Origin: Chloroflexota bacterium
Lineage (GTDB): Bacteria; Chloroflexota; Dehalococcoidia; Lucifugimonadales; UBA3495
DNA: 64,000 bases
Direction: 5' to 3'
Assembly (NCBI GenBank): GCA_026710825.1
Contig: JAPOQH010000060.1
Location: forward strand, 1-64,000
A program made the translations under genes and the position numbers. Below the pieces are notes generated by a model. It did not search any database. It was not told where the DNA came from and worked only from the letters and a program-made list of their open reading frames with translations. Below, piece by piece: positions 1 to 64,000 of the stretch. Positions within the stretch are counted from its first letter, which is position 1. The number at the start of each line of letters is the position of its first letter.

Positions 1-410
1 CCCGTCAGTAACAAATCGCATACCAGGCTCCGCGACTGCCAACGTCTGTCTAACCTATCAACAGCGTGGAGTTGCGTCCCAGCGCCAGCCACAGCGTTCC
101 GTGCTGCGTCGTCTATCCCAATGAACCGGCCCCGGTGGGCACGTCATGGCGGATGGCCGATGTGGGCCACGGAGAATACCGAGCATAAGAATATGCGTAC
201 CCCCGGCCGTACGCTGACAACGATGCCAGGAATCCTGCCTCCCGCCAACTCCCGCTCACAGCGAGCCCATCAAACCAAAAACCCCCAAGGAGAAACCGCC
301 AACCCAAACACCGCAACCACCAGTCAAACTCAGGGGCGAATAATCATTCGCCCCCACCACTGCCAACCGCAAAACGTAGGTTGGTCGAGACCCATCCGGC
401 CCCGGCGTTC
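1..410. other. No supported gene (left edge)
   Basis: I see no convincing coding region here. The open frames on both strands are short, have no ribosome binding site and resemble no family I know. The only structured element is the palindromic repeat at 333-354, which lies downstream of the DinB-like gene on the minus strand and may help end its transcript. Confidence 0.5.
333..354. repeat. Palindromic repeat, GGGGCGAA arm type
   Basis: GGGGCGAA and TTCGCCCC form a perfect 8-bp inverted repeat around TAATCA. The 28 bases from 333 to 360 recur identically at 49663-49690, about 49 kb away. Relatives lie at 931-950, 21963-21985 and 58111-58132. All are intergenic, so this is a dispersed REP-like element. 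Confidence 0.85.
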
Positions 411-893
411 TCAAACGCCCAGGGATTCCCGGATTACCCTCAGTTGGTTCAGGTGCTCTCCCCAGTGCCGCTCCAGCCCATCGATAAACGCCTGCGCCGT
501 CCGCACCTCGTGAACCTCGCGGTGCGGCAGATGCGCCATGGCCGTTCTGTCCATGAAATCAGCATCAGACGCCGCGGCAATCGCATCCTCGGCGGTCTGC
601 AGTATGCCCAGCGGACCGGCCAGCGCCTCGCCAATGTCGGCGGCCACGCGCTCCGGCGTCATGTTGTTGGCGTCCGGCAGGATCGTCACCTCGTCCCGCG
701 TTCCACCGAGCACCCCCGCGATCACACTGCCAATGCCGCCCTCCGGCGTGTCCACCAGGTGACACAGAACCTCCCGAGCGCACCAGTTGTCGGCGTCCTT
801 CCAGTCCAGGCAGTAGTCCATCCCCGCCAGCAGGCCCGTCAGTTCTTCCCTGATGCGTCGGACGGTGGCAAGGTTTTCGTCGCGAGTGGCCAT
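411..893 (-). CDS. DinB-like / maleylpyruvate isomerase-type four-helix protein
   Basis: This 160-residue soluble, helix-rich protein looks like the DinB/YfiT-type superfamily of small metal-binding four-helix bundles. The support is the overall pattern: an N-terminal helix starting R-R-I-R-E-E-L, a W-C-A-R-E-V-L-C-H-L-V-D stretch near residues 37-48 that fits the family's first metal-histidine region, and a late H-W-G-E-H-L-N-Q-L segment near residue 142 that fits the last histidine helix. Proteins of this fold act as thiol-dependent transferases or isomerases; the substrate cannot be told. The start is backed by AGGAG 9 nt upstream. It is the last gene after the 2341-961 operon, 67 bp behind a membrane protein, with a palindromic repeat in the gap. 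Confidence 0.6.
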   Translation of the reverse strand: MATRDENLATVRRIREELTGLLAGMDYCLDWKDADNWCAREVLCHLVDTPEGGIGSVIAGVLGGTRDEVTILPDANNMTPERVAADIGEALAGPLGILQTAEDAIAAASDADFMDRTAMAHLPHREVHEVRTAQAFIDGLERHWGEHLNQLRVIRESLGV

Positions 894-930
894 ATTTCGA
901 AACTCCTGTGGAATTGGATTACTGATGTAG

Positions 931-950
931 GAGCGAATAATTGTTCGCCC
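931..950. repeat. Palindromic repeat, degenerate GGGGCGAA type
   Basis: GAGCGAA and TTCGCCC flank TAATTG, with one mismatch in the arms. It is a degenerate copy of the element at 333-354, in the 67-bp gap between the DinB-like gene and the membrane protein gene. Confidence 0.6.
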
Positions 951-960
951 TTGCGTGGGT

Positions 961-1626
961 TCAGCGCCGCGCCGGCCGCAGCAGGCCCACCGTCAACCAG
1001 ACTCCGCTGACGATCAGCCAGATCAGGAACGCGATGCCGGATACCCGGTGCATCACTGTGGCGGCGTCCACCCAGATCAACACCATTGCGACGCCGATCA
1101 CCACGTCGGCAACCGCGAATACCCGGAGCAGGCCGCCCATGCGCCACTGCACCGGGCCCAGCACCATCAGCCCCAGGCCCGCCAGCATGAACCCCAACTT
1201 GCCCGTGATCGAGCGTGCCCCGTCGACTGCCCCTATCCATCCGGGAGCGTCCCAGGCTACCAGGGAGGCGACTCCCTCCGTCGATTGTGGCAGGAAGCCG
1301 GCCAATGCCAGCATCGACGCGCCGGAAATCGCCGTCGCCGCCCCCGAAAGCTCCAGCAGGGTCGCAGCCGTGCCGGCCAGCATCGGTTGGCCCGGTCGAA
1401 TCGCGACCCTCAGGAACGCCGCCGCCGCAACCAGCGCAAACCCCGAGATTGTGCGCGCCGCTCCGGAGATCACGTATTGTCCAGTGTCCAGGATCACAGG
1501 CAACTGTATCGCCGCGCCTTCCAGCGGCTCATCGCTGCCCGCCAGCCGCGTCATCACCGACACCGCCGTGGCCACGGCGGTCAGCAACAGCAGCAACCCT
1601 GCGGCCCGTGTCGACGAAACTCTCAT
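961..1626 (-). CDS. Multi-spanning membrane protein of unknown function
   Basis: This is a 221-residue, strongly hydrophobic protein with about six predicted membrane segments, roughly at residues 8-26, 45-75, 80-112, 135-158, 166-186 and 192-214, joined by very short loops. I see no cofactor or catalytic motif and cannot place it in a named family. Its start overlaps the stop of the upstream small protein by 4 bp (ATGA, 1623-1626), so the two are almost certainly translated from one transcript. Because those upstream genes encode PaREP1/HEPN-like proteins, a role as membrane partner is possible but unproven. Confidence 0.6.
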   Translation of the reverse strand: MRVSSTRAAGLLLLLTAVATAVSVMTRLAGSDEPLEGAAIQLPVILDTGQYVISGAARTISGFALVAAAAFLRVAIRPGQPMLAGTAATLLELSGAATAISGASMLALAGFLPQSTEGVASLVAWDAPGWIGAVDGARSITGKLGFMLAGLGLMVLGPVQWRMGGLLRVFAVADVVIGVAMVLIWVDAATVMHRVSGIAFLIWLIVSGVWLTVGLLRPARR

Positions 1627-1976
1627 GCGGACAACGGCAGCAGCCGACCGATGAGAGCGTGCGTGGTGTCCGCTGCGTCTCGAACTCGCATGGCGGTCAA
1701 ATTATTTAGGTAAAAATGAACGTGCAGTCGGTTCGCGTCTTTGTAATCTTCGACGATTGCGGGGTCGTCGAGTTCGGTAATAATCTGCCGCATCACATGG
1801 CGACGATGCTGATGTTCTTGATACCGTTGTCCGCGGTTGATAGCTATCGCGATAATAACTTGAGACAGAGCGCCCCACAGCAATTCAGCTCCTGCCATGT
1901 CGTCGCCGTTGACCAAATGATGTTCTGCGAGCAGGGACATTTCGGTGGATATTCGAAGCCGTTCTGTCGACGTCAT
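1623..1976 (-). CDS. PaREP1/HEPN-like small helical protein, second of a pair
   Basis: This 117-residue all-helical protein carries the pattern A-E-L-L-W-G-A-L-S-Q-V near residues 30-40, followed by I-A-I-A and, later, H-V-H-F-Y-L-N-N-L near residues 85-93. Both resemble the PaREP1/HEPN-like helical family, whose members often occur as small operon partners of other nucleic-acid-related or membrane proteins. It overlaps the upstream gene by 4 bp and the downstream membrane-protein gene by 4 bp, so three genes form a tightly coupled unit. The canonical HEPN R-x4-6-H motif is not obvious, so RNase activity is not claimed. Family assignment is by eye only. Confidence 0.55.
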   Translation of the reverse strand: MTSTERLRISTEMSLLAEHHLVNGDDMAGAELLWGALSQVIIAIAINRGQRYQEHQHRRHVMRQIITELDDPAIVEDYKDANRLHVHFYLNNLTAMRVRDAADTTHALIGRLLPLSA

Positions 1977-2341
1977 GACACGTCGCGTACTGAGAAGCCC
2001 AGCATCCGGTCTATGAACCCGGTAGAGATGTCCCAGTCCTCTTCAACGTCCTGAGCCGGTATTGCGAGGCCCATCCCATTGGTGCGAGCCAAATCGGCAC
2101 AACCCAACGCTGACATGAACCCACGTTTGTTAGGGTGTTCTTTGGCAATCCGTCGACCGGCGTCGTAAATCTCGTCTTCAGAATGGCACGGCCAACCCCT
2201 CTCCTTGGCGACGCATTTGATGGCGTGGGCCGTCGCTTCCCAGATCCTCTTGCAGAACAACTCATGGTCCCGCTGCGCCAACGCTTGGTCGGCCAGCCAT
2301 ACCTTGTTGCGGACTTCCTGTACCTGCTCCGGCGTCAGCAT
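1973..2341 (-). CDS. PaREP1/HEPN-like small helical protein, first of a pair
   Basis: I start this gene at 2341 because GGAGG lies 7 nt upstream there; a longer frame back to 2434 would run into the upstream MFS gene and has no such site. The 122-residue product has a helix near residues 26-46 reading L-F-C-K-R-I-W-E-A-T-A-H-A-I-K, then V-A-K-E-R-G-W and a helix ending I-A-K-E-H-P. This matches the shape of the next gene (W-G/E-A, then A-I-K/I-A-I) and of PaREP1/HEPN-like proteins. The two are probably diverged paralogues that could form a heterodimer. Function unknown; a toxin-antitoxin or abortive-infection role is only a possibility. Confidence 0.55.
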   Translation of the reverse strand: MLTPEQVQEVRNKVWLADQALAQRDHELFCKRIWEATAHAIKCVAKERGWPCHSEDEIYDAGRRIAKEHPNKRGFMSALGCADLARTNGMGLAIPAQDVEEDWDISTGFIDRMLGFSVRDVS

Positions 2342-2399
2342 CTGCGGGCCTCCGTACCCCACCGAATCTGCAACCATTATAACGGTCGCAAAACCCCGC

Positions 2400-3737
2400 C
2401 TACGCCGTGGCCGCCGCCGGTTCTGTCCCTCCACGGTCCTTCGGAATCATCAGCGACGCCAACAACCCCACGAAGTAGATCCCGGCCGCGATGAAGAAGC
2501 CGTACTCCCAGTCCAGCCATTCAATCGGCCCGAAGATGAAGACGGCGGCCACCGCTCCGAACAGCACGTTGTTGCCCCACATCAGGCCCAGGAAACTCGA
2601 TTCCAGCCGGTACCGTGCCGCTACGTCCGCCGCCGCCGCTGAGGTCAGGTTGATCACGGTGAAGTGCTGCAACCCGTACAGCGCCACGCATACCGTGATC
2701 CACGGCGAATATTGCTGACCTCCCAACGGGATCGCCACGGTGAGCACCGTGGTGAACGCCATCAGGAACACGATCAACGATTTCCTGCCCACCTTGTCCG
2801 ACAGCGCCCCGATCAGCGGCGCGGTAACCATGGCCGGCCCCACCATCAATGCCAGGTGCGCTGCCGCCTGGAACGAGTTCACCCCCAGCGCCTGCGTCAT
2901 GTAGAGCGGCACCAGGAACAGCAGCGATCCGTCCGCCATCCCGCGCACCGCCGACACCGCGAATATGGCCCACAGGCCCGTCCCGCGAAACGCCACCCGC
3001 GTGCTGTCCCACTGGTGGCGCATCCTGTCAACGATGTTGATGTTCAGCGTTGGCGCGTTGCCGGCGTGCCTCAGCAGCCCATAGATGATGAACGCCGACA
3101 CGATCATCACCGGCGCGCTGACCGCCAGCCACACCCGCCAGCCAATCGGCTCCCAGCCCAGTTCCCAGCCCACCATCAGCCCGTCGGTTGCCTCCCACTG
3201 CAACGCGCCCAGCAGCAGGATACCGGCGGCCATTGGTCCCAGCACGTCGCCGATGCTGCCCGTGGACCGGTGCATCGATATGAACAGCCCTCGCCGGGTG
3301 GGGAACCGCTGCGCCAGCAGTCCCAGAGCCGGCGGATGCCACAGCGCCGCGCCCGAGGATGCGCACGCCAGCGCAAACAGCAGCAGCCCAAACGACGGAG
3401 ACACCGCCATCAGGAGCAACCCGATGCCCGACATGAACGCGCTCATGGACAACACCCACGCCACCCGGTGGTGGAACAGGTCCGACAGGAAACCCCCGGT
3501 TACGCTGGTCAGGCCGCCGCAGGCAGACCGCACCGCCACGATGATGCCCACCTGTATTGCGCTCAACCCCATGTCGGCGGCGATGAACGTGGTCAGCAGC
3601 GGGATCGCGTTGGAGAAGAAATGCTCGAACGCGTGGGCGCCGATGATGGTGGAGGCCATCACCCGGTTGCCGGTGCGACGGTCCGGCGCCCGCGGAGCCT
3701 CAGACGCCCGCTGTGGTGGAGTTGCTGCGTGCGCCAT
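2400..3737 (-). CDS. MFS transporter (tandem paralogue 2)
   Basis: This 445-residue major facilitator protein is predicted to have 12 membrane helices. The family loop motif between helices 2 and 3 appears as G-G-F-L-S-D-L-F-H-H-R-V near residues 80-91, and its second-half counterpart as G-A-L-S-D-K-V-G-R-K-S near residue 313. It shares long stretches with the neighbouring MFS protein at 3818-5188, including G-A-H-A-F-E-H, A-L-W-H-P-P-A-L-G-L-L-A and S-M-H-R-S-T-G-S-I-G-D-V-L-G-P, so they are a tandem duplication. No ribosome binding site marks the start; a second Met at residue 27 (3659) is also possible. Substrate unknown. The gene is downstream of its paralogue, separated by a perfect palindrome that may terminate or attenuate transcription. 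Confidence 0.85.
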   Translation of the reverse strand: MAHAATPPQRASEAPRAPDRRTGNRVMASTIIGAHAFEHFFSNAIPLLTTFIAADMGLSAIQVGIIVAVRSACGGLTSVTGGFLSDLFHHRVAWVLSMSAFMSGIGLLLMAVSPSFGLLLFALACASSGAALWHPPALGLLAQRFPTRRGLFISMHRSTGSIGDVLGPMAAGILLLGALQWEATDGLMVGWELGWEPIGWRVWLAVSAPVMIVSAFIIYGLLRHAGNAPTLNINIVDRMRHQWDSTRVAFRGTGLWAIFAVSAVRGMADGSLLFLVPLYMTQALGVNSFQAAAHLALMVGPAMVTAPLIGALSDKVGRKSLIVFLMAFTTVLTVAIPLGGQQYSPWITVCVALYGLQHFTVINLTSAAAADVAARYRLESSFLGLMWGNNVLFGAVAAVFIFGPIEWLDWEYGFFIAAGIYFVGLLASLMIPKDRGGTEPAAATA

Positions 3738-3760
3738 CAGTGGAACGCTGCGGACGGTAT

Positions 3761-3785
3761 GGGGGCGGGTTTCAAACCCGCCCCC
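3761..3785. repeat. Perfect 25-bp palindrome, GGGTTTCAAACCC type
   Basis: GGGGGCGGGTTT and its exact reverse complement flank a single C, giving a 12-bp arm. It lies between the two tandem MFS genes. Related copies are at 16936-16960, 57730-57752 and 59022-59046. In RNA it would form a very stable hairpin but has no T-run, so it is a dispersed repeat first and a transcription stop only possibly. Confidence 0.85.
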
Positions 3786-3817
3786 GTGGACGCTTGCGAC
3801 ATGCCGTGTTCAGGCGA

Positions 3818-5188
3818 TCAGGCGGGGGCCACCACGGCCTCGGGCTCGCGGGGCTTCCCGGGGATCAGCAGCGATACCAGCAGTCCCACGAAGTAGATGC
3901 CGGCCGCAATGTAGAACCCGTACTGCCAGTCGAACCATTCCACCGGCCCGAAGATCATCACGGCCGCAATCGCGCCGAACAGCGTGTTGTTGCCCCACAT
4001 CAGGCCCAGGAAGCTGGACTCCAAACCGCCCTTGGCGGCAATATCGGCGGCGGCAGCCTGGGTCAGGTTGTTCACCGAGAAGTTCAACAGGCCGTAGACG
4101 GCGACAAACAGCGTGATCCAGAAGGTGTACACCTGGTGCGACTGACCTGCCCAGATGATCCCCAGCGTCAGCAGCGTGGTGGCCGCCATGATGAAGATGA
4201 TCAACGGGCGTCGGCCGATCTTGTCGGACAGTGCGCCGATCATCGGTCCCGCCAGTATCCCCGGGCCCACCATCAGGGCAACGTGGGCCGACGCCAGGAA
4301 GGTGTTCGCCCCCAGCGCTTGGGTGAGGTACAACGGGATCAGGAAGACCAGCGACCGGTCGGCCATTCCACGCACTGCCGACACGGTGAATATCGCCCAC
4401 ATTCCGGTGCCGCGGAACGCCTCCTTCATCCCCGCCCAGTTGGTGCGGATGCGCGCACCTACGTCCACCTCGACCGGACGTTCGCCGCCGGCGTTGCGCA
4501 GCAGGATGAATATCAGCACCGTGGAGATGAACATTATCGGCGTGCTGACCCCGAGCACCCACCGCCAGCTGATGGCCGGCCAGGGCAACTGCCAGCAGAA
4601 GGGCAATGCCCCGCAACCGGCGGTCACGATGTCCTCCGCCTCGCCAGCGCTCCACGCCAATGCCCCCAGCACCAGCGCGCCCGCCACCATCGGCCCCAGC
4701 ACATCTCCGATGCTGCCCGTGGAGCGATGCATCGATATGAACAGCCCCCGCCGCTGCGGGAATCGCCGTGCCAGCAGGCCCAGCGCCGGCGGATGCCACA
4801 ACGCGCTGCCCATTGAACCCAGGGCCAGGGCGCAGATTATCAACCCGAACGTGGGCGCCAGCGACATCAGCAGGTAGCCCAGGCCAATCATAAAGGTGCT
4901 GATCGAAAGCACCCAGGCCACCCGGTGGTGGAACAGGTCAACCAGGACTCCGCCCGATACGCTGGTCAGCCCGCCAAATACCGACCGCACCACGACGATC
5001 ATGCCCACCTGTAGCGCGCCCAGGCCCAGGTCGATGGCAATCACCGTCGCCAGCAATGGGATGCTGTGGGCGTAGAGATGCTCAAAGGCGTGAGCGCCGA
5101 TCAGGGTCGTCGCCATCACGGAACCCTTGGTGCGCGGCTCCACATCCTGTGCGTGAGGCTGGGAAGGACTGACGCCGGCTGCGGCCAT
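3818..5188 (-). CDS. MFS transporter (tandem paralogue 1)
   Basis: This 456-residue major facilitator transporter has about 12 membrane helices, the loop motif G-G-V-L-V-D-L-F-H-H-R-V near residue 80 and G-A-L-S-D-K-I-G-R-R-P in the second half. It is the first gene of the tandem pair: AAGGAG sits 9 nt before the ATG, and a consensus TATAAT lies about 40 bp upstream. Compared with its paralogue it has a longer loop after helix 5, with two extra cysteines near residues 213-218. Both have a 25-residue polar N-terminal tail before the first helix. The substrate cannot be inferred; similar proteins are usually annotated only as MFS transporters. Confidence 0.87.
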   Translation of the reverse strand: MAAAGVSPSQPHAQDVEPRTKGSVMATTLIGAHAFEHLYAHSIPLLATVIAIDLGLGALQVGMIVVVRSVFGGLTSVSGGVLVDLFHHRVAWVLSISTFMIGLGYLLMSLAPTFGLIICALALGSMGSALWHPPALGLLARRFPQRRGLFISMHRSTGSIGDVLGPMVAGALVLGALAWSAGEAEDIVTAGCGALPFCWQLPWPAISWRWVLGVSTPIMFISTVLIFILLRNAGGERPVEVDVGARIRTNWAGMKEAFRGTGMWAIFTVSAVRGMADRSLVFLIPLYLTQALGANTFLASAHVALMVGPGILAGPMIGALSDKIGRRPLIIFIMAATTLLTLGIIWAGQSHQVYTFWITLFVAVYGLLNFSVNNLTQAAAADIAAKGGLESSFLGLMWGNNTLFGAIAAVMIFGPVEWFDWQYGFYIAAGIYFVGLLVSLLIPGKPREPEAVVAPA

Positions 5189-5228
5189 CGCTATGCTCCT
5201 TGTGCGCTACCTGAGCTTAATGCGCCGC

Positions 5229-5234
5229 ATTATA
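5229..5234 (-). promoter_or_regulatory. Candidate -10 box for the MFS gene pair
   Basis: On the minus strand the sequence reads TATAAT, an exact sigma-70 -10 hexamer, about 40 bp upstream of the MFS start at 5188. No good -35 box lies 16-18 bp further up, so it would be a weak or activator-dependent promoter. Confidence 0.4.
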
Positions 5235-5258
5235 CACGCCGATAAATGCAATGGGGTA

Positions 5259-6260
5259 TCAGTATTCGTAAAACATTTGCTGCAGCGTGTCCCGATCGCT
5301 GCTCACGGTCAAACCCAGCATCAGCAGGAGGCGCGCCTTCTGCGGCATCAGGTTGTCGGAGACGATGAACCCCTGCTCATCCTTGCGGGGCGTCATCACC
5401 ACCCGCCCTGCGCTCGATCGGCTGGCGAGCACCACGGGCATCCCGCCCGCCACTGCGGCTTCGGCTGCCGCGATGAATGTCGGCGGAAACGTTCCGGCCC
5501 CAAATCCAGCGACCACCAGACCCGCCGAACCGTGCGCCCGCACCGCGTCGATCAGCATGCCGTCCGCCCCTGCGTAGGCGTGCACGATATCCACCCTCGG
5601 CAAGTCGGTCATCCCATCCACGCGGAAGGGTGTGTCCACGGTATGCTTGCGGTAGGGCCTGTGGTAGAAAACGACGCGGTGGTCGGAATCTGCGTACCCC
5701 AGGAACCCCAGTTCATTGGGCTTGAAGGTCTCCACGCGCAGGGTGTTGGATTTGTACACGTCCCGGGCGCATTGGATCTGGTTGTTCAGCACGGTCAGCA
5801 CACCCATGCCGGCGGACTCCGGCGTCGCGGCGATGCGGCAGGCGTCCAGCAGGTTCAGGTCGGCGTCGGTGCTGATCGACGTTGGCGGACGCATTGCGCC
5901 GGTGATCACCACGGGCCGCTGCGTCTTGACGGTCAGGTGCAGGAAATAAGCCGTCTCCTCCAGCGTCGCGGTGCCATGGGTGATCACGATGCCGGCAGTG
6001 TCGGGCTCATCCCGGTCGATGGCGTGGATCCGCTCGGCCAGGGCGATCCAGTTGGCCGGCCCGATGGCTGTGCTCCCCACGCTCACCATGTCCTCGGCGA
6101 TCACGTTGAAGTTCTCGGCGATCTCCGGCACGCGGGCCAGGTTCTGGTCGATGGTCAAGTGGTCGCCGATCTCGGGATAGCGGATATAGTCCATCCGGTC
6201 GGGGCCAACGCCGGCGATGCTCCCGCCGGTGGCAATGATGTGGACGGTGGGGTTTGGCAT
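5259..6260 (-). CDS. Asparaginase-family amidohydrolase with altered substrate residue
   Basis: This 333-residue protein aligns over its whole length with L-asparaginases (L-asparagine to aspartate plus ammonia). The first catalytic threonine sits in A-T-G-G-S-I-A-G (T11), the second in T-H-G-T-A-T-L-E-E-T (T97), and the catalytic lysine in A-R-D-V-Y-K (K170). The usual motif is T-H-G-T-D-T; here the Asp that binds the substrate amino group is Ala98. This is a key-residue change and suggests the substrate is not free L-asparagine. There is no signal peptide, so it should be cytoplasmic. AAAGGAG lies upstream of the ATG. It is divergent from the hydrolase gene at 6516. Confidence 0.85.
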   Translation of the reverse strand: MPNPTVHIIATGGSIAGVGPDRMDYIRYPEIGDHLTIDQNLARVPEIAENFNVIAEDMVSVGSTAIGPANWIALAERIHAIDRDEPDTAGIVITHGTATLEETAYFLHLTVKTQRPVVITGAMRPPTSISTDADLNLLDACRIAATPESAGMGVLTVLNNQIQCARDVYKSNTLRVETFKPNELGFLGYADSDHRVVFYHRPYRKHTVDTPFRVDGMTDLPRVDIVHAYAGADGMLIDAVRAHGSAGLVVAGFGAGTFPPTFIAAAEAAVAGGMPVVLASRSSAGRVVMTPRKDEQGFIVSDNLMPQKARLLLMLGLTVSSDRDTLQQMFYEY

Positions 6261-6515
6261 GGTGGTTTGATCTCCTTTCAGCGAATGGCAGGTTCAACAA
6301 TCGGTTGTTCCAGGGTGCGCTCAATCTCTTCGCAGCGAGCGCACGATGCTTGGCGGGCATTTTACATCCCGACCGGACACCCCCGTCAGGTCAAAACGTC
6401 CCCCTCAACTGGCCGCGCGGTCGTCCACATGGCTTCCATTCTGACCGTGTTATGATGGCCCGGCAGTTTCGTACACGCCCCATTTCAACCAGAAACAACG
6501 AGGAGGTCGCGGCAA

Positions 6516-7316
6516 ATGGCGACAGGCGCGCAAGCATGGACGGAAGAATTCGTAGAGGCAGCCGGCGTCAGCCTCCAGATGGTCAAAGGTGGTAGTGGCG
6601 CGCCCCTGCTCGTGCTGCACGGCGAGTTGGGACATCAGGGCTGGCTCCGTTGCCACGATTCCCTGGCGCAGGACTACACCCTCCACATTCCGTCCCATCC
6701 CGGCTTCGGCGCGACCGAACGCCAGGAATGGATCATGAACATGCGCGATCTCGCCGGCTGGTACCTGGAAGCCATCGACGACCTCGGCCTCCAGGGCGCC
6801 AACATCATGGGTTTCTCCCTGGGCGGATGGCTCGCCGCTGAAATGGCCACCATGTCGCCCGACACGTTCAACAAGCTCGTGCTGGTCAGTCCCGCCGGCA
6901 TCAGGCCGCCGGAAGGCGAGATCTACGATATGTTCCTCGCCGTCGCCAAGGAATTCCTGACCGCCGGCTTCTACGACACCGCCAGCGCTCCCGAATTTCT
7001 GGATGTCTGTCCCGACGAAGTCTCCCCCGAACTGGCCGAGGCGTGGGACATCGCCCGCGAGGAGGCCTGCCGCCTCAGTTGGCGACCCTACATGCACTAT
7101 CTCGCCCTCCCCAACCTCCTCCACCGCCTCAAGCGCCTGCCCACCCAGATCATCTGGGGCCGGAACGACGAGATCGTTCCCGTCAGCGCCAGCCAGGTCT
7201 TCAATGACTCCATCCCTGGCTCCCGCCTCACCATATTCGACAACTGCGGCCACAACCCCCACATCGAAAAGACCGACGAGTTCCTCACCACCGTCAAAAC
7301 CTTCCTCTCGTCCTGA
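6516..7316 (+). CDS. Alpha/beta hydrolase
   Basis: This 266-residue alpha/beta-hydrolase-fold protein has the full triad in order: the nucleophile elbow G-F-S-L-G-G (S101), the acid in I-I-W-G-R-N-D-E-I-V-P (D218) and the base in C-G-H-N-P-H (H246). The oxyanion region L-H-G-E-L-G-H precedes them. AGGAGG is 9-10 nt before the ATG. The next gene, 75 bp downstream on the same strand, is a luciferase-type monooxygenase; such pairs often act in sequence, with the monooxygenase adding oxygen and the hydrolase cleaving the resulting ester, lactone or C-C bond. The actual substrate is not visible from sequence. Confidence 0.85.
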   Translation: MATGAQAWTEEFVEAAGVSLQMVKGGSGAPLLVLHGELGHQGWLRCHDSLAQDYTLHIPSHPGFGATERQEWIMNMRDLAGWYLEAIDDLGLQGANIMGFSLGGWLAAEMATMSPDTFNKLVLVSPAGIRPPEGEIYDMFLAVAKEFLTAGFYDTASAPEFLDVCPDEVSPELAEAWDIAREEACRLSWRPYMHYLALPNLLHRLKRLPTQIIWGRNDEIVPVSASQVFNDSIPGSRLTIFDNCGHNPHIEKTDEFLTTVKTFLSS

Positions 7317-7391
7317 GCAGTCCACACCCCTGTGCTAGAATCCCACGAATAGCCGGAACCCGCCCCCGCCAAGGCCCAAAGGAGACTCAAT

Positions 7392-8690
7392 ATGTTCATC
7401 GGATACTTCACCGAAAGGCCGTACCAGGACCCCAAGTCCGGATACTTCGGGGCCACCGGCAAGCCCATCATGGACCTGGACGTCAGCAACGACATCTATG
7501 ACGCTCAGCTTGGCGCCAACCTCTACAACCGCTACCTCGACGAAAAAATCTACGCCGAGGAGATGGGGTTCGACGGCCTCATGCTCAACGAGCACCACAG
7601 CACCCCCTTCTGCATGGGCGGCGCGATGAACGTCGAGGCATCCATCCTGGCCCGCATCACCCAGCGCGCCAAGATCGTCCTCCTCGGCAACATCATCCCC
7701 ATCTGGGACGATCCTCTCTGGCTCGTCGAACAGCTCGCCATGATCGACATGATCTCGCGCGGCCGACTCGTCTCCGGCTGGGTGCGCGGCACCGGGCGCG
7801 AGAGCGTCGCCCACAACGTCGAGCCTCACTACAACTGGGAACGCTTCAAAGAGGCCCACGAACTCATCGTCAAGGCGTGGACCACTCCCGGCCCATTCCG
7901 CTGGGAAGGCAAGCACTACCATTTCCGCCACGTCAATCCCTGGGTCCGCCCCTACCAGAAGCCTCATCCTCCAATCTGGCTCCCCGGCGTCGTCAGCCGC
8001 GATTCCCTGATGTGGGCCGCCGAGCAGCGCATCCCCTACATTATGCTCGCCACCGAGATGGAACCTACCAAGCAGGCCTTCCAGCTTTACCACGACACCG
8101 CTGCCGACCTCGGATACGAGTCCGGCCCCCAGAACATCGGCTACCTCTGGAAAGTCCACGTCGACGAAACCGAAGAACTCGCCGAGCAGGCCGGCCGCAA
8201 GTACGTCCAGGGCCCCAGCAATCCCTTCCTCGCCGGGAACGAAGGCACCACCAACCAGGCGCTGCTCCAACTGCCCGGCCTGACCTCGCGCCGGCGCGTC
8301 CTGCCCACTCAATCCGTGGCCACCGCCGCTCGCGGCGGCAGCGCGGGTCCCGGCGGAGTCCTCTCCCGCCCCTACGAGCAGCAGATAGAGGACTACACCA
8401 TCATCTGCGGCACCCCCAAGACCGTCATTCCCAAGATCCGCCACGTGTTGGAGACCATCCGGCCCGGCAGCATCTTCTTCTGGGACGGCGACGGCGCCAT
8501 GACCCACGATGACGCCATGCGTAGCCTCCGCCTCATGGGACAGGAAGTCATTCCCGCCGTCCGCGAAATCGCCGCCGAACTCGACCTCCCCGGCCCTTTC
8601 GAGGTCGATCCCGCCACCGGCCAACCCTACGTGGCCGATCCCCCGTCCCCGGTCCCCGCCGGCGCTGTGGGCGATGGCGGCGACTCGTAA
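7392..8690 (+). CDS. LLM-class flavin-dependent monooxygenase (luciferase-like)
   Basis: This 432-residue protein is a bacterial-luciferase-like TIM-barrel oxidoreductase, which uses reduced flavin and oxygen to oxidise organic substrates. Typical features are E-E-M-G-F-D-G-L-M-L-N-E-H-H near residues 55-68, L-G-N-I-I-P-I-W-D-D-P near 98-108, the I-D-M-I-S-R-G-R-L motif near 118-126, and a P-P-I-W-L-P-G-V segment near 197-204. An insertion around residues 285-325 rich in Arg, Gly and Ala is longer than in many members. AAAGGAG precedes the ATG. It follows an alpha/beta hydrolase, probably in the same transcript, and is followed by a strong intrinsic terminator at 8716-8747. Substrate unknown. 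Confidence 0.88.
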   Translation: MFIGYFTERPYQDPKSGYFGATGKPIMDLDVSNDIYDAQLGANLYNRYLDEKIYAEEMGFDGLMLNEHHSTPFCMGGAMNVEASILARITQRAKIVLLGNIIPIWDDPLWLVEQLAMIDMISRGRLVSGWVRGTGRESVAHNVEPHYNWERFKEAHELIVKAWTTPGPFRWEGKHYHFRHVNPWVRPYQKPHPPIWLPGVVSRDSLMWAAEQRIPYIMLATEMEPTKQAFQLYHDTAADLGYESGPQNIGYLWKVHVDETEELAEQAGRKYVQGPSNPFLAGNEGTTNQALLQLPGLTSRRRVLPTQSVATAARGGSAGPGGVLSRPYEQQIEDYTIICGTPKTVIPKIRHVLETIRPGSIFFWDGDGAMTHDDAMRSLRLMGQEVIPAVREIAAELDLPGPFEVDPATGQPYVADPPSPVPAGAVGDGGDS

Positions 8691-8715
8691 CCACGAGCAA
8701 AACTCAACGCCAACG

Positions 8716-8747
8716 AGCGGCCTCTCATCGAGAGGCCGCTTCTTTTT
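8716..8747 (+). terminator. Rho-independent terminator after the monooxygenase
   Basis: AGCGGCCTCTC and GAGAGGCCGCT pair perfectly (11 bp) around a 3-nt loop, followed by TCTTTTT. It ends the hydrolase-monooxygenase transcript. Confidence 0.9.
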
Positions 8748-8912
8748 GAGTCGGTAGCTCCTACCGTTCGCCAGCCGATTTCACTCCGGCTGTATGTCCT
8801 TAACCCGGACCATTCTGTGGGAATCGTTTGCGTCTGCATAACATATCGTAAGTGATGATATGTAGATCGCGTGCCGAGTTTGAACGGCGCTTTTGCCATA
8901 AGAGCAACCAGG

Positions 8913-10026
8913 ATGCATTCATCCGCGAGCATCGGTCGGATAAGGCTGACTTTCGTCGCTCTGGCAGCGGCTGCCACGATGGCGGCTTTCCTGGCTCTTC
9001 AAGATACGTCGGCCGCTAAGCCCTTTCATCACGACCATCCGCATGTGGTAGTAGGGCCGGCTGGTAACCCACATGAGCGAGTGCAGGCGCAGGGTTTCTC
9101 GCCCTGCGGCTCAGGCAAATGGGCCGGGCATAGACACGGTGACTCTGCTCGCGGTCGGCGCAGTAACCCTCCCCCGGATCGTGGAGGTTTTGGGGATCCA
9201 CCGGATGCTTCACTCCGTGCGGAATTTGCAGCAACGGGATAGAGAACGCCTACTACTGGACGGGAGACGTCACTGATTCGCACCATTTTGATTACAGCAA
9301 AGATGGGATACACAAGGATAACCATTCGCATCCGAATGATCCAAGAAGAGGCGAACCTCCGCCCAGACCCTCAGGGGACATTTGCGAGAGCAACGGCGAC
9401 AACCAGGAAGCTACCAGCACGCCACACCCACTCCAACGCCGACTGCTACTCCTACCGCAACTCCTGTACCTCAGGAATGCTCCGTCAGTCTCTCCATCGG
9501 GAAATCCCCACTCAACGTCGGAGAAAGTAAGATCCTGTTTGCTGCGCATTCTGGCACGGTGGCCAATTCATGGAGCCTCACCGGAGCCGGCGGCCAGGGT
9601 GCCACCGGCAGCCAATCCGAAGGCAGGGATGGCAGTCCCACCCCGACACCCACTCCCACGCCTCAGACTGGTGACCTTCGAAGCGACGCTGGCGCGTCCG
9701 GGGGAACAGGAAACACCACGTCAACCTCGACCCCAACGCCTACCCCCACACCGACCCCAACCTCCACTCCTATCCCTACCGCTACCCCCACTCCGACACC
9801 CACGCTTATACTCACGCCTACACTGGACCCCGCCACGGCGGGAGATTAGGGAGATCTTGGGGGTCCAAACATCCCGATCATCGGCAATGCCGTGCCGCGG
9901 GTGCGCGACACCCTCATCAACGTGGTAACCACCCCACGCCAACGCAACACACTGATCATCATCCTGATCGTCGTGGGTCTGATCGTCGTTGCGGTGTTTG
10001 CCTACCTAATCTGGCGGCGGCGATAG
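8913..10026 (+). pseudogene. Broken Thr/Pro-rich secreted membrane-anchored protein
   Basis: The parts of one surface protein lie in order but in different frames. At 8913-9020 a signal peptide ends in L-A-L-Q-D-T-S-A-A. A second frame, 9160-9410, encodes a Cys- and Tyr-containing stretch (C-F-T-P-C-G-I-C, then A-Y-Y-W-T-G-D). A third frame, from about 9410, encodes Thr-Pro repeats, a small domain (S-V-S-L-S-I-G-K) and a second Thr-Pro linker. That frame meets TAG at 9847-9849 and then continues open to a C-terminal membrane helix with the end W-R-R-R (9889-10026). At least two frameshifts and one stop are needed, so I call it a pseudogene; assembly error is the alternative. The intact form would be exported, stalk-like and membrane-anchored. 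Confidence 0.65.
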
Positions 10027-10116
10027 CCCGAACGCTAACCATGGGGTCGATCGGCGTCGGAAAAATAGCGCGGCCCTGACCGCCCTATTCGATGGTCTTG
10101 CATCCACGCCACCTTG

Positions 10117-12024
10117 TCACACCGCAGCCAGTGCCACTTCCTCCGCCGGCACGCTCAGCGTGAACTCGGTGTACTCGCCGTCTTCGGTATCCACCGTGAG
10201 GTCGCCACCGGCCCGACGCGCCACGTCGGCCGCGATGGACAAGCCCAGTCCCGCCCCCATGGCCCCCTCTCGCGTGGTGAAGAACGGATTGAATATATGC
10301 CCCACCACGTCGTCGGGTATGCCCGTGCCGTTGTCTCGCACCCGTACCTCAACCGTCCTGCCCACCAGTTGGCTCGACACTCTCAGTTGCGGTTCATAGC
10401 CGTCGGCGCCCGCCGATTCGCGCTTGGTCCGCATCGCGTAGCATGCGTTCGACACCAGGTTGACCAGTGCTTCGCTGAAATCCTGTCCCACCATGGGCAC
10501 AGGCCCAAACGAGTTGTCCAGTTCGTAGACCGGTTCCACCTCGAAATCCTGCCATTCCGCCCGGAACGTGTCGCAGCCCAACTGCACCGCCCGCCGTACC
10601 AGCGGGTTCACGTCGGTCGGCATCGGCTCGCCGCCGACCACTCCCAGGCCACGCATCCGCTCCACGATTGCCAGCGCCCGCCCGCCGTTGTCCCGCACTC
10701 GATTGAGGCTGGTCGTCAACTCCTCCGTGATGTCGTCCAGCAACGCGGCGTCCTCCGAGCTCATCTCGTCCCGGTACGTTCTCAGCATATCCGACAGCTC
10801 ACCGTACAGCTCTTGGGAACCCTCAGAGAAGTTCTTCACGAAGTTCAACGGATTGCTGATTTCGTGGGCCACGCCGGACACCAGCTCGCCCAGCGCCGCC
10901 AGTTTCTCCTGCGCCACCAGCCGATCCTGCATCCGCTGCAGCTCAGCGTTCGCCTCCCGAAGTTGGCCGTAAAGCTGCTCCACCAGGTTCAGGCGTTGGA
11001 CTTCCAGCGCCTGCTGTCGAAACACCTCCAGGGCATCGGCCAATTCGCCAATCTCGTCGCGACCCACCTCCGGCACCGGTGTCTCCAAGTCGCCGGTGGC
11101 CATGCCGCGCATCCGGTCCGACAGGCGCGACAGCCGCCGAACCAGCCCGTTGCCCACCCACAGCCATGCCGCCATCGTCGCCGCCACCACGCTCGCCACG
11201 CTGATTATCGCCAGCAACACGCGCCCCTGGTCAAAGCTCTGCAAAGCCGCATCCGACGTGCTCGACGATTCCGACCGTGCCTCGTCCAGCAGCGTGGACA
11301 CCGTAGCCTGCAGCGCCCCGCTGGATTGCTCAAACGACCGGGCCAACTCGTCCGCCTGGTCGCGCAACGCAAGCTGTTGCCGCCTCACGAAGAAGACCCC
11401 GTCATCCTCAGCAAGTTCGAGCACCGAAGGGGAGGCTCCTGATCCAACCAGCGCTTCCAGATCGCTCCACAGCCGTTCCAGCTCAGCCTCATCGTCCGAC
11501 TGCAACGCCTGTCTCAACACCTCGGCCGCCGATGCCGACGGTTGGTCGGACGCCACCACCGCGTCCAGTCGCGCTCTCACCTGTGCCGCGTCGTCGTCGG
11601 CTTGCATTGAGGCCGTCCGGTTCACCGAAAGGCCGCTCATGATGTCCGCCAGGTCGTATGCGCCGTCGTAGACTGCCTCCGAATGGGATTCCAGGGACGG
11701 CACGCTGTTGACCTGCGCCAACGCAGCCTCGAGACGCGAAAGCGTGTCGTCAACTTGTACCGCGCTCACTTCGGGGGAACCCTCCGTTGAGCGCGACAGC
11801 AGGGCGGTCCCGAGGTAACGCAGCCCATCAACCTCGCGAGCCGCCGCCCAGGACGCTTCCAGCACGGGCACCGACTCCACCTTCACGCGATGGCTCAGAT
11901 CGCCGCTTCGCTCAAAGTAGTACACGCCAACCGCGCTGGAAACCAGCGTCAACACCACCGCAAACCCCAGCGCCAGATACAAACGGGTGCCAATTCGGCG
12001 CCACGGATTAGCAAATATACCCAT
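10117..12024 (-). CDS. Membrane sensor histidine kinase, orphan
   Basis: This is a 635-residue sensor kinase. Membrane helices at about 15-36 and 268-291 flank an all-helical extracytoplasmic sensor of some 230 residues. A HAMP domain follows (about 290-343), then a coiled coil and the phospho-acceptor helix V-A-H-E-I-S-N-P-L-N-F with His387. The ATPase domain has the N box around Asn526, the G1 box D-N-G-T-G near 564-568 and the G2 box G-A-G-L-G-L-S near 590-596. The H-box and the long linker resemble kinases that respond to redox or metabolic cues, but the ligand is not identifiable. No response regulator gene is adjacent, so its partner is encoded elsewhere. Confidence 0.92.
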   Translation of the reverse strand: MGIFANPWRRIGTRLYLALGFAVVLTLVSSAVGVYYFERSGDLSHRVKVESVPVLEASWAAAREVDGLRYLGTALLSRSTEGSPEVSAVQVDDTLSRLEAALAQVNSVPSLESHSEAVYDGAYDLADIMSGLSVNRTASMQADDDAAQVRARLDAVVASDQPSASAAEVLRQALQSDDEAELERLWSDLEALVGSGASPSVLELAEDDGVFFVRRQQLALRDQADELARSFEQSSGALQATVSTLLDEARSESSSTSDAALQSFDQGRVLLAIISVASVVAATMAAWLWVGNGLVRRLSRLSDRMRGMATGDLETPVPEVGRDEIGELADALEVFRQQALEVQRLNLVEQLYGQLREANAELQRMQDRLVAQEKLAALGELVSGVAHEISNPLNFVKNFSEGSQELYGELSDMLRTYRDEMSSEDAALLDDITEELTTSLNRVRDNGGRALAIVERMRGLGVVGGEPMPTDVNPLVRRAVQLGCDTFRAEWQDFEVEPVYELDNSFGPVPMVGQDFSEALVNLVSNACYAMRTKRESAGADGYEPQLRVSSQLVGRTVEVRVRDNGTGIPDDVVGHIFNPFFTTREGAMGAGLGLSIAADVARRAGGDLTVDTEDGEYTEFTLSVPAEEVALAAV

Positions 12025-12195
12025 ATCGAGAACCCCCGTCAGTTATCAGGGTGTGCCGCCTCGGACCGTATCGGACCGGCCTCGGCGTATGCTATCAGAA
12101 TCGGTGCGGGGGGCTGGAGTTCCACGAATACCACCCGCTGTCGCGTGCAATCAAATCGTGGAGAGTAGAGGTTGCGGCAGTTTAGCACTCCGGGT

Positions 12196-12894
12196 CTAAC
12201 GCCAAGCGCATGCGAACACGGATTCATAAGAATCTGACGCATTGTTGCGCGCGCAACGGAGATCGCCCAGCGAAGTTTGAATCGATACTCGGCTCACCGC
12301 CGTATGGCGTTTTTCAATCACGCCGCAAACTAACCCGATTCCGCCGTCGTCTCCATAGATCCTGGATGAGTTGGTGCAATCATCACCGTCTATGAACACA
12401 TCTAAATCACGTTCTTGCACATCGAATGCAGGATCTCCTATCACGTCAAGCCACCCATACTCATTGTTGGAAACATAGACCCAAGCGTTAGCCTTGGAAG
12501 TGGATGCCAAGTCCGTCGCAGGTCGGGTCGGCGTGGGAGTATGTGGTATCGGTGTCGGATTTATCACGACCGTAATCGGAACTTCCCGGGTTACTTCCAC
12601 CTCAACGTTGCGAACCGTTTCGCGCGTCACTTCCACCTCGATGATCTGAGTGGTAGGAACTTCGACGATTTGAGTAACTGGAACCTCTACTATCTGGGTG
12701 ACAGGAACTTCTATTGTTTGCTCAACTATTCGTGTGACCTCGATTTCGACGGTGACAGGCACCTCCAGAATCTCGGCCGGCGCAGTGCAAGCGAGCGAGA
12801 TGGCGACGAGAATTAGTGATACGAAGGCGATCGTTTTCAAAAATGATCCTTTTGTAGTGGAAGTTCTAATGTATGACAGGCTGGGCTGAATCAT
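12196..12894 (-). CDS. Lipoprotein with V-E-V-P-V-T repeats
   Basis: The product is an exported lipoprotein: a hydrophobic signal ending in V-A-I-S-L-A-C gives a good lipobox. Then come about eight short repeats of the type I-V-E-V-P-V-T-Q, a Pro/Thr linker (T-P-I-P-H-T-P-T-P-T-R-P) and a globular C-terminal domain of about 100 residues with four cysteines. Such beta-type repeats are frequent in Chloroflexota surface lipoproteins. The start is uncertain: the frame runs further upstream, but that part overlaps tRNA-Leu. The ATG at 12894 has a weak GGAG; a TTG at 12840 with AAGGA 5 nt upstream would give a normal 17-residue lipoprotein signal and is my favoured alternative. Confidence 0.72.
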   Translation of the reverse strand: MIQPSLSYIRTSTTKGSFLKTIAFVSLILVAISLACTAPAEILEVPVTVEIEVTRIVEQTIEVPVTQIVEVPVTQIVEVPTTQIIEVEVTRETVRNVEVEVTREVPITVVINPTPIPHTPTPTRPATDLASTSKANAWVYVSNNEYGWLDVIGDPAFDVQERDLDVFIDGDDCTNSSRIYGDDGGIGLVCGVIEKRHTAVSRVSIQTSLGDLRCARNNASDSYESVFACAWR

Positions 12895-12945
12895 CAGCAA
12901 AACTGCTCCGGTACGGGGCGGTTTTAAGCGTGGCTTTTCGATAGC

Positions 12946-13030
12946 TGGTGGGGAAGGCGGGACTCGAACCCGCACGCCCAAGGGCACATGATCCTAAGTC
13001 ATGCTCGTCTGCCAATTCCGACACTTCCCC
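12946..13030 (-). tRNA. tRNA-Leu (anticodon TAG)
   Basis: The 85-nt gene folds as a class II tRNA: acceptor arms GGGGAAG and CTTCCCC, the anticodon stem CATGA/TCATG around loop CTTAGGA (anticodon TAG, reading CUA-type codons), a long variable arm with TGCCC/GGGCG pairing, and the T-arm motif GGTTCGAGTCC. The CCA end is encoded, at 12946-12948. Confidence 0.95.
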
Positions 13031-13081
13031 GTAACCTGTCGCCGATCACCATCCGCCTGACCGGCCTGACAATTCGGGAGA

Positions 13082-13157
13082 TGGTGACCCGCCTCGGGGT
13101 CGAACCGAGAACCTGCTGATTAAGAGTCAGCTGCTCTGCCAGTTGAGCTAGCGGGCC
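13082..13157 (-). tRNA. tRNA-Lys (anticodon CTT)
   Basis: The 76-nt cloverleaf has acceptor arms GGCCCGC and GCGGGTC, anticodon stem GCTGA/TCAGC around CTCTTAA (anticodon CTT), T-arm motif GGTTCGACC and an encoded CCA. It lies 51 bp upstream of tRNA-Leu on the same strand, probably in one transcript. Confidence 0.95.
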
Positions 13158-13185
13158 ACAAAGCAGCGCACAAGGCGCAAAAGTT

Positions 13186-13214
13186 AGGCTATCAACAACG
13201 CTATGGGGTGTCAA
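13186..13214 (-). promoter_or_regulatory. Sigma-70 promoter for the tRNA-Lys/tRNA-Leu pair
   Basis: On the minus strand TTGACA (13214-13209) is followed after exactly 17 bp by TAGCCT (13191-13186). The predicted start is about 20 bp before the tRNA-Lys 5' end. The -35 is perfect, the -10 modest. Confidence 0.6.
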
Positions 13215-13242
13215 GAAACGGGAGGAGTTCTACGTTTGTCGT

Positions 13243-13599
13243 TCAGTTCGTTGGGGGACGCGAAACGCGAACGTGCCTGCCCTGTACGGTTATCATCGCG
13301 CGTTCTTCCAGTTCGGGCGCGTAGCGTTCGATTATCTCCGCAATGATTTCGATACGCCGTGACCTGCGAACATCGGGCAGCCGTATGAGTCCCGCGTGGG
13401 GAACACCGTGTAGGTAAATCAGTTCACCGAAATCTTTATCTATCGTGACGAGGATCCGGTTCTCCGATTGCGCCAACTCCAGCAGAGCCCGATCGCCGGG
13501 ATCCGGACCAATGGCTTGGGCTTCAAGCGCGTCATGGCCATTGTTGCGAAGCCACTCTGCCAAACTCCGTCCTGCGCATCTATCGATCAGAAACCTCAT
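13243..13599 (-). CDS. DUF5615 PIN-like toxin
   Basis: This 118-residue protein resembles the DUF5615 family, PIN-like putative RNases that pair with DUF433 proteins. Acidic active-site candidates are in the N-terminal M-R-F-L-I-D-R-C (D6), and in T-I-D-K-D-F near residues 52-57. The gene start overlaps the stop of the upstream DUF433 gene by 4 bp (13596-13599), the usual arrangement for an antitoxin-toxin pair. The protein is predicted to be cytosolic and to cut RNA when freed from its partner. Confidence 0.82.
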   Translation of the reverse strand: MRFLIDRCAGRSLAEWLRNNGHDALEAQAIGPDPGDRALLELAQSENRILVTIDKDFGELIYLHGVPHAGLIRLPDVRRSRRIEIIAEIIERYAPELEERAMITVQGRHVRVSRPPTN

Positions 13600-13847
13600 C
13601 TCTCAGCAATGGAAACCGTGCCCAGGGTATCCCTGGCTATGACCGCGTGAGCATAGGCGACACAGGCGCGTATGTCTTCCGGTTCCAACCCGGGGTAGTC
13701 ATCCAGCAGTTCCTCCGCCGTGGCTCCCTGGCTCAGCAGGCTCAGGATTAGTTCCACGGATATTCGCATGTCACGGATAATGGGTTTCCCTCCGAAAACA
13801 TCGGAGCGAGCCGTGATGCGCTTCAGCAATTCTTGGTTATCAGGCAT
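13596..13847 (-). CDS. DUF433 antitoxin
   Basis: This 83-residue protein has the DUF433 signature: G-G-K-P-I-I-R-D-M-R-I-S-V near residues 20-32, then L-L-S-Q-G-A-T-A-E-E-L-L-D-D-Y-P near 36-51 and an A-C-V-A-Y-A-H end helix. DUF433 proteins are winged-helix-like DNA binders that neutralise DUF5615 toxins and repress their own operon. I start at the fourth codon of the frame (13847), because AGGA abuts the ATG at 13856 but lies 9 nt before this one. Confidence 0.82.
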   Translation of the reverse strand: MPDNQELLKRITARSDVFGGKPIIRDMRISVELILSLLSQGATAEELLDDYPGLEPEDIRACVAYAHAVIARDTLGTVSIAER

Positions 13848-14019
13848 GGCTATCATTCCTGTATGCGACGGAAGCTGATTCTATGTCGAGTTGTTCCTGC
13901 TACTCAGGATGCCCAACGTCTATTGCCTTTTCAATTGAGGGACAGACGCCCGATAACTAACGTATACGTGGGCGGGTCAATTGGTAATCGGCCCGCCGGT
14001 AAATGTTCAATCGGGAACG

Positions 14020-15378
14020 TCAAGAAATCGGCGGCGCCTGGTTCAGGCCGGCGATTCGCTCGCACCACTGGGCCGCGCCCAACACCTGGCCCTCCTGACC
14101 CCACGGCCCGCCGAACTGCACCGCCATCGGCATCCCAAGCTCGCTCAACCCCGTCGACACCACCACCGTCGGCAATCCGGCCGCCGTCCACGGCTGCTGG
14201 AACCCCGCGTCGCCCGTCGTGTTCAGGTCCCTCGGCGCCGGAGCCGGTATCGCCGGCGTCATCACCACGTCCACTTTGGCTGCCATCTCGCTCATGTCGG
14301 CGCGGAACTGTCGCCGCAGCCGCTGTGCCTTCAGGTACGTGGACGTCGGAATGATCATCCCCATCTCCATGCCGCCCCGTATGCGCGGCCCGTAGTCGGC
14401 GGCGCGCGTCCGGTGGTTGGCCTGGTGGAACGCCGCGCACTCCACGTTCATCACGATCCGCTGGAAGCTGTGCACCGCCGCGAAACTGTCGGGTAGCGGT
14501 ATCTCCTCGACCTCCGCGCCCGCCTCCGCCAACTGGTTGGCAACCGCCTCGGTGTGCGCCCACATCTCCGGCGTCGCGTAATCCTGAAAGAACTGCCGCA
14601 CCAGCCCGATGCGTGGCGGCCGGTCATGCTCGGCCATCTGGGCTGCGAAGTCCGGCACGGGCTCCCGCAGACTGCCGGGATCATTGTCGTCCGCGCCGCT
14701 CAACACCATCAGCATCAGCGCGGCGTCCGCCACGGTGCGGGTGAGGATGCCCACGTGGTCCAGCGACCAACTCACCGGCGCGACACCGTACCGGCTGATC
14801 CGCCCGTAGGTGGGTTTCAACCCGACTATCCCGTTGTACGCCGCCGGCCGGCAGGTGGACCCGCCGGTCTGCGAACCCAGCGCCGCCGGGACCATCCGCG
14901 CCGCCACCGCGGCCGACGACCCGCTGCTGGAACCGCCGGGAGTGTGCTCCAGGTTCCAGGGATTCCGCGTCGGCGATGGGTCGGATGTCGCGAACTCCGT
15001 GGTAACGGCCTTCCCCAGAACTATCCCGCCGGCCTCCTTGATCTTCGCCACCGATGTCGCATCAAAGTCCGGTACGAAGTCGGAATACACCTTCGAGCCG
15101 CACGCGGTCAGCATCCCTTCGGTATAGAAGATGTCCTTCAAGCCCACCGGTACACCGTGAATGGGGCCGCGCACCTCACCCCGTTGCGCCTCTGCCTCCC
15201 GCTCCCGCGCCGCGGACAACACCGCGTCGCGGTCGATGGTCACCCACGCCTGCAGGTCGCCGTCCAGCGCATCTATCTGCCCGAGCAACGCCTCTGCCAG
15301 CGCCACGGGCGAAACGGTTCCCTCGCGAATCTGCGCGGCGGCTTCGACCACCGAAAGCTCATGGAGTTCTGGCATCAT
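14020..15378 (-). CDS. Amidase-signature family hydrolase
   Basis: This 452-residue enzyme belongs to the amidase signature family, which hydrolyses or transfers amide groups. The Ser-cisSer-Lys triad is complete: Lys81 in G-V-P-V-G-L-K-D-I-F, the cis-Ser near 150 in P-G-G-S-S-S-G-S, and Ser174 in S-Q-T-G-G-S-T-C-R-P-A-A-Y. The Cys after the nucleophile region, where most members have Ile-Arg, is unusual. It looks like GatA but no gatB or gatC is nearby, so a stand-alone amidase is more likely than Glu-tRNA amidotransferase. A 60-codon gene lies 130 bp upstream on the same strand and may belong to the same transcript. Confidence 0.88.
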   Translation of the reverse strand: MMPELHELSVVEAAAQIREGTVSPVALAEALLGQIDALDGDLQAWVTIDRDAVLSAAREREAEAQRGEVRGPIHGVPVGLKDIFYTEGMLTACGSKVYSDFVPDFDATSVAKIKEAGGIVLGKAVTTEFATSDPSPTRNPWNLEHTPGGSSSGSSAAVAARMVPAALGSQTGGSTCRPAAYNGIVGLKPTYGRISRYGVAPVSWSLDHVGILTRTVADAALMLMVLSGADDNDPGSLREPVPDFAAQMAEHDRPPRIGLVRQFFQDYATPEMWAHTEAVANQLAEAGAEVEEIPLPDSFAAVHSFQRIVMNVECAAFHQANHRTRAADYGPRIRGGMEMGMIIPTSTYLKAQRLRRQFRADMSEMAAKVDVVMTPAIPAPAPRDLNTTGDAGFQQPWTAAGLPTVVVSTGLSELGMPMAVQFGGPWGQEGQVLGAAQWCERIAGLNQAPPIS

Positions 15379-15426
15379 CCAACCTCACTGACCAGGCCGT
15401 TGCACGGTTTCTATCATAGACTCGTC

Positions 15427-15446
15427 GCTCCTGCGGAAGCAGGAGC
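15427..15446. repeat. Palindromic repeat GCTCCTGC/GCAGGAGC
   Basis: A perfect 8-bp inverted repeat around GGAA, in the gap between the amidase and its small upstream gene. The form matches a widespread class of intergenic repeats built on C-T-G-C-G-G-A-A-G-C-A-G. A related one is at 15827-15846. Confidence 0.65.
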
Positions 15447-15508
15447 CCAAAAACTGCGACTTGACCGGCATTGCAATGTGTATCGTGTGTGTGGTCTCCG
15501 GCGCCCAC

Positions 15509-15691
15509 TTACTCCTGGAACAACGGCTCCAGGTCCGGGTTCACGTCGGCCGCGCCCTCGACATCGAAAATCTGTTGCGCCGCCGTCCTAAGGTACGATT
15601 CCAGTTCCGCCGCCCGATCCTCGCCAAACTCCACCACCGCCCGCCGGCGCAACTCCTGGTAAATCCTCTCCTGGTCATTGTTCTGGCTCAT
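15509..15691 (-). CDS. Small acidic protein of unknown function next to the amidase
   Basis: This 60-residue protein is highly charged and helical (R-I-Y-Q-E-L-R-R-R-A near residues 9-18, then E-L-E-S-Y-L-R-T-A), ending in an acidic tail P-D-L-E-P-L-F-Q-E. GAGG lies 10 nt before the ATG. I do not recognise a named family. Composition and position upstream of the amidase on the same strand suggest a real gene, perhaps an accessory subunit, but nothing in the sequence shows the function. Confidence 0.5.
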   Translation of the reverse strand: MSQNNDQERIYQELRRRAVVEFGEDRAAELESYLRTAAQQIFDVEGAADVNPDLEPLFQE

Positions 15692-16151
15692 GTTGCCGAT
15701 ACCTCGCCGCCGGTGTTGTCTTGCTGGTAAAGCAGCCTCGCTGACCGGATTCTAATTGTCCACCGCAGCAGCAGCAACCCCATAGGTCGGCGCTCCAAGG
15801 TCTCTCGATTATCGGTCTAAACCGGCATTCCTGCCTGCGCCGGAATCCAGCAGATGTTGTGGACGGGATTGGAATGATGGCGATTTTGGCGGATTCCCGT
15901 TCATTTCCGCTCATTTCTACTCATTTGAGTAGGGCGGGGAGTGAGGTCGTGGGGCTGAATGGGGGCCGCCCGAGACGTTTTGGGGGCGTTATCAGTGTTT
16001 TTGGTGGACAGATGGGCGGGTTTGGGGGAGCAATGTTTACAGTGTTTGGAAGCGGGCATTGGATGGCTCGTGGCCTGAGTGGCGGGTTGGAATTTGGAGT
16101 ATCGGTTAATTATGGTATGGATGGGCGGAGGGTGGGGACAAGGGGAAAATG
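15692..16151. other. Gene-free stretch with repeat remains and G-rich segment
   Basis: No supported gene. The left part holds a degenerate palindrome (15827-15846) and a run of three related TTCATTT/CTCATTT units near 15900-15927. From about 15935 to 16150 the plus strand is strikingly rich in G and poor in C, with many GGGC, GGGG and TTGG steps. An open frame crosses it, but its composition is non-coding and it runs into the phosphoesterase gene in antisense. Confidence 0.5.
15827..15846. repeat. Degenerate palindromic repeat ATTCC...GGAAT
   Basis: ATTCC and GGAAT flank a CTGCCTGCGCC-type centre. This form, ATTCC-TGCCTGCGC-GGAAT, is a common intergenic repeat in many bacteria. It is probably related to 15427-15446. 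Confidence 0.5.
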
Positions 16152-16895
16152 TCAGTGGCCCCGGGCCAACCGGTCCGCCAAAACCTCCGGCAAACCCGCC
16201 TCTCGAATCTTGCGCTGCGCCGTCGCGATGTCGTACTCAACCCGACGGTGCTCCAACACGCCGGCATCCTCCGCCTCGCTGTCATAAAGCAGATACGACG
16301 CCCGCCAGTCTCCGTCCCTCGGCTGCCCCACGCTCCCCGGGTTGGCAATCACCCGCCGGTCCTGGTGCATCCCCAACGGTTCCGTCGGATCCAGCAGCGC
16401 CACGTCCGCGCCGTGCTCATTCTCCGTCCAAACGATCGGGAAGTGCGAGTGCCCCACCAGGCAAAACGGCGTTCCCATCAGGGCAAACGTCGCCAGCGCG
16501 GCCGGCTCGCTCAGCAGGTACTCCATCACCGGATCGCGCAGGCTCCCGTGTACGTGCGTGAAGTCGCCCTCGGTGCGTACCTCCGGCAGCCCCGCCAGGT
16601 ACGCCAACTCATCGTACGTCAGGACATCCGCAGTCCACAGAGCGGCTGCCCGCGCCGCCCCGTTGAACAGGTCGGGGTTCAACTTGCCGGTCACCGCGTG
16701 GTCGTGGTTTCCGGCTACGGCAACGTTCGGGAGTTCCTGTAGCCGCTCGATACACCGCCCGGGATCAGCGCCGTAGCCCACCAGGTCCCCCAGGAACCAC
16801 ACGATGTCGTAACCGCCATGCTCCTCTGCGTCCGCCAGCACAGCGTCGAACGCCTCCAGGTTCGAATGAATGTCGGACACCACCAGCGCGCGCAT
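16152..16895 (-). CDS. Calcineurin-type metallophosphoesterase (YfcE/MJ0936-like)
   Basis: This 247-residue protein has all five metal-binding motifs of the calcineurin-like phosphoesterase family in order: S-D-I-H-S-N, G-D-L-V-G-Y-G, G-N-H-D, H-V-H-G-S and G-H-S-H, followed by the N-P-G-S-V-G-Q-P-R motif typical of the MJ0936/YfcE group. These enzymes use two metal ions to hydrolyse phosphodiesters; the natural substrate is not known for most. I start at M-R-A-L-V-V-S-D (16895) rather than eight codons upstream, because family members begin immediately before the first motif. It stands alone on the minus strand. Confidence 0.88.
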   Translation of the reverse strand: MRALVVSDIHSNLEAFDAVLADAEEHGGYDIVWFLGDLVGYGADPGRCIERLQELPNVAVAGNHDHAVTGKLNPDLFNGAARAAALWTADVLTYDELAYLAGLPEVRTEGDFTHVHGSLRDPVMEYLLSEPAALATFALMGTPFCLVGHSHFPIVWTENEHGADVALLDPTEPLGMHQDRRVIANPGSVGQPRDGDWRASYLLYDSEAEDAGVLEHRRVEYDIATAQRKIREAGLPEVLADRLARGH

Positions 16896-16935
16896 GGCCG
16901 GAATGGTAGCACAGCCCATGGGCCACTGAGCATCG

Positions 16936-16960
16936 GTAGGGGCGGGTTTGAAACTCGTCC
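16936..16960. repeat. Palindromic repeat, degenerate GGGTTTCAAACCC type
   Basis: GTAGGGGCGGGTTTGAAACTCGTCC is an imperfect copy of the palindrome at 3761-3785. It lies between the divergent phosphoesterase and UGSC genes. Confidence 0.65.
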
Positions 16961-17055
16961 GTCAAACGTCCAGGCACCCAATGTTGCCAAGCGCGAAAAT
17001 ACGTGCCAGAATCCCGTAAAATCACCCCGAAACCCATCTTAAGGAAGAGATCACC

Positions 17056-18777
17056 ATGCAGTTGCGAATAATGTCGCCCGCCGCCGCGCGGGTGGATTTC
17101 AAGGTCCCGCCGGCTCCCCGTTTGGACACGCTGGAGGGCAAGACCATCGGCCTGTACGACAACATGACCGGCGGCGCCGGCGTGGCCGTTGACCGCGTGG
17201 CCGAGCACATCCCCCGCCGCTACTCCAACGTCAAGTTCGAGAGTTACGGCGGCCCCCGACGCGATGGCCGCCCTTCGCTCAGCCGCGGCGTGCACATCGA
17301 CGAAGCCGAGGCCGCGATCATAGCCAACGAGGTTGACGCCATGGTGGGCGCCGCCGCCCATTGAGGGGGCTGCACGTCGTGGCTTGCCCACGACATGGTA
17401 GCAATGGAGAGGGCCGGCATCCCCGCCGTCGGCATCGCCGCCCGCAGTTTCGCCCGCGCCTGGCAGTCCTGCGTGGACGGCTGGGGCCAGCCGGCCACCG
17501 CGTTCGTCACCATCCCCCACGCCTGCACCGGCCAGCAGTCCGACTACATCCACGGAATGGTCGACGAGCAGATTGACAACATCATCCTCGGCCTCACCCG
17601 CATGTCGGCGACCGCCGACCTGTCCGGCATGACCAACGGCCACAGCGAGACCGACGTATTCACCGTCACGCTCGACGACTCGCCGTTTGGCATCGATTCT
17701 GTCAACCGCTTCATGGAGGAGCGCGACTGGAGCGACGGCATGCCCGTCGTCCCGCCCACGCCGGAGTTGGTGGAGTCCATGCTGAAGGGCACCCGCCGCG
17801 CGCCCCAGGACGTGGTGATGGTCATGGAGCCGGGATTCGGCCTGGCCACCGTGGAAAAGATCGCCATCAACGCCGTCATGGCCGGCTGCCGACCCGAGCA
17901 GTTCCCGATCCTGCTGGCCGCCATCGAGTGCATCGCCCAGCCGGAGAGCAACCACCGGGACATGCAGGTGTCCGGGCACACCGAGGCCCCGTTGATCCTG
18001 GTCAACGGCCCCATCGCCGATCGCGCCGGCATCAACTATGGCACCTCGGCCATCGGTCCGGGCGTGGTCAACAAGGCCAACACCGCCATCGGCCGCGCCC
18101 TTCGCCTCTGCCTCATCAACATCGGCTACTGCAAGGCCGGCGCCGGCGACCCCAACTTCATCGGCCTGCCCACCAAGTTCGGCATGTGCATCGCCGAGAA
18201 CGAAGAGGTCAGCCCCTGGCAGCCCTACCACGTGGACAAGGGCTTCCGCCCTGACGAGAGCGCCGTAACCGTGGTGACCGTAACCGGTCCCACCGACGTC
18301 CTGGACAACGCGTCCAAGAACCACCTGGACACCCTGAACAACATCGCGTCCATGATGTTCTACCGCCACGCCGGCGGCGGAAGCTGGATCAAGGGTCGCC
18401 AGTCCGCGCAGGTCGGCCACACCAACGAGCGGGTCCCGTTCCAGGGTCCTTATCATCCCATCATGCTCAGCCCGTCCCGCGCTGTGATCCTGGCGAACGC
18501 GGGGTTCAGCAAGCGCGACGCCCAGGAATGGCTGCACGAGCATTGCAAGGTTGCGTTGCAGGACGCCATCCGCAACGGCGTGCCATCGGACGAGAACGGC
18601 AAGTGGCTGGCCCACCCTGAACTGCAGCACCTGGCCGATGATCCCAACGCCACCATCCCGGCGCTGGAGGATCCGGACCAGTACCTGCTCTGGGTTACCG
18701 GCGGTTCCACCCACTATGCCAACTTCTTCTACGGCACCTACGGCATCGCCACCGTGCCCGTCGAGGATGTGGGCTAA
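17056..18777 (+). CDS. UGSC-family selenoprotein (Sec at in-frame TGA)
   Basis: Two adjacent open frames are one gene: the TGA at 17362-17364 is in frame with what follows, up to TAA at 18777. Reading TGA as selenocysteine (residue 103) gives a 573-residue protein with A-A-A-H-U-G-G-C-T-S-W at the joint, matching the (U/C)-G-S-C active-site motif of the UGSC (seleno)protein family, here U-G-G-C. The upstream part (L-E-G-K-T-I-G-L-Y-D-N) and downstream part (A-M-E-R-A-G-I-P-A-V) belong to the same domain, so neither half makes sense alone. Residues about 190-573 form a second conserved domain of unknown function. The hairpin at 17376-17394 fits a SECIS. AAGGAAGAG precedes the ATG. A redox or reductase role is inferred from the motif only. 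Confidence 0.85.
17376..17394 (+). promoter_or_regulatory. Candidate bacterial SECIS hairpin (UGSC gene)
   Basis: GTCGTGG and CCACGAC pair perfectly (7 bp) around CTTGC inside the coding sequence. The loop starts 18 nt after the TGA at 17362-17364, within the 16-37 nt window known for SelB-binding bacterial elements. If the closing G-C pair opens, the loop begins with G, as is typical. Confidence 0.65.
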
Positions 18778-18805
18778 GACAGCGGCTCGCTGACTCGGCT
18801 ATATG

Positions 18806-18836
18806 AAGGGGGCAGCCCGCTCGGCTGTCCCCTTTC
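18806..18836 (+). terminator. Terminator-like hairpin after the UGSC gene
   Basis: AAGGGGGCAGCC pairs with GGCTGTCCCCTT (one G-T) around CGCTC, followed by only a short T-run. It lies 30 bp after the selenoprotein stop. Confidence 0.6.
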
Positions 18837-18897
18837 GATTGTCGAACGGCGCAGCCTCCGCCAATACCAACCGCCGCAGATGTTTCCGTATTAGTAT

Positions 18898-18926
18898 TTG
18901 ACGCTATTAGCGCGCAACGCTATTAT
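18898..18926 (+). promoter_or_regulatory. Sigma-70 promoter for the HigBA operon
   Basis: TTGACG (18898-18903), a 17-bp spacer, then TATTAT (18921-18926) in an AT-rich pocket. Transcription would start near 18933, about 100 bp before the HigB start, leaving a long leader. Confidence 0.65.
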
Positions 18927-19032
18927 ATATATGGCAGTGCTATACGCCTTGCGTTGCACCGGCAAGGCTGCGAACGAGGTCCCGCCAACGCCCTCTGGGT
19001 TCTGTGAATAGGGTTGAGCGCGCGAAGACTCA

Positions 19033-19314
19033 ATGATCCATAGTTTCAGGGATTCAGATACGGAATCGGTATTTCAACGTCGCCGGGTCGGCAAGTTTTC
19101 CAACGAACTTCAACGCCAAGCACAAAGGAAACTGGGCATCCTGAACAGCGCGATTGATTTGAATGACCTTCGGGCGCCGCCCGGCAACCGTCTTGAAAGG
19201 CTCGTGGGAGATCGGCAGGGGCAGCACAGCATCCGAGTCAACGACCAGTGGCGCATATGTTTTTCATGGATATCCGGCGACGCCTGGAACGTAGAGCTAA
19301 CCGACTATCACTGA
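19033..19314 (+). CDS. higB: HigB/RelE-family mRNA interferase toxin
   Basis: This 93-residue basic protein matches the HigB branch of the RelE superfamily, ribosome-dependent mRNA endonucleases. It opens with M-I-H-S-F-R-D, has R-K-L-G-I-L-N-S-A near residues 32-40, L-N-D-L-R-A-P-P-G-N-R-L-E-R-L near 43-57, and ends with W-R-I-C-F-S-W and the family-typical V-E-L-T-D-Y-H. The antitoxin gene follows 25 bp later, in the toxin-first order characteristic of HigBA. A good promoter is about 110 bp upstream. Confidence 0.92.
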   Translation: MIHSFRDSDTESVFQRRRVGKFSNELQRQAQRKLGILNSAIDLNDLRAPPGNRLERLVGDRQGQHSIRVNDQWRICFSWISGDAWNVELTDYH

Positions 19315-19338
19315 ACGGCAATCATCGGAGCAACAATT

Positions 19339-19650
19339 ATGAGTCTGAGCCCGTCGACCCCGGTGGAGAAACTGCCGCCCATCCATCCGGGCGAAATTCT
19401 GAACGAAGAGTTCCTCGTTCTGCTGAACATCAGCCAATACCGGCTGGCGAAGTCCATCAACGTGGACCCGCGGCGCATTCACGCCATCGTGCATGGAGAG
19501 CGGGCCATCACCGCTGAAACCGCGCTGCTGCTGGCGCGATTCTTCGGGAATAGCGCCGCTTTCTGGATCGGCCTGCAGAACCAGTACGACCTAGAAACCG
19601 CCGAGGACCGCCTCGCTGATAAGCTGGAACTGGTGCAACCGTACCGGTGA
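19339..19650 (+). CDS. higA: HigA antitoxin (XRE-type HTH)
   Basis: This 103-residue protein is a HigA antitoxin. The family start I-H-P-G-E-I-L-N-E-E-F appears near residues 15-25, followed by a Cro/XRE-type helix-turn-helix (S-Q-Y-R-L-A-K-S-I-N-V-D-P-R-R-I) near 31-46 and the F-G-N-S-A-A-F-W-I-G-L-Q region near 70-80. It binds HigB and should repress its own operon. It is the second gene of the pair. Confidence 0.93.
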   Translation: MSLSPSTPVEKLPPIHPGEILNEEFLVLLNISQYRLAKSINVDPRRIHAIVHGERAITAETALLLARFFGNSAAFWIGLQNQYDLETAEDRLADKLELVQPYR

Positions 19651-19721
19651 TGCCCGAGTTTTACGGTGGCTGGCTGGTCCTAGCACCGCGCGCGATGGTC
19701 AAATTGCCCCCTGTCTTGCCG

Positions 19722-19740
19722 TACCATGCACCGTATGGTA
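19722..19740 (+). promoter_or_regulatory. Inverted repeat TACCAT-N7-ATGGTA upstream of the ABC genes
   Basis: A perfect 6-bp dyad 82 bp before the ABC ATPase start. Its form suits a dimeric repressor operator, but no clear promoter boxes overlap it. Confidence 0.35.
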
Positions 19741-19821
19741 ATTTGATTCCACAAAAATTCGCGCCGCTATCGTACGGCAGGCGTATATCTGCACGCCTAA
19801 ACCAGAGGAAGGAGCGCTGCC

Positions 19822-20865
19822 GTGGACCCGCTGCTAGAAGTCAAAAACCTTCAAACCTACTTCTTCACCTATGAAGGAGTCGTCAAAGCAGTTGACGACG
19901 TCACCTATGAAGTAATGCCCGGCGAAACCCTCGGCCTTGTGGGCGAGAGCGGTTGCGGAAAGAGCGTCAGCGCTCTGTCGCTGATGCGCTTGATCCCCGA
20001 CCCGCCAGGCAAAACCGTGGGCGGCGAGGTCATGTTCGACGGAGAAGACATCCTCCAGGTCGATATGGATGACATGCGCCGGATCCGGGGAGCAAAAATG
20101 GCCATGGTGTTCCAGGAACCCATGACATCCTTGAACCCGGTACTGACGCTCGACCGCCAACTCACCGAAACCATCCAGCTCCACATGGGCAAATCCCGCG
20201 ATGAAGCCCGCCAGGACGCGGTGGATCTGCTGGCGCGGGTCGGCATCCCCGACCCCGAAAGACGTATCCGCCAGTACCCGCACCAGTTCAGCGGTGGCAT
20301 GCGTCAGCGCGTCATGATCGCCATGGCGTTGAGCTGCAATCCCAAGCTCATCATCGCCGACGAACCCACCACCGCGCTGGACGTCACGATTCAGGCCCAG
20401 ATCCTGGAGTTGATGAAGTCGCTCACCGATACCCTGGGCGTCGCGCTGATCATCATCACCCATAACCTGGGCGTCGTGGCCCGCTACGCCGACCGGGTCA
20501 ACGTGATGTACGCCGGAAAGATCATCGAACGCGGCTCCGCGCTGGAGATCTACACGAACCCCAGGCATCCCTACACCGTGGGATTGTTGGACTCCGTGCC
20601 GCGCTTGGACCAGCGGCTCACTGACACCGAGGGCAACGCTGCGAAGCTGGTGCCCATCGAAGGGCAGCCGCCTGACCTGGTGAACCTCCCCCAGGGCTGC
20701 TCGTTCCGCGCCCGCTGTCGTTGGGCCGTCGATAAGTGCGCCACTGAGGCGCCGCCGCTCATGCAGGTGGAGAGCAGCGACGGAGAGGAACCGCACGTGT
20801 CCGCCTGCTGGCGCTCTGAGGAACTCGGCGTGCAGGCATTGAGCTACGCCATGGGAACCGCCTAG
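19822..20865 (+). CDS. dppD: Oligopeptide/dipeptide ABC transporter ATPase (DppD/OppD type)
   Basis: This 347-residue ATPase energises uptake of peptides or related solutes. It has Walker A G-E-S-G-C-G-K-S (near 45-52), signature F-S-G-G-M-R-Q-R, and Walker B L-I-I-A-D-E-P-T-T-A-L-D. The C-terminal Opp/Dpp extension with a cysteine cluster (Q-G-C-S-F-R-A-R-C, then K-C, then A-C-W) is the usual oligopeptide-ATPase Fe-S-type zone. It starts at GTG with GGAAGGAG 10 nt upstream. The partner ATPase follows, but permease and substrate-binding genes are absent here, so it serves a transporter encoded elsewhere. Confidence 0.92.
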   Translation: MDPLLEVKNLQTYFFTYEGVVKAVDDVTYEVMPGETLGLVGESGCGKSVSALSLMRLIPDPPGKTVGGEVMFDGEDILQVDMDDMRRIRGAKMAMVFQEPMTSLNPVLTLDRQLTETIQLHMGKSRDEARQDAVDLLARVGIPDPERRIRQYPHQFSGGMRQRVMIAMALSCNPKLIIADEPTTALDVTIQAQILELMKSLTDTLGVALIIITHNLGVVARYADRVNVMYAGKIIERGSALEIYTNPRHPYTVGLLDSVPRLDQRLTDTEGNAAKLVPIEGQPPDLVNLPQGCSFRARCRWAVDKCATEAPPLMQVESSDGEEPHVSACWRSEELGVQALSYAMGTA

Positions 20866-20895
20866 CGTCTCTATCACTCCAGGAGGAGTTTCACA

Positions 20896-21936
20896 ATGAC
20901 CACTGCTGAAATGCCGCAGACCTCCGAGACGCAGCCGGGACACGGCGACGTCCTCCTGGATGTCAAAGGCCTGAAAATGTACTTCCCCGTTACGTCGGGG
21001 ATCCTGTTCCAGCGCGCCGTGGCCTACATCAAGGCCGTGGACGACGTTAATTTTACGGTCAGACGCGGTGAAACCCTCGGGCTGGTGGGCGAGTCCGGTT
21101 GCGGCAAAACCACCACCGGTCGTTGCATTCTACGACTCTACCGTCCCACTGACGGCGAGATCTGGTTTGACGGCACGGAAATCGCCAACGCCAAGACCGG
21201 CCAGATGCGCGCCATGCGCCGCCAGATGCAGATCATATTCCAGGACCCATACAGCTCCCTGAACCCTCGCATGACCGCCGGCAACATCATCGGCGAACCC
21301 CTGGCGGTGCACGGTCTAGTCAACAACAAGCGAGAGTACCGCGAGCGCGTGGCCGAGCTGCTCAACAACGTCGGCCTGAACCCATACATGGCCGACCGCT
21401 TCCCCCACGAGTTCAGCGGCGGACAGCGACAGCGCATCGGAGTCGCCCGGGCCCTGTCCGTAGACCCGTCATTCATCGTCTGCGACGAGCCGGTATCGGC
21501 TTTGGACGTGTCCATTCAGGCGCAGATAATCAACCTGCTGGAGGACCTGCAGGAACGCTACGACCTCACCTACCTGTTCATCGCCCACGACCTGTCGGTG
21601 GTGCGCCACATCAGCGACCGCGTCGCCGTCATGTACCTCGGCAAGATTGTCGAAGTCGCCGACCGCAACGCCATCTACGAGAACCCCCAGCACCCCTACA
21701 CCCGCGCGCTGCTTTCCGCAGTGCCGATTCCCGACCCCATCCTCGACGCACAGCGCGAGCGTATCATCTTGTCGGGTGAGGTGCCCAGCCCGTTGAATCC
21801 GCCCAGTGGTTGCGTATTCCACCCGCGCTGCCCGCTGGCCACCGACGACTGCACTCGCGTGAACCCGGAAGCGCGCGAGGTCATGCCCGACCACATCGCC
21901 GCGTGCATCAACGTCCCGGGATACGGAGCGTACTGA
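20896..21936 (+). CDS. dppF: Oligopeptide/dipeptide ABC transporter ATPase (DppF/OppF type)
   Basis: The 346-residue partner ATPase has Walker [10 protein letters not shown], a Q-loop region [14 protein letters not shown], signature F-S-G-G-Q-R-Q-R and Walker [13 protein letters not shown]. The C-terminal [11 protein letters not shown] with further cysteines is typical of OppF/DppF. AGGAGG lies before the ATG, 30 bp after the DppD-type gene. The two form a heterodimer. A palindrome at 21963 follows the stop. Confidence 0.92.
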
Positions 21937-21962
21937 CACCCGCTACAGGCAATTGCCATGAT

Positions 21963-21985
21963 GGGGGCGACCAATTGTCGCCCCC
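21963..21985. repeat. Perfect palindrome GGGGGCGAC/GTCGCCCCC
   Basis: A 9-bp perfect inverted repeat around CAATT, 27 bp after the ABC operon. It is a variant of the GGGGCGAA family and could also act as a 3' barrier for that transcript. Confidence 0.75.
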
Positions 21986-22047
21986 AAATCGTTGGCAAAG
22001 ATTGACGTTGAACCACGAACTTACCTGAATCTGATACGAGGAACCCT

Positions 22048-22815
22048 ATGCGCTTGGAAGGAAAAACAGCCCTGGTCACTGGCGCCAGCCGCAACATCGG
22101 CGCCGAAATCGCCCGCACCTTCGCCCGTGAAGGCGCCGACTTGATCCTCAACACCCGGCAATCGGCCCAGGAACTAGAATCAGTGGCCGCCGAGTGTCGT
22201 GAACTTGGCGTCCAAACTCACACCGTTATTGGCGACGTGTCCGACCCCGACCGGGTCTCCGAGATGGTGGCCGAAGGCATCAACACCCTGGGAACCGTGG
22301 ACGTGTTGGTCAGCAACGTGGCCGTGCGCCCCCACAAGCCGCTGCTGGAAGTGTCGGTCGAGGAGTGGCAGGACGTCATCGCCACCAACCTGCACGCTTC
22401 GTTCTACCTGATGCGCGCAGTGCTGCCCGGTATGCTCGAGCAAGGTTCCGGCAGCATCATCGCTTTGGGCGGACAGGCCGCCATCACCGGCCGGCCGGAA
22501 ACGGCCGTGGTCACCACCGCCAAGACAGGATTGCTCGGACTCATCCGGGCCGTCGCCGCCGAATACGCGGGGCAGGGCGTGCGGGCCAACCTGGTCAACC
22601 CGGGCTCCACCGACACCTTCCGCGCACACCCGGAATGGTATCCGGAGTTCCAGGAAGTGGACCGAGATTCCTCGGAGCACCTGCGGTCCATTCCCATGAG
22701 GCGTCAGGGCACGGTGCAGGACATCGCCAACGCCTGCCTGTTCTACGCCAGCGACGAGTCGTCCTACATCACCGGCGACCGCATGAACGTCGTGGGCGGC
22801 CGCTATATCGTCTAG
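22048..22815 (+). CDS. SDR-fold protein lacking catalytic Ser and Tyr
   Basis: This 255-residue Rossmann-fold protein belongs to the short-chain dehydrogenase/reductase superfamily. The cofactor motif is V-T-G-A-S-R-N-I-G-A (near 10-19), followed by N-V-A near 90-92, where classical members have N-A-G. The active site is altered: the catalytic Ser position holds Gly (I-A-L-G-G, near 141-142) and the Tyr of Y-x-x-x-K is Val155, while Lys159 remains. It may therefore bind NAD(P) without classical oxidoreduction, or use another mechanism. GAGGA lies just before the ATG. It is convergent with the ROK gene, only 9 bp apart. Confidence 0.8.
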   Translation: MRLEGKTALVTGASRNIGAEIARTFAREGADLILNTRQSAQELESVAAECRELGVQTHTVIGDVSDPDRVSEMVAEGINTLGTVDVLVSNVAVRPHKPLLEVSVEEWQDVIATNLHASFYLMRAVLPGMLEQGSGSIIALGGQAAITGRPETAVVTTAKTGLLGLIRAVAAEYAGQGVRANLVNPGSTDTFRAHPEWYPEFQEVDRDSSEHLRSIPMRRQGTVQDIANACLFYASDESSYITGDRMNVVGGRYIV

Positions 22816-22824
22816 GTATTCCGG

Positions 22825-23868
22825 CTAACCGAGCGCGGCCTGTTGCTCGGTTTTCGCCCACACCAGGCTGGCCCCGCCGACCAATCCCTGGCTGTCGCCC
22901 AGCGTGGCCGGCACCAGCCGGAACCGGCGGTGCCCTGAGCTCATGGCTCGCCGCCGCATTCCGTCCTCGATGCGGCCCAGTAGGCCCAGTTGCAGCAGGC
23001 CCTGGGTTACGCCGCCGCCCAGCACCACCACGTCCGGGTTGAACAGGTTCAGCACGTTGCCCATGCCCACGATGATCGCCGTCACCGCGTCATTGACCAC
23101 CTCAACGGCAACCGAGTCTCCCCGTTCCGCGGCATCGAACACATCCTGGCCCGTGATGGTGGCATTGGCCTCGTAGGCCAGTTGCAGCGGCGCTCCCGGC
23201 GTCGCATGGGCCAGCCGAGCCTGCGCTGCCCGCCCGATCGCCGTCCCGGAAGCCAACGCCTCCAGGCATCCGCTGTTGCCGCAGGCGCATGGCGGCGCGT
23301 CGGCCCGGTAATCAATGGTCATATGGCCCACCTCGGCGGCGGCCCCCGCCGCTCCGATGAACACCTCGCCCCCATCGACCACTCCGGCTCCCACGCCCGT
23401 GCTGAAAGTAACGAACACCAGGGTGCGGGCCGCTGGATTTTCAGGCAGGTCGGGCCTCCCCGCTCCGTAATAACACTCGCCCAGCGCCGCCAGGTTGGCG
23501 TCGTTGCCCACCCACACCGGCATGCCCAGCATGGGCTGCCAGACGTCCGGCAGAGTGACTCCGTTCAGCGCCGGCAGGTTTGGCGAGGACAGCAGCATGT
23601 CGGTGGAGGCATCGATGGAGCCGGCCAGCGCGATGCCAGCGCCCGCGATGGACCGTTCGCCGGCGTTGTCCCTGGCTTCCAGAAGCAGCGACCCGGCGGC
23701 CTCCACCAGTTCATCCTGCAATGCGCCCGGCTCGTTGGCGACGCGCCCTTGCCAGAGCAGTTGCCCCTGCCGGTCAATGACCGCGGCGCGCGCCCACGTG
23801 CCGCCCCAGTCCATGGCCAGCGCGACCTGGGATTCGGCGAAATCAGGATTAGAACCGGAGGTCGTCAT
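22825..23868 (-). CDS. ROK-family sugar kinase (glucokinase-like)
   Basis: This 347-residue ROK protein has the phosphate motif D-W-G-G-T near residue 20, the catalytic region G-N-D-A-N-L-A-A-L (D near 143), E-V-G-H-M-T-I-D, and the zinc-binding motif C-A-C-G-N-S-G-C-L-E-A typical of ROK kinases. No DNA-binding N-terminal domain is present, so it is a kinase, not a repressor. Sugar specificity (glucose, N-acetylmannosamine or similar) cannot be told. It lies downstream of the cytochrome biogenesis run but 67 bp away, and tail to tail with the SDR gene. The final codons include an ACCGAGC/GCTCGGT inverted repeat that may terminate transcripts. Confidence 0.88.
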   Translation of the reverse strand: MTTSGSNPDFAESQVALAMDWGGTWARAAVIDRQGQLLWQGRVANEPGALQDELVEAAGSLLLEARDNAGERSIAGAGIALAGSIDASTDMLLSSPNLPALNGVTLPDVWQPMLGMPVWVGNDANLAALGECYYGAGRPDLPENPAARTLVFVTFSTGVGAGVVDGGEVFIGAAGAAAEVGHMTIDYRADAPPCACGNSGCLEALASGTAIGRAAQARLAHATPGAPLQLAYEANATITGQDVFDAAERGDSVAVEVVNDAVTAIIVGMGNVLNLFNPDVVVLGGGVTQGLLQLGLLGRIEDGMRRRAMSSGHRRFRLVPATLGDSQGLVGGASLVWAKTEQQAALG

Positions 23869-23935
23869 CGCAGTGTTGCGTCTCCAACGTCTTGAGGTGA
23901 GATCAATGGGCGGATTGTATCACCGGCCATCGGAC

Positions 23936-24511
23936 CTAACCTCCGCCGGGTTCGACCTCGGCCAGCAGGCTGTCCAAGGCTTCCCGCAGCACTTCCTCCG
24001 GCATCGGCCCCACGTATTTGTGCCGTATCACCCCATCAGCATCCAGAAAGAACTTCTCCGGGATGCCGCGCACGCCATAGTTGAGAGCAATTGCCCCCTC
24101 AGCGTCCACACCGGCCGGATATTCCACGCCAAACTCCACCAGGAACAGTTCGGCGCCGTTCTCCGTGTCCCATACGTTGACGCCTACGAACTCCACAGGC
24201 CGGTCAGCATAGGCGGTGTAGGCGCGGTTCAGCGCCGACGATTCCTGCCGGCAGGGGGTGCACCAGGACGCCCAGAAATCAACCATGACTACCTTCCCGC
24301 GCAGGTCGGACAATCGCACTGTTTCCCCGTTCAACAGCGCCAGCTCGAAGTCCGCCGCTTGCGACTGGTCAATGCTGATCTCGCCGAATTGCTGATTGAT
24401 GCCCGCGCCGGCCGGTTGCCCCCGCTGCTGCGTCGCTGCCCAGGCCAGCAGCGCGAACAATGGAATCAGCGCCGCCGCCGTTCCCAAAATGATCCAGTTT
24501 CGGCGCGACAT
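23936..24511 (-). CDS. TlpA/ResA-like membrane-anchored thioredoxin
   Basis: This 191-residue protein has one N-terminal membrane helix (about 6-26) and an extracytoplasmic thioredoxin domain with F-W-A-S-W-C-T-P-C-R-Q-E (C84, C87), G-V-N-V-W-D and the cis-Pro motif G-I-P-E-K-F-F-L-D. It would keep apocytochrome cysteines reduced for haem attachment, the role of ResA or CcmG. I start at M-S-R-R-N-W because the longer frame lies over the upstream gene; its ATG overlaps that stop by 1 nt. It is the last gene of the Act-Ccm run, which supports the function. Confidence 0.88.
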   Translation of the reverse strand: MSRRNWIILGTAAALIPLFALLAWAATQQRGQPAGAGINQQFGEISIDQSQAADFELALLNGETVRLSDLRGKVVMVDFWASWCTPCRQESSALNRAYTAYADRPVEFVGVNVWDTENGAELFLVEFGVEYPAGVDAEGAIALNYGVRGIPEKFFLDADGVIRHKYVGPMPEEVLREALDSLLAEVEPGGG

Positions 24512-25611
24512 CAGGCGACGGTTTTCACAGGACGTCGCCACACGCCCCAAACCAACAACCCCGCCAGCGTCACCGCCACAAGTACCGGTATGGCCCCATA
24601 CCAGAACCGCGCCTCCGACAACGGATTGCCCAGCTTGGTAATCCACGACGGTTCCGGAAGCTCGCTGAGGCGCAGGTCAACGCCGGCGCCCGGAGCAAGG
24701 TCTTCGGTGCCCCAGACCCGGTACGTTATCTCCCCCAGCGTCAGCGGTTCCTGCGCGGCCAACCCTCCCACGCCAATGTCGCCAAACTCATCCGGAATCA
24801 GCAGCCGCAGCAACTCCGCGCCCTGCAGCGTGTTGTCCCGCCAGGCCAGCGTGTCGCCCGCGTATGGCACGGTAAAGGTGAAACTCACCTGGTGCCGGCC
24901 CGGTTGGACCGGTGCGGTGATGGCGAAGCCGGTTCCCACCGGAATCACCTCGCCGCCCACCAAGTCTGTGGACACATCCAGGTTGGAGGCCTCGGACGGC
25001 AGTGAAAAACGCAGAAAGCTGAACTGCCCGATGATGGGCGGAGCAGTCAGGTCCGGCACCAGCGTGGTATCGCTGCGGTTCTCCAGCGTGAACAGTTGCA
25101 CCGCCGCCATGCGACGCGTAGCCGTGTCAATCCCGGCCACTATGATCGACTGCTCGGTGGTTGCGACCACCCCGACGTCGCGTGTCAATTCGTACACGGT
25201 GAGCGTCAGGGACTCCGTGGGATCAGACGGCGAGATCACCTGGCTGTACCGCGTGCCGCCGTAGATTGCGACGACCGCCGCGCTGCCGCTCCCGGGGATA
25301 GGCGGCGTGTCCCCGAACCGGAAAGCCCCTTGCGAATCGGTAACCGTCTCAAAGGTGTCCACCGAGCCCGAGTCGACGCCAAACTGGTGCAGCAGGACGG
25401 TTACGTTGGCAGGAACCTCACCACCCTGTGTCCCATTGACCAGCACGCCGGACACAGTCGGTATCCCAGGCGACTGCGCGTGTGAATCGAACGGTATCAC
25501 CACCATCAGCGCGATCGCCAGCACGGCGGCCGGTATGACCCATCGGAGCAACAAGGCGATATTACTGGCCGTTATGCGTGTCGCCGTTGCGCTGCTCGCG
25601 CAGGTGGGCAA
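24511..25611 (-). CDS. Exported membrane-anchored protein in the Ccm cluster
   Basis: This protein of up to 366 residues has a signal-type N-terminus ending around S-H-A-Q-S (residues 42-46), then a beta-rich extracytoplasmic part beginning V-S-G-V-L-V-N-G-T (a carboxypeptidase-regulatory-like, Ig-type domain), further beta regions and one C-terminal membrane helix (near 340-358) with the tail W-R-R-P. Position between the CcmI-like and TlpA-like genes suggests a role in cytochrome maturation or delivery, but no catalytic motif is visible. The start is uncertain: the frame begins at a TTG that overlaps the upstream gene by 50 bp; a TTG near codon 20-21 is also possible. Confidence 0.6.
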   Translation of the reverse strand: MPTCASSATATRITASNIALLLRWVIPAAVLAIALMVVIPFDSHAQSPGIPTVSGVLVNGTQGGEVPANVTVLLHQFGVDSGSVDTFETVTDSQGAFRFGDTPPIPGSGSAAVVAIYGGTRYSQVISPSDPTESLTLTVYELTRDVGVVATTEQSIIVAGIDTATRRMAAVQLFTLENRSDTTLVPDLTAPPIIGQFSFLRFSLPSEASNLDVSTDLVGGEVIPVGTGFAITAPVQPGRHQVSFTFTVPYAGDTLAWRDNTLQGAELLRLLIPDEFGDIGVGGLAAQEPLTLGEITYRVWGTEDLAPGAGVDLRLSELPEPSWITKLGNPLSEARFWYGAIPVLVAVTLAGLLVWGVWRRPVKTVA

Positions 25612-26074
25612 TCTCTGCGGTCAGTTCGGATAGCGCAGACAAAAACGCCTGCCGGTCTTCCGCTGCTTGTTGAGCAGCGCGCTTACGTTCCTCTTCACGG
25701 GCAGCGGCGTTCTTCGCCCGCAATTCCTCCAACTGTTTTTGCAGTTCAGCCGCTTGCATCTGCGTCGCGATCCGCGCGGCCCGCTCTTTTTTGATCATGT
25801 CGTACCGCCAAAATCCTCCGATCCCGCCGACCAGTCCGCCGTAGGTCAACATCCTGCCGAATACGTCAACGTTGATGAACTTGGCAACTGAACCCGCGTT
25901 GCGACCGGTTAACGCAGAGACTTCGAACGTGCAAACCGTATGGGTATAGTACCAGACGATCCACGTTGCCGCCGCCGTGACCAGCGCAGGCGCCGCCGGC
26001 AACCACGCCACTTCCACCACGTCTGCGACGCTCGACGGTTCCGCTGCGGGCGCGAGCATGGTGGAGTCAATCAT
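25562..26074 (-). CDS. Membrane protein with C-terminal coiled coil
   Basis: The 170-residue product starts at M-I-D-S-T-M, overlapping the CcmI-like gene by 8 bp. It has two hydrophobic segments (about 28-50, ending W-Y-Y-T-H-T, and about 70-88, G-G-L-V-G-G-I-G-G-F-W) and then about 75 residues of charged coiled coil full of Glu, Lys, Arg and Ala-Gln pairs. I do not recognise a family. Lying in the middle of the cytochrome c maturation genes, it could be a scaffold for that system, but this is inference from position only. Confidence 0.6.
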   Translation of the reverse strand: MIDSTMLAPAAEPSSVADVVEVAWLPAAPALVTAAATWIVWYYTHTVCTFEVSALTGRNAGSVAKFINVDVFGRMLTYGGLVGGIGGFWRYDMIKKERAARIATQMQAAELQKQLEELRAKNAAAREEERKRAAQQAAEDRQAFLSALSELTAEIAHLREQRNGDTHNGQ

Positions 26075-26366
26075 CCTGCGTCTCTCTCGTCTCCCGGTCC
26101 ATATCCCGCAGGATGCGCGCGGCCTGCCGCCGGTATTCATCCAATTGTTCCTGGTAATCGTCGTCAGCGACACGTCCCAGGCGATACTCCGTTTGCAGCG
26201 TGCGGATGGCGTCGTACACGTCATTCAGCGCGGGGCCGCTATCCGCCTCAAACGCCGATGATTCCGTATCGGATTCAGGAGACGCGCTCCGCCGCCGCAT
26301 CGCCAGGGGCCATGCCACCACGGCAATTATCAGCAGCGCTATGGCAATCGCCAGCCCAAGTTGCAT
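26067..26366 (-). CDS. CcmI-like small membrane protein
   Basis: This 99-residue protein has one N-terminal membrane helix (about 3-22), then a charged helical domain with L-Q-T-E-Y-R-L-G-R-V-A-D-D-D-Y near residues 57-71 and L-D-E-Y-R-R-Q-A. This is the pattern of the N-terminal part of CcmI/CycH and of short zinc-ribbon-less CcmI-type proteins next to CcmF and CcmH. It lies 10 bp after the CcmF gene. It should help present apocytochrome c. The TPR part of proteobacterial CcmI is absent. Confidence 0.7.
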   Translation of the reverse strand: MQLGLAIAIALLIIAVVAWPLAMRRRSASPESDTESSAFEADSGPALNDVYDAIRTLQTEYRLGRVADDDYQEQLDEYRRQAARILRDMDRETRETQDD

Positions 26367-26376
26367 GGCTGCAAGG

Positions 26377-28359
26377 CTAATCGGCGGAGCCGGCAGCGGT
26401 CGCTACCACCACCGGCCGACGCGCCGGCGCCCGTGACGGCCACAGGGCGATCACCGTTCCCAGTATCACCACCGGCCCGGCGACCCACATCCACCACACC
26501 AGCGGGTTCACCAGGATGCGGAACCCAACGGCCCCGTCCTCCCGATTCTCGCTCGGCACCACGTAGAAGTCCTCCACCGGCGTCGAGCGTATGGCCGCCA
26601 GCGTGGATGCCATGTTGTGGTCGGGATGGAACGTCCGTCGCGGGTGCATCACGTCCAGAAATTCACCGTCCCGATACACCTCGACCGTGGTCCGATATTC
26701 GGTGCGGTCGGCAAAGGCCAGCGTGGTCGTGTCCACGTACGTCATGCGGTAATCGCCGACGGTAACCTCATCCCCGGGAAACATCACCACGTCTCGCTGC
26801 ACGCCGTAGAATGACTGGCCCACCACGCCCAGCGCAACCATCACCACGGCCAGGTGCACCACGTAGCCGCCGTAGCGCGGCCGGTTCGCCATGATCAGGC
26901 GGACGAATCCCAAAGCCGGATTGTCCCCCACGCTGCGCCGCCGCGCCATGGTCCCCCGCGTCCATTCAACCAGGATGCTGGTTGTCACCAGGGCGCATAA
27001 ACCGAACCCCACTACGGCATAGGGCTGGCGAATCCCCACCACCAGCAGCACGGCCGCCGTTGCCAGAGCCACGCCCCCCGGCAGCAGCAACGCCCGCCGC
27101 AGAGACTGCAGGTTCGCCCGACGCCAGGGCAACAGCGGACCCACTCCCATGAGCAGCAACAGCGCCAGCATCAGCGGGCCGTTGACCTGGTCGTAGAATG
27201 GGCGGGCCACCGTGATCTCCTGCTCGGCAAACAGGCGCGACAGCAACGGATACACCGTGCCCCAGAGCGTGGCAAGCGCGATGCCCAGCAGCAGCAGGTT
27301 GTTGATCAGGAACGCTGCCTCGCGGGACAGCATCGAGTCCAGGCGCTGCGCACTGCGTACCAGGTCATACCGCCAGAAGAATATCGCCATCGGCACTATG
27401 ACGCCGAACGCCAGGAATAGCAGAAAGACCCACCCTAGCGTTGATGCGCCGAATGAATGCACCGACGGCACCGGCCCACCGCGGTTCATGAACATCCCGT
27501 ACAGCGCGAACCCGAATGCGATGTTGATCAGCACGATGTTCCACATCCGGAACATGCCGCGCCGTTTCTGCACCATGATGGAATGGATGAACGCGGTCAG
27601 CACAATCCAGGGCATGAACGCCGCGTTCTCCACCGGGTCCCAGAACCAGAATCCACCCCAGCCCAGTATGGTGTAGGCCCACCAGGATCCCAGCAGCAAC
27701 CCGGATGCCAGCAACACCCAGATTCCAACGCCCCACGCTCGTCCGGCGTCTATCCACTCGTCCTCGGCCCGCCCGCCGATCAGACCGCCCAGCGCGAACG
27801 CGAAGGGTATGCTGATGCCGATCAGCCCCGCCATCAGCGCGGGCGGGTGGAAGAACATACCGAAGTGCGTCAGCAGCGGGTTGATGCCCTGGCCGTCCGG
27901 CACCGGGAAGGGCAGCTTCTGGAATGGATTGGCCATGAACGCCATCACCGCCAGGAAGAACACCTCGATCAGCATCAGGATGGCCACTGTCCACGGCAAA
28001 GTCGGCCGCGTGGACGCCGGCGCCAGCCAGATTGCCAGCGCCGCCATCACCGATAGCGCGAACGCGATGTACAGCAGCGATCCCTCGTTGCCGGCGTAAA
28101 AGGCCACCCACGTATAGATGTTGGGCATGGCGATGCTGCTGTGCGCCGCCACGTACGCCAGCGAGAAATCGCGCGTGATGAACGACTGCACCAGCGATAG
28201 CGTGGAAACCAGCAGCACCACCACCAAGACGTATGTAGCCTTGCGTGCACTGTCCAGCAACGCCGCCGAACCCCGCACCTGTCCCACGGCTGATGCCAGG
28301 GTGGAGTAGACGGCCAAAGCCAGCGCCATCCAGAGACACGCGGCTCCCAGGTCAGCCAT
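26377..28359 (-). CDS. ccmF: CcmF, cytochrome c haem lyase subunit
   Basis: This 660-residue polytopic protein is CcmF/CcsA-type, which ligates haem to apocytochrome c outside the membrane. The tryptophan-rich WWD domain reads L-G-W-G-G-F-W-F-W-D-P-V-E-N near residues 232-245. Other family marks are Y-A-G-N-E-G-S-L-L near 88-96 and F-F-H-P-P-A-L near 169-175. About 15 membrane helices and a C-terminal extracytoplasmic region are predicted. The start overlaps the CcmH stop by 8 bp. The rest of system I (CcmA-E) is not in this window. Confidence 0.95.
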   Translation of the reverse strand: MADLGAACLWMALALAVYSTLASAVGQVRGSAALLDSARKATYVLVVVLLVSTLSLVQSFITRDFSLAYVAAHSSIAMPNIYTWVAFYAGNEGSLLYIAFALSVMAALAIWLAPASTRPTLPWTVAILMLIEVFFLAVMAFMANPFQKLPFPVPDGQGINPLLTHFGMFFHPPALMAGLIGISIPFAFALGGLIGGRAEDEWIDAGRAWGVGIWVLLASGLLLGSWWAYTILGWGGFWFWDPVENAAFMPWIVLTAFIHSIMVQKRRGMFRMWNIVLINIAFGFALYGMFMNRGGPVPSVHSFGASTLGWVFLLFLAFGVIVPMAIFFWRYDLVRSAQRLDSMLSREAAFLINNLLLLGIALATLWGTVYPLLSRLFAEQEITVARPFYDQVNGPLMLALLLLMGVGPLLPWRRANLQSLRRALLLPGGVALATAAVLLVVGIRQPYAVVGFGLCALVTTSILVEWTRGTMARRRSVGDNPALGFVRLIMANRPRYGGYVVHLAVVMVALGVVGQSFYGVQRDVVMFPGDEVTVGDYRMTYVDTTTLAFADRTEYRTTVEVYRDGEFLDVMHPRRTFHPDHNMASTLAAIRSTPVEDFYVVPSENREDGAVGFRILVNPLVWWMWVAGPVVILGTVIALWPSRAPARRPVVVATAAGSAD

Positions 28360-28906
28360 CAGTCCGCTCCTCGTCCGTGTTCAGGGCCAGGTCCTTGTCC
28401 ACTGCCGCCAGGTAAGGCTGCAACTCGTCAGCCTCCTGGCTCGTCTCAACGTGCGCGACGTCGCTACCCCTCCCGCGCATCGCCCGCAGGGTCAACACGC
28501 CGCCGGCCAGGGCGGCCACGACCACCACGCCCGGCACGATCCACGCGATCAGGTAGACTCCTGAGCGCGGTGGCTCCGCAAGCACCCCGGGCCCGTAACG
28601 CTCGGGCGCGGAGAACCAGGCCAGCACTTCCTTCCTGGTCCTGCCCTCCGACAGCAACTCGCGCACCTGTGCCCGCATCTGCTTGGCCAAAGGCACCTCA
28701 GTCTGGTCAATGGTTTGGGCCGGACACACCGGACACATCAGCATCCGGTCAATGCCCTGTGCCTCCGCCTCGTCATACGCGCCGGCGTTTCCCCCGGATT
28801 GGGCGTGGGCCGCGCCGGAGAGCAATATGCCTGGGGCCAACCCGATGACGGCGACAACAATCACCAGAATGGGCGCATATAACCCGCGGACAGTACCTTT
28901 TATCAC
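28352..28906 (-). CDS. ccmH: CcmH, cytochrome c maturation thiol protein
   Basis: This is CcmH (about 184 residues). A signal/membrane helix (about 8-30, ending G-A-A-H-A-Q-S) is followed by the family motif L-M-C-P-V-C-P-A-Q-T-I with the C-x-x-C that handles apocytochrome thiols, L-A-K-Q-M-R-A-Q-V-R-E and a second membrane helix near 120-142. No ATG is available without a 300-bp overlap with the cytochrome gene upstream, so I use GTG at 28906 (V-I-K-G-T-V); GTG at 28915 and TTG at 28933 are alternatives. It is coupled to ccmF by an 8-bp overlap. Confidence 0.88.
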   Translation of the reverse strand: MIKGTVRGLYAPILVIVVAVIGLAPGILLSGAAHAQSGGNAGAYDEAEAQGIDRMLMCPVCPAQTIDQTEVPLAKQMRAQVRELLSEGRTRKEVLAWFSAPERYGPGVLAEPPRSGVYLIAWIVPGVVVVAALAGGVLTLRAMRGRGSDVAHVETSQEADELQPYLAAVDKDLALNTDEERTDG

Positions 28907-28961
28907 CGATGTCACCGTTAGCCAAGATTCCAAAGTCGCGTAATCCGCCAGGCTCCGTTGG

Positions 28962-29414
28962 CTAGCGAGCGTTGCGCGCCGCGCGAATTTCTTCGGGCCA
29001 CTGACTCTCAATGTACGCCAGCACTGCCCAAATGTCATCATCGTGCAGAACGTCCGAAAAGCCGGGCATAGTGCTTTGATAGTCGTTGCCGATAACCTCG
29101 CTGGGTCCCAACTTGGTAAGATCGAACAGCAATTGATCGCTATGGTGCCAGGTGTGACCGGACGCGTCGTGCGGAGGAGCGGGCAGGGTTCCGTCCGCGT
29201 TCCGCATCTGCCAGCCAGGTTGTCCTTCCAGGTTAAACCCGTGGCAGGAAGCGCAATGCTCTCGATAAACAACGGCGCCCCGGTCTGCCGGCGCGGGATC
29301 GGATCCGCCGGCCCCCCTGGATGAATCGCCCACGTTCATCGAACAACCAACGGCCACAATTGCGATCACCGTAGCCGGACCGACCCAACGAAACCAGTGC
29401 AACGAGGGGTTCAT
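28962..29414 (-). CDS. Lipoprotein monohaem cytochrome c
   Basis: This 150-residue cytochrome c has a signal ending A-I-V-A-V-G-C (a lipobox, so membrane-anchored by lipid), one haem site C-A-S-C-H near residues 54-58 and a likely Met ligand in S-T-M-P-G-F near 113-118. It is a class I cytochrome c that would carry electrons outside the membrane between the Act complex and a terminal oxidase or other acceptor. GAGG lies 10 nt before the ATG. A tiny 39-codon gene ends 13 bp upstream. Confidence 0.9.
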   Translation of the reverse strand: MNPSLHWFRWVGPATVIAIVAVGCSMNVGDSSRGAGGSDPAPADRGAVVYREHCASCHGFNLEGQPGWQMRNADGTLPAPPHDASGHTWHHSDQLLFDLTKLGPSEVIGNDYQSTMPGFSDVLHDDDIWAVLAYIESQWPEEIRAARNAR

Positions 29415-29426
29415 TAGTGGGATACC

Positions 29427-29546
29427 TCATGCCACGGCGCCGGAACGCCGGCGCGGGTTCATCACCAGCAGGTCGTCATCGCCGGTTACGATGTGGTATC
29501 TCTCGGCTTTATCGGGATCAACCGTTACCGTGATGGCATCCGTCAT
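29427..29546 (-). CDS. Small 39-residue protein between two cytochrome genes
   Basis: A short frame with a strong site (GGAGG 8 nt before the ATG) encodes 39 residues starting M-T-D-A-I-T-V-T-V-D and ending V-M-N-P-R-R-R-S-G-A-V-A. It contains the segment Y-H-I-V-T-G-D-D-D-L-L-V. It sits between the ActE-type and second cytochrome genes, 13 bp before the latter. I know no family for it; the ribosome site and tight spacing argue that it is translated, perhaps as a small subunit or as a coupling leader. Confidence 0.5.
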   Translation of the reverse strand: MTDAITVTVDPDKAERYHIVTGDDDLLVMNPRRRSGAVA

Positions 29547-29631
29547 TGCTGCGCCTCCCACAAAAATGAGTGCCACCAGAACGGTAACACTCCAATAGGC
29601 CCCATGCTAGGGAGATGTGCCGGCTACTGCG

Positions 29632-30183
29632 TTACTGGCACGCCGCTTGGTTGCCGTCCTGTATGCAGCCCTCTACGTAGTCCAGCACCAATTCGATCTG
29701 GTCCTCGGTCAGCAGCTTGGCAAACGGAGGCATCACGTTGACCCCGCCGGTCACCGCTCCACGCAGGCCATCCCGGTCCAGACCCTTGGCGGCCTCCGAA
29801 GTCAGGTTCGGATTCAGCAGCGGCGCATCGGTCGTCTGGTAGCCGTAGTCAACGATCATGCGACCCAGCACCTGCCCGTCGCCCTGCCCGGTCACGCCGT
29901 GGCACATGACGCAGTTGGTTTCGAATATGTGCTTGCCAGATCCTGCAAAGGATGTCGGTTGTGGCGGCGTAGACCCATACCACGGCACCGCAGACGCCGG
30001 CGGGCTCAGCCGCGGCGGTTCGTGCGCCTTGTACGACGGCTGGTAGTGCATTTCGTAGAAGATGTCCAGCGGATACGAACCTTGGGAACACCCGACGGCC
30101 AGCAGACCGGCCACGATGGCCAACCCGACCAACGGCAGCAGTCGCCCGCGCATCAGTTTAATCCGTGTCATCAAAGTTCTCAT
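29632..30183 (-). CDS. actE: ActE-type monohaem cytochrome c lipoprotein
   Basis: This 183-residue lipoprotein (lipobox L-L-A-V-G-C, Cys near 32) carries one haem site C-V-M-C-H and the characteristic Y-P-L-D-I-F-Y-E-M-H-Y-Q-P-S-Y region directly after the anchor, as in ActE of alternative complex III. A Met ligand is likely in N-V-M-P-P-F. It passes electrons from the complex to downstream cytochromes. Start codons at residues 1, 6 and 11 are all possible. It is downstream of two ActD-type genes, matching the act operon order. Confidence 0.88.
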   Translation of the reverse strand: MRTLMTRIKLMRGRLLPLVGLAIVAGLLAVGCSQGSYPLDIFYEMHYQPSYKAHEPPRLSPPASAVPWYGSTPPQPTSFAGSGKHIFETNCVMCHGVTGQGDGQVLGRMIVDYGYQTTDAPLLNPNLTSEAAKGLDRDGLRGAVTGGVNVMPPFAKLLTEDQIELVLDYVEGCIQDGNQAACQ

Positions 30184-30230
30184 TCCAGGTTTCGATGTTG
30201 TTGGTCGTTTGGTCCGCCGGATTCTTGGAT

Positions 30231-30734
30231 CTAGGCGTTGGTGACGTCCACCGCGCCCGCTTCGTTCAGAATATTCGTTACGTTTGAACCCTGCTCGGCT
30301 CCCGCGTTGACCAGCAGTCCGATCATACCCTGGCTGATCCGGTCATCCGACAGGCGATTGCTTATGTTGGGTCGGAGCGCCAGGACCAGGCCCACCACGG
30401 TGAACAGGATGGCTCCCAGCAACGCGCCGGTGTAGCAGATTACTGACAGTGGCGGCATCTCCAGGATTGGCTTGTCCGCAATGGTCATCGGGACCGCCAA
30501 CGGACTCATGCTGCCAATCAGCAGCGACACGATCAGGCCCACCAGTCCGCCCAGCAAGGGCCAAACCCATAGCCGGTGCCGTTCCATGCCCTCGCCGAGC
30601 GCGCCTTCAGGGTAGGGCACGTCGGTAAGAAAATTGTAATCGGATTCCGGTATGCCGGCCGACTTCAGCGCATCACCAGCGTCAGCCGCAGCCGATGCGT
30701 CGTCGAACAGTCCCAGGATTGCTTGCCTTGCCAT
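30231..30734 (-). CDS. actD: ActD (DUF3341) subunit, copy 2
   Basis: This 167-residue protein of the DUF3341/ActD family opens with A-I-L-G-L-F-D-D-A-S-A-A (an alpha/beta start), has F-L-T-D-V-P-Y-P-E-G near residues 35-44, two membrane helices (about 57-78 and 97-120) and a C-terminal alpha/beta segment with G-A-V-D-V. ActD is a membrane subunit of alternative complex III. A second copy is encoded directly upstream (30756-31316); the two differ clearly, so the complex may hold both or exchange them. Confidence 0.88.
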   Translation of the reverse strand: MARQAILGLFDDASAAADAGDALKSAGIPESDYNFLTDVPYPEGALGEGMERHRLWVWPLLGGLVGLIVSLLIGSMSPLAVPMTIADKPILEMPPLSVICYTGALLGAILFTVVGLVLALRPNISNRLSDDRISQGMIGLLVNAGAEQGSNVTNILNEAGAVDVTNA

Positions 30735-30755
30735 GCGATCGGTCCGCTCTTTGCG

Positions 30756-31316
30756 TTACTCGTCCGTTTTGACTTCTACCGCGCCAGCGGAGTTCATTAT
30801 CTCGATCACCTCGTAGCGTTGCTCGGGTTCTGCTTTCACTCGCAGACCCAGGAAACCCTGGGTGATACGGTTGTCATATATGCCAAGTTGGAACTTGGGC
30901 AAGCGCGATTCGAACACGATTCCAATCACCGTAAACAGGATCGCCCCGAGCATCGTGCCTTCGTAGCACACTATGGCCATTGGCGGCAGCGACAGTACGG
31001 GTTTGCCGCCCGTCACCAGCGGGTACGCCACCTGGCTCATCGCTGTGATCATGATCCCTGACGACAGGCCCAGCAGCGCGCCAATAAACGGGTATAGATA
31101 CAAACGGTGCTTCTCTTCGCGTTCACCCAGCGACCCCTCAGGGTACGGTGAGTCAGTGAGGAAGTCGTAGTCGGTGTCGGGGACCCCGGCACCCTTGAGT
31201 GCGTCGCCGGCGTTGGCGGCGGACTCAGCGTCCTGGAACAGGCCCAGTATGGCCTGCTTGGTACTGGGCGGGGATATTGCATCCCGCATCCGCTGCAAAA
31301 TTGCTGGCATCGCCAT
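30756..31316 (-). CDS. actD: ActD (DUF3341) subunit, copy 1
   Basis: The 186-residue paralogue of the next gene has 17 extra N-terminal residues, then Q-A-I-L-G-L-F-Q-D-A-E-S-A-A, F-L-T-D-S-P-Y-P-E-G, two membrane helices and the C-terminal A-G-A-V-E-V-K. Both copies share the layout of ActD. It lies 12 bp after the ActC gene in the operon. Duplicated actD is not part of the basic six-gene set, so this is a lineage-specific variation. Confidence 0.87.
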   Translation of the reverse strand: MAMPAILQRMRDAISPPSTKQAILGLFQDAESAANAGDALKGAGVPDTDYDFLTDSPYPEGSLGEREEKHRLYLYPFIGALLGLSSGIMITAMSQVAYPLVTGGKPVLSLPPMAIVCYEGTMLGAILFTVIGIVFESRLPKFQLGIYDNRITQGFLGLRVKAEPEQRYEVIEIMNSAGAVEVKTDE

Positions 31317-31328
31317 GACGGTTACTCT

Positions 31329-32717
31329 CTAGTCCTCTCTGAATGTGGCGGTCAACTTGCGACGGCCTATCTGCATCTCGGTCCTGAGTATGTCCCCTTC
31401 CTTGATGTCGTACAGCGGCACCAGCGGGAATACCCGGCTGAACAGCAGCATCAGCATGGACACGAAGGCGAAGGTCGCGGCGACGATGAGCGCCTCGGGC
31501 CACCTCGGCAGGTAGTCGTTCCAGGTGAACGTCAGGAACTGCTTGTTGGCCTGTCCGGGAACGAACAGCAGGTAGCGCTCGAGCCACATGCCCACGTTTA
31601 CCGAGATACAGGCGGCCGACATGATCCACAGGTTCCGCCGCCATGCCTTGGGCAGCCACAGGATCACCGGCAGGAAGTAGGTGATGCCCACGAACACGAT
31701 CATCCAGACGTTGTACGCGACGCCGTATTCGCCGGGCAGGAACTGCAGCGCGCGCACCGCCAGCTCGTCGCCTTCCAGGCCGTAGATTCCGAAGATGATC
31801 TCCATGACCAGGAAGTAGAACCAACCGGTGGCGACCACGATCAGCAGTCGGCCCAGGGCGTCGATGTGTTCGTGCCGGATGTAGTCCTGCCACCCGTACG
31901 CCCAACGCAGCAGGATCATGGCGAACACCACGGCCGACACGCCGGAGTGGACTGCGCCGACCACGAAGTAGGGCGCGAATACCGTGCTGTGCCACGACTT
32001 GATGGCCACCGCCATTCCGAAGTCCCAGGACACTATGGAGTGCACGGACACGAACACCGGCAGGATCAGCGCTGAGAGCAGAACACCGGCGATGATCTGG
32101 AGTTTCCACTGCCGCGGATTCCCTTCCCAGCCCATGGCCAGCATGGTGTACACGATCTTCGGCCAGCCCGTCGTCCGGTCGCGCAGCACAGCGAAGTCAG
32201 GCACCAGCGCGATCAGCACAAACAGCGTTGACGAGGTGAGGTAGGTCAGAATCGCGGACGGGTCCCACACCAGCGGGGGGCGGATGTTGGGCCAGATGCC
32301 GCGAGCGAAGTCGTAGGGGAACGCCCAGTACAGGATGCGCCAGGGCCGTCCAGTGTGGATGATCGGCATGATCATAGCCGTCATCAGCGAGAAGATGGTG
32401 AGCACTTCGGCAGCGCGCGTCGCAGGCCTGCGCCACTCCGCCTTGGCGAGACGTAGTATGGCGGAAAGCATCACGCCGGCGTGGCTGATACCGATCCAGA
32501 ACACGAAGTTGGTGATGAAGAAGCCCCACACCACCTTGTAGTTCAACCCGGTGATGCCCAGTCCGGTGTTGATCATGATGCCGATGGTGATGGTCGCTGC
32601 CAGCACCACCAAGCCCAGTATCGACACCACCGGCCAGAACCAGCGCGGCGTTTCCAGTATGGACCGCAGCAGGTCCCTGTTGATCTGTGCTGCGGGTAGG
32701 ACTTTGCCTTCCTGCAT
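31329..32717 (-). CDS. actC: ActC, NrfD-type quinol-binding membrane subunit
   Basis: This 462-residue NrfD/PsrC-family protein has about ten membrane helices. The segment F-W-I-G-I-S-H-A-G-V-M-L-S near residues 76-88 and W-R-R-P-A-T-R-A-A-E near 95-104 are typical of ActC, and W-D-P-S-A-I-L-T-Y near 151-159 belongs to the family. In alternative complex III this subunit binds the menaquinol that is oxidised. It follows a second NrfD gene by about 97 bp and precedes the actD pair. Confidence 0.9.
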   Translation of the reverse strand: MQEGKVLPAAQINRDLLRSILETPRWFWPVVSILGLVVLAATITIGIMINTGLGITGLNYKVVWGFFITNFVFWIGISHAGVMLSAILRLAKAEWRRPATRAAEVLTIFSLMTAMIMPIIHTGRPWRILYWAFPYDFARGIWPNIRPPLVWDPSAILTYLTSSTLFVLIALVPDFAVLRDRTTGWPKIVYTMLAMGWEGNPRQWKLQIIAGVLLSALILPVFVSVHSIVSWDFGMAVAIKSWHSTVFAPYFVVGAVHSGVSAVVFAMILLRWAYGWQDYIRHEHIDALGRLLIVVATGWFYFLVMEIIFGIYGLEGDELAVRALQFLPGEYGVAYNVWMIVFVGITYFLPVILWLPKAWRRNLWIMSAACISVNVGMWLERYLLFVPGQANKQFLTFTWNDYLPRWPEALIVAATFAFVSMLMLLFSRVFPLVPLYDIKEGDILRTEMQIGRRKLTATFRED

Positions 32718-32814
32718 TTTGACTTACTCTGCCTGTAACGCTCTGGTTTGTGTCTGGACGGTAGCCAGGGTTGTAGTTGTAGGTATCAAGTTGGGTGGGT
32801 CTGCGGTACGTGAT

Positions 32815-34319
32815 CTATTCGGGTTTGGTCAGCACCAGGTATCGCCCGCGAATCAGGGTGTCAACCCGCTGGTACATCGAGCCTTCTTTCATCTCCCATA
32901 GGGACAACGGAGGCAGCAACATCATGCCGATGCGGAAAACCAGCAGCACGATGCCCACGCCGCCCAAGATCATGAAGATGTCCCAGAGGTCAGGGAAGGT
33001 CGCGCCCGGTACCGGCAACAGCATCGCCGGGAACGAGAAGGCGTTGGACGGCAGGTAATACAGTCCGCCCAGTTCCGCCGGAGCCGCGGCGAACGCAGCC
33101 GCAAATATGCGGATGTGCCACAGCATGAGACCAATCACGATGAAAATCGCTGCCAGCGGTGCGCCCCATCCCTCGCGCCGGGCGTGGTTGGAAACCAGGA
33201 TCGGGAACGGGATGAAGAACGTGAAGAAAAGCTGCGCCCAGAAGATACCGATGTACGAATCGAACATCAGGTAGTTCAGGATCGCCTGCTCCACTTCCAG
33301 CCGGCCATACCAATAGGTGATGAAGAACGCGAACAGGTGGTAGGTGTGCAGCAGCGTCAGCCCCAGCAGCACCTTGCTTGCCGCCCAGAACGGAGCCTGC
33401 CCGATCATATCGCGGTAGCCTCCCCAGCGACGCATCGCATAGGCCACCAGCAGAATCGCAGCCAAGCCGCCCTGGAAGCTGATCACCGTGTAGAACGGCG
33501 GCAGGATCGAGTCCTTCCAGCCCGGTATCATCGCCATCGCGAAGTCGCTGACCACCAGGAACTGGACGAACACCACCATCATGAAGTACAGCGCGCCCAG
33601 GATGGCCAAGCCGCCCTTTTGCACCTGCCATTGCTTCTTGGTGCCGTACCAGCCGCCGGCCAACTTGCCGTACAGCGACGCTCGGAAACCGGTCACCAGG
33701 TGCCGGCTCTGCGCCATGTCCGGCAACGCAGCCAGCCACAGGATCGCCACCGAGCAGAATGACAACCCGACCATCCCGGCCAGCAGCCAGCCTGACGGGT
33801 TGACGAGTTCCTGGAACCAGATGGACCGGCGCACCATCTGCTCGCCGCCCTCGGTCATCACACCGATATCGGGCAGCGCGATCAGCGCCGGTATGAACAG
33901 CAGGATGTTGACGATACTGACCAGCGAGAATATCTCGGCGATCCGCGACAGAGGCCGCCGCCAGTGGCTCTTGGTGAACCGGAAGGCGCAGGCTGCCAGC
34001 GGCGCCGAAGCCGTCAGCGTGAATACAAACGCGAACGTGGCAACGTAGAATCCCCACGCCCGGTGGTCCGAGAACCCGGCGGTCATCGCCTTCAGGACGA
34101 ATCCCACGATCCCCAGGATGGTGAGCGCCGCCCCAGCGTACAGCACCATCCGGAATATACCCGGGGTGGTTCGCTGCTTCTCGTTGACCTCGGCAACCAG
34201 CCCCGACGCCTCGGGGATCACCCACATCTCCGGCCCGAAGTGCCCATGCTCATGGGCATCGTGGCCGTGGGCGTCGTGCCCGTGGTCCGCTGGCGGATGC
34301 GCCTGAGTTTCGCTAGCCA

Positions 34320-34320
<1 letters not shown>
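32815..34320 (-). CDS. actF: Second NrfD-type membrane subunit (ActF-like)
   Basis: This 501-residue protein has a His-rich cytoplasmic N-terminus (H-G-H-D-A-H-G-H-D-A-H-E-H-G-H, residues 13-27) and about ten membrane helices. It contains F-T-K-S-H-W-R-R-P-L-S-R-I-A-E, the same helix end as in ActC, so it is the second NrfD-like subunit of the complex. The His-rich run could bind metal, but this is speculation. Its start overlaps the stop of the iron-sulfur gene by 1 nt (34320). Which of the two matches canonical ActF is uncertain. Confidence 0.82.
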
Positions 34321-35102
<782 letters not shown>

Positions 35103-35148
35103 TTCCCCATGTAATCATCAGCCGGGCCGGTTCGTTCACCGCCGTCGG

Positions 35149-37398
35149 CTAATGACCTCCCTCCTCACTGACGGTCTTGAATACCCGCTCGGCGGGGTGC
35201 TCACCGATTTCGCGTGTGGTGTAGCCACCCTCCATCTTGGAAACGGCCATGCTGTCGCCCGTCGGCGTGATGTTGCAACGGTTCCCGCTCCAGGTCACGC
35301 CGCCGCTGTCGTTCGCGGCCACCGCCAGGATCGATACCACGTTGCTGCTCTCGCGAGAGTCGCGACCCGTCGCGAACTCCGAACCGGAGGTTCGCCCGCC
35401 GCCCATCGGTACCGCGGCAATGCCCGGCGGCATCCCGGGGTTCAGATAAGCCAGGGCCTGTATCGTTCCGGATGACGTGCTGATATTGACCACGTCTCCT
35501 TCGCGGATGCCCATGCCCTTGGCCTGCTGTTCGTTTATCTCGACCCACGTCTGCCAGGCCATCGTGGTCACGGGGTCCGGCGCGTTCTGCGCCCACGGCA
35601 GGTGCGCGTTCCGTCCATCCAGCACCGTGTTGTGCGAGAACGGCAGCAACTGGAAATCGCCCGAGCCATGCATCTGGGCCGGCGCAGCCATGCCCACAAC
35701 ATCGTTGAGCAGGTTGCTGGATGGGCCGGGACCGTGTCCGCCGGTACTCTCATCCCACCAACCGCCGTTTTTCAGGGTCTCGTTGAAGTCCGCGCCCAGC
35801 GTTTCTTCCACGTTGGCGCGGATCATATCCTCGTAACTCGCAGCCGGCATGGCATCGGGGCGTCCCAGATCGGTGGCGGCGTTGATCAGAACGTCCGGGA
35901 AACTGCGGGGGTCCAGATCCGGCAGCGGATTGATCACCGGTTGCTGCACCGCATACACATGGTAACCGGGCATCGGGTCGGGCAGGTCGTCGCCCCAGTC
36001 CTCCAGCGCGGTCCGGTCCGGTATCAGCAGATCAGCCATCACGCTTGTGTCATCGATGAATGGACTCGCGCTGACTATGGCGACACCTTCGTTGCCCAGG
36101 GCGTCGGCCATGCCCACCCCGGCCGGAAGTCCGTGCACCGGGTCGGCGTTATGCACAATCACCAGGCCCGTCGCGCCGTTGCTGATGTCTGCTGCAACCA
36201 ACCGCCACTCGTCCAGCGAGAGTAAGGGAGCGCTGGTGGGGACTTCGGAGATGGGACTGCCGGGATCCGGCAGCAGGCCGCCCTCGTGTCCCACGTTGCC
36301 CATGATCAGATTGGCAATCAGCGCGGCGGCGGCGTTGAACTTGCCATTGCTGTAGGCCGCGGCCTCTCCGCCGCCGCCTATGGCGAGGCCGCCTTGAGCC
36401 GCATAGTCGCGCGCCATGCCGTAGAAAAAGTCGTTGAGAGATTTGCCGTCCAGCACGGCGTCCGGAATCTGCAGGATGCCGGCATTGGCGTCGGGCGCAA
36501 AGCTTCTGAGCGCGCCAGGGCCAGCCTCGCCCGTTATCGCTTGCACATAGGATGATTCGGGATGCGACTCCGCAATCGCCCAAGCCAGCGCCATCGCGGC
36601 ATACCCCTCGGCACCCGGCGCGATGGGCACCCACTTGTCCGCGTTGGCCGCCGTCATCGAGTACCGCGCCCCAAAGTGGATGTGCGTCCCCCGGTGGCCG
36701 TGAGCCCCCGAGCGGAACTTGCCGTACGCCACAGCGTAGGTCGTCGGGCTGCCCCATGTCGACAGGAAGTCGGAGCCGAAGCTCACCAGCGTTTCGGAAC
36801 GGGCGATGTCATGGAAGGGCAGACTGTCGCTGCCCAGTACGTCGCGGACCGCCGCCCGATACGCCGCATCATCGGCCGCTCCGGCGAAGGCAACGTGCCG
36901 GCCGCCGAACGCCTCAGCAAACCCGCCGCATATCTTTGCGAAGCTGCACTTGCGGGCCTCGGTGATCAAGACCATCCGGTTTCCGTTGGCATCCACCGCC
37001 GCGTTGAACCGGTTCAGCGCTTCTTCCCATGTGATCGGCCGGTATCTCCCGGAACCGCGCGGCCCGTTTCGCAGCATGGGCCCGGCGATCCGGTCGGGGT
37101 GGTAGGCCGATTGCAGCAGCGCATCCGCCGCCGGGGCCTGCTTGCCCTGGTTGGTCGGGAACCGGGGATTGCCTCGCACCTTCTTGGCGCGCCCTTCCAT
37201 CACCCGTACCAGGATGCCCTCACCGCCGGGTGTGGAGGTATCGTACGTTGCGTACCAGTTGTCGCGCCCGCTGACCAGGTCCTCGGGTATGAGCGCGGGG
37301 CTCTGCACCCTCAGTTCATCGTCGAACAGGTCGCAGGCGATCGCTCCGGTAGCGGCGATACCGGCCCAGGCGAGGAAATTTCGGCGGCTAAGTTTCAT
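35149..37398 (-). CDS. actB1: ActB1, molybdopterin-oxidoreductase-like subunit
   Basis: This 749-residue protein has a twin-arginine signal (L-S-R-R-N-F-L-A-W-A-G) ending A-I-A-C, so it is exported folded and probably lipid-anchored. The fold is that of molybdopterin oxidoreductases, including the C-terminal barrel with W-V-E-I-N-E-Q-Q-A, but the N-terminal 4Fe-4S cysteine motif is missing, as in ActB where no molybdenum cofactor is bound. It therefore acts as a structural scaffold, not as an oxidoreductase. It lies 32 bp after ActA and 47 bp before ActB2. Confidence 0.92.
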   Translation of the reverse strand: MKLSRRNFLAWAGIAATGAIACDLFDDELRVQSPALIPEDLVSGRDNWYATYDTSTPGGEGILVRVMEGRAKKVRGNPRFPTNQGKQAPAADALLQSAYHPDRIAGPMLRNGPRGSGRYRPITWEEALNRFNAAVDANGNRMVLITEARKCSFAKICGGFAEAFGGRHVAFAGAADDAAYRAAVRDVLGSDSLPFHDIARSETLVSFGSDFLSTWGSPTTYAVAYGKFRSGAHGHRGTHIHFGARYSMTAANADKWVPIAPGAEGYAAMALAWAIAESHPESSYVQAITGEAGPGALRSFAPDANAGILQIPDAVLDGKSLNDFFYGMARDYAAQGGLAIGGGGEAAAYSNGKFNAAAALIANLIMGNVGHEGGLLPDPGSPISEVPTSAPLLSLDEWRLVAADISNGATGLVIVHNADPVHGLPAGVGMADALGNEGVAIVSASPFIDDTSVMADLLIPDRTALEDWGDDLPDPMPGYHVYAVQQPVINPLPDLDPRSFPDVLINAATDLGRPDAMPAASYEDMIRANVEETLGADFNETLKNGGWWDESTGGHGPGPSSNLLNDVVGMAAPAQMHGSGDFQLLPFSHNTVLDGRNAHLPWAQNAPDPVTTMAWQTWVEINEQQAKGMGIREGDVVNISTSSGTIQALAYLNPGMPPGIAAVPMGGGRTSGSEFATGRDSRESSNVVSILAVAANDSGGVTWSGNRCNITPTGDSMAVSKMEGGYTTREIGEHPAERVFKTVSEEGGH

Positions 37399-37429
37399 TG
37401 ATCAGAGCGTTCCGTTGCCAAGGTGCGGC

Positions 37430-38107
37430 CTACTTGTGACACACGGTACAGTCGGTGCTTACACTGTTTTCTTTGTGGCAGTCCAGGCAGGTTCCCATCT
37501 TCAGAGACTGGCCCTGCTGCGGCTGCACTTCTTCCATGAGGGCCACGTCGCCGTGGCAGACGGTACAGGCTTCCTGCACCGGCACCGGCAGTTGCATCGC
37601 TTCCTGGTTGCCGATCGGCAGGGTCACCTCGCGCTCTTCGCCTTGTGTCAGGAATCGAAGGTGCGCCTCGTGCACGAACCGAACGTGATCCGGCAGGCGG
37701 TGCACCCGCTCCCAGTCAATGGGGCGTCCGTCCACGTGCTTGTCGATCACCCTCTGTATGTTGATCAAAGTTTCGGGTTCCGCCACGTCGGCCTTGGCGT
37801 TGGCGCCGTTGATCTGCTTGTGGCAGATCACGCAGACCTCCACGGCCGGCACGGTCGCCGCAGCCCCGGTGGTCGCGTTGCGGTGGCAGAATTCGCACTG
37901 AATCGCGTGGCCTCCGTCCTCAACCGCCCCGGCGTGTACGGTGTGCGGGAACGCTATCGGCTGGTCGGGCGCGTTGCCCCATCCGAATGGCGGGTTGGAG
38001 AACCAGGAAATGAACAGCACCACCACTATGAAGGCGACGATTGCCGTTACCAGCAGCCCTGCCAGGGCCATAGGGATGAGTTGTCGGGTTGGCGGCAGAG
38101 GCGGCAT
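37430..38107 (-). CDS. actA: ActA, pentahaem cytochrome c
   Basis: This 225-residue protein has one N-terminal membrane helix (about 11-36) and five C-x-x-C-H sites: C-E-F-C-H, C-V-I-C-H, C-T-V-C-H, C-L-D-C-H and C-T-V-C-H, the last two near the C-terminus. This matches the pentahaem ActA, the electron-wiring subunit of alternative complex III. It precedes ActB1. Its haems require the Ccm machinery encoded at the end of the same run. Confidence 0.93.
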   Translation of the reverse strand: MPPLPPTRQLIPMALAGLLVTAIVAFIVVVLFISWFSNPPFGWGNAPDQPIAFPHTVHAGAVEDGGHAIQCEFCHRNATTGAAATVPAVEVCVICHKQINGANAKADVAEPETLINIQRVIDKHVDGRPIDWERVHRLPDHVRFVHEAHLRFLTQGEEREVTLPIGNQEAMQLPVPVQEACTVCHGDVALMEEVQPQQGQSLKMGTCLDCHKENSVSTDCTVCHK

Positions 38108-38190
38108 TGGTTGATGATCGTAGTGGTTCGAGTGATGTTTGAATCGCTGCGCCGGCGAACCGGCGTTTGGCCTAAGGTGTCAGGCGGGCG

Positions 38191-38493
38191 TTATACGAAC
38201 AGCCGGTGCCAGACGCCCTGCAGCGTTACGGGAGATTGCATGACGGTCAACGCCATCATCGCGACCGCGCCACCCAATGCGGCGAGCCCGATGACAGTGA
38301 TGGGAAGACGCAAACGGCTCATTACCGCTGGGTATGTGCCGGTCTGCACGCCGGAAGGTATCATCCCGTGGGCGATCAGCATGCTGAACGCGAATATGAT
38401 GATCAGCGGGAAATAGATCCACAGGTACGTCAGCCACAGGTGGACGTTGTGCCAGAGCACCACGTTCATCGTGTTGGGATCAGTCGGCGGCAT
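38191..38493 (-). CDS. Small two-helix membrane protein, first gene of the act run
   Basis: This 100-residue protein has two membrane helices (about 18-43 and 62-88) and little else. It is the first gene after the promoter at 38601-38627 and lies 83 bp before ActA. I do not recognise a family. Position suggests a small subunit or assembly factor of the complex. A CGCCGG/CCGGCG hairpin lies in the gap to ActA and might tune relative expression. Confidence 0.65.
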   Translation of the reverse strand: MPPTDPNTMNVVLWHNVHLWLTYLWIYFPLIIIFAFSMLIAHGMIPSGVQTGTYPAVMSRLRLPITVIGLAALGGAVAMMALTVMQSPVTLQGVWHRLFV

Positions 38494-38551
38494 TTGGTCG
38501 CTTAACCTGCGCTTGTTTATGAGTGTCGCTGGTCGCGTTCCCCACGGTCCA

Positions 38552-38578
38552 TTGATTTTTACGAGCGGTAAAAATCAA
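38552..38578 (-). promoter_or_regulatory. Perfect 27-bp palindrome between promoter and act operon
   Basis: TTGATTTTTAC and GTAAAAATCAA (11-bp perfect arms) flank GAGCG. It lies 16-42 nt downstream of the predicted transcription start, so it can be an operator for a dimeric repressor or a leader hairpin. It lacks a GC-rich stem and T-run, so a terminator is unlikely. Confidence 0.6.
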
Positions 38579-38600
38579 CCCCCGTTTTGGGCTGGTGAAA

Positions 38601-38627
38601 ATTATCACATTCAATTTGGCGTGTCAA
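38601..38627 (-). promoter_or_regulatory. Extended -10 promoter for the act-ccm run
   Basis: On the minus strand TTGACA (38627-38622) is followed by 15 bp and GATAAT (38606-38601), directly preceded by TGT, an extended -10. The start would be near 38594, about 100 nt before the first gene. Confidence 0.6.
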
Positions 38628-38740
38628 CAATCCGGGCAACCCGTCACAGCCCTCTTTGGCCGCCGCGCCGCCCATGTCACAGGTATCAAAAGCATCGTGA
38701 AACGTCGAGGCAAGACGGTTTCGGTCGTGGTACCGCCGCA

Positions 38741-39535
38741 TTACAGCCACTCCACCTCGTATTCGGTCGAAAGCGACTGCATTGTGTCCAAATCCCAGTC
38801 GAACGCCAGCACCGCCGACTCTTCGCCGCAGAACGCCTCCAGCACCCGTTTCCCGTCCCGCGCCACCACGCTCACCGCCTCGTTGAAGTCCAGGTCGTCG
38901 GCCTCCCAACCCGCGCGGTTGCACACCATGATGGGCAGCCCGGTATCCAGCGTCCGCTGCTCCCATTCCCCGATTGGCCCGCAGTCGCCGGGACCCCACG
39001 ACGCCGGGGACACCAGCAGCTCTGCGCCCTGTTCCTGCAAAATGCCTGCCACGTCGTTGCGGTAGGCGTCCGCGCAGATGATCACCCCCACCGGCACCTG
39101 GCCTTCCACGGCGCCAATGGGTACGGGAATCGGCGCAATCTCTTCGCCCGGCGATGACCAGGCCTCCGGCCCCCGCAGCGCCTTCACCTTGCGGTGCCGC
39201 CCAATGATCTTGCCGTCCGGCCCGATCACGAACACCGTGTTGTACATCAGCCCTTCGTCCGGGTCTCGCTCCGGATGCGACAGGAACACCGTAACGCCAA
39301 GGTCGGCCACCTGCCCGCAGAATTTCTGCATCCAGTCATCGGGCTGCGGCAGAATCCAGTCCGTCCCGATCACCTCGGCGAACTTGTACCCCGTGATGAA
39401 AAGCTCGGGCGTAATCACCCACTGCGCGCCCATCTCGGCGGCCCGCGCCAACCCCTGCTCCGCCAACGCCCGGTTGTGCTCCACATCAGCAACCACCGGA
39501 GACAAATGCAGCATGGCAACGCGCAAAGCTTTCAT
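38741..39535 (-). CDS. Carbon-nitrogen hydrolase (nitrilase superfamily)
   Basis: This 264-residue enzyme has the nitrilase-superfamily triad: Glu44 in I-T-P-E-L-F-I-T-G-Y, Lys116 in G-R-H-R-K-V-K, and Cys154 in V-I-I-C-A-D-A-Y-R. Such enzymes hydrolyse amides, nitriles or N-carbamoyl compounds; the short linear form here resembles omega-amidase or N-carbamoyl-amidohydrolase types. It is not followed by partner genes. It lies on the minus strand directly downstream of the VapBC/nuclease group with 106 bp between them. Confidence 0.88.
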   Translation of the reverse strand: MKALRVAMLHLSPVVADVEHNRALAEQGLARAAEMGAQWVITPELFITGYKFAEVIGTDWILPQPDDWMQKFCGQVADLGVTVFLSHPERDPDEGLMYNTVFVIGPDGKIIGRHRKVKALRGPEAWSSPGEEIAPIPVPIGAVEGQVPVGVIICADAYRNDVAGILQEQGAELLVSPASWGPGDCGPIGEWEQRTLDTGLPIMVCNRAGWEADDLDFNEAVSVVARDGKRVLEAFCGEESAVLAFDWDLDTMQSLSTEYEVEWL

Positions 39536-39641
39536 GGGACGAACCTACTCAGGAAGTGCATCGGGGAGCGAACGGCCGGATTATAGCATGGGGGTTTGTT
39601 TGGGCTTTGCTATCTCTTCTGTAATAGCGGGGTGCGGTGCG

Positions 39642-40031
39642 CTATACCGCTGCCGTGATGTCGGTACGGGCGAAATCGCCGCCTTTGTACAACAATGGCA
39701 GACCACGCGCGGAAGCCAGCGCGTAGGCGAAAGTATCGCCGAAGTTGAGGCCGGCCCGGTCTCTTCCTTTGCCATAACGACGGTGCGCGGCGGTCGCCAA
39801 CCATAGTTGTTCCACGTCAAACGGGACCGAACGGATAAAGGGGCGTTCCAGGAACCGGACGGCGGCTTGATAAATGGGTTCCTGTTTTCCCATGGCGACA
39901 ATCATCAACTCAACGGCAGTGGCGGTAGATACCAGCACCTCGCCGTCGTTCCACATGGCGGCGTAAAATGCCGGGCCTTCGTCTTCGTCCATCAGGATTG
40001 CCATTATCGCTGACGTATCAGCTACCATCAT
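39642..40031 (-). CDS. vapC: VapC-type PIN-domain toxin
   Basis: This 129-residue PIN-domain RNase has the first acidic residue in M-V-A-D-T-S-A-I-M-A (D5), a middle acidic region with T-A-V-E-L-M-I near 38-44, and the later pair near G-R-D-R-A-G-L-N-F-G-D-T-F-A-Y-A (D near 91 and 100). Its start overlaps the antitoxin stop by 4 bp (40028-40031). It should cleave a specific RNA when released from the partner. Confidence 0.92.
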   Translation of the reverse strand: MMVADTSAIMAILMDEDEGPAFYAAMWNDGEVLVSTATAVELMIVAMGKQEPIYQAAVRFLERPFIRSVPFDVEQLWLATAAHRRYGKGRDRAGLNFGDTFAYALASARGLPLLYKGGDFARTDITAAV

Positions 40032-40327
40032 TTCGGCAGGCCGCGCTCATCATAAAGTTCGTCCTGCCAAGCAAGGGACGGCGGATAAGTTTCGTCAAAT
40101 TCGTCGGGATGTTCCTCGCGCCAGCGGCGGCCGGCCGCGCTCAATGCCATGTACTCCGCCTCAATTTCCTCGGGCGTGATCTTGCGGCGCGGCGTTGGCG
40201 TTTTAGCGTCCAAGTCGTCCAGGGCCATCGCGAGCACGCGCTCCGCCGCATCCGGGCCGTCAAAGCCCAGCCGATTCGCCAAGTCGGCGATGCGCGCCTC
40301 CATCTCCGGTTTCAGTGCGGTAGCCAT
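40028..40327 (-). CDS. vapB: VapB-type antitoxin
   Basis: This 99-residue protein starts at M-A-T-A-L-K-P-E-M (40327), supported by GGAG 8 nt upstream; an earlier ATG at 40384 would overlap the nuclease gene. The N-terminal half has a ribbon-helix-helix-like pattern (E-M-E-A-R-I-A-D-L-A-N-R-L-G). The rest is an acidic toxin-binding tail with W-R-E-E-H-P-D-E-F and Y-D-E-R-G-L-P-K at the end, as in Rv0623-like antitoxins of PIN toxins. Confidence 0.82.
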   Translation of the reverse strand: MATALKPEMEARIADLANRLGFDGPDAAERVLAMALDDLDAKTPTPRRKITPEEIEAEYMALSAAGRRWREEHPDEFDETYPPSLAWQDELYDERGLPK

Positions 40328-40358
40328 TTGGGAATCTCCACAATAATTTCGGGTCTTG

Positions 40359-41240
40359 TCACTTGTGAACATACACATCAGCAAGGTTGACGTCGCAGTG
40401 TTCTAACAGTTTTTTGGTGTCATCTACTACTTGTGGCGGCAAAATACTACCTTGTTCATCATAAGCTGCTTCATAAAAAAACGGGGTTCTGGCGACTGGC
40501 ATAGGGACAGTGAACTGGCGTTCGCGTTGGTGAACCGGATTATAGTTGATTATGTAACGCGCGGGTCTGGATGCCGCCACCGGAACATTGTCCCGCGTAA
40601 GTCGCCTCGTTGACCATAACCAAGCGGCGGCACGCGTTGCAAGATGCGGCCACGTCGGTACTTGTCGATTGACGCCGCCTGGAAAACGAATAGCAATAGG
40701 TCGCTCTGCCTTTGCATCATAGTTATAGCATGACAAAGTGATCCAGCCTTTGCTGCAGGGCGGCGGGATCACTGGTGCCGGCACCGGATCGCGCGGCCAG
40801 TGCAGCCACAGTTTCAGGGCGCACTCGTGGGCCAGCATTTTGGCGATGGACACCTGCAACAAGCAAATACGCTCCTGGGCAGACACTTTGTAAAGTTCCC
40901 AGTGGTTGCCGTCGGTCACGCCGGCGAAGGACACACCAGACTTAATGGCATTGTCCAGCATCTGTTTCCGAGCGTTTTTTAAAGATCCGCCCAGTTGCTT
41001 GGCCTCCACTAACCCAAACGCCCGTCTGTTGGCGTCCAGCAAGACGTAATCGGCGCGACCGGCGTCAATGGGATACTCCGGCGTCACCAGCGCCGGATCG
41101 GACACATCCCACCCCAACGCCCGCAGCAACGGGTCAATCAATGCCACCCGCGTCTGCGTTTCGTTCTTCCGCAGTGTGATATTGTGGACCCGTATTCGAT
41201 CTTGCAGTGTCTCGATTGCGCTAACCAGGTCATCGCGCAT
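40359..41240 (-). CDS. HsdR-N-type PD-(D/E)XK nuclease-domain protein
   Basis: This 293-residue protein has in its N-terminal half the nuclease fold of type I restriction R subunits: T-Q-T-R-V-A-L-I-D-P-L-L-R-A-L-G-W near residues 29-45, then D-A-G-R-A-D-Y-V-L-L and F-G-L-V-E-A-K (the catalytic D and E-x-K), then G-N-H-W-E-L-Y. There is no helicase and no methylase gene attached. The C-terminal half is unknown and its last 200 bp are AT-richer than the neighbours. I start at M-R-D-D-L-V. It lies between HicAB and VapBC in one tight run, which suggests a mobile defence role; target unknown. Confidence 0.75.
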   Translation of the reverse strand: MRDDLVSAIETLQDRIRVHNITLRKNETQTRVALIDPLLRALGWDVSDPALVTPEYPIDAGRADYVLLDANRRAFGLVEAKQLGGSLKNARKQMLDNAIKSGVSFAGVTDGNHWELYKVSAQERICLLQVSIAKMLAHECALKLWLHWPRDPVPAPVIPPPCSKGWITLSCYNYDAKAERPIAIRFPGGVNRQVPTWPHLATRAAAWLWSTRRLTRDNVPVAASRPARYIINYNPVHQRERQFTVPMPVARTPFFYEAAYDEQGSILPPQVVDDTKKLLEHCDVNLADVYVHK

Positions 41241-41270
41241 CTCAAACCCTCCAGCAGTTGGCACAGTTCA

Positions 41271-41708
41271 TCAGGCGGGCCGTTCTGCCACTGCAAGGTC
41301 GCAACCCACGGCTTTGAGGGCTTTGGCGACCTCGCCGATCGGCGTGCAGTAGTCCAGGCTCACCAGCTTGGCCGCATCCGCCTCACCGATCCCCAACCGC
41401 TTTGCAAGCTCAGGTACCGTGATGCTCTGCTCCCGCATGGCGGTGTACAGGTCAAGCTGCGCGGCGATGACGGGCTGCACCGTCAGCAGTTCCTGCCCCT
41501 TCTGGTAGGGGCTGGGGATAGGCAACTCTCGTTCCAAAACAATGTAGCCTTCCAGTGCAACCACCAGGCAGTCTTCGGCCAGGATGAGGGAATCCCGGAA
41601 GGTGAAACCGCCCGTAATGGCCTCATTTATGTCTGGAAAAGTAACGACGAAGCCTTCCCCATTTTCCTCAGTGCCCTTGATGTCGCAAGGATAGAGATAC
41701 TTCATCAT
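41271..41708 (-). CDS. hicB: HicB antitoxin
   Basis: This 145-residue HicB has the family N-terminal degenerate RNase-H-like fold (E-G-F-V-V-T-F-P-D-I-N-E-A near residues 18-30, T-G-G-F-T-F-R-D-S-L near 32-41) and a C-terminal helix-turn-helix (I-T-V-P-E-L-A-K-R-L-G-I near 95-106) that should bind the operon promoter. It directly follows hicA with a 1-nt overlap. Confidence 0.93.
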   Translation of the reverse strand: MMKYLYPCDIKGTEENGEGFVVTFPDINEAITGGFTFRDSLILAEDCLVVALEGYIVLERELPIPSPYQKGQELLTVQPVIAAQLDLYTAMREQSITVPELAKRLGIGEADAAKLVSLDYCTPIGEVAKALKAVGCDLAVAERPA

Positions 41709-41914
41709 CAGAACTCCCGGTTGTTGATGCCTATTTGCCGCAGCATCGCGAACAGCATCGGCCGCGAAATCTCGCCATATTGGACAGTAGTATAGCGTTC
41801 CTCAACCCAAAACCTGCCGTGGCTACCTTTGCCACGCGAAGGCTCGAAACGCCATTCCAGGCCGTTGGCCCGGGCGTAGCGCCGGGCGCGCCTCACGAAC
41901 TCCCTCCCGTTCAT
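41708..41914 (-). CDS. hicA: HicA toxin
   Basis: This 68-residue HicA mRNA interferase has the double-stranded-RNA-binding-like fold with the catalytic His in G-K-G-S-H-G-R-F-W (near residues 28-36). It is the first gene of the run hicA-hicB-nuclease-vapB-vapC on the minus strand. Toxin before antitoxin is the standard HicAB order. Confidence 0.93.
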   Translation of the reverse strand: MNGREFVRRARRYARANGLEWRFEPSRGKGSHGRFWVEERYTTVQYGEISRPMLFAMLRQIGINNREF

Positions 41915-41976
41915 CTAAATCGAACATTCCCCGCACTCATGAGGCGCGTCGTTCATGTCGTATCGTTATTGTCTCC

Positions 41977-43881
41977 CTAATCCTCCAGCGTCGTTATGTC
42001 CCCCGGGTCCAGCCCAAGCTCCTGCGCCTTCAGCAGCCGCCGCATGATCTTGCCCGACCGCGTCTTCGGCAGCGTCGGCGTGAACTCGATCTCCGACGGG
42101 ACGGCGATGGGGCCAAGCTCGCGGCGGACGTGGAGCTGCAGGTCGTTGATCATGCGGTCGGAGCCCTCGCTGCCCATCCGCAGGGTCACAAACCCCTTGA
42201 TGGTCTCGCCGCGCAGCTCATCCGGCTTGCCGATCACCGCGGCCTCCGCGACCTCCGGATGCGACACCAGCGCGGACTCCCCCTCGGCCGACCCGATGCG
42301 GTGCCCCGCCACGTTCAGCACGTCGTCGGCCCGGCCCACCACCATGTAGTAGCCGTCCGCGTCCCGCAACGCCACGTCGCCCGAGGAGTACACGCCCGGA
42401 ATCTGCTCCCAGGTGTCGGCATATCGCCCGTGGTCGCCCCACACGGTGCGCGAAAAATGCGGGAACGGCCGCCGGATCACCAGGAAGCCGCCCTTGTCCG
42501 GCTCCTCGATGGGCTGGCCCTCCCGGTCCACGATGTCCATCACCGCGCCCGGCAGCGGCTTGCCGACCCGGCCCGGCCGCGTCGTCATCGTCGCCGTCGT
42601 GCCCAGGCACGGGCCGCCCGTCTCCGTCTGCCACCAGTTGTCCACCATGTGCGCCCACTCGCCGCTGCCGCAGATGTGCTCGTACGCCCACCGCAGTGCC
42701 TCTGGATTCAGCGGCTCGCCGGCGCAGGTCAGGAACCGCAGCGACCGCAGGTTGTAGCGGCTGGCCGGCTCCTCGCCGTAGCGCATCAGCATCCGCACCG
42801 CCGTCGGCGCCGTGAATATCACGTTGACGCCGTACTTCTCGATGACCTCGTAGAACACGGCGTTGTGCGGGAAGTCGGGCGCGCCCTCGCGGAACACCGT
42901 CGTCGCTCCCGCCACCAGCGGCGCGTACACGATGTAGCTGTGGCCCACGACCCAGCCGATGTCGGACATGCACCAGAACACGTCGTTGTCCTTCACGTCC
43001 CAGAAGTTCTTGAAGTGGTAGTGCGTCCCCACCATGTACCCGCCGTGGACGTGCACCACGCCCTTGGGCCGGCCCGTGGTACCGCTGGTGTACAGGATGT
43101 ACAGCGGGTCCTCCGCGTCCATCACCTCGGCGGGGCAGTCGATGCCGCTGTTGGCGATCAGTTCGTCGAAGTCCACCTCGCCGTCGCGCAGGTCCTCGCG
43201 TGCTAACTCGCGCCGGAACACGATCACGCTGGTCAGGCTGTCGCAGCCTTCCACCGCCTCGTCGGCGATTCCCTTCAGGTCAACCTTGTTCCCCCTGCGA
43301 TACCCCACGTCGCCGGTGATCAGCGCCTTCGCCTCGGCGTCCTGGATGCGGTCCCGCAGCGACCCCACGCTGAAACCGGCGTACACCACGCTGTGAATCG
43401 CCCCGATGCGCGCGCACGCCAGCATGCTGATCGCCCCCTCCGGCGTCAGCGGCATGTAGATCACCACCCGGTCGCCCTTGCCCACGCCCTGCGACTTCAA
43501 CCCGTTGGCGAATCGGTTCACCTGCTGCGCCAGCCGCGCGTAGGTGTACACCTGCTCGGTGCCGTCCTCGCCCAGCCAGATCAGCGCGGCCTTGTTGCGG
43601 CGCTCGGTCGTCAGGTGCCGGTCCAGCGCGTTGTAGGCGATGTTGGTCTGCCCGCCCACGAACCACCGGAAGTTCGGATACTCCCACTGGAAAACGTCGT
43701 CCCACTTGCGGAACCAGTGCAGTTCCTCGGCCGCCTCGGCCCAAAACCCCTCGGGGTCCTCCACCGACCGCGCATACACCCCGTCGTAGTCGGACATGGT
43801 TGCCTGGCCGGAAACGTGGGGTGGCGGCGGAATCTCGCCGGCCTCCTGCAGAAGATGGTCAATCTGTCCCTGCTGAACCAT
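41977..43881 (-). CDS. acsA: Acetyl-CoA synthetase
   Basis: This 634-residue AMP-forming acetyl-CoA synthetase converts acetate, ATP and CoA to acetyl-CoA. It has the adenylation motif Y-T-S-G-T-T-G-R-P-K-G-V-V-H near residues 264-277, the acetate-pocket region D-N-W-W-Q-T-E-T-G near 415-423, the hinge and G-R-A-D-D-V-L-N-V-A-G-H-R-I near 519-532, and the acetylatable Lys in P-K-T-R-S-G-K-I-M-R-R near 609-619. Length is normal. It stands between two toxin-antitoxin groups but is itself a core metabolic gene. Confidence 0.96.
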   Translation of the reverse strand: MVQQGQIDHLLQEAGEIPPPPHVSGQATMSDYDGVYARSVEDPEGFWAEAAEELHWFRKWDDVFQWEYPNFRWFVGGQTNIAYNALDRHLTTERRNKAALIWLGEDGTEQVYTYARLAQQVNRFANGLKSQGVGKGDRVVIYMPLTPEGAISMLACARIGAIHSVVYAGFSVGSLRDRIQDAEAKALITGDVGYRRGNKVDLKGIADEAVEGCDSLTSVIVFRRELAREDLRDGEVDFDELIANSGIDCPAEVMDAEDPLYILYTSGTTGRPKGVVHVHGGYMVGTHYHFKNFWDVKDNDVFWCMSDIGWVVGHSYIVYAPLVAGATTVFREGAPDFPHNAVFYEVIEKYGVNVIFTAPTAVRMLMRYGEEPASRYNLRSLRFLTCAGEPLNPEALRWAYEHICGSGEWAHMVDNWWQTETGGPCLGTTATMTTRPGRVGKPLPGAVMDIVDREGQPIEEPDKGGFLVIRRPFPHFSRTVWGDHGRYADTWEQIPGVYSSGDVALRDADGYYMVVGRADDVLNVAGHRIGSAEGESALVSHPEVAEAAVIGKPDELRGETIKGFVTLRMGSEGSDRMINDLQLHVRRELGPIAVPSEIEFTPTLPKTRSGKIMRRLLKAQELGLDPGDITTLED

Positions 43882-43971
43882 AAAAGCGCACCTCGCAAAA
43901 ATCGCGTGAAGTGCGCCTATTGTAGCGGTATTGGCGGGTGGGTGTTTGGGGCTCGGAGCTTGCCCTGTCCG

Positions 43972-44235
43972 CTACCTACGATACGCTTCGCTGCGGTGCT
44001 CCACTCGGAGAACCATAATCAACCGCCTTCCCCGGTCGAGTTCATATATGATGCGATAGTCGCCTGCCCGCAATCGGAACAGGCCCCGCAACGGCCCGGT
44101 CAGCGCTCTGTGCGAAACCGTCTCGGCTTGAGATGCCAGATCGTCAAGCCTGTTTCGTATCCTACGGGATACCTGCGCGTCTAACCGGGTCAAATCTCTA
44201 TTGGCGCGTTCCTCAAATTCTACTGAGTACGGCAC
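43972..44235 (-). CDS. RelE/ParE-family toxin
   Basis: This 87-residue RelE-fold protein has the pattern V-E-F-E-E-R-A-N-R-D-L-T-R-L-D near the start, L-T-G-P-L-R-G-L-F-R-L-R-A-G-D-Y-R-I-I-Y-E-L near residues 46-66, and V-L-R-V-E-H-R-S-E-A-Y-R at the end, all typical of RelE mRNA interferases. It starts with GTG overlapping the antitoxin stop by 1 nt. Confidence 0.92.
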   Translation of the reverse strand: MPYSVEFEERANRDLTRLDAQVSRRIRNRLDDLASQAETVSHRALTGPLRGLFRLRAGDYRIIYELDRGRRLIMVLRVEHRSEAYRR

Positions 44236-44711
44236 TAGTCCAATCCCAGACGGCGGTACACTTCCTCCGCGGGTATGGTGTTCCCGGCGGCCACCTCCGC
44301 TGACGCCTCGAGAATCGATGCCGCGAATTCCTCCGTGAACTCCCGTCCCTCGTCCGGGTCGCCGATCAGGTCTTCCCCCACTTCCCCGACGATCTGGCGG
44401 ATCCAGAACCGAAAGTCGGCTACCGCCATGTCGCCCACTTTCCGCGCCAGTTTTGCCGACAGGGCGGCCTCATCGGTCACGATCTGAATACGCGAACTCG
44501 TCGCGGGATAGGCGGGTTTGGATTCGCCCGCCCCGGTCCCCGGGTCTTTTTCGTTATCCGCCGTTGCGCCCTGGCACGGCTCCTGCTCCTCATCCGGGTA
44601 GCCCACTATCTCGGCCAGGGATTCGGTGACGGTTTCCCGGAGCAGCGTCAGCAACTCCGCCAGCGTCAACTCGCCTGCCGTCTTCGGCGTGCGTGTGGTT
44701 TCCGTGGTCAT
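44235..44711 (-). CDS. Antitoxin partner of the RelE-like toxin
   Basis: The 158-residue protein starts at M-T-T-E-T-T-R-T (44711); the frame runs further upstream but that part is Gly/Val-rich antisense of the restriction gene. It has a helical N-terminus (L-A-E-L-L-T-L-L-R-E), a low-complexity acidic linker, and a C-terminal tail ending I-P-A-E-E-V-Y-R-R-L-G-L-D, the typical toxin-binding end of RelB-type antitoxins. It is longer than the usual 80-100 residues; the DNA-binding fold is not clear to me. Confidence 0.75.
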   Translation of the reverse strand: MTTETTRTPKTAGELTLAELLTLLRETVTESLAEIVGYPDEEQEPCQGATADNEKDPGTGAGESKPAYPATSSRIQIVTDEAALSAKLARKVGDMAVADFRFWIRQIVGEVGEDLIGDPDEGREFTEEFAASILEASAEVAAGNTIPAEEVYRRLGLD

Positions 44712-44776
44712 CGTTATCCCTCTCGGTTCTGCTGGCTGCTGCCAGTTTATCATCCGCTCATCCTGAACCCACCCCC

Positions 44777-47700
44777 CTACCCCGACCGCTCCACCCCCGA
44801 CCGCTCCTCCAACTCCCCAACGATCCCCACCGTCGCCACGCTCACCGCGCACACCCGGTCCAGCAACTCCACCACCCGCTCCTTGTGCTCCGCGAACCGG
44901 TACGTGTTGAACCGCTCCCGAATCGTCGGATCCCTCGGCTTCTTCTCCTTGTACTGGTCCAGCACCCACTCCAGCGCCGATCTGCTCCCCAGCCGGTACT
45001 CCCACGCCTCCGCCGGCACCCCGCGCAGCGACGTCTCACCATCCAGCCGTATCACCCCAACATCCCGGTCGGCCCGTAAAATCACCCTTGCCGCTCGTCC
45101 CGATCCTGTCGACGCGCCCGCACCTGCCCCCGCCTCAACCCGCTCCAACCCCCACGGCTCCACCGACTCAAACCCGATGTGCAGATCCAACAACTCCCGA
45201 CCCTTGCCGGCCCACCACTCAAAATCATCCTGGAAAAACACCCGCGGAAACTCCCGCCGCAGGTCAACCTCATACCGCTCCCGGTACGCCGGGTCGTGCA
45301 GCATCGCGTACACGTACGCAAACACGTCCTCCGCGCCGATCCCATCGTCTCCGTAATGCTCCCGAAACTGCCGCAACCCCCACTCCGTGATGTTGCTAAC
45401 CCGCTCCCCGTCCGCCGTATAGCGGTACAGCGGCACGCAGAACGTTGCTGAATTGTTAGTGTCGCAATATTTCTTCTCCACCAGCTTGTCGGAACCCAGT
45501 ACCGCGAAATTATTCGATCCAGGTCCGGTCATACAGGCCACCGTGTTAGGCTGTCGCAGATCAGACCCAAACATCGAATAGTGATTTCTGGTCAACACAT
45601 CATTCATTGTGGTATCAGCGAAGTATTGCTTCACGATAAATGGACGGTACAAACACTTTATCCGATTCGCGTCATTGTAGGCGATCCGAACTCCTCGTTG
45701 GAATTTGTTGCGCAGGTCGCGACTCCATTTGATGACGGTTGGGTACGATCGGTCATTTTTTTCTACCAAATCGTTATATACGTCCGAGAAATACAAAGCC
45801 TTGTCTCTCAGATTATTGATCTCGAAGTCGTACACCCACTCGTCTCGATTCGTGGAAGTGCCTAACGCGTACAGATGGAACAGCCCGTGCTGATCAGCGT
45901 GGTCCCTAGAATCCTTGCCTTGTCGAGCGACTATTGGGATGAGTCCCATAAACTCCGCATCAGGTTTATTGAACCAATTTCCTTTGGCATCAGGTTCGAT
46001 TTCTTCGAACTGTATTGTGCTTATATCCAGCGTCTTCAGTTCCGATAATTTTTCGCGTCCGGTTTGTCGATCAGGGATGCATCGGTAGTGGATATGGTCG
46101 CTGCTTTGTTCGACAGCACCTTTGACGAAGAAGCCGACCGCCACCCCTATTCGAATGCCGAAAATATTGCTGCCGCGTCCGCTCCTCTGGAAATTGCCGC
46201 CTAGATCAATGATGTACAGGTTACTGAACTCTCGTAAAAGTTCTTTTCGGAAACCGTCGTCCTGCAAAGCATCCAGATAGGCCCGGTTAGTGACAAAAGC
46301 GATTACACCGCTGTCCTCCAGCCTATCCGATGCCCAACGGATGAACCGTTTGTACATATCGTACTGTTTGGTTTTGGTCGCTACACTGTTCGCAACATAT
46401 GTATCGCGGATGCGCTGATCAACATCGGGGTAGACGATGTTGGGATTAAAATCGTTCCAATTCTGTTGATTCGCGTTGTAAGGTGGGTTGCCGATGATAA
46501 CGCTGATCGCCTGCTTATTCTGGTCTCGCACACGCAGTAAATTTTCTTCCGATAGGCCGCCGAGGTTCAGTCCAATTTGGAATGTGAATGTGCTGCCAGC
46601 AGAGCCGCGCCAGTCCATGTTGTCCAGCGTGTCCACGAAGCTCAGGTTCGGGAACTCCAGGTATCGCCCCGTCCGCTCCCGGTACGTGTACTCAATGTTC
46701 AGGTTCGCGATGTAGTACGGCAGGATCGCCACCTCGTTGGCGTAGATCTCGTTCCGGTACTTGTGCTCCAGCCTCTCCACCGGCAGGTGGTTGATCAGGT
46801 TCGTGATGAACGTCCCCGTCCCCGTCGCCGGGTCCAGGATGTTCACGTTGTCGTCCGCCAGAGTCTTCCCGAAGTGCTTCTGCAACAGCCAGTCCGTCCC
46901 CCGGATGATGAAGTCCACCACCTCGTTGGGCGTGTACACCACCCCCAGCCGGTCCGCCGCCGCCGGGTTGTAGGCCTGGTAAAAGTCCTCGTAGATCGCC
47001 TTCAGGAACTGCTGCTTCTCGGCGTAGTCGGCAATCTCGTGCGCCGCCCGCCCGATCGCCCCGTAGTAAATCCGCAGCCGGTCCATCGCCTCCTGCCGCA
47101 CCGACCCCGTGAAAAACGTCCGCGCCAGCCCGTCCAACTGCCGAGCCACGTTGTTTTCCCGGTGAAACTGCACGTTGGAGAAGATGCTCAGGAAGATGTC
47201 CTCGGTGAGGATGTGCTGCAGCAGCATCTCCCGCACGTCCGCGTCCGACACGTCCGGGCTGATGCTCCGCCGGCATAGCTCCAGGAACCCGTCGGCGGCA
47301 ACCCGATACTCTGAATTGCTGGCCTCGGCCTCCGCCACCGTCTCCCGCAGGTTCTCCAGCACCGCCGGCAGGTCCGTCTTGAACTGCTGCCGCGCCTGCC
47401 GGAACTCCTCGATCTCCGGCAACTCATGGTCCAGGAACCGCGAAATCAGGCGGTGCAACTCGCCCGGCCGCGACATGTCCACCCGCATCGACTCGGCGCC
47501 GTTCTGGAACAGCACCGCCGTCTCCGAGTCCTCAAAGACGATGTTGTCCCTGGGATACCCCCGGTTGAACTTGGCCTGGATCTCCGCGTCCAGGTCGTCG
47601 TGCGTGTCCTTCGCCTCCCAGTACCCCCGCGCCATCCGCAGCGCGTCCTTCACCGTCCCGTCCGGCCGTATTCCCGATTCAGTCAACGGAGCGCCGACGC

Positions 47701-47863
47701 TCAGCTCATCGATCAGCGCCAGCTTGTCCCGGTGGTCCCGGCAGTAAGAGTCCAGGCACACCGCAAACGCCCGCCGGATGCTCTGCTCGTTGTCCGAGCC
47801 GCCAAACTCCACCAGCCGCTGCAAATCCGCATGGTATCGCTCAATGTGGGGGTAGGTGGGCAT
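44777..47863 (-). CDS. Helicase-less type IIG/ISP-like restriction-modification enzyme
   Basis: This 1028-residue single-chain enzyme combines an N-terminal PD-(D/E)XK nuclease (R-P-D-G with D68, then Y-W-E-A-K-D with E83 and K85), a helical spacer, an N6-adenine methylase (motif I L-D-P-A-T-G-T-G-T-F near 343-352; motif IV G-N-P-P-Y-N-A-N near 458-465) and a C-terminal target-recognition region. Type ISP enzymes have the same order but add a DEAD helicase; none is here, so this resembles a type IIG enzyme. The middle, about 45440-46560, is clearly AT-richer than the flanks, suggesting exchange of methylase/recognition segments. No specificity gene is adjacent. Confidence 0.88.
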   Translation of the reverse strand: MPTYPHIERYHADLQRLVEFGGSDNEQSIRRAFAVCLDSYCRDHRDKLALIDELSVGAPLTESGIRPDGTVKDALRMARGYWEAKDTHDDLDAEIQAKFNRGYPRDNIVFEDSETAVLFQNGAESMRVDMSRPGELHRLISRFLDHELPEIEEFRQARQQFKTDLPAVLENLRETVAEAEASNSEYRVAADGFLELCRRSISPDVSDADVREMLLQHILTEDIFLSIFSNVQFHRENNVARQLDGLARTFFTGSVRQEAMDRLRIYYGAIGRAAHEIADYAEKQQFLKAIYEDFYQAYNPAAADRLGVVYTPNEVVDFIIRGTDWLLQKHFGKTLADDNVNILDPATGTGTFITNLINHLPVERLEHKYRNEIYANEVAILPYYIANLNIEYTYRERTGRYLEFPNLSFVDTLDNMDWRGSAGSTFTFQIGLNLGGLSEENLLRVRDQNKQAISVIIGNPPYNANQQNWNDFNPNIVYPDVDQRIRDTYVANSVATKTKQYDMYKRFIRWASDRLEDSGVIAFVTNRAYLDALQDDGFRKELLREFSNLYIIDLGGNFQRSGRGSNIFGIRIGVAVGFFVKGAVEQSSDHIHYRCIPDRQTGREKLSELKTLDISTIQFEEIEPDAKGNWFNKPDAEFMGLIPIVARQGKDSRDHADQHGLFHLYALGTSTNRDEWVYDFEINNLRDKALYFSDVYNDLVEKNDRSYPTVIKWSRDLRNKFQRGVRIAYNDANRIKCLYRPFIVKQYFADTTMNDVLTRNHYSMFGSDLRQPNTVACMTGPGSNNFAVLGSDKLVEKKYCDTNNSATFCVPLYRYTADGERVSNITEWGLRQFREHYGDDGIGAEDVFAYVYAMLHDPAYRERYEVDLRREFPRVFFQDDFEWWAGKGRELLDLHIGFESVEPWGLERVEAGAGAGASTGSGRAARVILRADRDVGVIRLDGETSLRGVPAEAWEYRLGSRSALEWVLDQYKEKKPRDPTIRERFNTYRFAEHKERVVELLDRVCAVSVATVGIVGELEERSGVERSG

Positions 47864-47871
47864 GGCGGTGG

Positions 47872-48312
47872 TCAGGCCTCGCGGAGCAGAGCTCGGAAAC
47901 CGGCCTGCACAAAATCTACGTCATAGGCCAGCGCTTCCATGATGCCCCGTTCTTCCATAATCAGAAAACTTGCGCAATCCGTAACGCTCCACCGCTGGTC
48001 GAGGCGGTAGGAGTAACGCCGCAGCGCGGCATTCAGTTGACCGCGCTCTTGAGGAATAACCTCCACATTGGGGTTGCTCCAAAGTCTTTCTACCGCAGCG
48101 GCGGCTTGCCGTCGACTGGTTGCTCCGCCTCTGCTGCAAAAGTTCAGGAACTCAACCAGTACCATGTCACTGGTGACTATTCGCCTGTCCACCAAGGACA
48201 CTGCGGCGTCTCGCGCGCTCCCGTGCCATTCATCTCCGGGATTGTGCAGGGCTATCCAGTAGCCGGTATCGGCAAACACCTCTGTTGAGTCAATTTCCCT
48301 TACCTCCGTCAC
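47872..48312 (-). CDS. vapC: VapC-type PIN-domain toxin, second copy
   Basis: This 146-residue PIN-domain protein has the first acidic residue in V-F-A-D-T-G-Y-W-I-A-L (near 12-22), M-V-L-V-E-F-L-N near 50-57, and W-S-V-T-D-C-A-S-F near 108-116. It follows the antitoxin with a 4-bp overlap (48309-48312) and lies 8 bp upstream of the restriction-modification gene on the same strand, so they may be co-transcribed. Confidence 0.9.
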   Translation of the reverse strand: MTEVREIDSTEVFADTGYWIALHNPGDEWHGSARDAAVSLVDRRIVTSDMVLVEFLNFCSRGGATSRRQAAAAVERLWSNPNVEVIPQERGQLNAALRRYSYRLDQRWSVTDCASFLIMEERGIMEALAYDVDFVQAGFRALLREA

Positions 48313-48632
48313 CGTTCATCCTCTACTTTGGGAAAGCCATACAGATAGTGCTTGTAGTTTCTCGACCCGTCGGCAGGCAGTCCGTCGAGCGCTCCCTCCG
48401 GCATTGAGCCGTGAAGTTCGTCGAATATATCCAGGATAGATTGGCCGACGCCGACGTTGGTTTCTCCGTTGGTTGATTCGAGTTGAGACTCCTTGTCCAC
48501 CGGCGCCGGCTCGTCAACGCTCTGCCGTCCCACCGAAACCAGCCAGGCGTCCAGCGTCTTGCCCTCGCGTTTGGCCTGCTCGGAGAACCTTTCGCGGTCT
48601 TCCTCGGACATTTCGACTTGTACCCTGACCAT
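48309..48632 (-). CDS. vapB: VapB-like antitoxin, second copy
   Basis: The 107-residue antitoxin starts at M-V-R-V-Q-V-E-M-S-E (48632): AGGAG abuts an ATG three codons earlier but lies 9 nt before this one. The N-terminal pattern (V-R-V-Q-V, then E-E-D-R-E-R-F-S-E-Q-A-K-R-E-G-K-T-L-D) is ribbon-helix-helix-like, as in many VapB/CopG proteins. An acidic linker and a tail with Y-K-H-Y-L-Y-G-F-P-K follow. It should repress the operon together with VapC. Confidence 0.82.
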   Translation of the reverse strand: MVRVQVEMSEEDRERFSEQAKREGKTLDAWLVSVGRQSVDEPAPVDKESQLESTNGETNVGVGQSILDIFDELHGSMPEGALDGLPADGSRNYKHYLYGFPKVEDER

Positions 48633-48787
48633 GGCGTTCATCTCCTGACTCAAACAGGATAGCACCCGAAGGCTATCCGCTATCCCGGCAGCGGTCAATT
48701 GCGCTGCTGTCGCTCCGCCGTTGACCCGCCGGGCCGCCGCACCCTACAATCGTCGCCATCCCAATCCGTCCCCGCAGGAGCCATCCC

Positions 48788-49639
48788 ATGACCACCGCCT
48801 CCGAAGGCTACGCTCACCCTGAATACCTGACCGACGCCGCGTGGGTCGCCGCGCACCTGGACGATCCCAACGTCGTCATCCTGGACTGCGCGAATACCGC
48901 TGACGCCTGGCAGCGCGGACACATCCCCGGCGCCGCCCACGTCGCCGACAACTGGGCCAAGAACCCCGACACCCAGCGCCAGCACGTCATGACGCCCGAC
49001 CAGTTCAAGGCCATGGCCGAGGGCTACGGCATCGGCGACGACACCACCGTCGTCACCTACGACCACGCCCAGGGCCTCACCGCCGCCCGCATCTGGTGGG
49101 TGTTCAACTACTACGGCCACACCGACGTCAAGGTGCTCAACGGCGGTTGGCGCGCCTGGGTCAACGCCGGACAGCCTGTCGATTTCGGGCGTCCCAAAGC
49201 CCCTGCCTCGGTGACCTTCACCCCCCGCGCCGACGATTCCCTCATCGCCACCGGCGACGAACTCAAGGAGGCCTGTTCATTGGACGGGGCACGGGACGAC
49301 GTCGTCGTCTGGGACGTTCGCAGCGACGGTGAGTGGGACGGGTCGGCTCCCAACTATAGCAACGCGCGGCAGGGGCACGTCCCCGGCGCCGTGCACCTGG
49401 AGTGGTTCCACCTCATGGACCGCAACACCCACGAGTTCAAGCCCGCCGCCGAGATCCGCCAGATCCTCACCGAGCACGGCATCACCCCCGACAAAACCGC
49501 ATACTCCTATTGACAGGCCGGCATCCGTGCGGCGCACGGAAACTTCGTACTCCGACTCGTCGGCTTCCAGAACGCCAAGAACTACGACGCCTCCATGGGC
49601 GAATGGGCCAACCGCGACGACACCCCCCTAACCGTCTAA
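48788..49639 (+). CDS. Rhodanese-type sulfurtransferase with Sec at the catalytic position
   Basis: Two rhodanese domains are present: D-C-A-N-T-A-D-A-W-Q-R-G-H-I-P-G (N-terminal, near 36-51) and V-W-D-V-R-S-D-G-E (C-terminal, near 174-182). The frame meets TGA at 49511-49513, exactly where the family has its active-site Cys (Y-C-Q-A-G-I-R-A). Reading through gives Y-S-Y-U-Q-A-G-I-R-A-A-H-G and the normal end (L-R-L-V-G-F, then D-A-S-M-G-E-W-A-N-R-D) to TAA at 49639, 283 residues with Sec242. A hairpin with GGC loop lies 17 nt after the TGA. It would transfer sulfane sulfur to a thiophilic acceptor. A nonsense mutation is less likely, as the 41 codons beyond are fully conserved. Confidence 0.85.
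49524..49540 (+). promoter_or_regulatory. Candidate bacterial SECIS hairpin (rhodanese gene)
   Basis: TCCGTGC and GCACGGA pair perfectly (7 bp) around the loop GGC. The loop begins 17 nt after the TGA at 49511-49513 and starts with two G, both features of bacterial SECIS elements. It lies inside coding sequence. Confidence 0.72.
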
Positions 49640-49662
49640 CTCACCAACCACCACCGGTCGGA

Positions 49663-49684
49663 GGGGCGAATAATCATTCGCCCC
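49663..49684. repeat. Palindromic repeat, identical to 333-354
   Basis: GGGGCGAA and TTCGCCCC around TAATCA, identical to the copy at 333-354 including the following CACCAC flank. It lies 23 bp after the rhodanese stop. Confidence 0.85.
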
Positions 49685-49760
49685 CACCACACGCCACGAC
49701 TGCGGTTCGACTTGCTCGCCACGTCATACCCGCAAAACCCGTCGCCACCTCATCCACTCA

Positions 49761-49778
49761 TCTTGAGCCTGTCGAAGG
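49761..49778. repeat. Widespread TGAGCCTGTCGAAGG-type repeat
   Basis: TCTTGAGCCTGTCGAAGG matches the common intergenic repeat C-T-T-C-G-A-C-A-G-G-C-T-C-A found in many bacterial genomes. A short relative, CCGCTCATCCTGA, appears near 44755. It lies in the gap before the nuclease gene at 49829. Confidence 0.6.
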
Positions 49779-49828
49779 ACGACTCAGTACCAACGCCTCC
49801 GTAACTCGGCAACTATGGCCTCTGAACC

Positions 49829-50386
49829 ATGCCCCCCAAGATTCGCATACGGCGCGTAATCGACGGCGACTCGCTGGAGGTCAAATACGCCGGGCTGTTC
49901 AGTTTCCTCCGCCGTCCCTTCCCCGTCCGCCTCTACGGGATCGACGCCCCGGAACTCGCCCAACCCTACGGACGCGAATCTCGCGACCAACTGGCGTCCC
50001 TCGTCCGCCGCGGCGGTATCCGCATGGATGTGAGAGCCACCGACCGCTACGGCCGCACCGTCGGCCTGCTGTACCCCAGGCAGCGTGGCCGCGAGCCCAT
50101 CAACGTCGCCATGGTTCGCTCCGGCATGGCCTACTGGTACCGCCGCTACGGAGGCCGCGACCTCGGTTTCCCGGAAGCGGAGGCCGAGGCGCAGTCAAAA
50201 AGGCGCGGCGTATGGAAAGACGGCCGTCGCGCCCGCCGCCCCTGGGATCACCGCGCCGACATCCGCCGTGCCCGCGACCGCCGCCGCTGGCGTCGTCGGT
50301 TATTCACCCGCCTGCTCATCGCCGCAATCGTGCTAATCATCCTGGCCGCCGTCCTCCTAACCCGCAATTGGCTAGGCTGGCCCTAG
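49829..50386 (+). CDS. Staphylococcal-nuclease-like protein with C-terminal membrane anchor
   Basis: This 185-residue SNase-fold protein has V-I-D-G-D-S-L near residues 10-16, V-R-L-Y-G-I-D-A-P-E-L (Arg34, Asp39) and the D-R-Y-G-R-T-V-G-L-L strand with the catalytic Arg region. Instead of an N-terminal signal it has a very basic stretch (about 132-158, many Arg) and one C-terminal membrane helix near 160-180. It is probably tail-anchored with the nuclease facing the cytosol by the positive-inside rule, unlike typical secreted thermonucleases. Substrate would be DNA or RNA with calcium. Confidence 0.82.
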   Translation: MPPKIRIRRVIDGDSLEVKYAGLFSFLRRPFPVRLYGIDAPELAQPYGRESRDQLASLVRRGGIRMDVRATDRYGRTVGLLYPRQRGREPINVAMVRSGMAYWYRRYGGRDLGFPEAEAEAQSKRRGVWKDGRRARRPWDHRADIRRARDRRRWRRRLFTRLLIAAIVLIILAAVLLTRNWLGWP

Positions 50387-50389
50387 CCC

Positions 50390-51820
50390 TCACGGCGCCA
50401 GCGGATACCCCACCAAACCCCAATAGGGCACCACCATCAGCAACAGAATTGCGATCACCGCCACCGTCATCGCAATGCCGAACCGGAATATCTCGGCGTT
50501 CCCGATGTTGGCGCGCTGGAATACGAACACCGCTGAAGTCCCGCCGGCCCCGTAATATACCGCCGAGTCGCCCACGACCACTGCGGCCATGCCGCATACC
50601 AGCGGGTTCAACCCCAACGACTCGCCCGTCGCCATCGCCACCGGTATCACCAGCGCCAGGTAGCCCGCGATGTTGGGCATCAGCATCCTCACCACTGCGA
50701 AGCACACTGCGAGGGCAAGGAGCGCCAACCAGGGTTGTGTTGCCAGATGGGATACGCCGCCGACCAGTGTTTCGGAGAACCAGGCCGCGGCCCCGCTGGA
50801 TACCAGGGCGTGGGCAAGCGAAAGCGACGTGGCGATAACGAAGAAGTTGGTCCAGCCTACGTTGCGCTCAAACTCACTCCAGCTGAGGATTCCCACCCTG
50901 GGCAGCAGGATCAGACAAAGCGCAATGAGGGCCGGCACCGACGGATGCAGCCCGTGGGCGAAGTCCGTGAACCACATCAACGCGGTGAGTATTACGATGC
51001 CTCCCGCCTTGAGTTCTGCGGACTTGATGGGACCCGGCGCCGGCGGTGTGGCGTTGCCGATGTTCTCGGGGCGAAAACCGGAGCGGTAGAACAGGAACAG
51101 CATCGTGCCGCCGACGATGAGGTTGGCGTAGAACGGCACGCTCATGATGACGAACCACTGGGTCCACGAGAAATCTCCCAGCAGACCCGATGCCACCACC
51201 GGGGTGATGCCGCCGGCCAGCAGCGCGGTGGATCCTAACCGGTTCAGGGCGCCCATGGCCATCATGGTGGCCTTGTAGAAGGGATGGCCCTGCGGGACGT
51301 TCCACTGCTCCAGCACCTGCTCGTATACGTGGACCATGATCGCGCCCCTGGTGCTGGCGGACGGGAGGGCGAAGGTCAGGGCGGCGAACGAGAAAAGCAT
51401 CTGCATGTAGAGCAGGTACGGGCTGCCCACGGCCCCGCGCATGAGGAATACGGCCATGCGCTCGGCCAACCCCGAGTGATGCACCGCCAGTCCCAGAGTC
51501 AGGATGCCGATCAGGAAGTAGCACACCGGCTGCGAGAACCCGTACACCGCCTCGCCGATGCCTGAGACGGCTCCGAAGAGCACCAGCAGCACTACGCCGA
51601 TGATCCCGGCAACGCTGGAGTGAACGACCTCGGTGGCCCAGAGGATGACCACAAAGGTCATCACGGCCAGGGCGCGTTGCCCTTGCAGGGTCAACCCCTC
51701 TGGCGTGGGCATCAGCAGTATTGCTAAGAATACCGCCAAGGCGACCGCCAGCTTGGCGGCCGTCGGAGTCAGCAGCGCCCGGAATACGGGGGTCGATTCC
51801 GGCGCGGAGCCGGATTTCAC
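50390..51820 (-). CDS. SLC13/DASS-family anion transporter
   Basis: This 476-residue transporter has about 12 membrane helices and belongs to the divalent anion:sodium symporter (SLC13/DASS) group. The motif region F-A-L-P-S-A-S-T-R-G near residues 150-159 corresponds to the first sodium-binding hairpin (S-N-T-type), and L-M-P-N-I-A-G-Y near 391-398 to the second. It probably imports dicarboxylates, sulfate or a similar anion. Its start overlaps the RelA/SpoT stop by 4 bp, so it is likely co-transcribed with the stringent-response gene. Confidence 0.83.
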   Translation of the reverse strand: MKSGSAPESTPVFRALLTPTAAKLAVALAVFLAILLMPTPEGLTLQGQRALAVMTFVVILWATEVVHSSVAGIIGVVLLVLFGAVSGIGEAVYGFSQPVCYFLIGILTLGLAVHHSGLAERMAVFLMRGAVGSPYLLYMQMLFSFAALTFALPSASTRGAIMVHVYEQVLEQWNVPQGHPFYKATMMAMGALNRLGSTALLAGGITPVVASGLLGDFSWTQWFVIMSVPFYANLIVGGTMLFLFYRSGFRPENIGNATPPAPGPIKSAELKAGGIVILTALMWFTDFAHGLHPSVPALIALCLILLPRVGILSWSEFERNVGWTNFFVIATSLSLAHALVSSGAAAWFSETLVGGVSHLATQPWLALLALAVCFAVVRMLMPNIAGYLALVIPVAMATGESLGLNPLVCGMAAVVVGDSAVYYGAGGTSAVFVFQRANIGNAEIFRFGIAMTVAVIAILLLMVVPYWGLVGYPLAP

Positions 51821-54039
51821 CGCTCGGTCTGCCTCAGTGGGCTGCTCGTAACCCGGTTCACCGACGTCACGCCGCGCACGCTTTCGATGCGGGAGAAGAC
51901 CCGGTTGAGCTGTTGCAACCCCGCTATGTGGATGGTCAACTCCATGCTAACCGTCGCGTTGTCGTTCTCGCGGGTGACCACCCAAGCGATGTTGATCTTG
52001 TCCTCGGACAGCTTGGTGGATACGTCGCGCAGCAGGCCCACCCGGTCAATGGCCTCGATGCGCACCCGCACCGGGTAAAGCTCCTGCTTCTGCCCCCAGG
52101 ACACGGGAACCAACCGTTCCTTCTCGTCCTCGTTGAGCACGTTGATGCACTCAACCTTGTGAACGCTGACGCCACGGGACCGGGTGACAAACCCGATGAT
52201 CGCATCGCCCTGAATCGGGCTGCAACAGGTGGCAATTCGCGTCAGCAGGTCGCCAACCCCCAACACCGATATTCCGGAGGTGGGACTGTCCAACCTGAGC
52301 GACCCCTTGATGGGGGGCATCCACGCGGCGGCCTCGTCCTCCTTGCCCCGGTGCTCCGCAAGGCGGTCGCCCAGCGCGGCGTCGCTCAACTCGCCCGACC
52401 CCAGTGCGGCCAGCAGGTCTTCCATGGTCTCGAAGCGGCACAGTTCCAGGACTTCACGGTCCGAAAGCTTTACGCCCATGCGGTGCAGTTCCCGCCTCAG
52501 CAGGTCCTTGCCCCGCGTGATGTTCGCGCTGCGGGCCTGCCGGTTGAACCACGAGCGGATCTTCTGGCGCGCGCTGTTGGTGGCCACGTATCCACGCGCC
52601 GGATTCAGCCAGTCTGGCGACGGCCCGCGCCCCGTCTTGCCAGCGACCACCTCTACGGTGTCTCCGTTCTCCAGCGGGGTGTCCAGCGACACCAGCCTGC
52701 CGTTCAACTTCGCGCCCGAGATCCGATGTCCCAGGTCGGTGTGGATCTTGTAAGCGAAATCAATGGGCGTCGCTCCGGAGGCCAGTTCTACGATGTCGCC
52801 CTTCGGCGTATAGACGAAAACCTGATCGTGGAACAGGTCCTCCCGCACCGACTCCAGGAACTCGTTGGTGTCCGGCGTTTCGCGCTGCCATTCCAGCAAC
52901 TGCCGCAGCCACGTCATGCGCTCTTCAAAACGACCGCCGGCTGCTGAGCCGGCGCGTTCTTTGTATCTCCAGTGTGCGGCGACGCCGTACTCGGCCACCT
53001 GGTGCATGTCTCGGGTCTTGATCTGCACTTCCAGCGGGTGCCCACCTTCGCAGTGAACCGTGGTGTGCAGGGCCTGGTACATGTTCTGCTTCGGAGTCGC
53101 GATGTAGTCGTCGAACTGGCCGGGAATCGGACTCCACATGCGATGGGTCACGCCCAGGGCGGCATAGCAACCGGCGACATCGTCCACGATCACCCGCATC
53201 GCATACAGGTCATAGATGTCGCTCAGTTCCTTCCCCTCAGCTTCGTACTTCTGCATCTTGCGGTGGATGGAGTAGATGCCCTTGGGCCGGCCGCTGACAT
53301 CGGCGTTCAGTTGGTTGACAAACAGTTCGTCTCGCAGCCGGTCGGATACCTCCGCAACGTAGGCCTCCCGCTGGGACCTCCGCGCCTGCAGCATCCGGGA
53401 AATCTCCCGGTACTTGGCTTCATTCAGGTGCCGGAAAGCCAGGTCGTCCAGCTGCCACTTGAGCTCCCAGATGCCCAGGCGGTGCGCCAATGGGGAATAG
53501 ACGTCCAGCGTCTCCTGCGCAATGCGCCGGCGTTTCGCTTCGGGCAATGGGTCCAGCGTCCGCATGTTGTGCAGCCGGTCCGCCAGTTTAATGAGGACCA
53601 CTCGGATGTCCTCCGCCATGGCTACCAGCATTTTGCGGAGACTCTCTGCGTACAGGCTTTCCGCGTCCGCCGGATTCACTCCGTTGGATCCCGGCGGGCG
53701 GTAGTCAACCCGCTCCAGCTTGGTTACCCCGTCCACCAGCCGGGCGACGTCCGGGCCAAAACGCGAATCCAGCTCCGCGATGTCTACGGAACAGTCCTCG
53801 ACAACATCGTGCAACAGGGCGGCCTTGATGGTGTCAGGGTCAAGGTAAAGGTCGGCCAGAATTGTGGCTGCCGCCAGCGGATGAACAATGTAGGGATCGC
53901 CCGAAAGGCGCTTCTGGCCATCATGGCATTTGGCGGCGAAGTCGTAGGCCGCCCGAATTGCGTCAACCTGGGCGGTCTCCTCCACGTACTCGCATACGCG
54001 TGAAATAAGATCCGTGGAGTCACTGGCGACTTCTACCAT
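51817..54039 (-). CDS. rel: Bifunctional RelA/SpoT (p)ppGpp synthetase/hydrolase
   Basis: This 740-residue Rel protein makes and degrades the alarmone (p)ppGpp. In order: HD hydrolase domain with P-Y-I-V-H-P-L (H53) and L-L-H-D-V-V-E-D (H77, D78); synthetase domain with D-L-Y-A-M-R-V-I and E-Y-G-V-A-A-H-W-R-Y-K; TGS domain with V-F-V-Y-T-P-K-G-D-I near 416-425; a zinc-finger-like/helical region with C-C near 613; and a C-terminal ACT domain (V-R-V-R-I-E-A-I-D-R-V-G). The hydrolase motif is intact, so both activities are expected. The SLC13 gene overlaps its stop. Confidence 0.95.
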   Translation of the reverse strand: MVEVASDSTDLISRVCEYVEETAQVDAIRAAYDFAAKCHDGQKRLSGDPYIVHPLAAATILADLYLDPDTIKAALLHDVVEDCSVDIAELDSRFGPDVARLVDGVTKLERVDYRPPGSNGVNPADAESLYAESLRKMLVAMAEDIRVVLIKLADRLHNMRTLDPLPEAKRRRIAQETLDVYSPLAHRLGIWELKWQLDDLAFRHLNEAKYREISRMLQARRSQREAYVAEVSDRLRDELFVNQLNADVSGRPKGIYSIHRKMQKYEAEGKELSDIYDLYAMRVIVDDVAGCYAALGVTHRMWSPIPGQFDDYIATPKQNMYQALHTTVHCEGGHPLEVQIKTRDMHQVAEYGVAAHWRYKERAGSAAGGRFEERMTWLRQLLEWQRETPDTNEFLESVREDLFHDQVFVYTPKGDIVELASGATPIDFAYKIHTDLGHRISGAKLNGRLVSLDTPLENGDTVEVVAGKTGRGPSPDWLNPARGYVATNSARQKIRSWFNRQARSANITRGKDLLRRELHRMGVKLSDREVLELCRFETMEDLLAALGSGELSDAALGDRLAEHRGKEDEAAAWMPPIKGSLRLDSPTSGISVLGVGDLLTRIATCCSPIQGDAIIGFVTRSRGVSVHKVECINVLNEDEKERLVPVSWGQKQELYPVRVRIEAIDRVGLLRDVSTKLSEDKINIAWVVTRENDNATVSMELTIHIAGLQQLNRVFSRIESVRGVTSVNRVTSSPLRQTER

Positions 54040-54148
54040 AGGCGGCCTCCTCCGTCAGCCCGCCCCTCACCCCGGGCGCGGCGCTGCATTCCAACCTATC
54101 AGATGATGATACCGATACGCCGCCGTGATGTCCAGACTCCACGGCGTG

Positions 54149-54166
54149 GGCAAACACAGGTTTGCC
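54149..54166. repeat. Palindromic repeat GGCAAAC/GTTTGCC
   Basis: A perfect 7-bp inverted repeat around ACAG, between the prs stop and the rel start, with the same GTAGG-type flank as the other palindromes. It probably belongs to the same broad repeat group. Confidence 0.6.
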
Positions 54167-54180
54167 TACCGGTGATTCTT

Positions 54181-55134
54181 TTACTGGAAGAGTTCCCCTA
54201 CGGACCGGCCCTCGTGGATCCGTTTGATGGCTTCTCCCATCAGCGGCGCGATGGACAGTACCGTGAGGTTCCCAACCTTCTGCTCCTTGGTCAGCGGCAC
54301 GGAGTCCGTGACCACCACTTCCGTGAACGCGCTTTCACCCAGTAGCTTGGGCGCCGCCGGCGCAAAGACGGGATGAGTCGCGCAGCAGTAGACCTCTGTT
54401 ACGCCTGCGTCCAGCAGCGCGTTGGCGGCGTTGACGATGGTGCCGCCCGTCAGAATCTCGTCATCGAAGGTCAGGGCGCGCTTTCCCCGCACGTCGCCGA
54501 TCACGTTCAGCGTCTCGGAACGGTCGTCGTTTCCCGTGCGACGTTTCTCAATAACTGCTACCGGCACTCCCAGGCGCTCGGCCATATCCCGGGCCCGTTT
54601 GCTGATGCCGAAGTCAACGGCGACCAGCACCAGGTCTTCCAGTCCCTTCTCGAAGAAGTAGTTTGAAAGGATCGGCTCGGCGGTCAACTCGTCGACGGGT
54701 ATGTTGAAAAATCCCTGGATCTGACCGGCGTGCAGGTCCAACGTCAAGACCCGGTCCGCTCCGGCCGTGGAAATCAGGTCCGCCACCAGCCTCGCCGTGA
54801 TCGGCACTCGCGGCTGGTCTTTCTTGTCAGTTCGCCCGTAACCATAGTAGGAGATCACGGCGGTGATTCGTCCGGCCGACGCCCGTTTGCAGGCGTCGAT
54901 CATGATCAGCAACTCCATCAGGTTATCGTTGGTCGGCGCCACGGTCGGCTGGACTATGAACACGTCCCTTTCGCGAATGTTTTCCCGTATGCGGACGAAG
55001 GTGTTGTCGTTGGCGAATTTGAAGGCCTCGCTTTCACCCAATGGGATTCCCAGGTAATCGCAAACGTCCTGGGCGAGTTTAGGGTGGGCGTTGCCGGAAA
55101 ACACCTTGAGTTCATTGGCATCAAGCACGGACAT
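54181..55134 (-). CDS. prs: Ribose-phosphate pyrophosphokinase
   Basis: This 317-residue enzyme makes PRPP from ribose 5-phosphate and ATP for nucleotide, His and Trp synthesis. It has F-S-G-N-A-H-P-K-L near residues 11-19, D-L-H-A-G-Q-I-Q-G-F-F near 135-145, the flexible K-R-R-T-G-N-D-D region and the PRPP-binding loop F-D-D-E-I-L-T-G-G-T-I near 221-231. I start at M-S-V-L-D-A-N (55134), which matches the family length and has AAAGG 7 nt upstream; the 27 extra upstream codons are Arg-rich and unlike the family. Confidence 0.95.
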   Translation of the reverse strand: MSVLDANELKVFSGNAHPKLAQDVCDYLGIPLGESEAFKFANDNTFVRIRENIRERDVFIVQPTVAPTNDNLMELLIMIDACKRASAGRITAVISYYGYGRTDKKDQPRVPITARLVADLISTAGADRVLTLDLHAGQIQGFFNIPVDELTAEPILSNYFFEKGLEDLVLVAVDFGISKRARDMAERLGVPVAVIEKRRTGNDDRSETLNVIGDVRGKRALTFDDEILTGGTIVNAANALLDAGVTEVYCCATHPVFAPAAPKLLGESAFTEVVVTDSVPLTKEQKVGNLTVLSIAPLMGEAIKRIHEGRSVGELFQ

Positions 55135-55403
55135 TACAGCACCTTTCGCGCAACTGCGACGGGAGAGGCGACCGGCGGTAAGCCGGCCAAATCGGCGGAG
55201 GGGACGGGCCAACAATGGTAATTGGGCTGACGTTGGTAGTCAACGGCCCGGAGCGGGGACCGACGCCTGCCTACGTCCGGGGCGAGGAGGGAAACCTGTC
55301 GTGCGGTGTCGGACGTATTCGCTCAGCGCCTATCCGGTCCCGGTGAATGGGGCGACGCTTCGTTTGATAGAATTGAACCCGGAACCTGACGAATGGATCA
55401 ACT

Positions 55404-55985
55404 TTGAAGGACTCCAACTGGATCAAGGAATTGGTGGAGGCCGCGTACATCGGCGCGGTCGTCTTTATCGCTATACAGCTTGCGGTGGTCAACTTCCGTG
55501 TTGAAGGATCTAGCATGCGGCCGACTTTGCTGCCGGGCCATTACCTGATGGTGAACAAGTTGGTCTATTTCCCGCTGGATACCGAACGGCTCGGAATGAT
55601 TATCCCGTTCTGGCAGCCCGAGGAGCCCGGTAGAATCTACCTGGGACGTTCACCGCGGCGCGGTGATGTGGTCGTGTTCGATTATCCGGAGGATCCGCAG
55701 CGGCAGTTCGTGAAACGCATCATCGCCGAACCGGGACAGCGGGTGCAGATCGAAGGCGGGCAGGTCAGCGTGGACGGAGTGCAGTTGGAAGAAGACTATC
55801 TGCGGAGCATCTCCCGCACCAGCATGCACCCGGTCCGGTTGGGGGACGGCGAGTATTTCGTGATGGGTGACAACCGGACCGGTAGTCAGGATTCCCGCCA
55901 TTGGGGACCGTTGCCAACCGATCACATCATTGGCAAGGTCTGGGCGATTTACTGGCCACGCTCGGCGTGGGGCTTCCCGCGCTGA
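55404..55985 (+). CDS. lepB: Signal peptidase I
   Basis: This 193-residue type I signal peptidase cleaves signal peptides outside the membrane. One N-terminal membrane helix (about 11-30) precedes the catalytic domain with G-S-S-M-R-P-T-L (Ser37), D-V-V-V-F-D-Y-P, F-V-K-R-I-I-A-E-P-G (Lys104) and the family signature M-G-D-N-R-T-G-S-Q-D-S-R. An insertion between Ser and Lys regions (about 55-82) is longer than in minimal forms. The frame starts at TTG (55404) with no good ribosome site; the true start could be a few codons later. Confidence 0.93.
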   Translation: MKDSNWIKELVEAAYIGAVVFIAIQLAVVNFRVEGSSMRPTLLPGHYLMVNKLVYFPLDTERLGMIIPFWQPEEPGRIYLGRSPRRGDVVVFDYPEDPQRQFVKRIIAEPGQRVQIEGGQVSVDGVQLEEDYLRSISRTSMHPVRLGDGEYFVMGDNRTGSQDSRHWGPLPTDHIIGKVWAIYWPRSAWGFPR

Positions 55986-56010
55986 ACAACGTCGTCCCGT
56001 CGCCCCGCGA

Positions 56011-57696
56011 TCACAGAATCGTCCCGTCGTCATCGTCCAGCATGGCAGCCCGCAGCATCGGAACCGGCGGGGCGCCCCAGCCCAGAGCCGCGTCGTGGAA
56101 ACGTCGCAGGGTGTACGCGCTGCCCTCCTGCCGCCGCCAGTCCTGCCGGAGTTTCAGCAGCATTAACTTGCCCAGCGTGTAGTTGAGGTATCCAGGGTCA
56201 AACGTCCCGCGCAGCGCCTCCTGCCGAGCGGGGTGTTCTTCCATGTAGGCGTGGTCCTGGAAGAACCGGGTCGCCTCGTCGGGAGTCATACCCTGAGTGT
56301 GCATGCCAAGGGAGCACAGGTATCGGCAGTTGCGGACCAGGGCTTCCAGCAGTTGCGTCAGCCACAGCGCCGGATTGTCGCGCCCGTACTCCGTTTCCAG
56401 CATCATTTCTTCGGTGTAATGGGCCCAGCCCTCGGTGAAGGCGTAGGATGTGGCAACCCGGTTGATCAAGGGCAGGTCGCCGCCGCGCTGGGCGTGCCCG
56501 TGCCTGTTGTGCAGGTTGTGGACGTAGTGCCCGGGATATACCTCGTGGATGCTGATGACTTTCAGCGTGTGGTAGTTGAAGTTGCTGAGCCATTCTTCCT
56601 GCTGACGTGGCGTCCAGTCCGGCTCCACCGGCGTAACGTAGTAAAACGCCTCAGTAGCCACTTCCTCCAAGCCGCCGGGAGAGTCCATGGCAGCGAAGGC
56701 ATAGCGCATGTACGACGGGGTTTCGGTTACCTGGCAGCGCTCTTGAGAGGGTAGGCTGATGATGTCGTGGTCGATCAATGCCTGTCGGATATCCTCCAGC
56801 ATGTCCTGTGTTTCGGGAATCAGTCCCTCGGCGGTGGGATGGGTAGCGCTGACCAACGCGACGGCCTCACGAACCGACTTGCCCGGCGCGACCATCGCGG
56901 CCGCCTCGTCCAACCTGCGGAGATTTTGTTCGAGGTTGGCCTGCCCGATGGACAACACATCAGATAGGGGCGTGCTCACCGCCTCTCCCACCGACAGCAT
57001 CCTCTGGTAAAGCTGGGATCCGATGGCGAACTCCGGGCGTGCTGCGCGTGCCCGAAGCCGATCCGCGAATCCATCCACCGCTTGAGCGGCAGTTTCTCGG
57101 GCCCGGTTGAACTCTTGGGCCACATCCGGAGCGATGACGGCGCACTCCGCGGCGGCGTCCGACAGTCCAGTGCGGTAAAACGATGCCATTCCCCGGTAGG
57201 CCCGTACCGCCGCGTCCAGTACCGGCTCGCCCAACTCCCGGTCGGTCAACGAGTCCAACGTGGCGAGGAAATCAGGAACTTGTAGCAGAACCGAGGTGGC
57301 GGATCTCAGGCGGTCGGGCAGGGGAGCATAATCACGCTGCACGTAGCTGCCCACACCGATGTATCCCACCTGGCGCTGCGGGTTGTTTTCCAGAGTGCGC
57401 ATCTCCTCGAGGTTGAACAACTCCCGGCGCAGGAACAATTCCAGCAGCCGGCTGGAGAGTCGATCCATGCGGTCGTCGCGGTCGGATGAGCCACGGTCTC
57501 CGGAGCCCGCAGGCAGGGCAGATAGCTGAGCAAGGGTCTGGTGGAGTTGCTCCACGCGACGGCGAACCCGGCCGGTGGAGAATTCTGGCAAGCGTCCGTC
57601 GTACTCGTGCCTGCCGATCCGGCTGCCGGCGGTGGGCAGGAAATCCCAGTGTTCGCGGATGGCCCGTTCGGCCAACGTATCAACTGCGGTGCTCAT
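56011..57696 (-). CDS. DUF885-family putative metallopeptidase
   Basis: This 561-residue protein belongs to the DUF885 family, which carries a gluzincin-like zinc motif: H-E-V-Y-P-G-H-Y-V-H near residues 383-392 and the third-ligand region E-G-W-A-H-Y-T-E-E near 421-429. No signal peptide is present, so it should be cytosolic. I start at the second Met (M-S-T-A-V-D-T), 57696, because GGAG lies 9 nt upstream of it. Members are presumed peptidases or hydrolases; the substrate is unknown. A palindromic repeat lies upstream. Confidence 0.88.
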   Translation of the reverse strand: MSTAVDTLAERAIREHWDFLPTAGSRIGRHEYDGRLPEFSTGRVRRRVEQLHQTLAQLSALPAGSGDRGSSDRDDRMDRLSSRLLELFLRRELFNLEEMRTLENNPQRQVGYIGVGSYVQRDYAPLPDRLRSATSVLLQVPDFLATLDSLTDRELGEPVLDAAVRAYRGMASFYRTGLSDAAAECAVIAPDVAQEFNRARETAAQAVDGFADRLRARAARPEFAIGSQLYQRMLSVGEAVSTPLSDVLSIGQANLEQNLRRLDEAAAMVAPGKSVREAVALVSATHPTAEGLIPETQDMLEDIRQALIDHDIISLPSQERCQVTETPSYMRYAFAAMDSPGGLEEVATEAFYYVTPVEPDWTPRQQEEWLSNFNYHTLKVISIHEVYPGHYVHNLHNRHGHAQRGGDLPLINRVATSYAFTEGWAHYTEEMMLETEYGRDNPALWLTQLLEALVRNCRYLCSLGMHTQGMTPDEATRFFQDHAYMEEHPARQEALRGTFDPGYLNYTLGKLMLLKLRQDWRRQEGSAYTLRRFHDAALGWGAPPVPMLRAAMLDDDDGTIL

Positions 57697-57729
57697 GGTG
57701 GCTGACTCCATTGGCAGCGTATATAGGTA

Positions 57730-57752
57730 GGGGCAGGTTTCAAACCTGCCCC
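57730..57752. repeat. Palindromic repeat, GGGGCAGGTTT type
   Basis: GGGGCAGGTTT and AAACCTGCCCC flank a single C (11-bp perfect arms) with GTA before the first arm. It lies between the DUF885 start and the EthD-like stop. Confidence 0.85.
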
Positions 57753-57774
57753 CATCCAGTTGATGCCGGAAAAA

Positions 57775-58089
57775 CTACGCTACGAGTTCGCTGATCAGGA
57801 ACTTGGGCTCAATTTCGGTGAAGTTCTTGACGTCGCCGACCAGTTCGCGACCGTGGGTCTTGAAACCCTCGTGCACGCCATCAACATCGTTGAATAGCAG
57901 ATACCCCACGGCCACATACATGGGCGGCGCGTTGGGATCAGTGTCGGAAATGCCCTTTTCCACGTTGTAGTAGCGCATGCCAAAGGGCGTCAGGCGCTCC
58001 TGCACCAGGGGCATGTGGGTGTTGACGTAGTAGTCCATGTTGAAGGACTTGCCTTCCTCGTTGCCATAGAAAACGGTTACCTTGATCAT
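57775..58089 (-). CDS. EthD-like dimeric alpha+beta barrel protein
   Basis: This 104-residue protein resembles the EthD family: I-K-V-T-V-F-Y-G-N-E-E-G-K near the start, then Y-Y-V-N-T-H-M-P-L-V (the typical Y-Y-x-x-x-H-x-P-L motif) near residues 20-29. Members form small dimeric barrels involved in breakdown of organic compounds or ring chemistry, often next to oxidoreductases. GGAGG lies 8 nt before M-I-K-V-T, which decides the start at 58089. The SDR gene lies upstream on the same strand, with a repeat in the gap. Confidence 0.85.
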   Translation of the reverse strand: MIKVTVFYGNEEGKSFNMDYYVNTHMPLVQERLTPFGMRYYNVEKGISDTDPNAPPMYVAVGYLLFNDVDGVHEGFKTHGRELVGDVKNFTEIEPKFLISELVA

Positions 58090-58110
58090 GGGTGTACCTC
58101 CTGGGATGCA

Positions 58111-58132
58111 GGGGCGAAGGATCATTCGCCCC
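58111..58132. repeat. Palindromic repeat, GGGGCGAA type
   Basis: GGGGCGAA and TTCGCCCC flank GGATCA, followed by TAC. It is a close copy of the repeat at 333-354, in the gap between the EthD-like and SDR genes. Confidence 0.85.
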
Positions 58133-58164
58133 TACGGGTGGAACGGGCGAAGGGTCAGCTGCAA

Positions 58165-58968
58165 TTAATGATAGACGTTGAGGCCGGCGCCGCCGCCCGC
58201 CGCGATGGTTTCTCCGCTGATGGCGATGCTGCGGGGCGACGCGAAAAATGCCACGACCCACGCCAACTCCTCGGCGTCCACTATGCGGCGCGTGGAGTTG
58301 CCCTCGGCGGCGCGGCGTTCGATTTCTTCCACGGTGGTGCCTTCTCGCTCGGCCTGCTCGGCGTACATGGGGCCGCTGCGTTCGGTGCGGGTGGTTCCAG
58401 GATGCACCAGGTTGACGCAGACGCCGGAGCCGCCCAACTCCTCAGCCAGGTATTTGGTGAGGTTGGACAGGCCGGCGTTGCGTACGCCGGCGCTGAGGTT
58501 GCCGGCGCCACGGCGAGCGGAGAGCCCGCCGACGTTGACGATGCGACCCCAACCCTGTTGTTGCATGTAGGGGGCGACGGCGCGGGCACAACGCAGGTAA
58601 CCCATGACCTTGGTGTCCAGGTCCAGCATCACGTCCTCGTCCAGGATTTCGCTGAGAGAGCCGCGGGCCAGGCCGCCAGGCGCGGCGGCGTTGTTGACCA
58701 GGATGTCGATGCGTCCACCGAGGGCATCAGCGGCGGTGGTGACCATCGCGTTGACCTGCTCAGTGCTGGTCATATCGGCGACGATGGGGGTAACGGAGCC
58801 TCCGGTGTCGGCTGCCACTTCTTCGGCAGCGGCCGAGAGCGTGTCGGCGTAACGTCCTGTGATAACCACACGGCAACCGTCAGTGGCCAGTACGCGGGCG
58901 ACGGCTTTGCCGATTCCGCGGCTGCCGCCGGTGACGATCGCTGATTTACCGTTGAGTTCCAAATCCAT
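58165..58968 (-). CDS. SDR-fold protein with altered active site
   Basis: This 267-residue short-chain dehydrogenase/reductase-fold protein has the cofactor motif T-G-G-S-R-G-I-G-K (13-21), V-A-D-M near 63-66 and V-N-N-A-A near 91-95. The catalytic positions are changed: Ser gives Gly (N-V-G-G, near 145-148), and the Y-x-x-x-K segment reads S-A-G-V-R-N-A-G, with neither Tyr nor Lys. Dehydrogenase activity of the classical kind is thus doubtful. A C-terminal G-G-G-A-G-L-N-V-Y-H differs from typical ends. It lies upstream of the EthD-like gene. Confidence 0.82.
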   Translation of the reverse strand: MDLELNGKSAIVTGGSRGIGKAVARVLATDGCRVVITGRYADTLSAAAEEVAADTGGSVTPIVADMTSTEQVNAMVTTAADALGGRIDILVNNAAAPGGLARGSLSEILDEDVMLDLDTKVMGYLRCARAVAPYMQQQGWGRIVNVGGLSARRGAGNLSAGVRNAGLSNLTKYLAEELGGSGVCVNLVHPGTTRTERSGPMYAEQAEREGTTVEEIERRAAEGNSTRRIVDAEELAWVVAFFASPRSIAISGETIAAGGGAGLNVYH

Positions 58969-59021
58969 GAGCGGAAAGCCTCCCGGCTACTTTGGCGGCA
59001 TTGTACACCAGCCCACGCAAT

Positions 59022-59046
59022 GGGGGCAGGTCTGAAACCTGCCCCC
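59022..59046. repeat. Palindromic repeat, GGGGGCAGG type
   Basis: GGGGGCAGG and CCTGCCCCC flank TCTGAAA. It is a relative of 57730-57752 with one arm change, in the gap between rplL and the SDR gene. Confidence 0.8.
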
Positions 59047-59074
59047 ACGAGCGGATTGTATTGCGCTGGGAAAC

Positions 59075-59461
59075 TTAGCCGACCTGGACAGTGGCTCCGG
59101 CCTCTTCCAGCTTGCCCTTAATGGAGTCAGCCTCTTCCTTGTTGACCCCTTCCTTGACCCGGGTAGGCGCGGACTCAACCAGTTCCTTGGCCTCGCGGAG
59201 ACCGAGGTCGGTGACTTCGCGCACGGCCTTGATGACGTTGATCTTGTTGGCGCCGAAGTCGGCCAGCGTGATGGTGAATTCGGTCTGATCGTCGGCGGCC
59301 GCGGACGGAGCGTCGTCGGTCACCGCTGCGGGTGCGGCGGCTACTGCCACAGGCGCGGCGGCGGACACGCCGAACTCATCCTCGATGGCCTTGACCAGGT
59401 CGGCCAGGTCCATAACGCTCATGTTCTTGATGGCTTCCAATACTTCCTGATTCACTGCCAT
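59075..59461 (-). CDS. rplL: Ribosomal protein L7/L12
   Basis: This 128-residue stalk protein has the N-terminal dimer domain ([16 protein letters not shown] near residues 8-23), an Ala-rich hinge and the C-terminal factor-binding domain ([16 protein letters not shown] near 78-93; K-L-E-E-A-G-A at the end). It starts at M-A-V-N-Q-E with GGAGG 8 nt upstream. Upstream codons of the same frame are antisense of the L10 repeat tail. It is the last gene of the ribosomal run. Confidence 0.96.
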
Positions 59462-59510
59462 GGTTTTGCCTCCTGTGTTTGGTAGCGTTTGTTGTGCGGG
59501 AGATAATCGG

Positions 59511-60188
59511 TTATTCGTCGGCCGCAACAGCCTCGGGCTGCACTTCCTCAGCTTGCACTTCCTCGGGCTGAGCATCCTCGGGCTGCGCGTCCTCAGCTTG
59601 TACTTCCTCGGGCTGAGCATCCTCGGGTTGTGCGTCCTCAGCTTGTACTTCCTCGGGCTGAGCATCCTCGGGTTGCATTTGATCCATGCGAGCCTGCAGT
59701 ACATAGGCAAGGCTCGCGATGGTGGCGTTTAGCGCGGTGGCCAGACCGTACAATGGCCCCTGCATGTTGCCCAACAATTGGGCGAGCAATACAGGTTGGG
59801 GCGGCAACGATGCCAGCCGAGATACCTCGGCGGGAGCCATCGCCGGTCCATCACCGATCACAGCGCCGTGGATCTGGAGGGTGCCGTCTGCATTGGCAGC
59901 ATCGGAGACCGCCTTGGCGATAGTGACGGCGTCATCGTAGCCGAGGGCGATGGCCGTCTGGCCGGCGACCACCTCCTTGAGCTGGGGGACGTTCGCGCCG
60001 TCGGCCGCCAGGTTAAGCAAATTGTTCTTGATGACGATGAACTCGACGCCGCCTTCGCGCATGCGCCGGCGCAGGCTCACCATCTGGTTAACGCCTATAC
60101 CCGAGCAGCCGGTGGAGATAACGATGGAGCAGTTCTCCAGTTTCTCACGCAGTTCGGCTACGCGGTCGACTTTTGCCTGGGTTGGCAA
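59511..60188 (-). CDS. rplJ: Ribosomal protein L10 with acidic repeat tail
   Basis: The first 170 residues form a normal L10, the base of the L7/L12 stalk: V-A-E-L-R-E-K-L-E near residues 9-17, V-I-K-N-N-L-L near 52-58, and a C-terminal stalk helix with [10 protein letters not shown]. Then follows an unusual 55-residue tail made of three 15-residue repeats ([15 protein letters not shown]) and an acidic end. The tail replaces the usual short end after the L7/L12-binding helix. L10 binds its own leader (60219-60412) to regulate the operon. Confidence 0.95.
59541..59675 (-). repeat. Three 45-bp tandem repeats in rplJ
   Basis: The L10 tail is encoded by three nearly identical in-frame 45-bp units, each giving a 15-residue acidic repeat with Q-P-E and Q-A-E steps. 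Copy number could vary by slippage without breaking the frame. Confidence 0.9.
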
Positions 60189-60218
60189 TGTTTTCCTCCT
60201 CGTATTCAGACTTCGGTC

Positions 60219-60412
60219 GGGATGTTCGCGATGGGTAAAAGCGAAAGCCCCGCGCTTTGAGACGTAGACGCGGGGCTGAACATCCCCAATGGGGACGTAT
60301 CACTGTACCTCTCGCCTCGGCGGGCGGCGATTTCAAGCCATTATCCCTGTGTTAGGGACCCGCTGTCTCAAGCGTTGTATGTTGTATTCAGATTTGAGAG
60401 TAGCCTATCATC
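60219..60412 (-). ncRNA. Ribosomal L10 leader with attenuator
   Basis: The 250-nt gap between rplA and rplJ holds the cis-regulatory L10 leader. The minus strand has the GCCCGCCGAGGCGAGAGG segment, which resembles the C-C-G-A-G-G core to which L10 binds, followed by nested inverted repeats. Arms GGGATGTTC (60286-60278) and GAACATCCC (60227-60219) enclose the terminator-like hairpin at 60246-60277. Excess L10(L12)4 binding would favour the terminator. Confidence 0.7.
60237..60277 (-). terminator. Terminator-like attenuator in the L10 leader
   Basis: On the minus strand AGCCCCGCG pairs with CGCGGGGCT (9 bp) around a 14-nt loop and is followed by TTCGCTTTT. It could stop transcription before rplJ when the leader is bound. 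Confidence 0.7.
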
Positions 60413-60437
60413 CGCGTTCCGGGAACGCAACAGTAGG

Positions 60438-61151
60438 TTAATCCGGTTTCATGGTCTGCAGCGTGGCAACGTCCACAGAGATGCCGGGGCCCATGGACGA
60501 CGTGATATAGGCTGACTTGATAAACGCGCCTTTCACTGCGTCGGGCCTTTCCCGCATCACGGAATCCATGAAGACCGTCAGGTTGTCCATCAGCGAATCT
60601 GTTTCGAAGGAGGACTTGCCGAACTGGCCATGGATAATGGCTGTGCGGTCGGTCCGGAACTCGAGGCGCCCAGCCTTGGATTCCTGGATAACGCGGTGGA
60701 GGTCGCGAGCCGGGACCAGAGTGCCGGTTCGGGGGTTGGGCATCAACCCGCGCCGTCCCAGTATGCGGCCCAAACGGCCGATCTTGGACATCACCTCGGG
60801 GATAGCCAATCCCACGTCGAATTCCAGCCATCCGCCCTCGATCTGGGCGATCAGGTCGTCGTCGCCCACGTAGTCGGCGCCGGCTTGTCGCGCGATGTCC
60901 ACAGCTTCGCCGGTGGCGAACACCAGGACGCGCGTTTCCTTGCCAAGGCCGTGGGGCAGAACAGTCACTCCGCGCACTTGCTGTTCGGCGTGGCGGACGT
61001 CCGCGTTGGTACGGAGGTGTACTTCCACGGTCTCGTCGAACTTGGCCGTGGACAGTTCCTTGATCAGGTCGATAGCCTCGCGGGGCTGATATACGGCGTC
61101 TTCCGGCACGCGCTCGGCGACGGTGTTGTAACGGCGGCTATGTTTCGGCAT
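60438..61151 (-). CDS. rplA: Ribosomal protein L1
   Basis: This 237-residue protein is L1 of the large subunit, which binds 23S rRNA at the E-site stalk. Family features are T-V-E-V-H-L-R-T-N-A-D-V-R near residues 40-52 (here V-E-V-H-L), G-R-I-L-G-R-R-G-L-M-P-N-P near 126-138 and T-S-S-M-G-P-G near 220-226. Normal length. It lies 35 bp after rplK in the operon. Confidence 0.96.
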   Translation of the reverse strand: MPKHSRRYNTVAERVPEDAVYQPREAIDLIKELSTAKFDETVEVHLRTNADVRHAEQQVRGVTVLPHGLGKETRVLVFATGEAVDIARQAGADYVGDDDLIAQIEGGWLEFDVGLAIPEVMSKIGRLGRILGRRGLMPNPRTGTLVPARDLHRVIQESKAGRLEFRTDRTAIIHGQFGKSSFETDSLMDNLTVFMDSVMRERPDAVKGAFIKSAYITSSMGPGISVDVATLQTMKPD

Positions 61152-61186
61152 GGCGCTGGTCTCCCTTGGCAGTTTGCGCGTCGATG

Positions 61187-61615
61187 TCAGTCGTCTTCGA
61201 CGGTGATCCCCATGCTGCGGGCGGTGCCGGCGATGATGTTCATGGCCTGCTCGACCGAGTTGGCGTTCAGGTCCTTCATCTTTTCCTCGGCGATGCCACG
61301 CAGCACTTCGCTGTCGATGGTGACACCGAGGGGTTCACGGGCGTCGCCCTGGCCTCTTTCGACGCCGGCGGCGCGGCGAAGGAGGTCTGAAGCCGGGGGC
61401 GTGCGAGTTACGAAGGTAAAGGAGCGGTCCTGGTAAACGGTCAGATGTACCGGGACGATGGTGCCGGACTGGCTGCCGGTACGTTCGTTGTACTCCTTGA
61501 CGAAGGCCATGATGTTGACGCCGTGTTGACCCAATGCAGGGCCCACCGGCGGCGCGGGCGTGGCCTTGCCCGCCTCCAATTGCAGCTTGATCACTGCCAT
61601 TACTTTCTTAGCCAC
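61187..61615 (-). CDS. rplK: Ribosomal protein L11
   Basis: This 142-residue L11 binds the GTPase-associated centre of 23S rRNA. It has the N-terminal [16 protein letters not shown] near residues 20-35, [10 protein letters not shown] near 67-76 and the C-terminal G-T-A-R-S-M-G-I. Normal length. It lies between nusG and rplA as in most bacteria. Confidence 0.97.
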
Positions 61616-61676
61616 TAAAGGCCTCCAATGTCACGTTTCCCAACCAAGGTCAGGAGCCAAATTAGGACGCAGGGGA

Positions 61677-62240
61677 TTAGACTTTCTCCACCTGCATGAA
61701 GTCCAGTTCGACCGGTGTTTCTCTTCCGAACACCGATATCATTACCTTGACCTGCCCACGGTGTTCATCGACTTCTTCGACTTTGCCCAGCATGTCCGCG
61801 AATGGTCCTTCGGAGATCCGCACGGTGTCGCCCTGATTCATGCCAATGACGGCCCTGGGTTCTCCGGAAGCGACGCGCTCCAGTATCTCATCCACCTCGC
61901 GGTCGTCGAGAGGCACCGGCCTCGGGCGGTCGCCCCCTTCTTCCTCAGCGGATATGAACCCGGTGACTCCGGTGGTATTCCTGACCAGGAACCAGGCCTC
62001 ATCGTCCATGATCATCTGGACCAGGATGTAACCGGGGAACAATTTGCGACGCTGGGAGGTGCGCTCACCCTTGTTACGGATAATCTCGTCCTCGGATGGG
62101 ACCTCGACTCGCGCGATCCGGTCCAACATTCCGAAGCTATGGCGGCGCAGATCCAAATTACGCTTGACCATATCCTCCTGGCCGGTATAGGTGTGGACGA
62201 TATACCAGCGCAGGTCGGCAAATGGTTGCATTGTGGTCAT
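61677..62240 (-). CDS. nusG: Transcription antitermination factor NusG
   Basis: This 187-residue NusG has the NGN domain (W-Y-I-V-H-T-Y-T-G-Q-E near residues 12-22; F-P-G-Y-I-L-V-Q near 68-75) and the C-terminal KOW domain (G-D-T-V-R-I-S-E-G-P-F-A-D near 137-149). It binds RNA polymerase and couples transcription to translation or Rho. Two Met codons (1 and 4) are possible starts. Confidence 0.96.
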   Translation of the reverse strand: MTTMQPFADLRWYIVHTYTGQEDMVKRNLDLRRHSFGMLDRIARVEVPSEDEIIRNKGERTSQRRKLFPGYILVQMIMDDEAWFLVRNTTGVTGFISAEEEGGDRPRPVPLDDREVDEILERVASGEPRAVIGMNQGDTVRISEGPFADMLGKVEEVDEHRGQVKVMISVFGRETPVELDFMQVEKV

Positions 62241-62384
62241 AACGGGCCTGTGAATTTGTCGAGTCGATCAGAAGGTAGGTAGTGCGCCTGCCACCGTTGG
62301 CCGGGCAACCTACGCCAGTCCGCCATTAAGGTCCGGCGCTTTTCGCACGCCGACCGACGGAATTTACCGGCGTAGAAAGCTGCG

Positions 62385-62636
62385 CTAGAAAACGGTGGGG
62401 TTGAGGATCACCCGGGTGAATAGCTCAGCGAAAACCCGGTCCAGCAACCCCAGGAAGAAGCCCATAATGATGGCGAGCACCAGCACGATCACGGTAAGAC
62501 GGGCCGTCTCTTCCTTGCTCGGCCATACCGATTTACGCAGTTCAGAGATGGTTTCCCGAAGGAACCCGACGGGCCCGACCCTCCCCACGGAGCGGGGAGA
62601 GATCGGGGTAGGTCGTCTTGCTGATGCTCTGGCCAC
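62385..62636 (-). CDS. secE: Preprotein translocase subunit SecE
   Basis: This 83-residue SecE has the conserved amphipathic helix (F-L-R-E-T-I-S-E-L-R-K-S-V-W-P-S near residues 25-40) and one C-terminal membrane helix (about 47-70). It stabilises SecY in the protein export channel. It follows rpmG by 6 bp; a 144-bp gap with no gene I can see separates it from nusG. Confidence 0.95.
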   Translation of the reverse strand: MARASARRPTPISPRSVGRVGPVGFLRETISELRKSVWPSKEETARLTVIVLVLAIIMGFFLGLLDRVFAELFTRVILNPTVF

Positions 62637-62642
62637 GGCCAG

Positions 62643-62813
62643 TTACCTCACTTCACGGTGCACGATGTGATTGCGGCAACGGCTGCAGTATTTGCGCAGT
62701 TCCATACGGCTGGTGTGGCTGCGCCGATTTTTGATGGTGGAGTAGTTACGCTCCCGGCAGTCGGTGCATTGCAGCGTGATGATCTGCCGTGCGTCGGTGG
62801 ACTTGCGCGCCAT
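62643..62813 (-). CDS. rpmG: Ribosomal protein L33
   Basis: This 56-residue L33 keeps its zinc-binding cysteines: C-T-D-C near residues 16-19 and C-S-R-C near 43-46. The start at M-A-R-K-S-T (62813) is set by GGAG 7 nt upstream, which itself lies inside the last codons of tuf, so the two are closely linked. Confidence 0.95.
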
Positions 62814-62817
62814 AAGG

Positions 62818-64000
62818 TCACTCCAGCAGTTTGGTGAACACGCCGGCGCCGACGGTTCGGCCGCCTTCGCGGATCGCGAAACGCAGGCCTTCCTCAACGG
62901 CGATAGGCGTGATGAGGCTAACAGTCATGGTGATGTTGTCGCCAGGCATCACCATCTCCACGCCGTCGGGCAGGGCGATTTCACCGGTGATGTCGCTGGT
63001 GCGGATGTAGAACTGGGGCTTGTAGCCGGTGAAGAACGGCGTGTGGCGGCCGCCTTCGGCCTGGCTCAGCACGTACACCTCGGCTTCGGCCTTGCGATAA
63101 GGCCTCATGGAACCGGGGGCCACCAGGACCTGTCCACGTTCGACCTCGTCTCGGTCCACACCGCGGAGCAGAACGCCAACAGCGTCGCCGGCCTCGGTAG
63201 TGTCGAGCAACTTGTGGAACATCTCCAGGCCGGTGGCGACGGTGCGGCGCACGTCGCCGGAGCGGATGATTTCAACTTCCTCACCGACGTTGAGCTGACC
63301 GCGTTCGACACGGCCGGTTACGACGGTACCGCGGCCCTTGATGCCGAAAACGTCTTCGATGGGCATGAGGAAGGGCTGGTCGGTTACGCGGGACGGCTGG
63401 GGAATGTAGTCGTCCATGGTCTTGACGAGTTCCCGGACGCCTTCCATGGCATCGGCGTCGCCTTCCAGGGCCTTGAGGCCGCTGACGCGGACGATGGGAG
63501 TGTCGTCGCCGGGGAAGTCATAGGTGTCGAGGAGTTCGCGGACTTCCATTTCCACCAGTTCCAGCAACTCTTCATCGTCCATCATATCGACCTTGTTCAG
63601 GGCGACGACGATGGAGGGGACCTCCACCTGGCGGGCCAGGAGGATGTGCTCCCGGGTCTGGGGCATGGGGCCGTCGGGGGCAGAGACCACGAGGACCGCG
63701 CCGTCCATCTGGGCGGCTCCGGTGATCATGTTCTTGATGTAGTCGGCGTGGCCGGGGCAGTCAACGTGGGCGTAGTGCCGCTGCTCGGTCTCGTACTCGA
63801 CGTGCGCGATGGCGATGGTGATGCCGCGGGCGCGCTCTTCGGGAGCGTTGTCGATGCTGCCGAAATCGCGGAAACTGGCGTTACCTTCTTGGGACAGCAC
63901 GTTGGTGATGGCAGCGGTGAGGGTGGTCTTGCCGTGGTCAACGTGACCAATGGTACCCACGTTCACGTGCGGCTTGGAACGGTCAAAGACTTGCTTAGCC
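62818..64000 (-). CDS. tuf: Elongation factor Tu (start codon cut by window edge)
   Basis: EF-Tu delivers aminoacyl-tRNA to the ribosome. The P-loop [17 protein letters not shown] and N-K-V-D-M-M-D-D motifs are present, followed by the two beta-barrel domains. The frame continues upstream of the internal GTG at 63966 through S-K-P-H-V and A-K-Q-V-F-D-R to 64000, whose base is the last G of the start codon. So 394 codons after the initiator are present and only two bases are missing. Confidence 0.97.

Follow-up and report, generated by a model that had tools for sequence, protein, structure and literature searches.

The window, the whole stretch of 64,000 nucleotides analysed here, is contig 48 of a Chloroflexota assembly of 137 contigs (3.86 Mb, 91.67% complete) and contains a rhodanese gene interrupted by an in-frame TGA. 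ORF calling closes a frame of 241 amino acids (48788–49513) with the TGA at 49511–49513; past it, the same frame continues for 41 sense codons and then ends in TAA at 49637–49639. The features of the locus are as follows.

48776..48780, + strand: AGGAG, 7 nt 5' of the ATG and seen directly in the sequence, which we take to be Shine-Dalgarno-like
48788..49639, + strand: two-domain rhodanese gene, predicted to contain selenocysteine (283 amino acids, Sec at 242, TAA stop)
48836..49165, + strand: N-terminal rhodanese domain, residues 17–126, the best Pfam PF00581 stretch
49235..49630, + strand: C-terminal catalytic rhodanese domain, about residues 150–281, the limits being approximate and taken from the 1uar alignment and the secondary structure of the model
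49511..49513, + strand: TGA on the position of the catalytic Cys, opening the loop U-Q-A-G-I-R and in all probability decoded as selenocysteine
49524..49540, + strand: putative bacterial SECIS hairpin with a 7-bp stem and a GGC apical loop at 49531–49533
41977..43881, − strand: acetate--CoA ligase (TIGR02188, 770.5 bits against a cut-off of 724.95), given for context only

With the TGA translated as a residue, the 283-amino-acid protein matches the Pfam Rhodanese family in two stretches (3.4e-34), and residue 242, lying within Y-U-Q-A-G-I-R-A, is aligned to the catalytic-loop Cys of both 1uar and 3p3a. The AlphaFold2 model of this protein has a mean pLDDT of 92.4 and finds its best PDB match in 1uar, a Thermus rhodanese (TM 0.90, 35% identity); EanB-type ergothioneine synthases are also among the fold matches, at 26–28% identity. 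The Pfam match, the alignment to 1uar and 3p3a and the fold match place the protein in the SseA/TST type with two rhodanese domains, and the in-frame TGA falls on the catalytic Cys in a UxxG motif, here U-Q-A-G. A sequence-only reading of this DNA had put the TGA in the place of a rhodanese's catalytic Cys and predicted that standard annotation would truncate the enzyme, and both points are borne out by the alignment of residue 242 of 283 and by the halt of ORF calling at 241 amino acids. None of the NCBIfam models (release 20.0) scores over its cut-off: the 3-MST model reaches 109 bits against 250, the second-best model, a rhodanese of selenite/tellurite reduction, 88.6 against 200, and NF041203 40.9 against 115. 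Because ORF calling stops at the active site and the NCBIfam models stay below their cut-offs, public genomes probably list the Sec rhodanese as a truncated gene.

The TGA is widely shared. Among 60 genomes searched, consisting of the window's own genome and its relatives within the order, a TGA-bearing homologue was found in 45 (own included), among them 13 of the 14 genomes from the genus and 31 of the 36 from the family, and the positive assemblies include single-contig genomes. Wherever a TGA gene was extracted, the TGA corresponds to residue 242, and the aligned column holds Cys or a stop in every row; the own genome itself encodes three further rhodaneses with Cys at this column (CRIGER, CGGGIA and CRSGVR). 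The comparison with Cys-containing homologues, proposed by the sequence-only reading as a check, thus finds Cys occupying the column of the TGA. The closest homologue with a name, from SAR202 cluster bacterium bin87 (L032), is 92% identical, in keeping with a SAR202-like host. The resulting set of 50 TGA and 12 Cys genes leaves out L032–L045 as presumed copies and L096–L099 as duplicates; L042, which seems to be a distinct record among the former, had its hairpin checked separately. Also omitted from the homologue rows were fragments, including one with the TGA (G047:C68), and weaker Cys paralogues (E above about 4e-42) from genomes other than the own. Three genomes of the window's family (G015, G019 and G032; loci L064, L066 and L068) have two closely spaced copies of the Sec rhodanese, each with its TGA and hairpin.

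Purifying selection on the codons past the TGA is strong: across the 13 genes of the genus, the ratio of mean dN to mean dS is 0.049 at codons +1 to +39 and 0.044 at +11 to +39, with 0.090 for the 60 codons 5' of the TGA. In the larger dN/dS set of 35 genes, from which L094 and 18 more distant TGA rows were left out, stops appear in the frames shifted by one and two in 14 and 13 rows, respectively, which is uninformative either way. Five of the 50 TGA genes use TGA a second time as their terminal stop (L018, L028, L063, L068_b and L094), in the first three of these 40–41 codons past the Sec, as in most rows, so TGA is not a sense codon in general; L003 and L004, Cys paralogues encoded in the own genome, also terminate in TGA.

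Beyond the order, a phylum set of 301 genomes, own included, gave 12 genomes with a match at E ≤ 1e-55. With the copied rows L100 and L106 left out, seven of them provide TGA rows (G000, G053, G056, G178, G273, G161 and G233), two lying outside the class, and five provide Cys rows only (G202, G280, G355, G263 and G201). In the tree, built without the fragment L094, Sec and Cys forms are interleaved at depth, where branches are weakly supported; the minimum number of Sec/Cys changes is 8, of which 2 are forced by starred branches. The window gene sits in a starred clade of 35 rows that is wholly Sec and whose members all come from its family. Among plasmid records, 289 gave homologues, all of them below 60% identity.

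The hairpin downstream of the TGA, UCCGUGC-GGC-GCACGGA, folds at −9.9 kcal/mol (z −3.08 against dinucleotide shuffles). Its stem starts at the 11th nucleotide past the TGA and its loop at the 18th, leaving a spacer of 17 nt between TGA and loop; the sequence-only reading was right about the 7 bp and the GGC loop and misplaced the start of the stem, its figure of 17 nt being the distance to the loop. The bacterial SECIS model, as given in the part of PMC13188914 consulted, specifies a stem of 4–16 bp, a loop of 3–9 nt with G in one of the first two positions, a spacer of 16–37 nt and a minimum free energy of at most −7.5, and the window hairpin falls within all these limits with its 7 bp, 3-nt GGC, 17 nt and −9.9 kcal/mol. 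All 54 extracted TGA genes have a stem of 6–8 bp with a 3-nt loop starting with G; the apical loop begins at nt 18 in 48 of them and at nt 26 in the other 6, and no gene among the 54 has a stem of at least 6 bp at both places. The best hairpin lies at nt 18 in none of the 12 Cys genes, five of which have a 6–7-bp stem at scattered other places in the allowed range.

The pairing itself is conserved. Standard pairs fill 317 of the 336 pair cells (94%) in the 48 nt-18 genes, which are related and comprise just 11 distinct 17-mers, and the maximum in 1000 shuffles of the partners was 303; sliding the partners by 1–3 nt lowers the share to 16–69%. Compensatory changes are found at pair 16–22 (G-C to U-A, four rows), pair 12–26 (six rows) and pair 11–27 (two rows). 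The first alters the protein on both sides, from Ala to Ser and from His to Asn, which is what a functional RNA pair would predict. The choice of codons is similarly narrow: Arg +5 is CGT in 43 of 50 TGA genes, a codon used for 60 of the 783 Arg residues elsewhere in them, and Ala +6 and Ala +7 are GCG in 46/46 and 47/47 cases, against 306/1228 elsewhere. The compensatory pair changes and the narrow choice of codons suggest that the RNA is under selection. Overall fold energy was set aside as a test for SECIS elements, the regions considered not being significantly stable: the 45-nt energy differs from synonymous recodings at p ≤ 0.05 in only 5 of 50 TGA genes, and the 43-nt fold of the window has a z of −0.14. 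When the specific stem-loop is tested, 29 of the 50 genes lie at p ≤ 0.05 and 10 at p ≤ 0.01.

The six rows with the hairpin at nt 26 (L026:1498-2322, L027, L031, L060, L062 and L063) come from five genomes, G014, G029, G016, G030 and, with two copies, G031; the separately checked L042 has the same arrangement. They share the protein motif UQGGIRAANS, an 8-bp stem with a loop of GUG, GUU or GUC and a nt-18 stem reduced to 1 bp, and in the tree they group as a single subset (SH-aLRT 90, not starred), next to which L028 and L067 retain the nt-18 hairpin. The recoding signal of a single selenoprotein gene thus seems to have been swapped for another 8 nt downstream. Such a relocated hairpin amounts to a natural experiment in replacing a recoding signal inside coding sequence; the portions consulted of the selenoprotein papers cited here hold no report of SECIS relocation, a topic outside our literature search.

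The sequence-only reading had named a genome without a Sec system as grounds for refutation, and the own genome has a complete one: tRNA-Sec carrying the anticodon TCA (66.4 bits against a gathering score of 47), SelB (366.3, cut-off 242.25), SelA (547.7, cut-off 267.9) and SelD (376.8, cut-off 125). The SelD gene (L057:1501-2424) has an in-frame TGA of its own, in HCAGUAAKLS, so Sec decoding would be needed to make Sec. SelA scores over its cut-off in 55 of the 60 genomes of the order and in 42 of the 45 with the TGA, the three without it (G020, G029 and G059) being 66, 71 and 81% complete; as SelA is near-universal in the order, correlating the Sec system with the Sec or Cys form of the rhodanese is uninformative.

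An ORF of the acetate--CoA ligase family is present in 15 of the 55 loci compared, upstream and in opposite orientation where inspected; the flanks of these loci are of unequal length and at least one contig (L044/L065) is counted twice. In some other genomes, the ligase and the rhodanese are 40–300 nt apart; here, the stretch between them at 44777–48698 holds three ORFs, one Type ISP restriction-modification-like, one with a PIN domain and one small and unmatched in Pfam, together a probable insertion. On the 3' side, much of the genus has a gene with a nuclease domain (SNase), a DASS-like symporter (141 bits, below the cut-off of 198.6) and RelA/SpoT, and beyond the genus, no other neighbour is visibly conserved among the 55 loci. 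With so little shared, we dropped the attempt to read the function of the rhodanese from its neighbours.

We conclude, with a probability of roughly 0.96, that residue 242 of the window rhodanese is selenocysteine. This reading of the sequence evidence builds on the complete Sec system in the same genome, on a TGA that dozens of assemblies have at the Cys column, on the Cys homologues sharing that column, on the purifying selection past the TGA and on the covarying hairpin with its constrained codon choice. SelB, bound to the hairpin at 49524–49540, would help the ribosome to insert Sec at the UGA at 49511–49513 and so give the 283-amino-acid enzyme; without selenium, translation would stop at residue 241 and leave a protein lacking the active-site loop. 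Rhodaneses hold sulfane sulfur as a cysteine persulfide, and Sec242 would take the position of the persulfide Cys. Sulfane sulfur from thiosulfate, 3-mercaptopyruvate or polysulfide may then be taken up as a Sec selenopersulfide, Sec-Se-S(-), and may pass from there to an external thiol or a protein acceptor. Judged by the fold and the conserved site, sulfur-transfer chemistry at Sec242 is the probable function. More tentatively, the gene may represent a natural enzyme working through an encoded selenopersulfide (R-Se-S-), retained by the majority of the genomes sampled from an order of Chloroflexota related to SAR202, with the SECIS moved and the protein kept in one subclade. If so, selenium could give it a range of donors or a resistance to over-oxidation beyond that of the Cys paralogues of the same cells.

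Two other explanations keep the Sec and differ from sulfur transfer in chemistry. The protein could be a redox enzyme acting on thiols or peroxides through a selenenic acid or selenenylsulfide cycle, which we consider rather unlikely. Sec is thought to be resistant to over-oxidation, which would suit such an enzyme, and external thiols could still resolve a Sec intermediate. Selenoproteins of known function are mostly oxidoreductases (PMC2398784 and PMC9312934, in the parts consulted). Against this, there is no UxxC motif and no universal Cys beside the Sec: the only Cys residues of the window protein, C34 and C163, are found in 36 and 33, respectively, of the 53 Sec rows, and Cys rhodaneses have the remainder of the conserved catalytic domain in common with it. 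The missing resolving Cys favours a transferase over an internal selenenylsulfide cycle, without amounting to proof. Alternatively, the Sec could bind selenium in place of sulfur, the enzyme passing, for example, reduced selenium towards SelD. Rhodanese-bound selenium is a substrate of SelD in vitro, and the second-best NCBIfam model, well below its cut-off as noted, belongs to selenite/tellurite reduction. We nevertheless regard this as improbable: none of the neighbours in view, whose ORF starts were inspected by eye, was evidently a Sec-system gene, and the enzyme itself needs the Sec machinery, so its selenium supply would be circular.

Explanations without Sec have next to no standing. 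A pseudogene, a sequencing error or a programmed truncation to 241 amino acids would agree with the halt of ORF calling at the TGA and is contradicted by the recurrence of the TGA in 45 of the 60 genomes searched, by a column with Cys or a stop in every row and by a dN/dS of 0.04–0.05 past the TGA; base-calling error, in particular, is very unlikely because the TGA recurs in other genomes. An in-frame TGA is by itself not diagnostic, but a general reassignment of TGA, or its suppression by another tRNA (e.g., Trp or Gly), has an equally negligible chance, given that TGA terminates sibling genes and also five of the TGA genes themselves, that homologues have Cys at the column and that the hairpin and the machinery fit Sec.

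The novelty implied by the sequence-only reading does not hold, Sec-containing COG2897 rhodaneses being already in print. In the parts of the sources consulted, a COG2897 rhodanese-related sulfurtransferase is described as a new selenoprotein family with three sequences from the Sargasso Sea in 2005 (PMC1088965), the GOS table of 2008 lists selenoproteins of cd01449 (8) and COG2897 (1) (PMC2398784), and the family is included in the reviews PMC9312934 and PMC13188914, in the latter as form 4 with UxxG. The window gene is presumably orthologous to the published examples AACY01016424, MQG53192.1 and MCY3690685.1. The same parts of the cited selenoprotein papers do not mention a spread of the Sec rhodanese through this order, no title or opening of an abstract among the listed papers on selenoproteins in SAR202 or Chloroflexota treats it, and the portions consulted of PMC5029168, PMC1794560 and PMC12013277 are silent on it; at the level of literature listings, we found no biochemical test of a Sec rhodanese or of the role of its selenium. 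That selenium is encoded at the persulfide atom across most sampled genomes suggests that it repays its cost, and the natural pairs of Sec and Cys forms make the function directly testable.

Compared with known systems, the window enzyme shares with the Cys-dependent TST and 3-MST proteins (1uar, SseA, bovine TST) the fold, the order of the domains and the place of the catalytic residue, which is Cys in them and Sec here. The catalytic loops differ, with UQAGIR in the window enzyme, CRIGER in a paralogue and CGSGVT in 3-MST. Other rhodanese selenoproteins, forms 1, 2, 3 and 5 in the consulted part of PMC13188914 (e.g., NF041203 and TsoB), also combine a rhodanese domain with Sec; forms 1, 3 and 5 have other motifs there (UxxS, CxU and UxxxxU), whereas form 2 has UxxG too (example MBM9537886.1; COG0607 in the corresponding part of PMC9312934). 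The published COG2897/SseA Sec rhodaneses, for which the consulted parts state the family, the numbers of sequences and accessions of examples, with no mention of a host lineage, are of the same SseA type and have the same UxxG motif as the U-Q-A-G of the window, and a SECIS element is drawn for them in a figure of PMC1088965, as one is present here. The window gene is a well-supported member of this known, predicted Sec COG2897 family.
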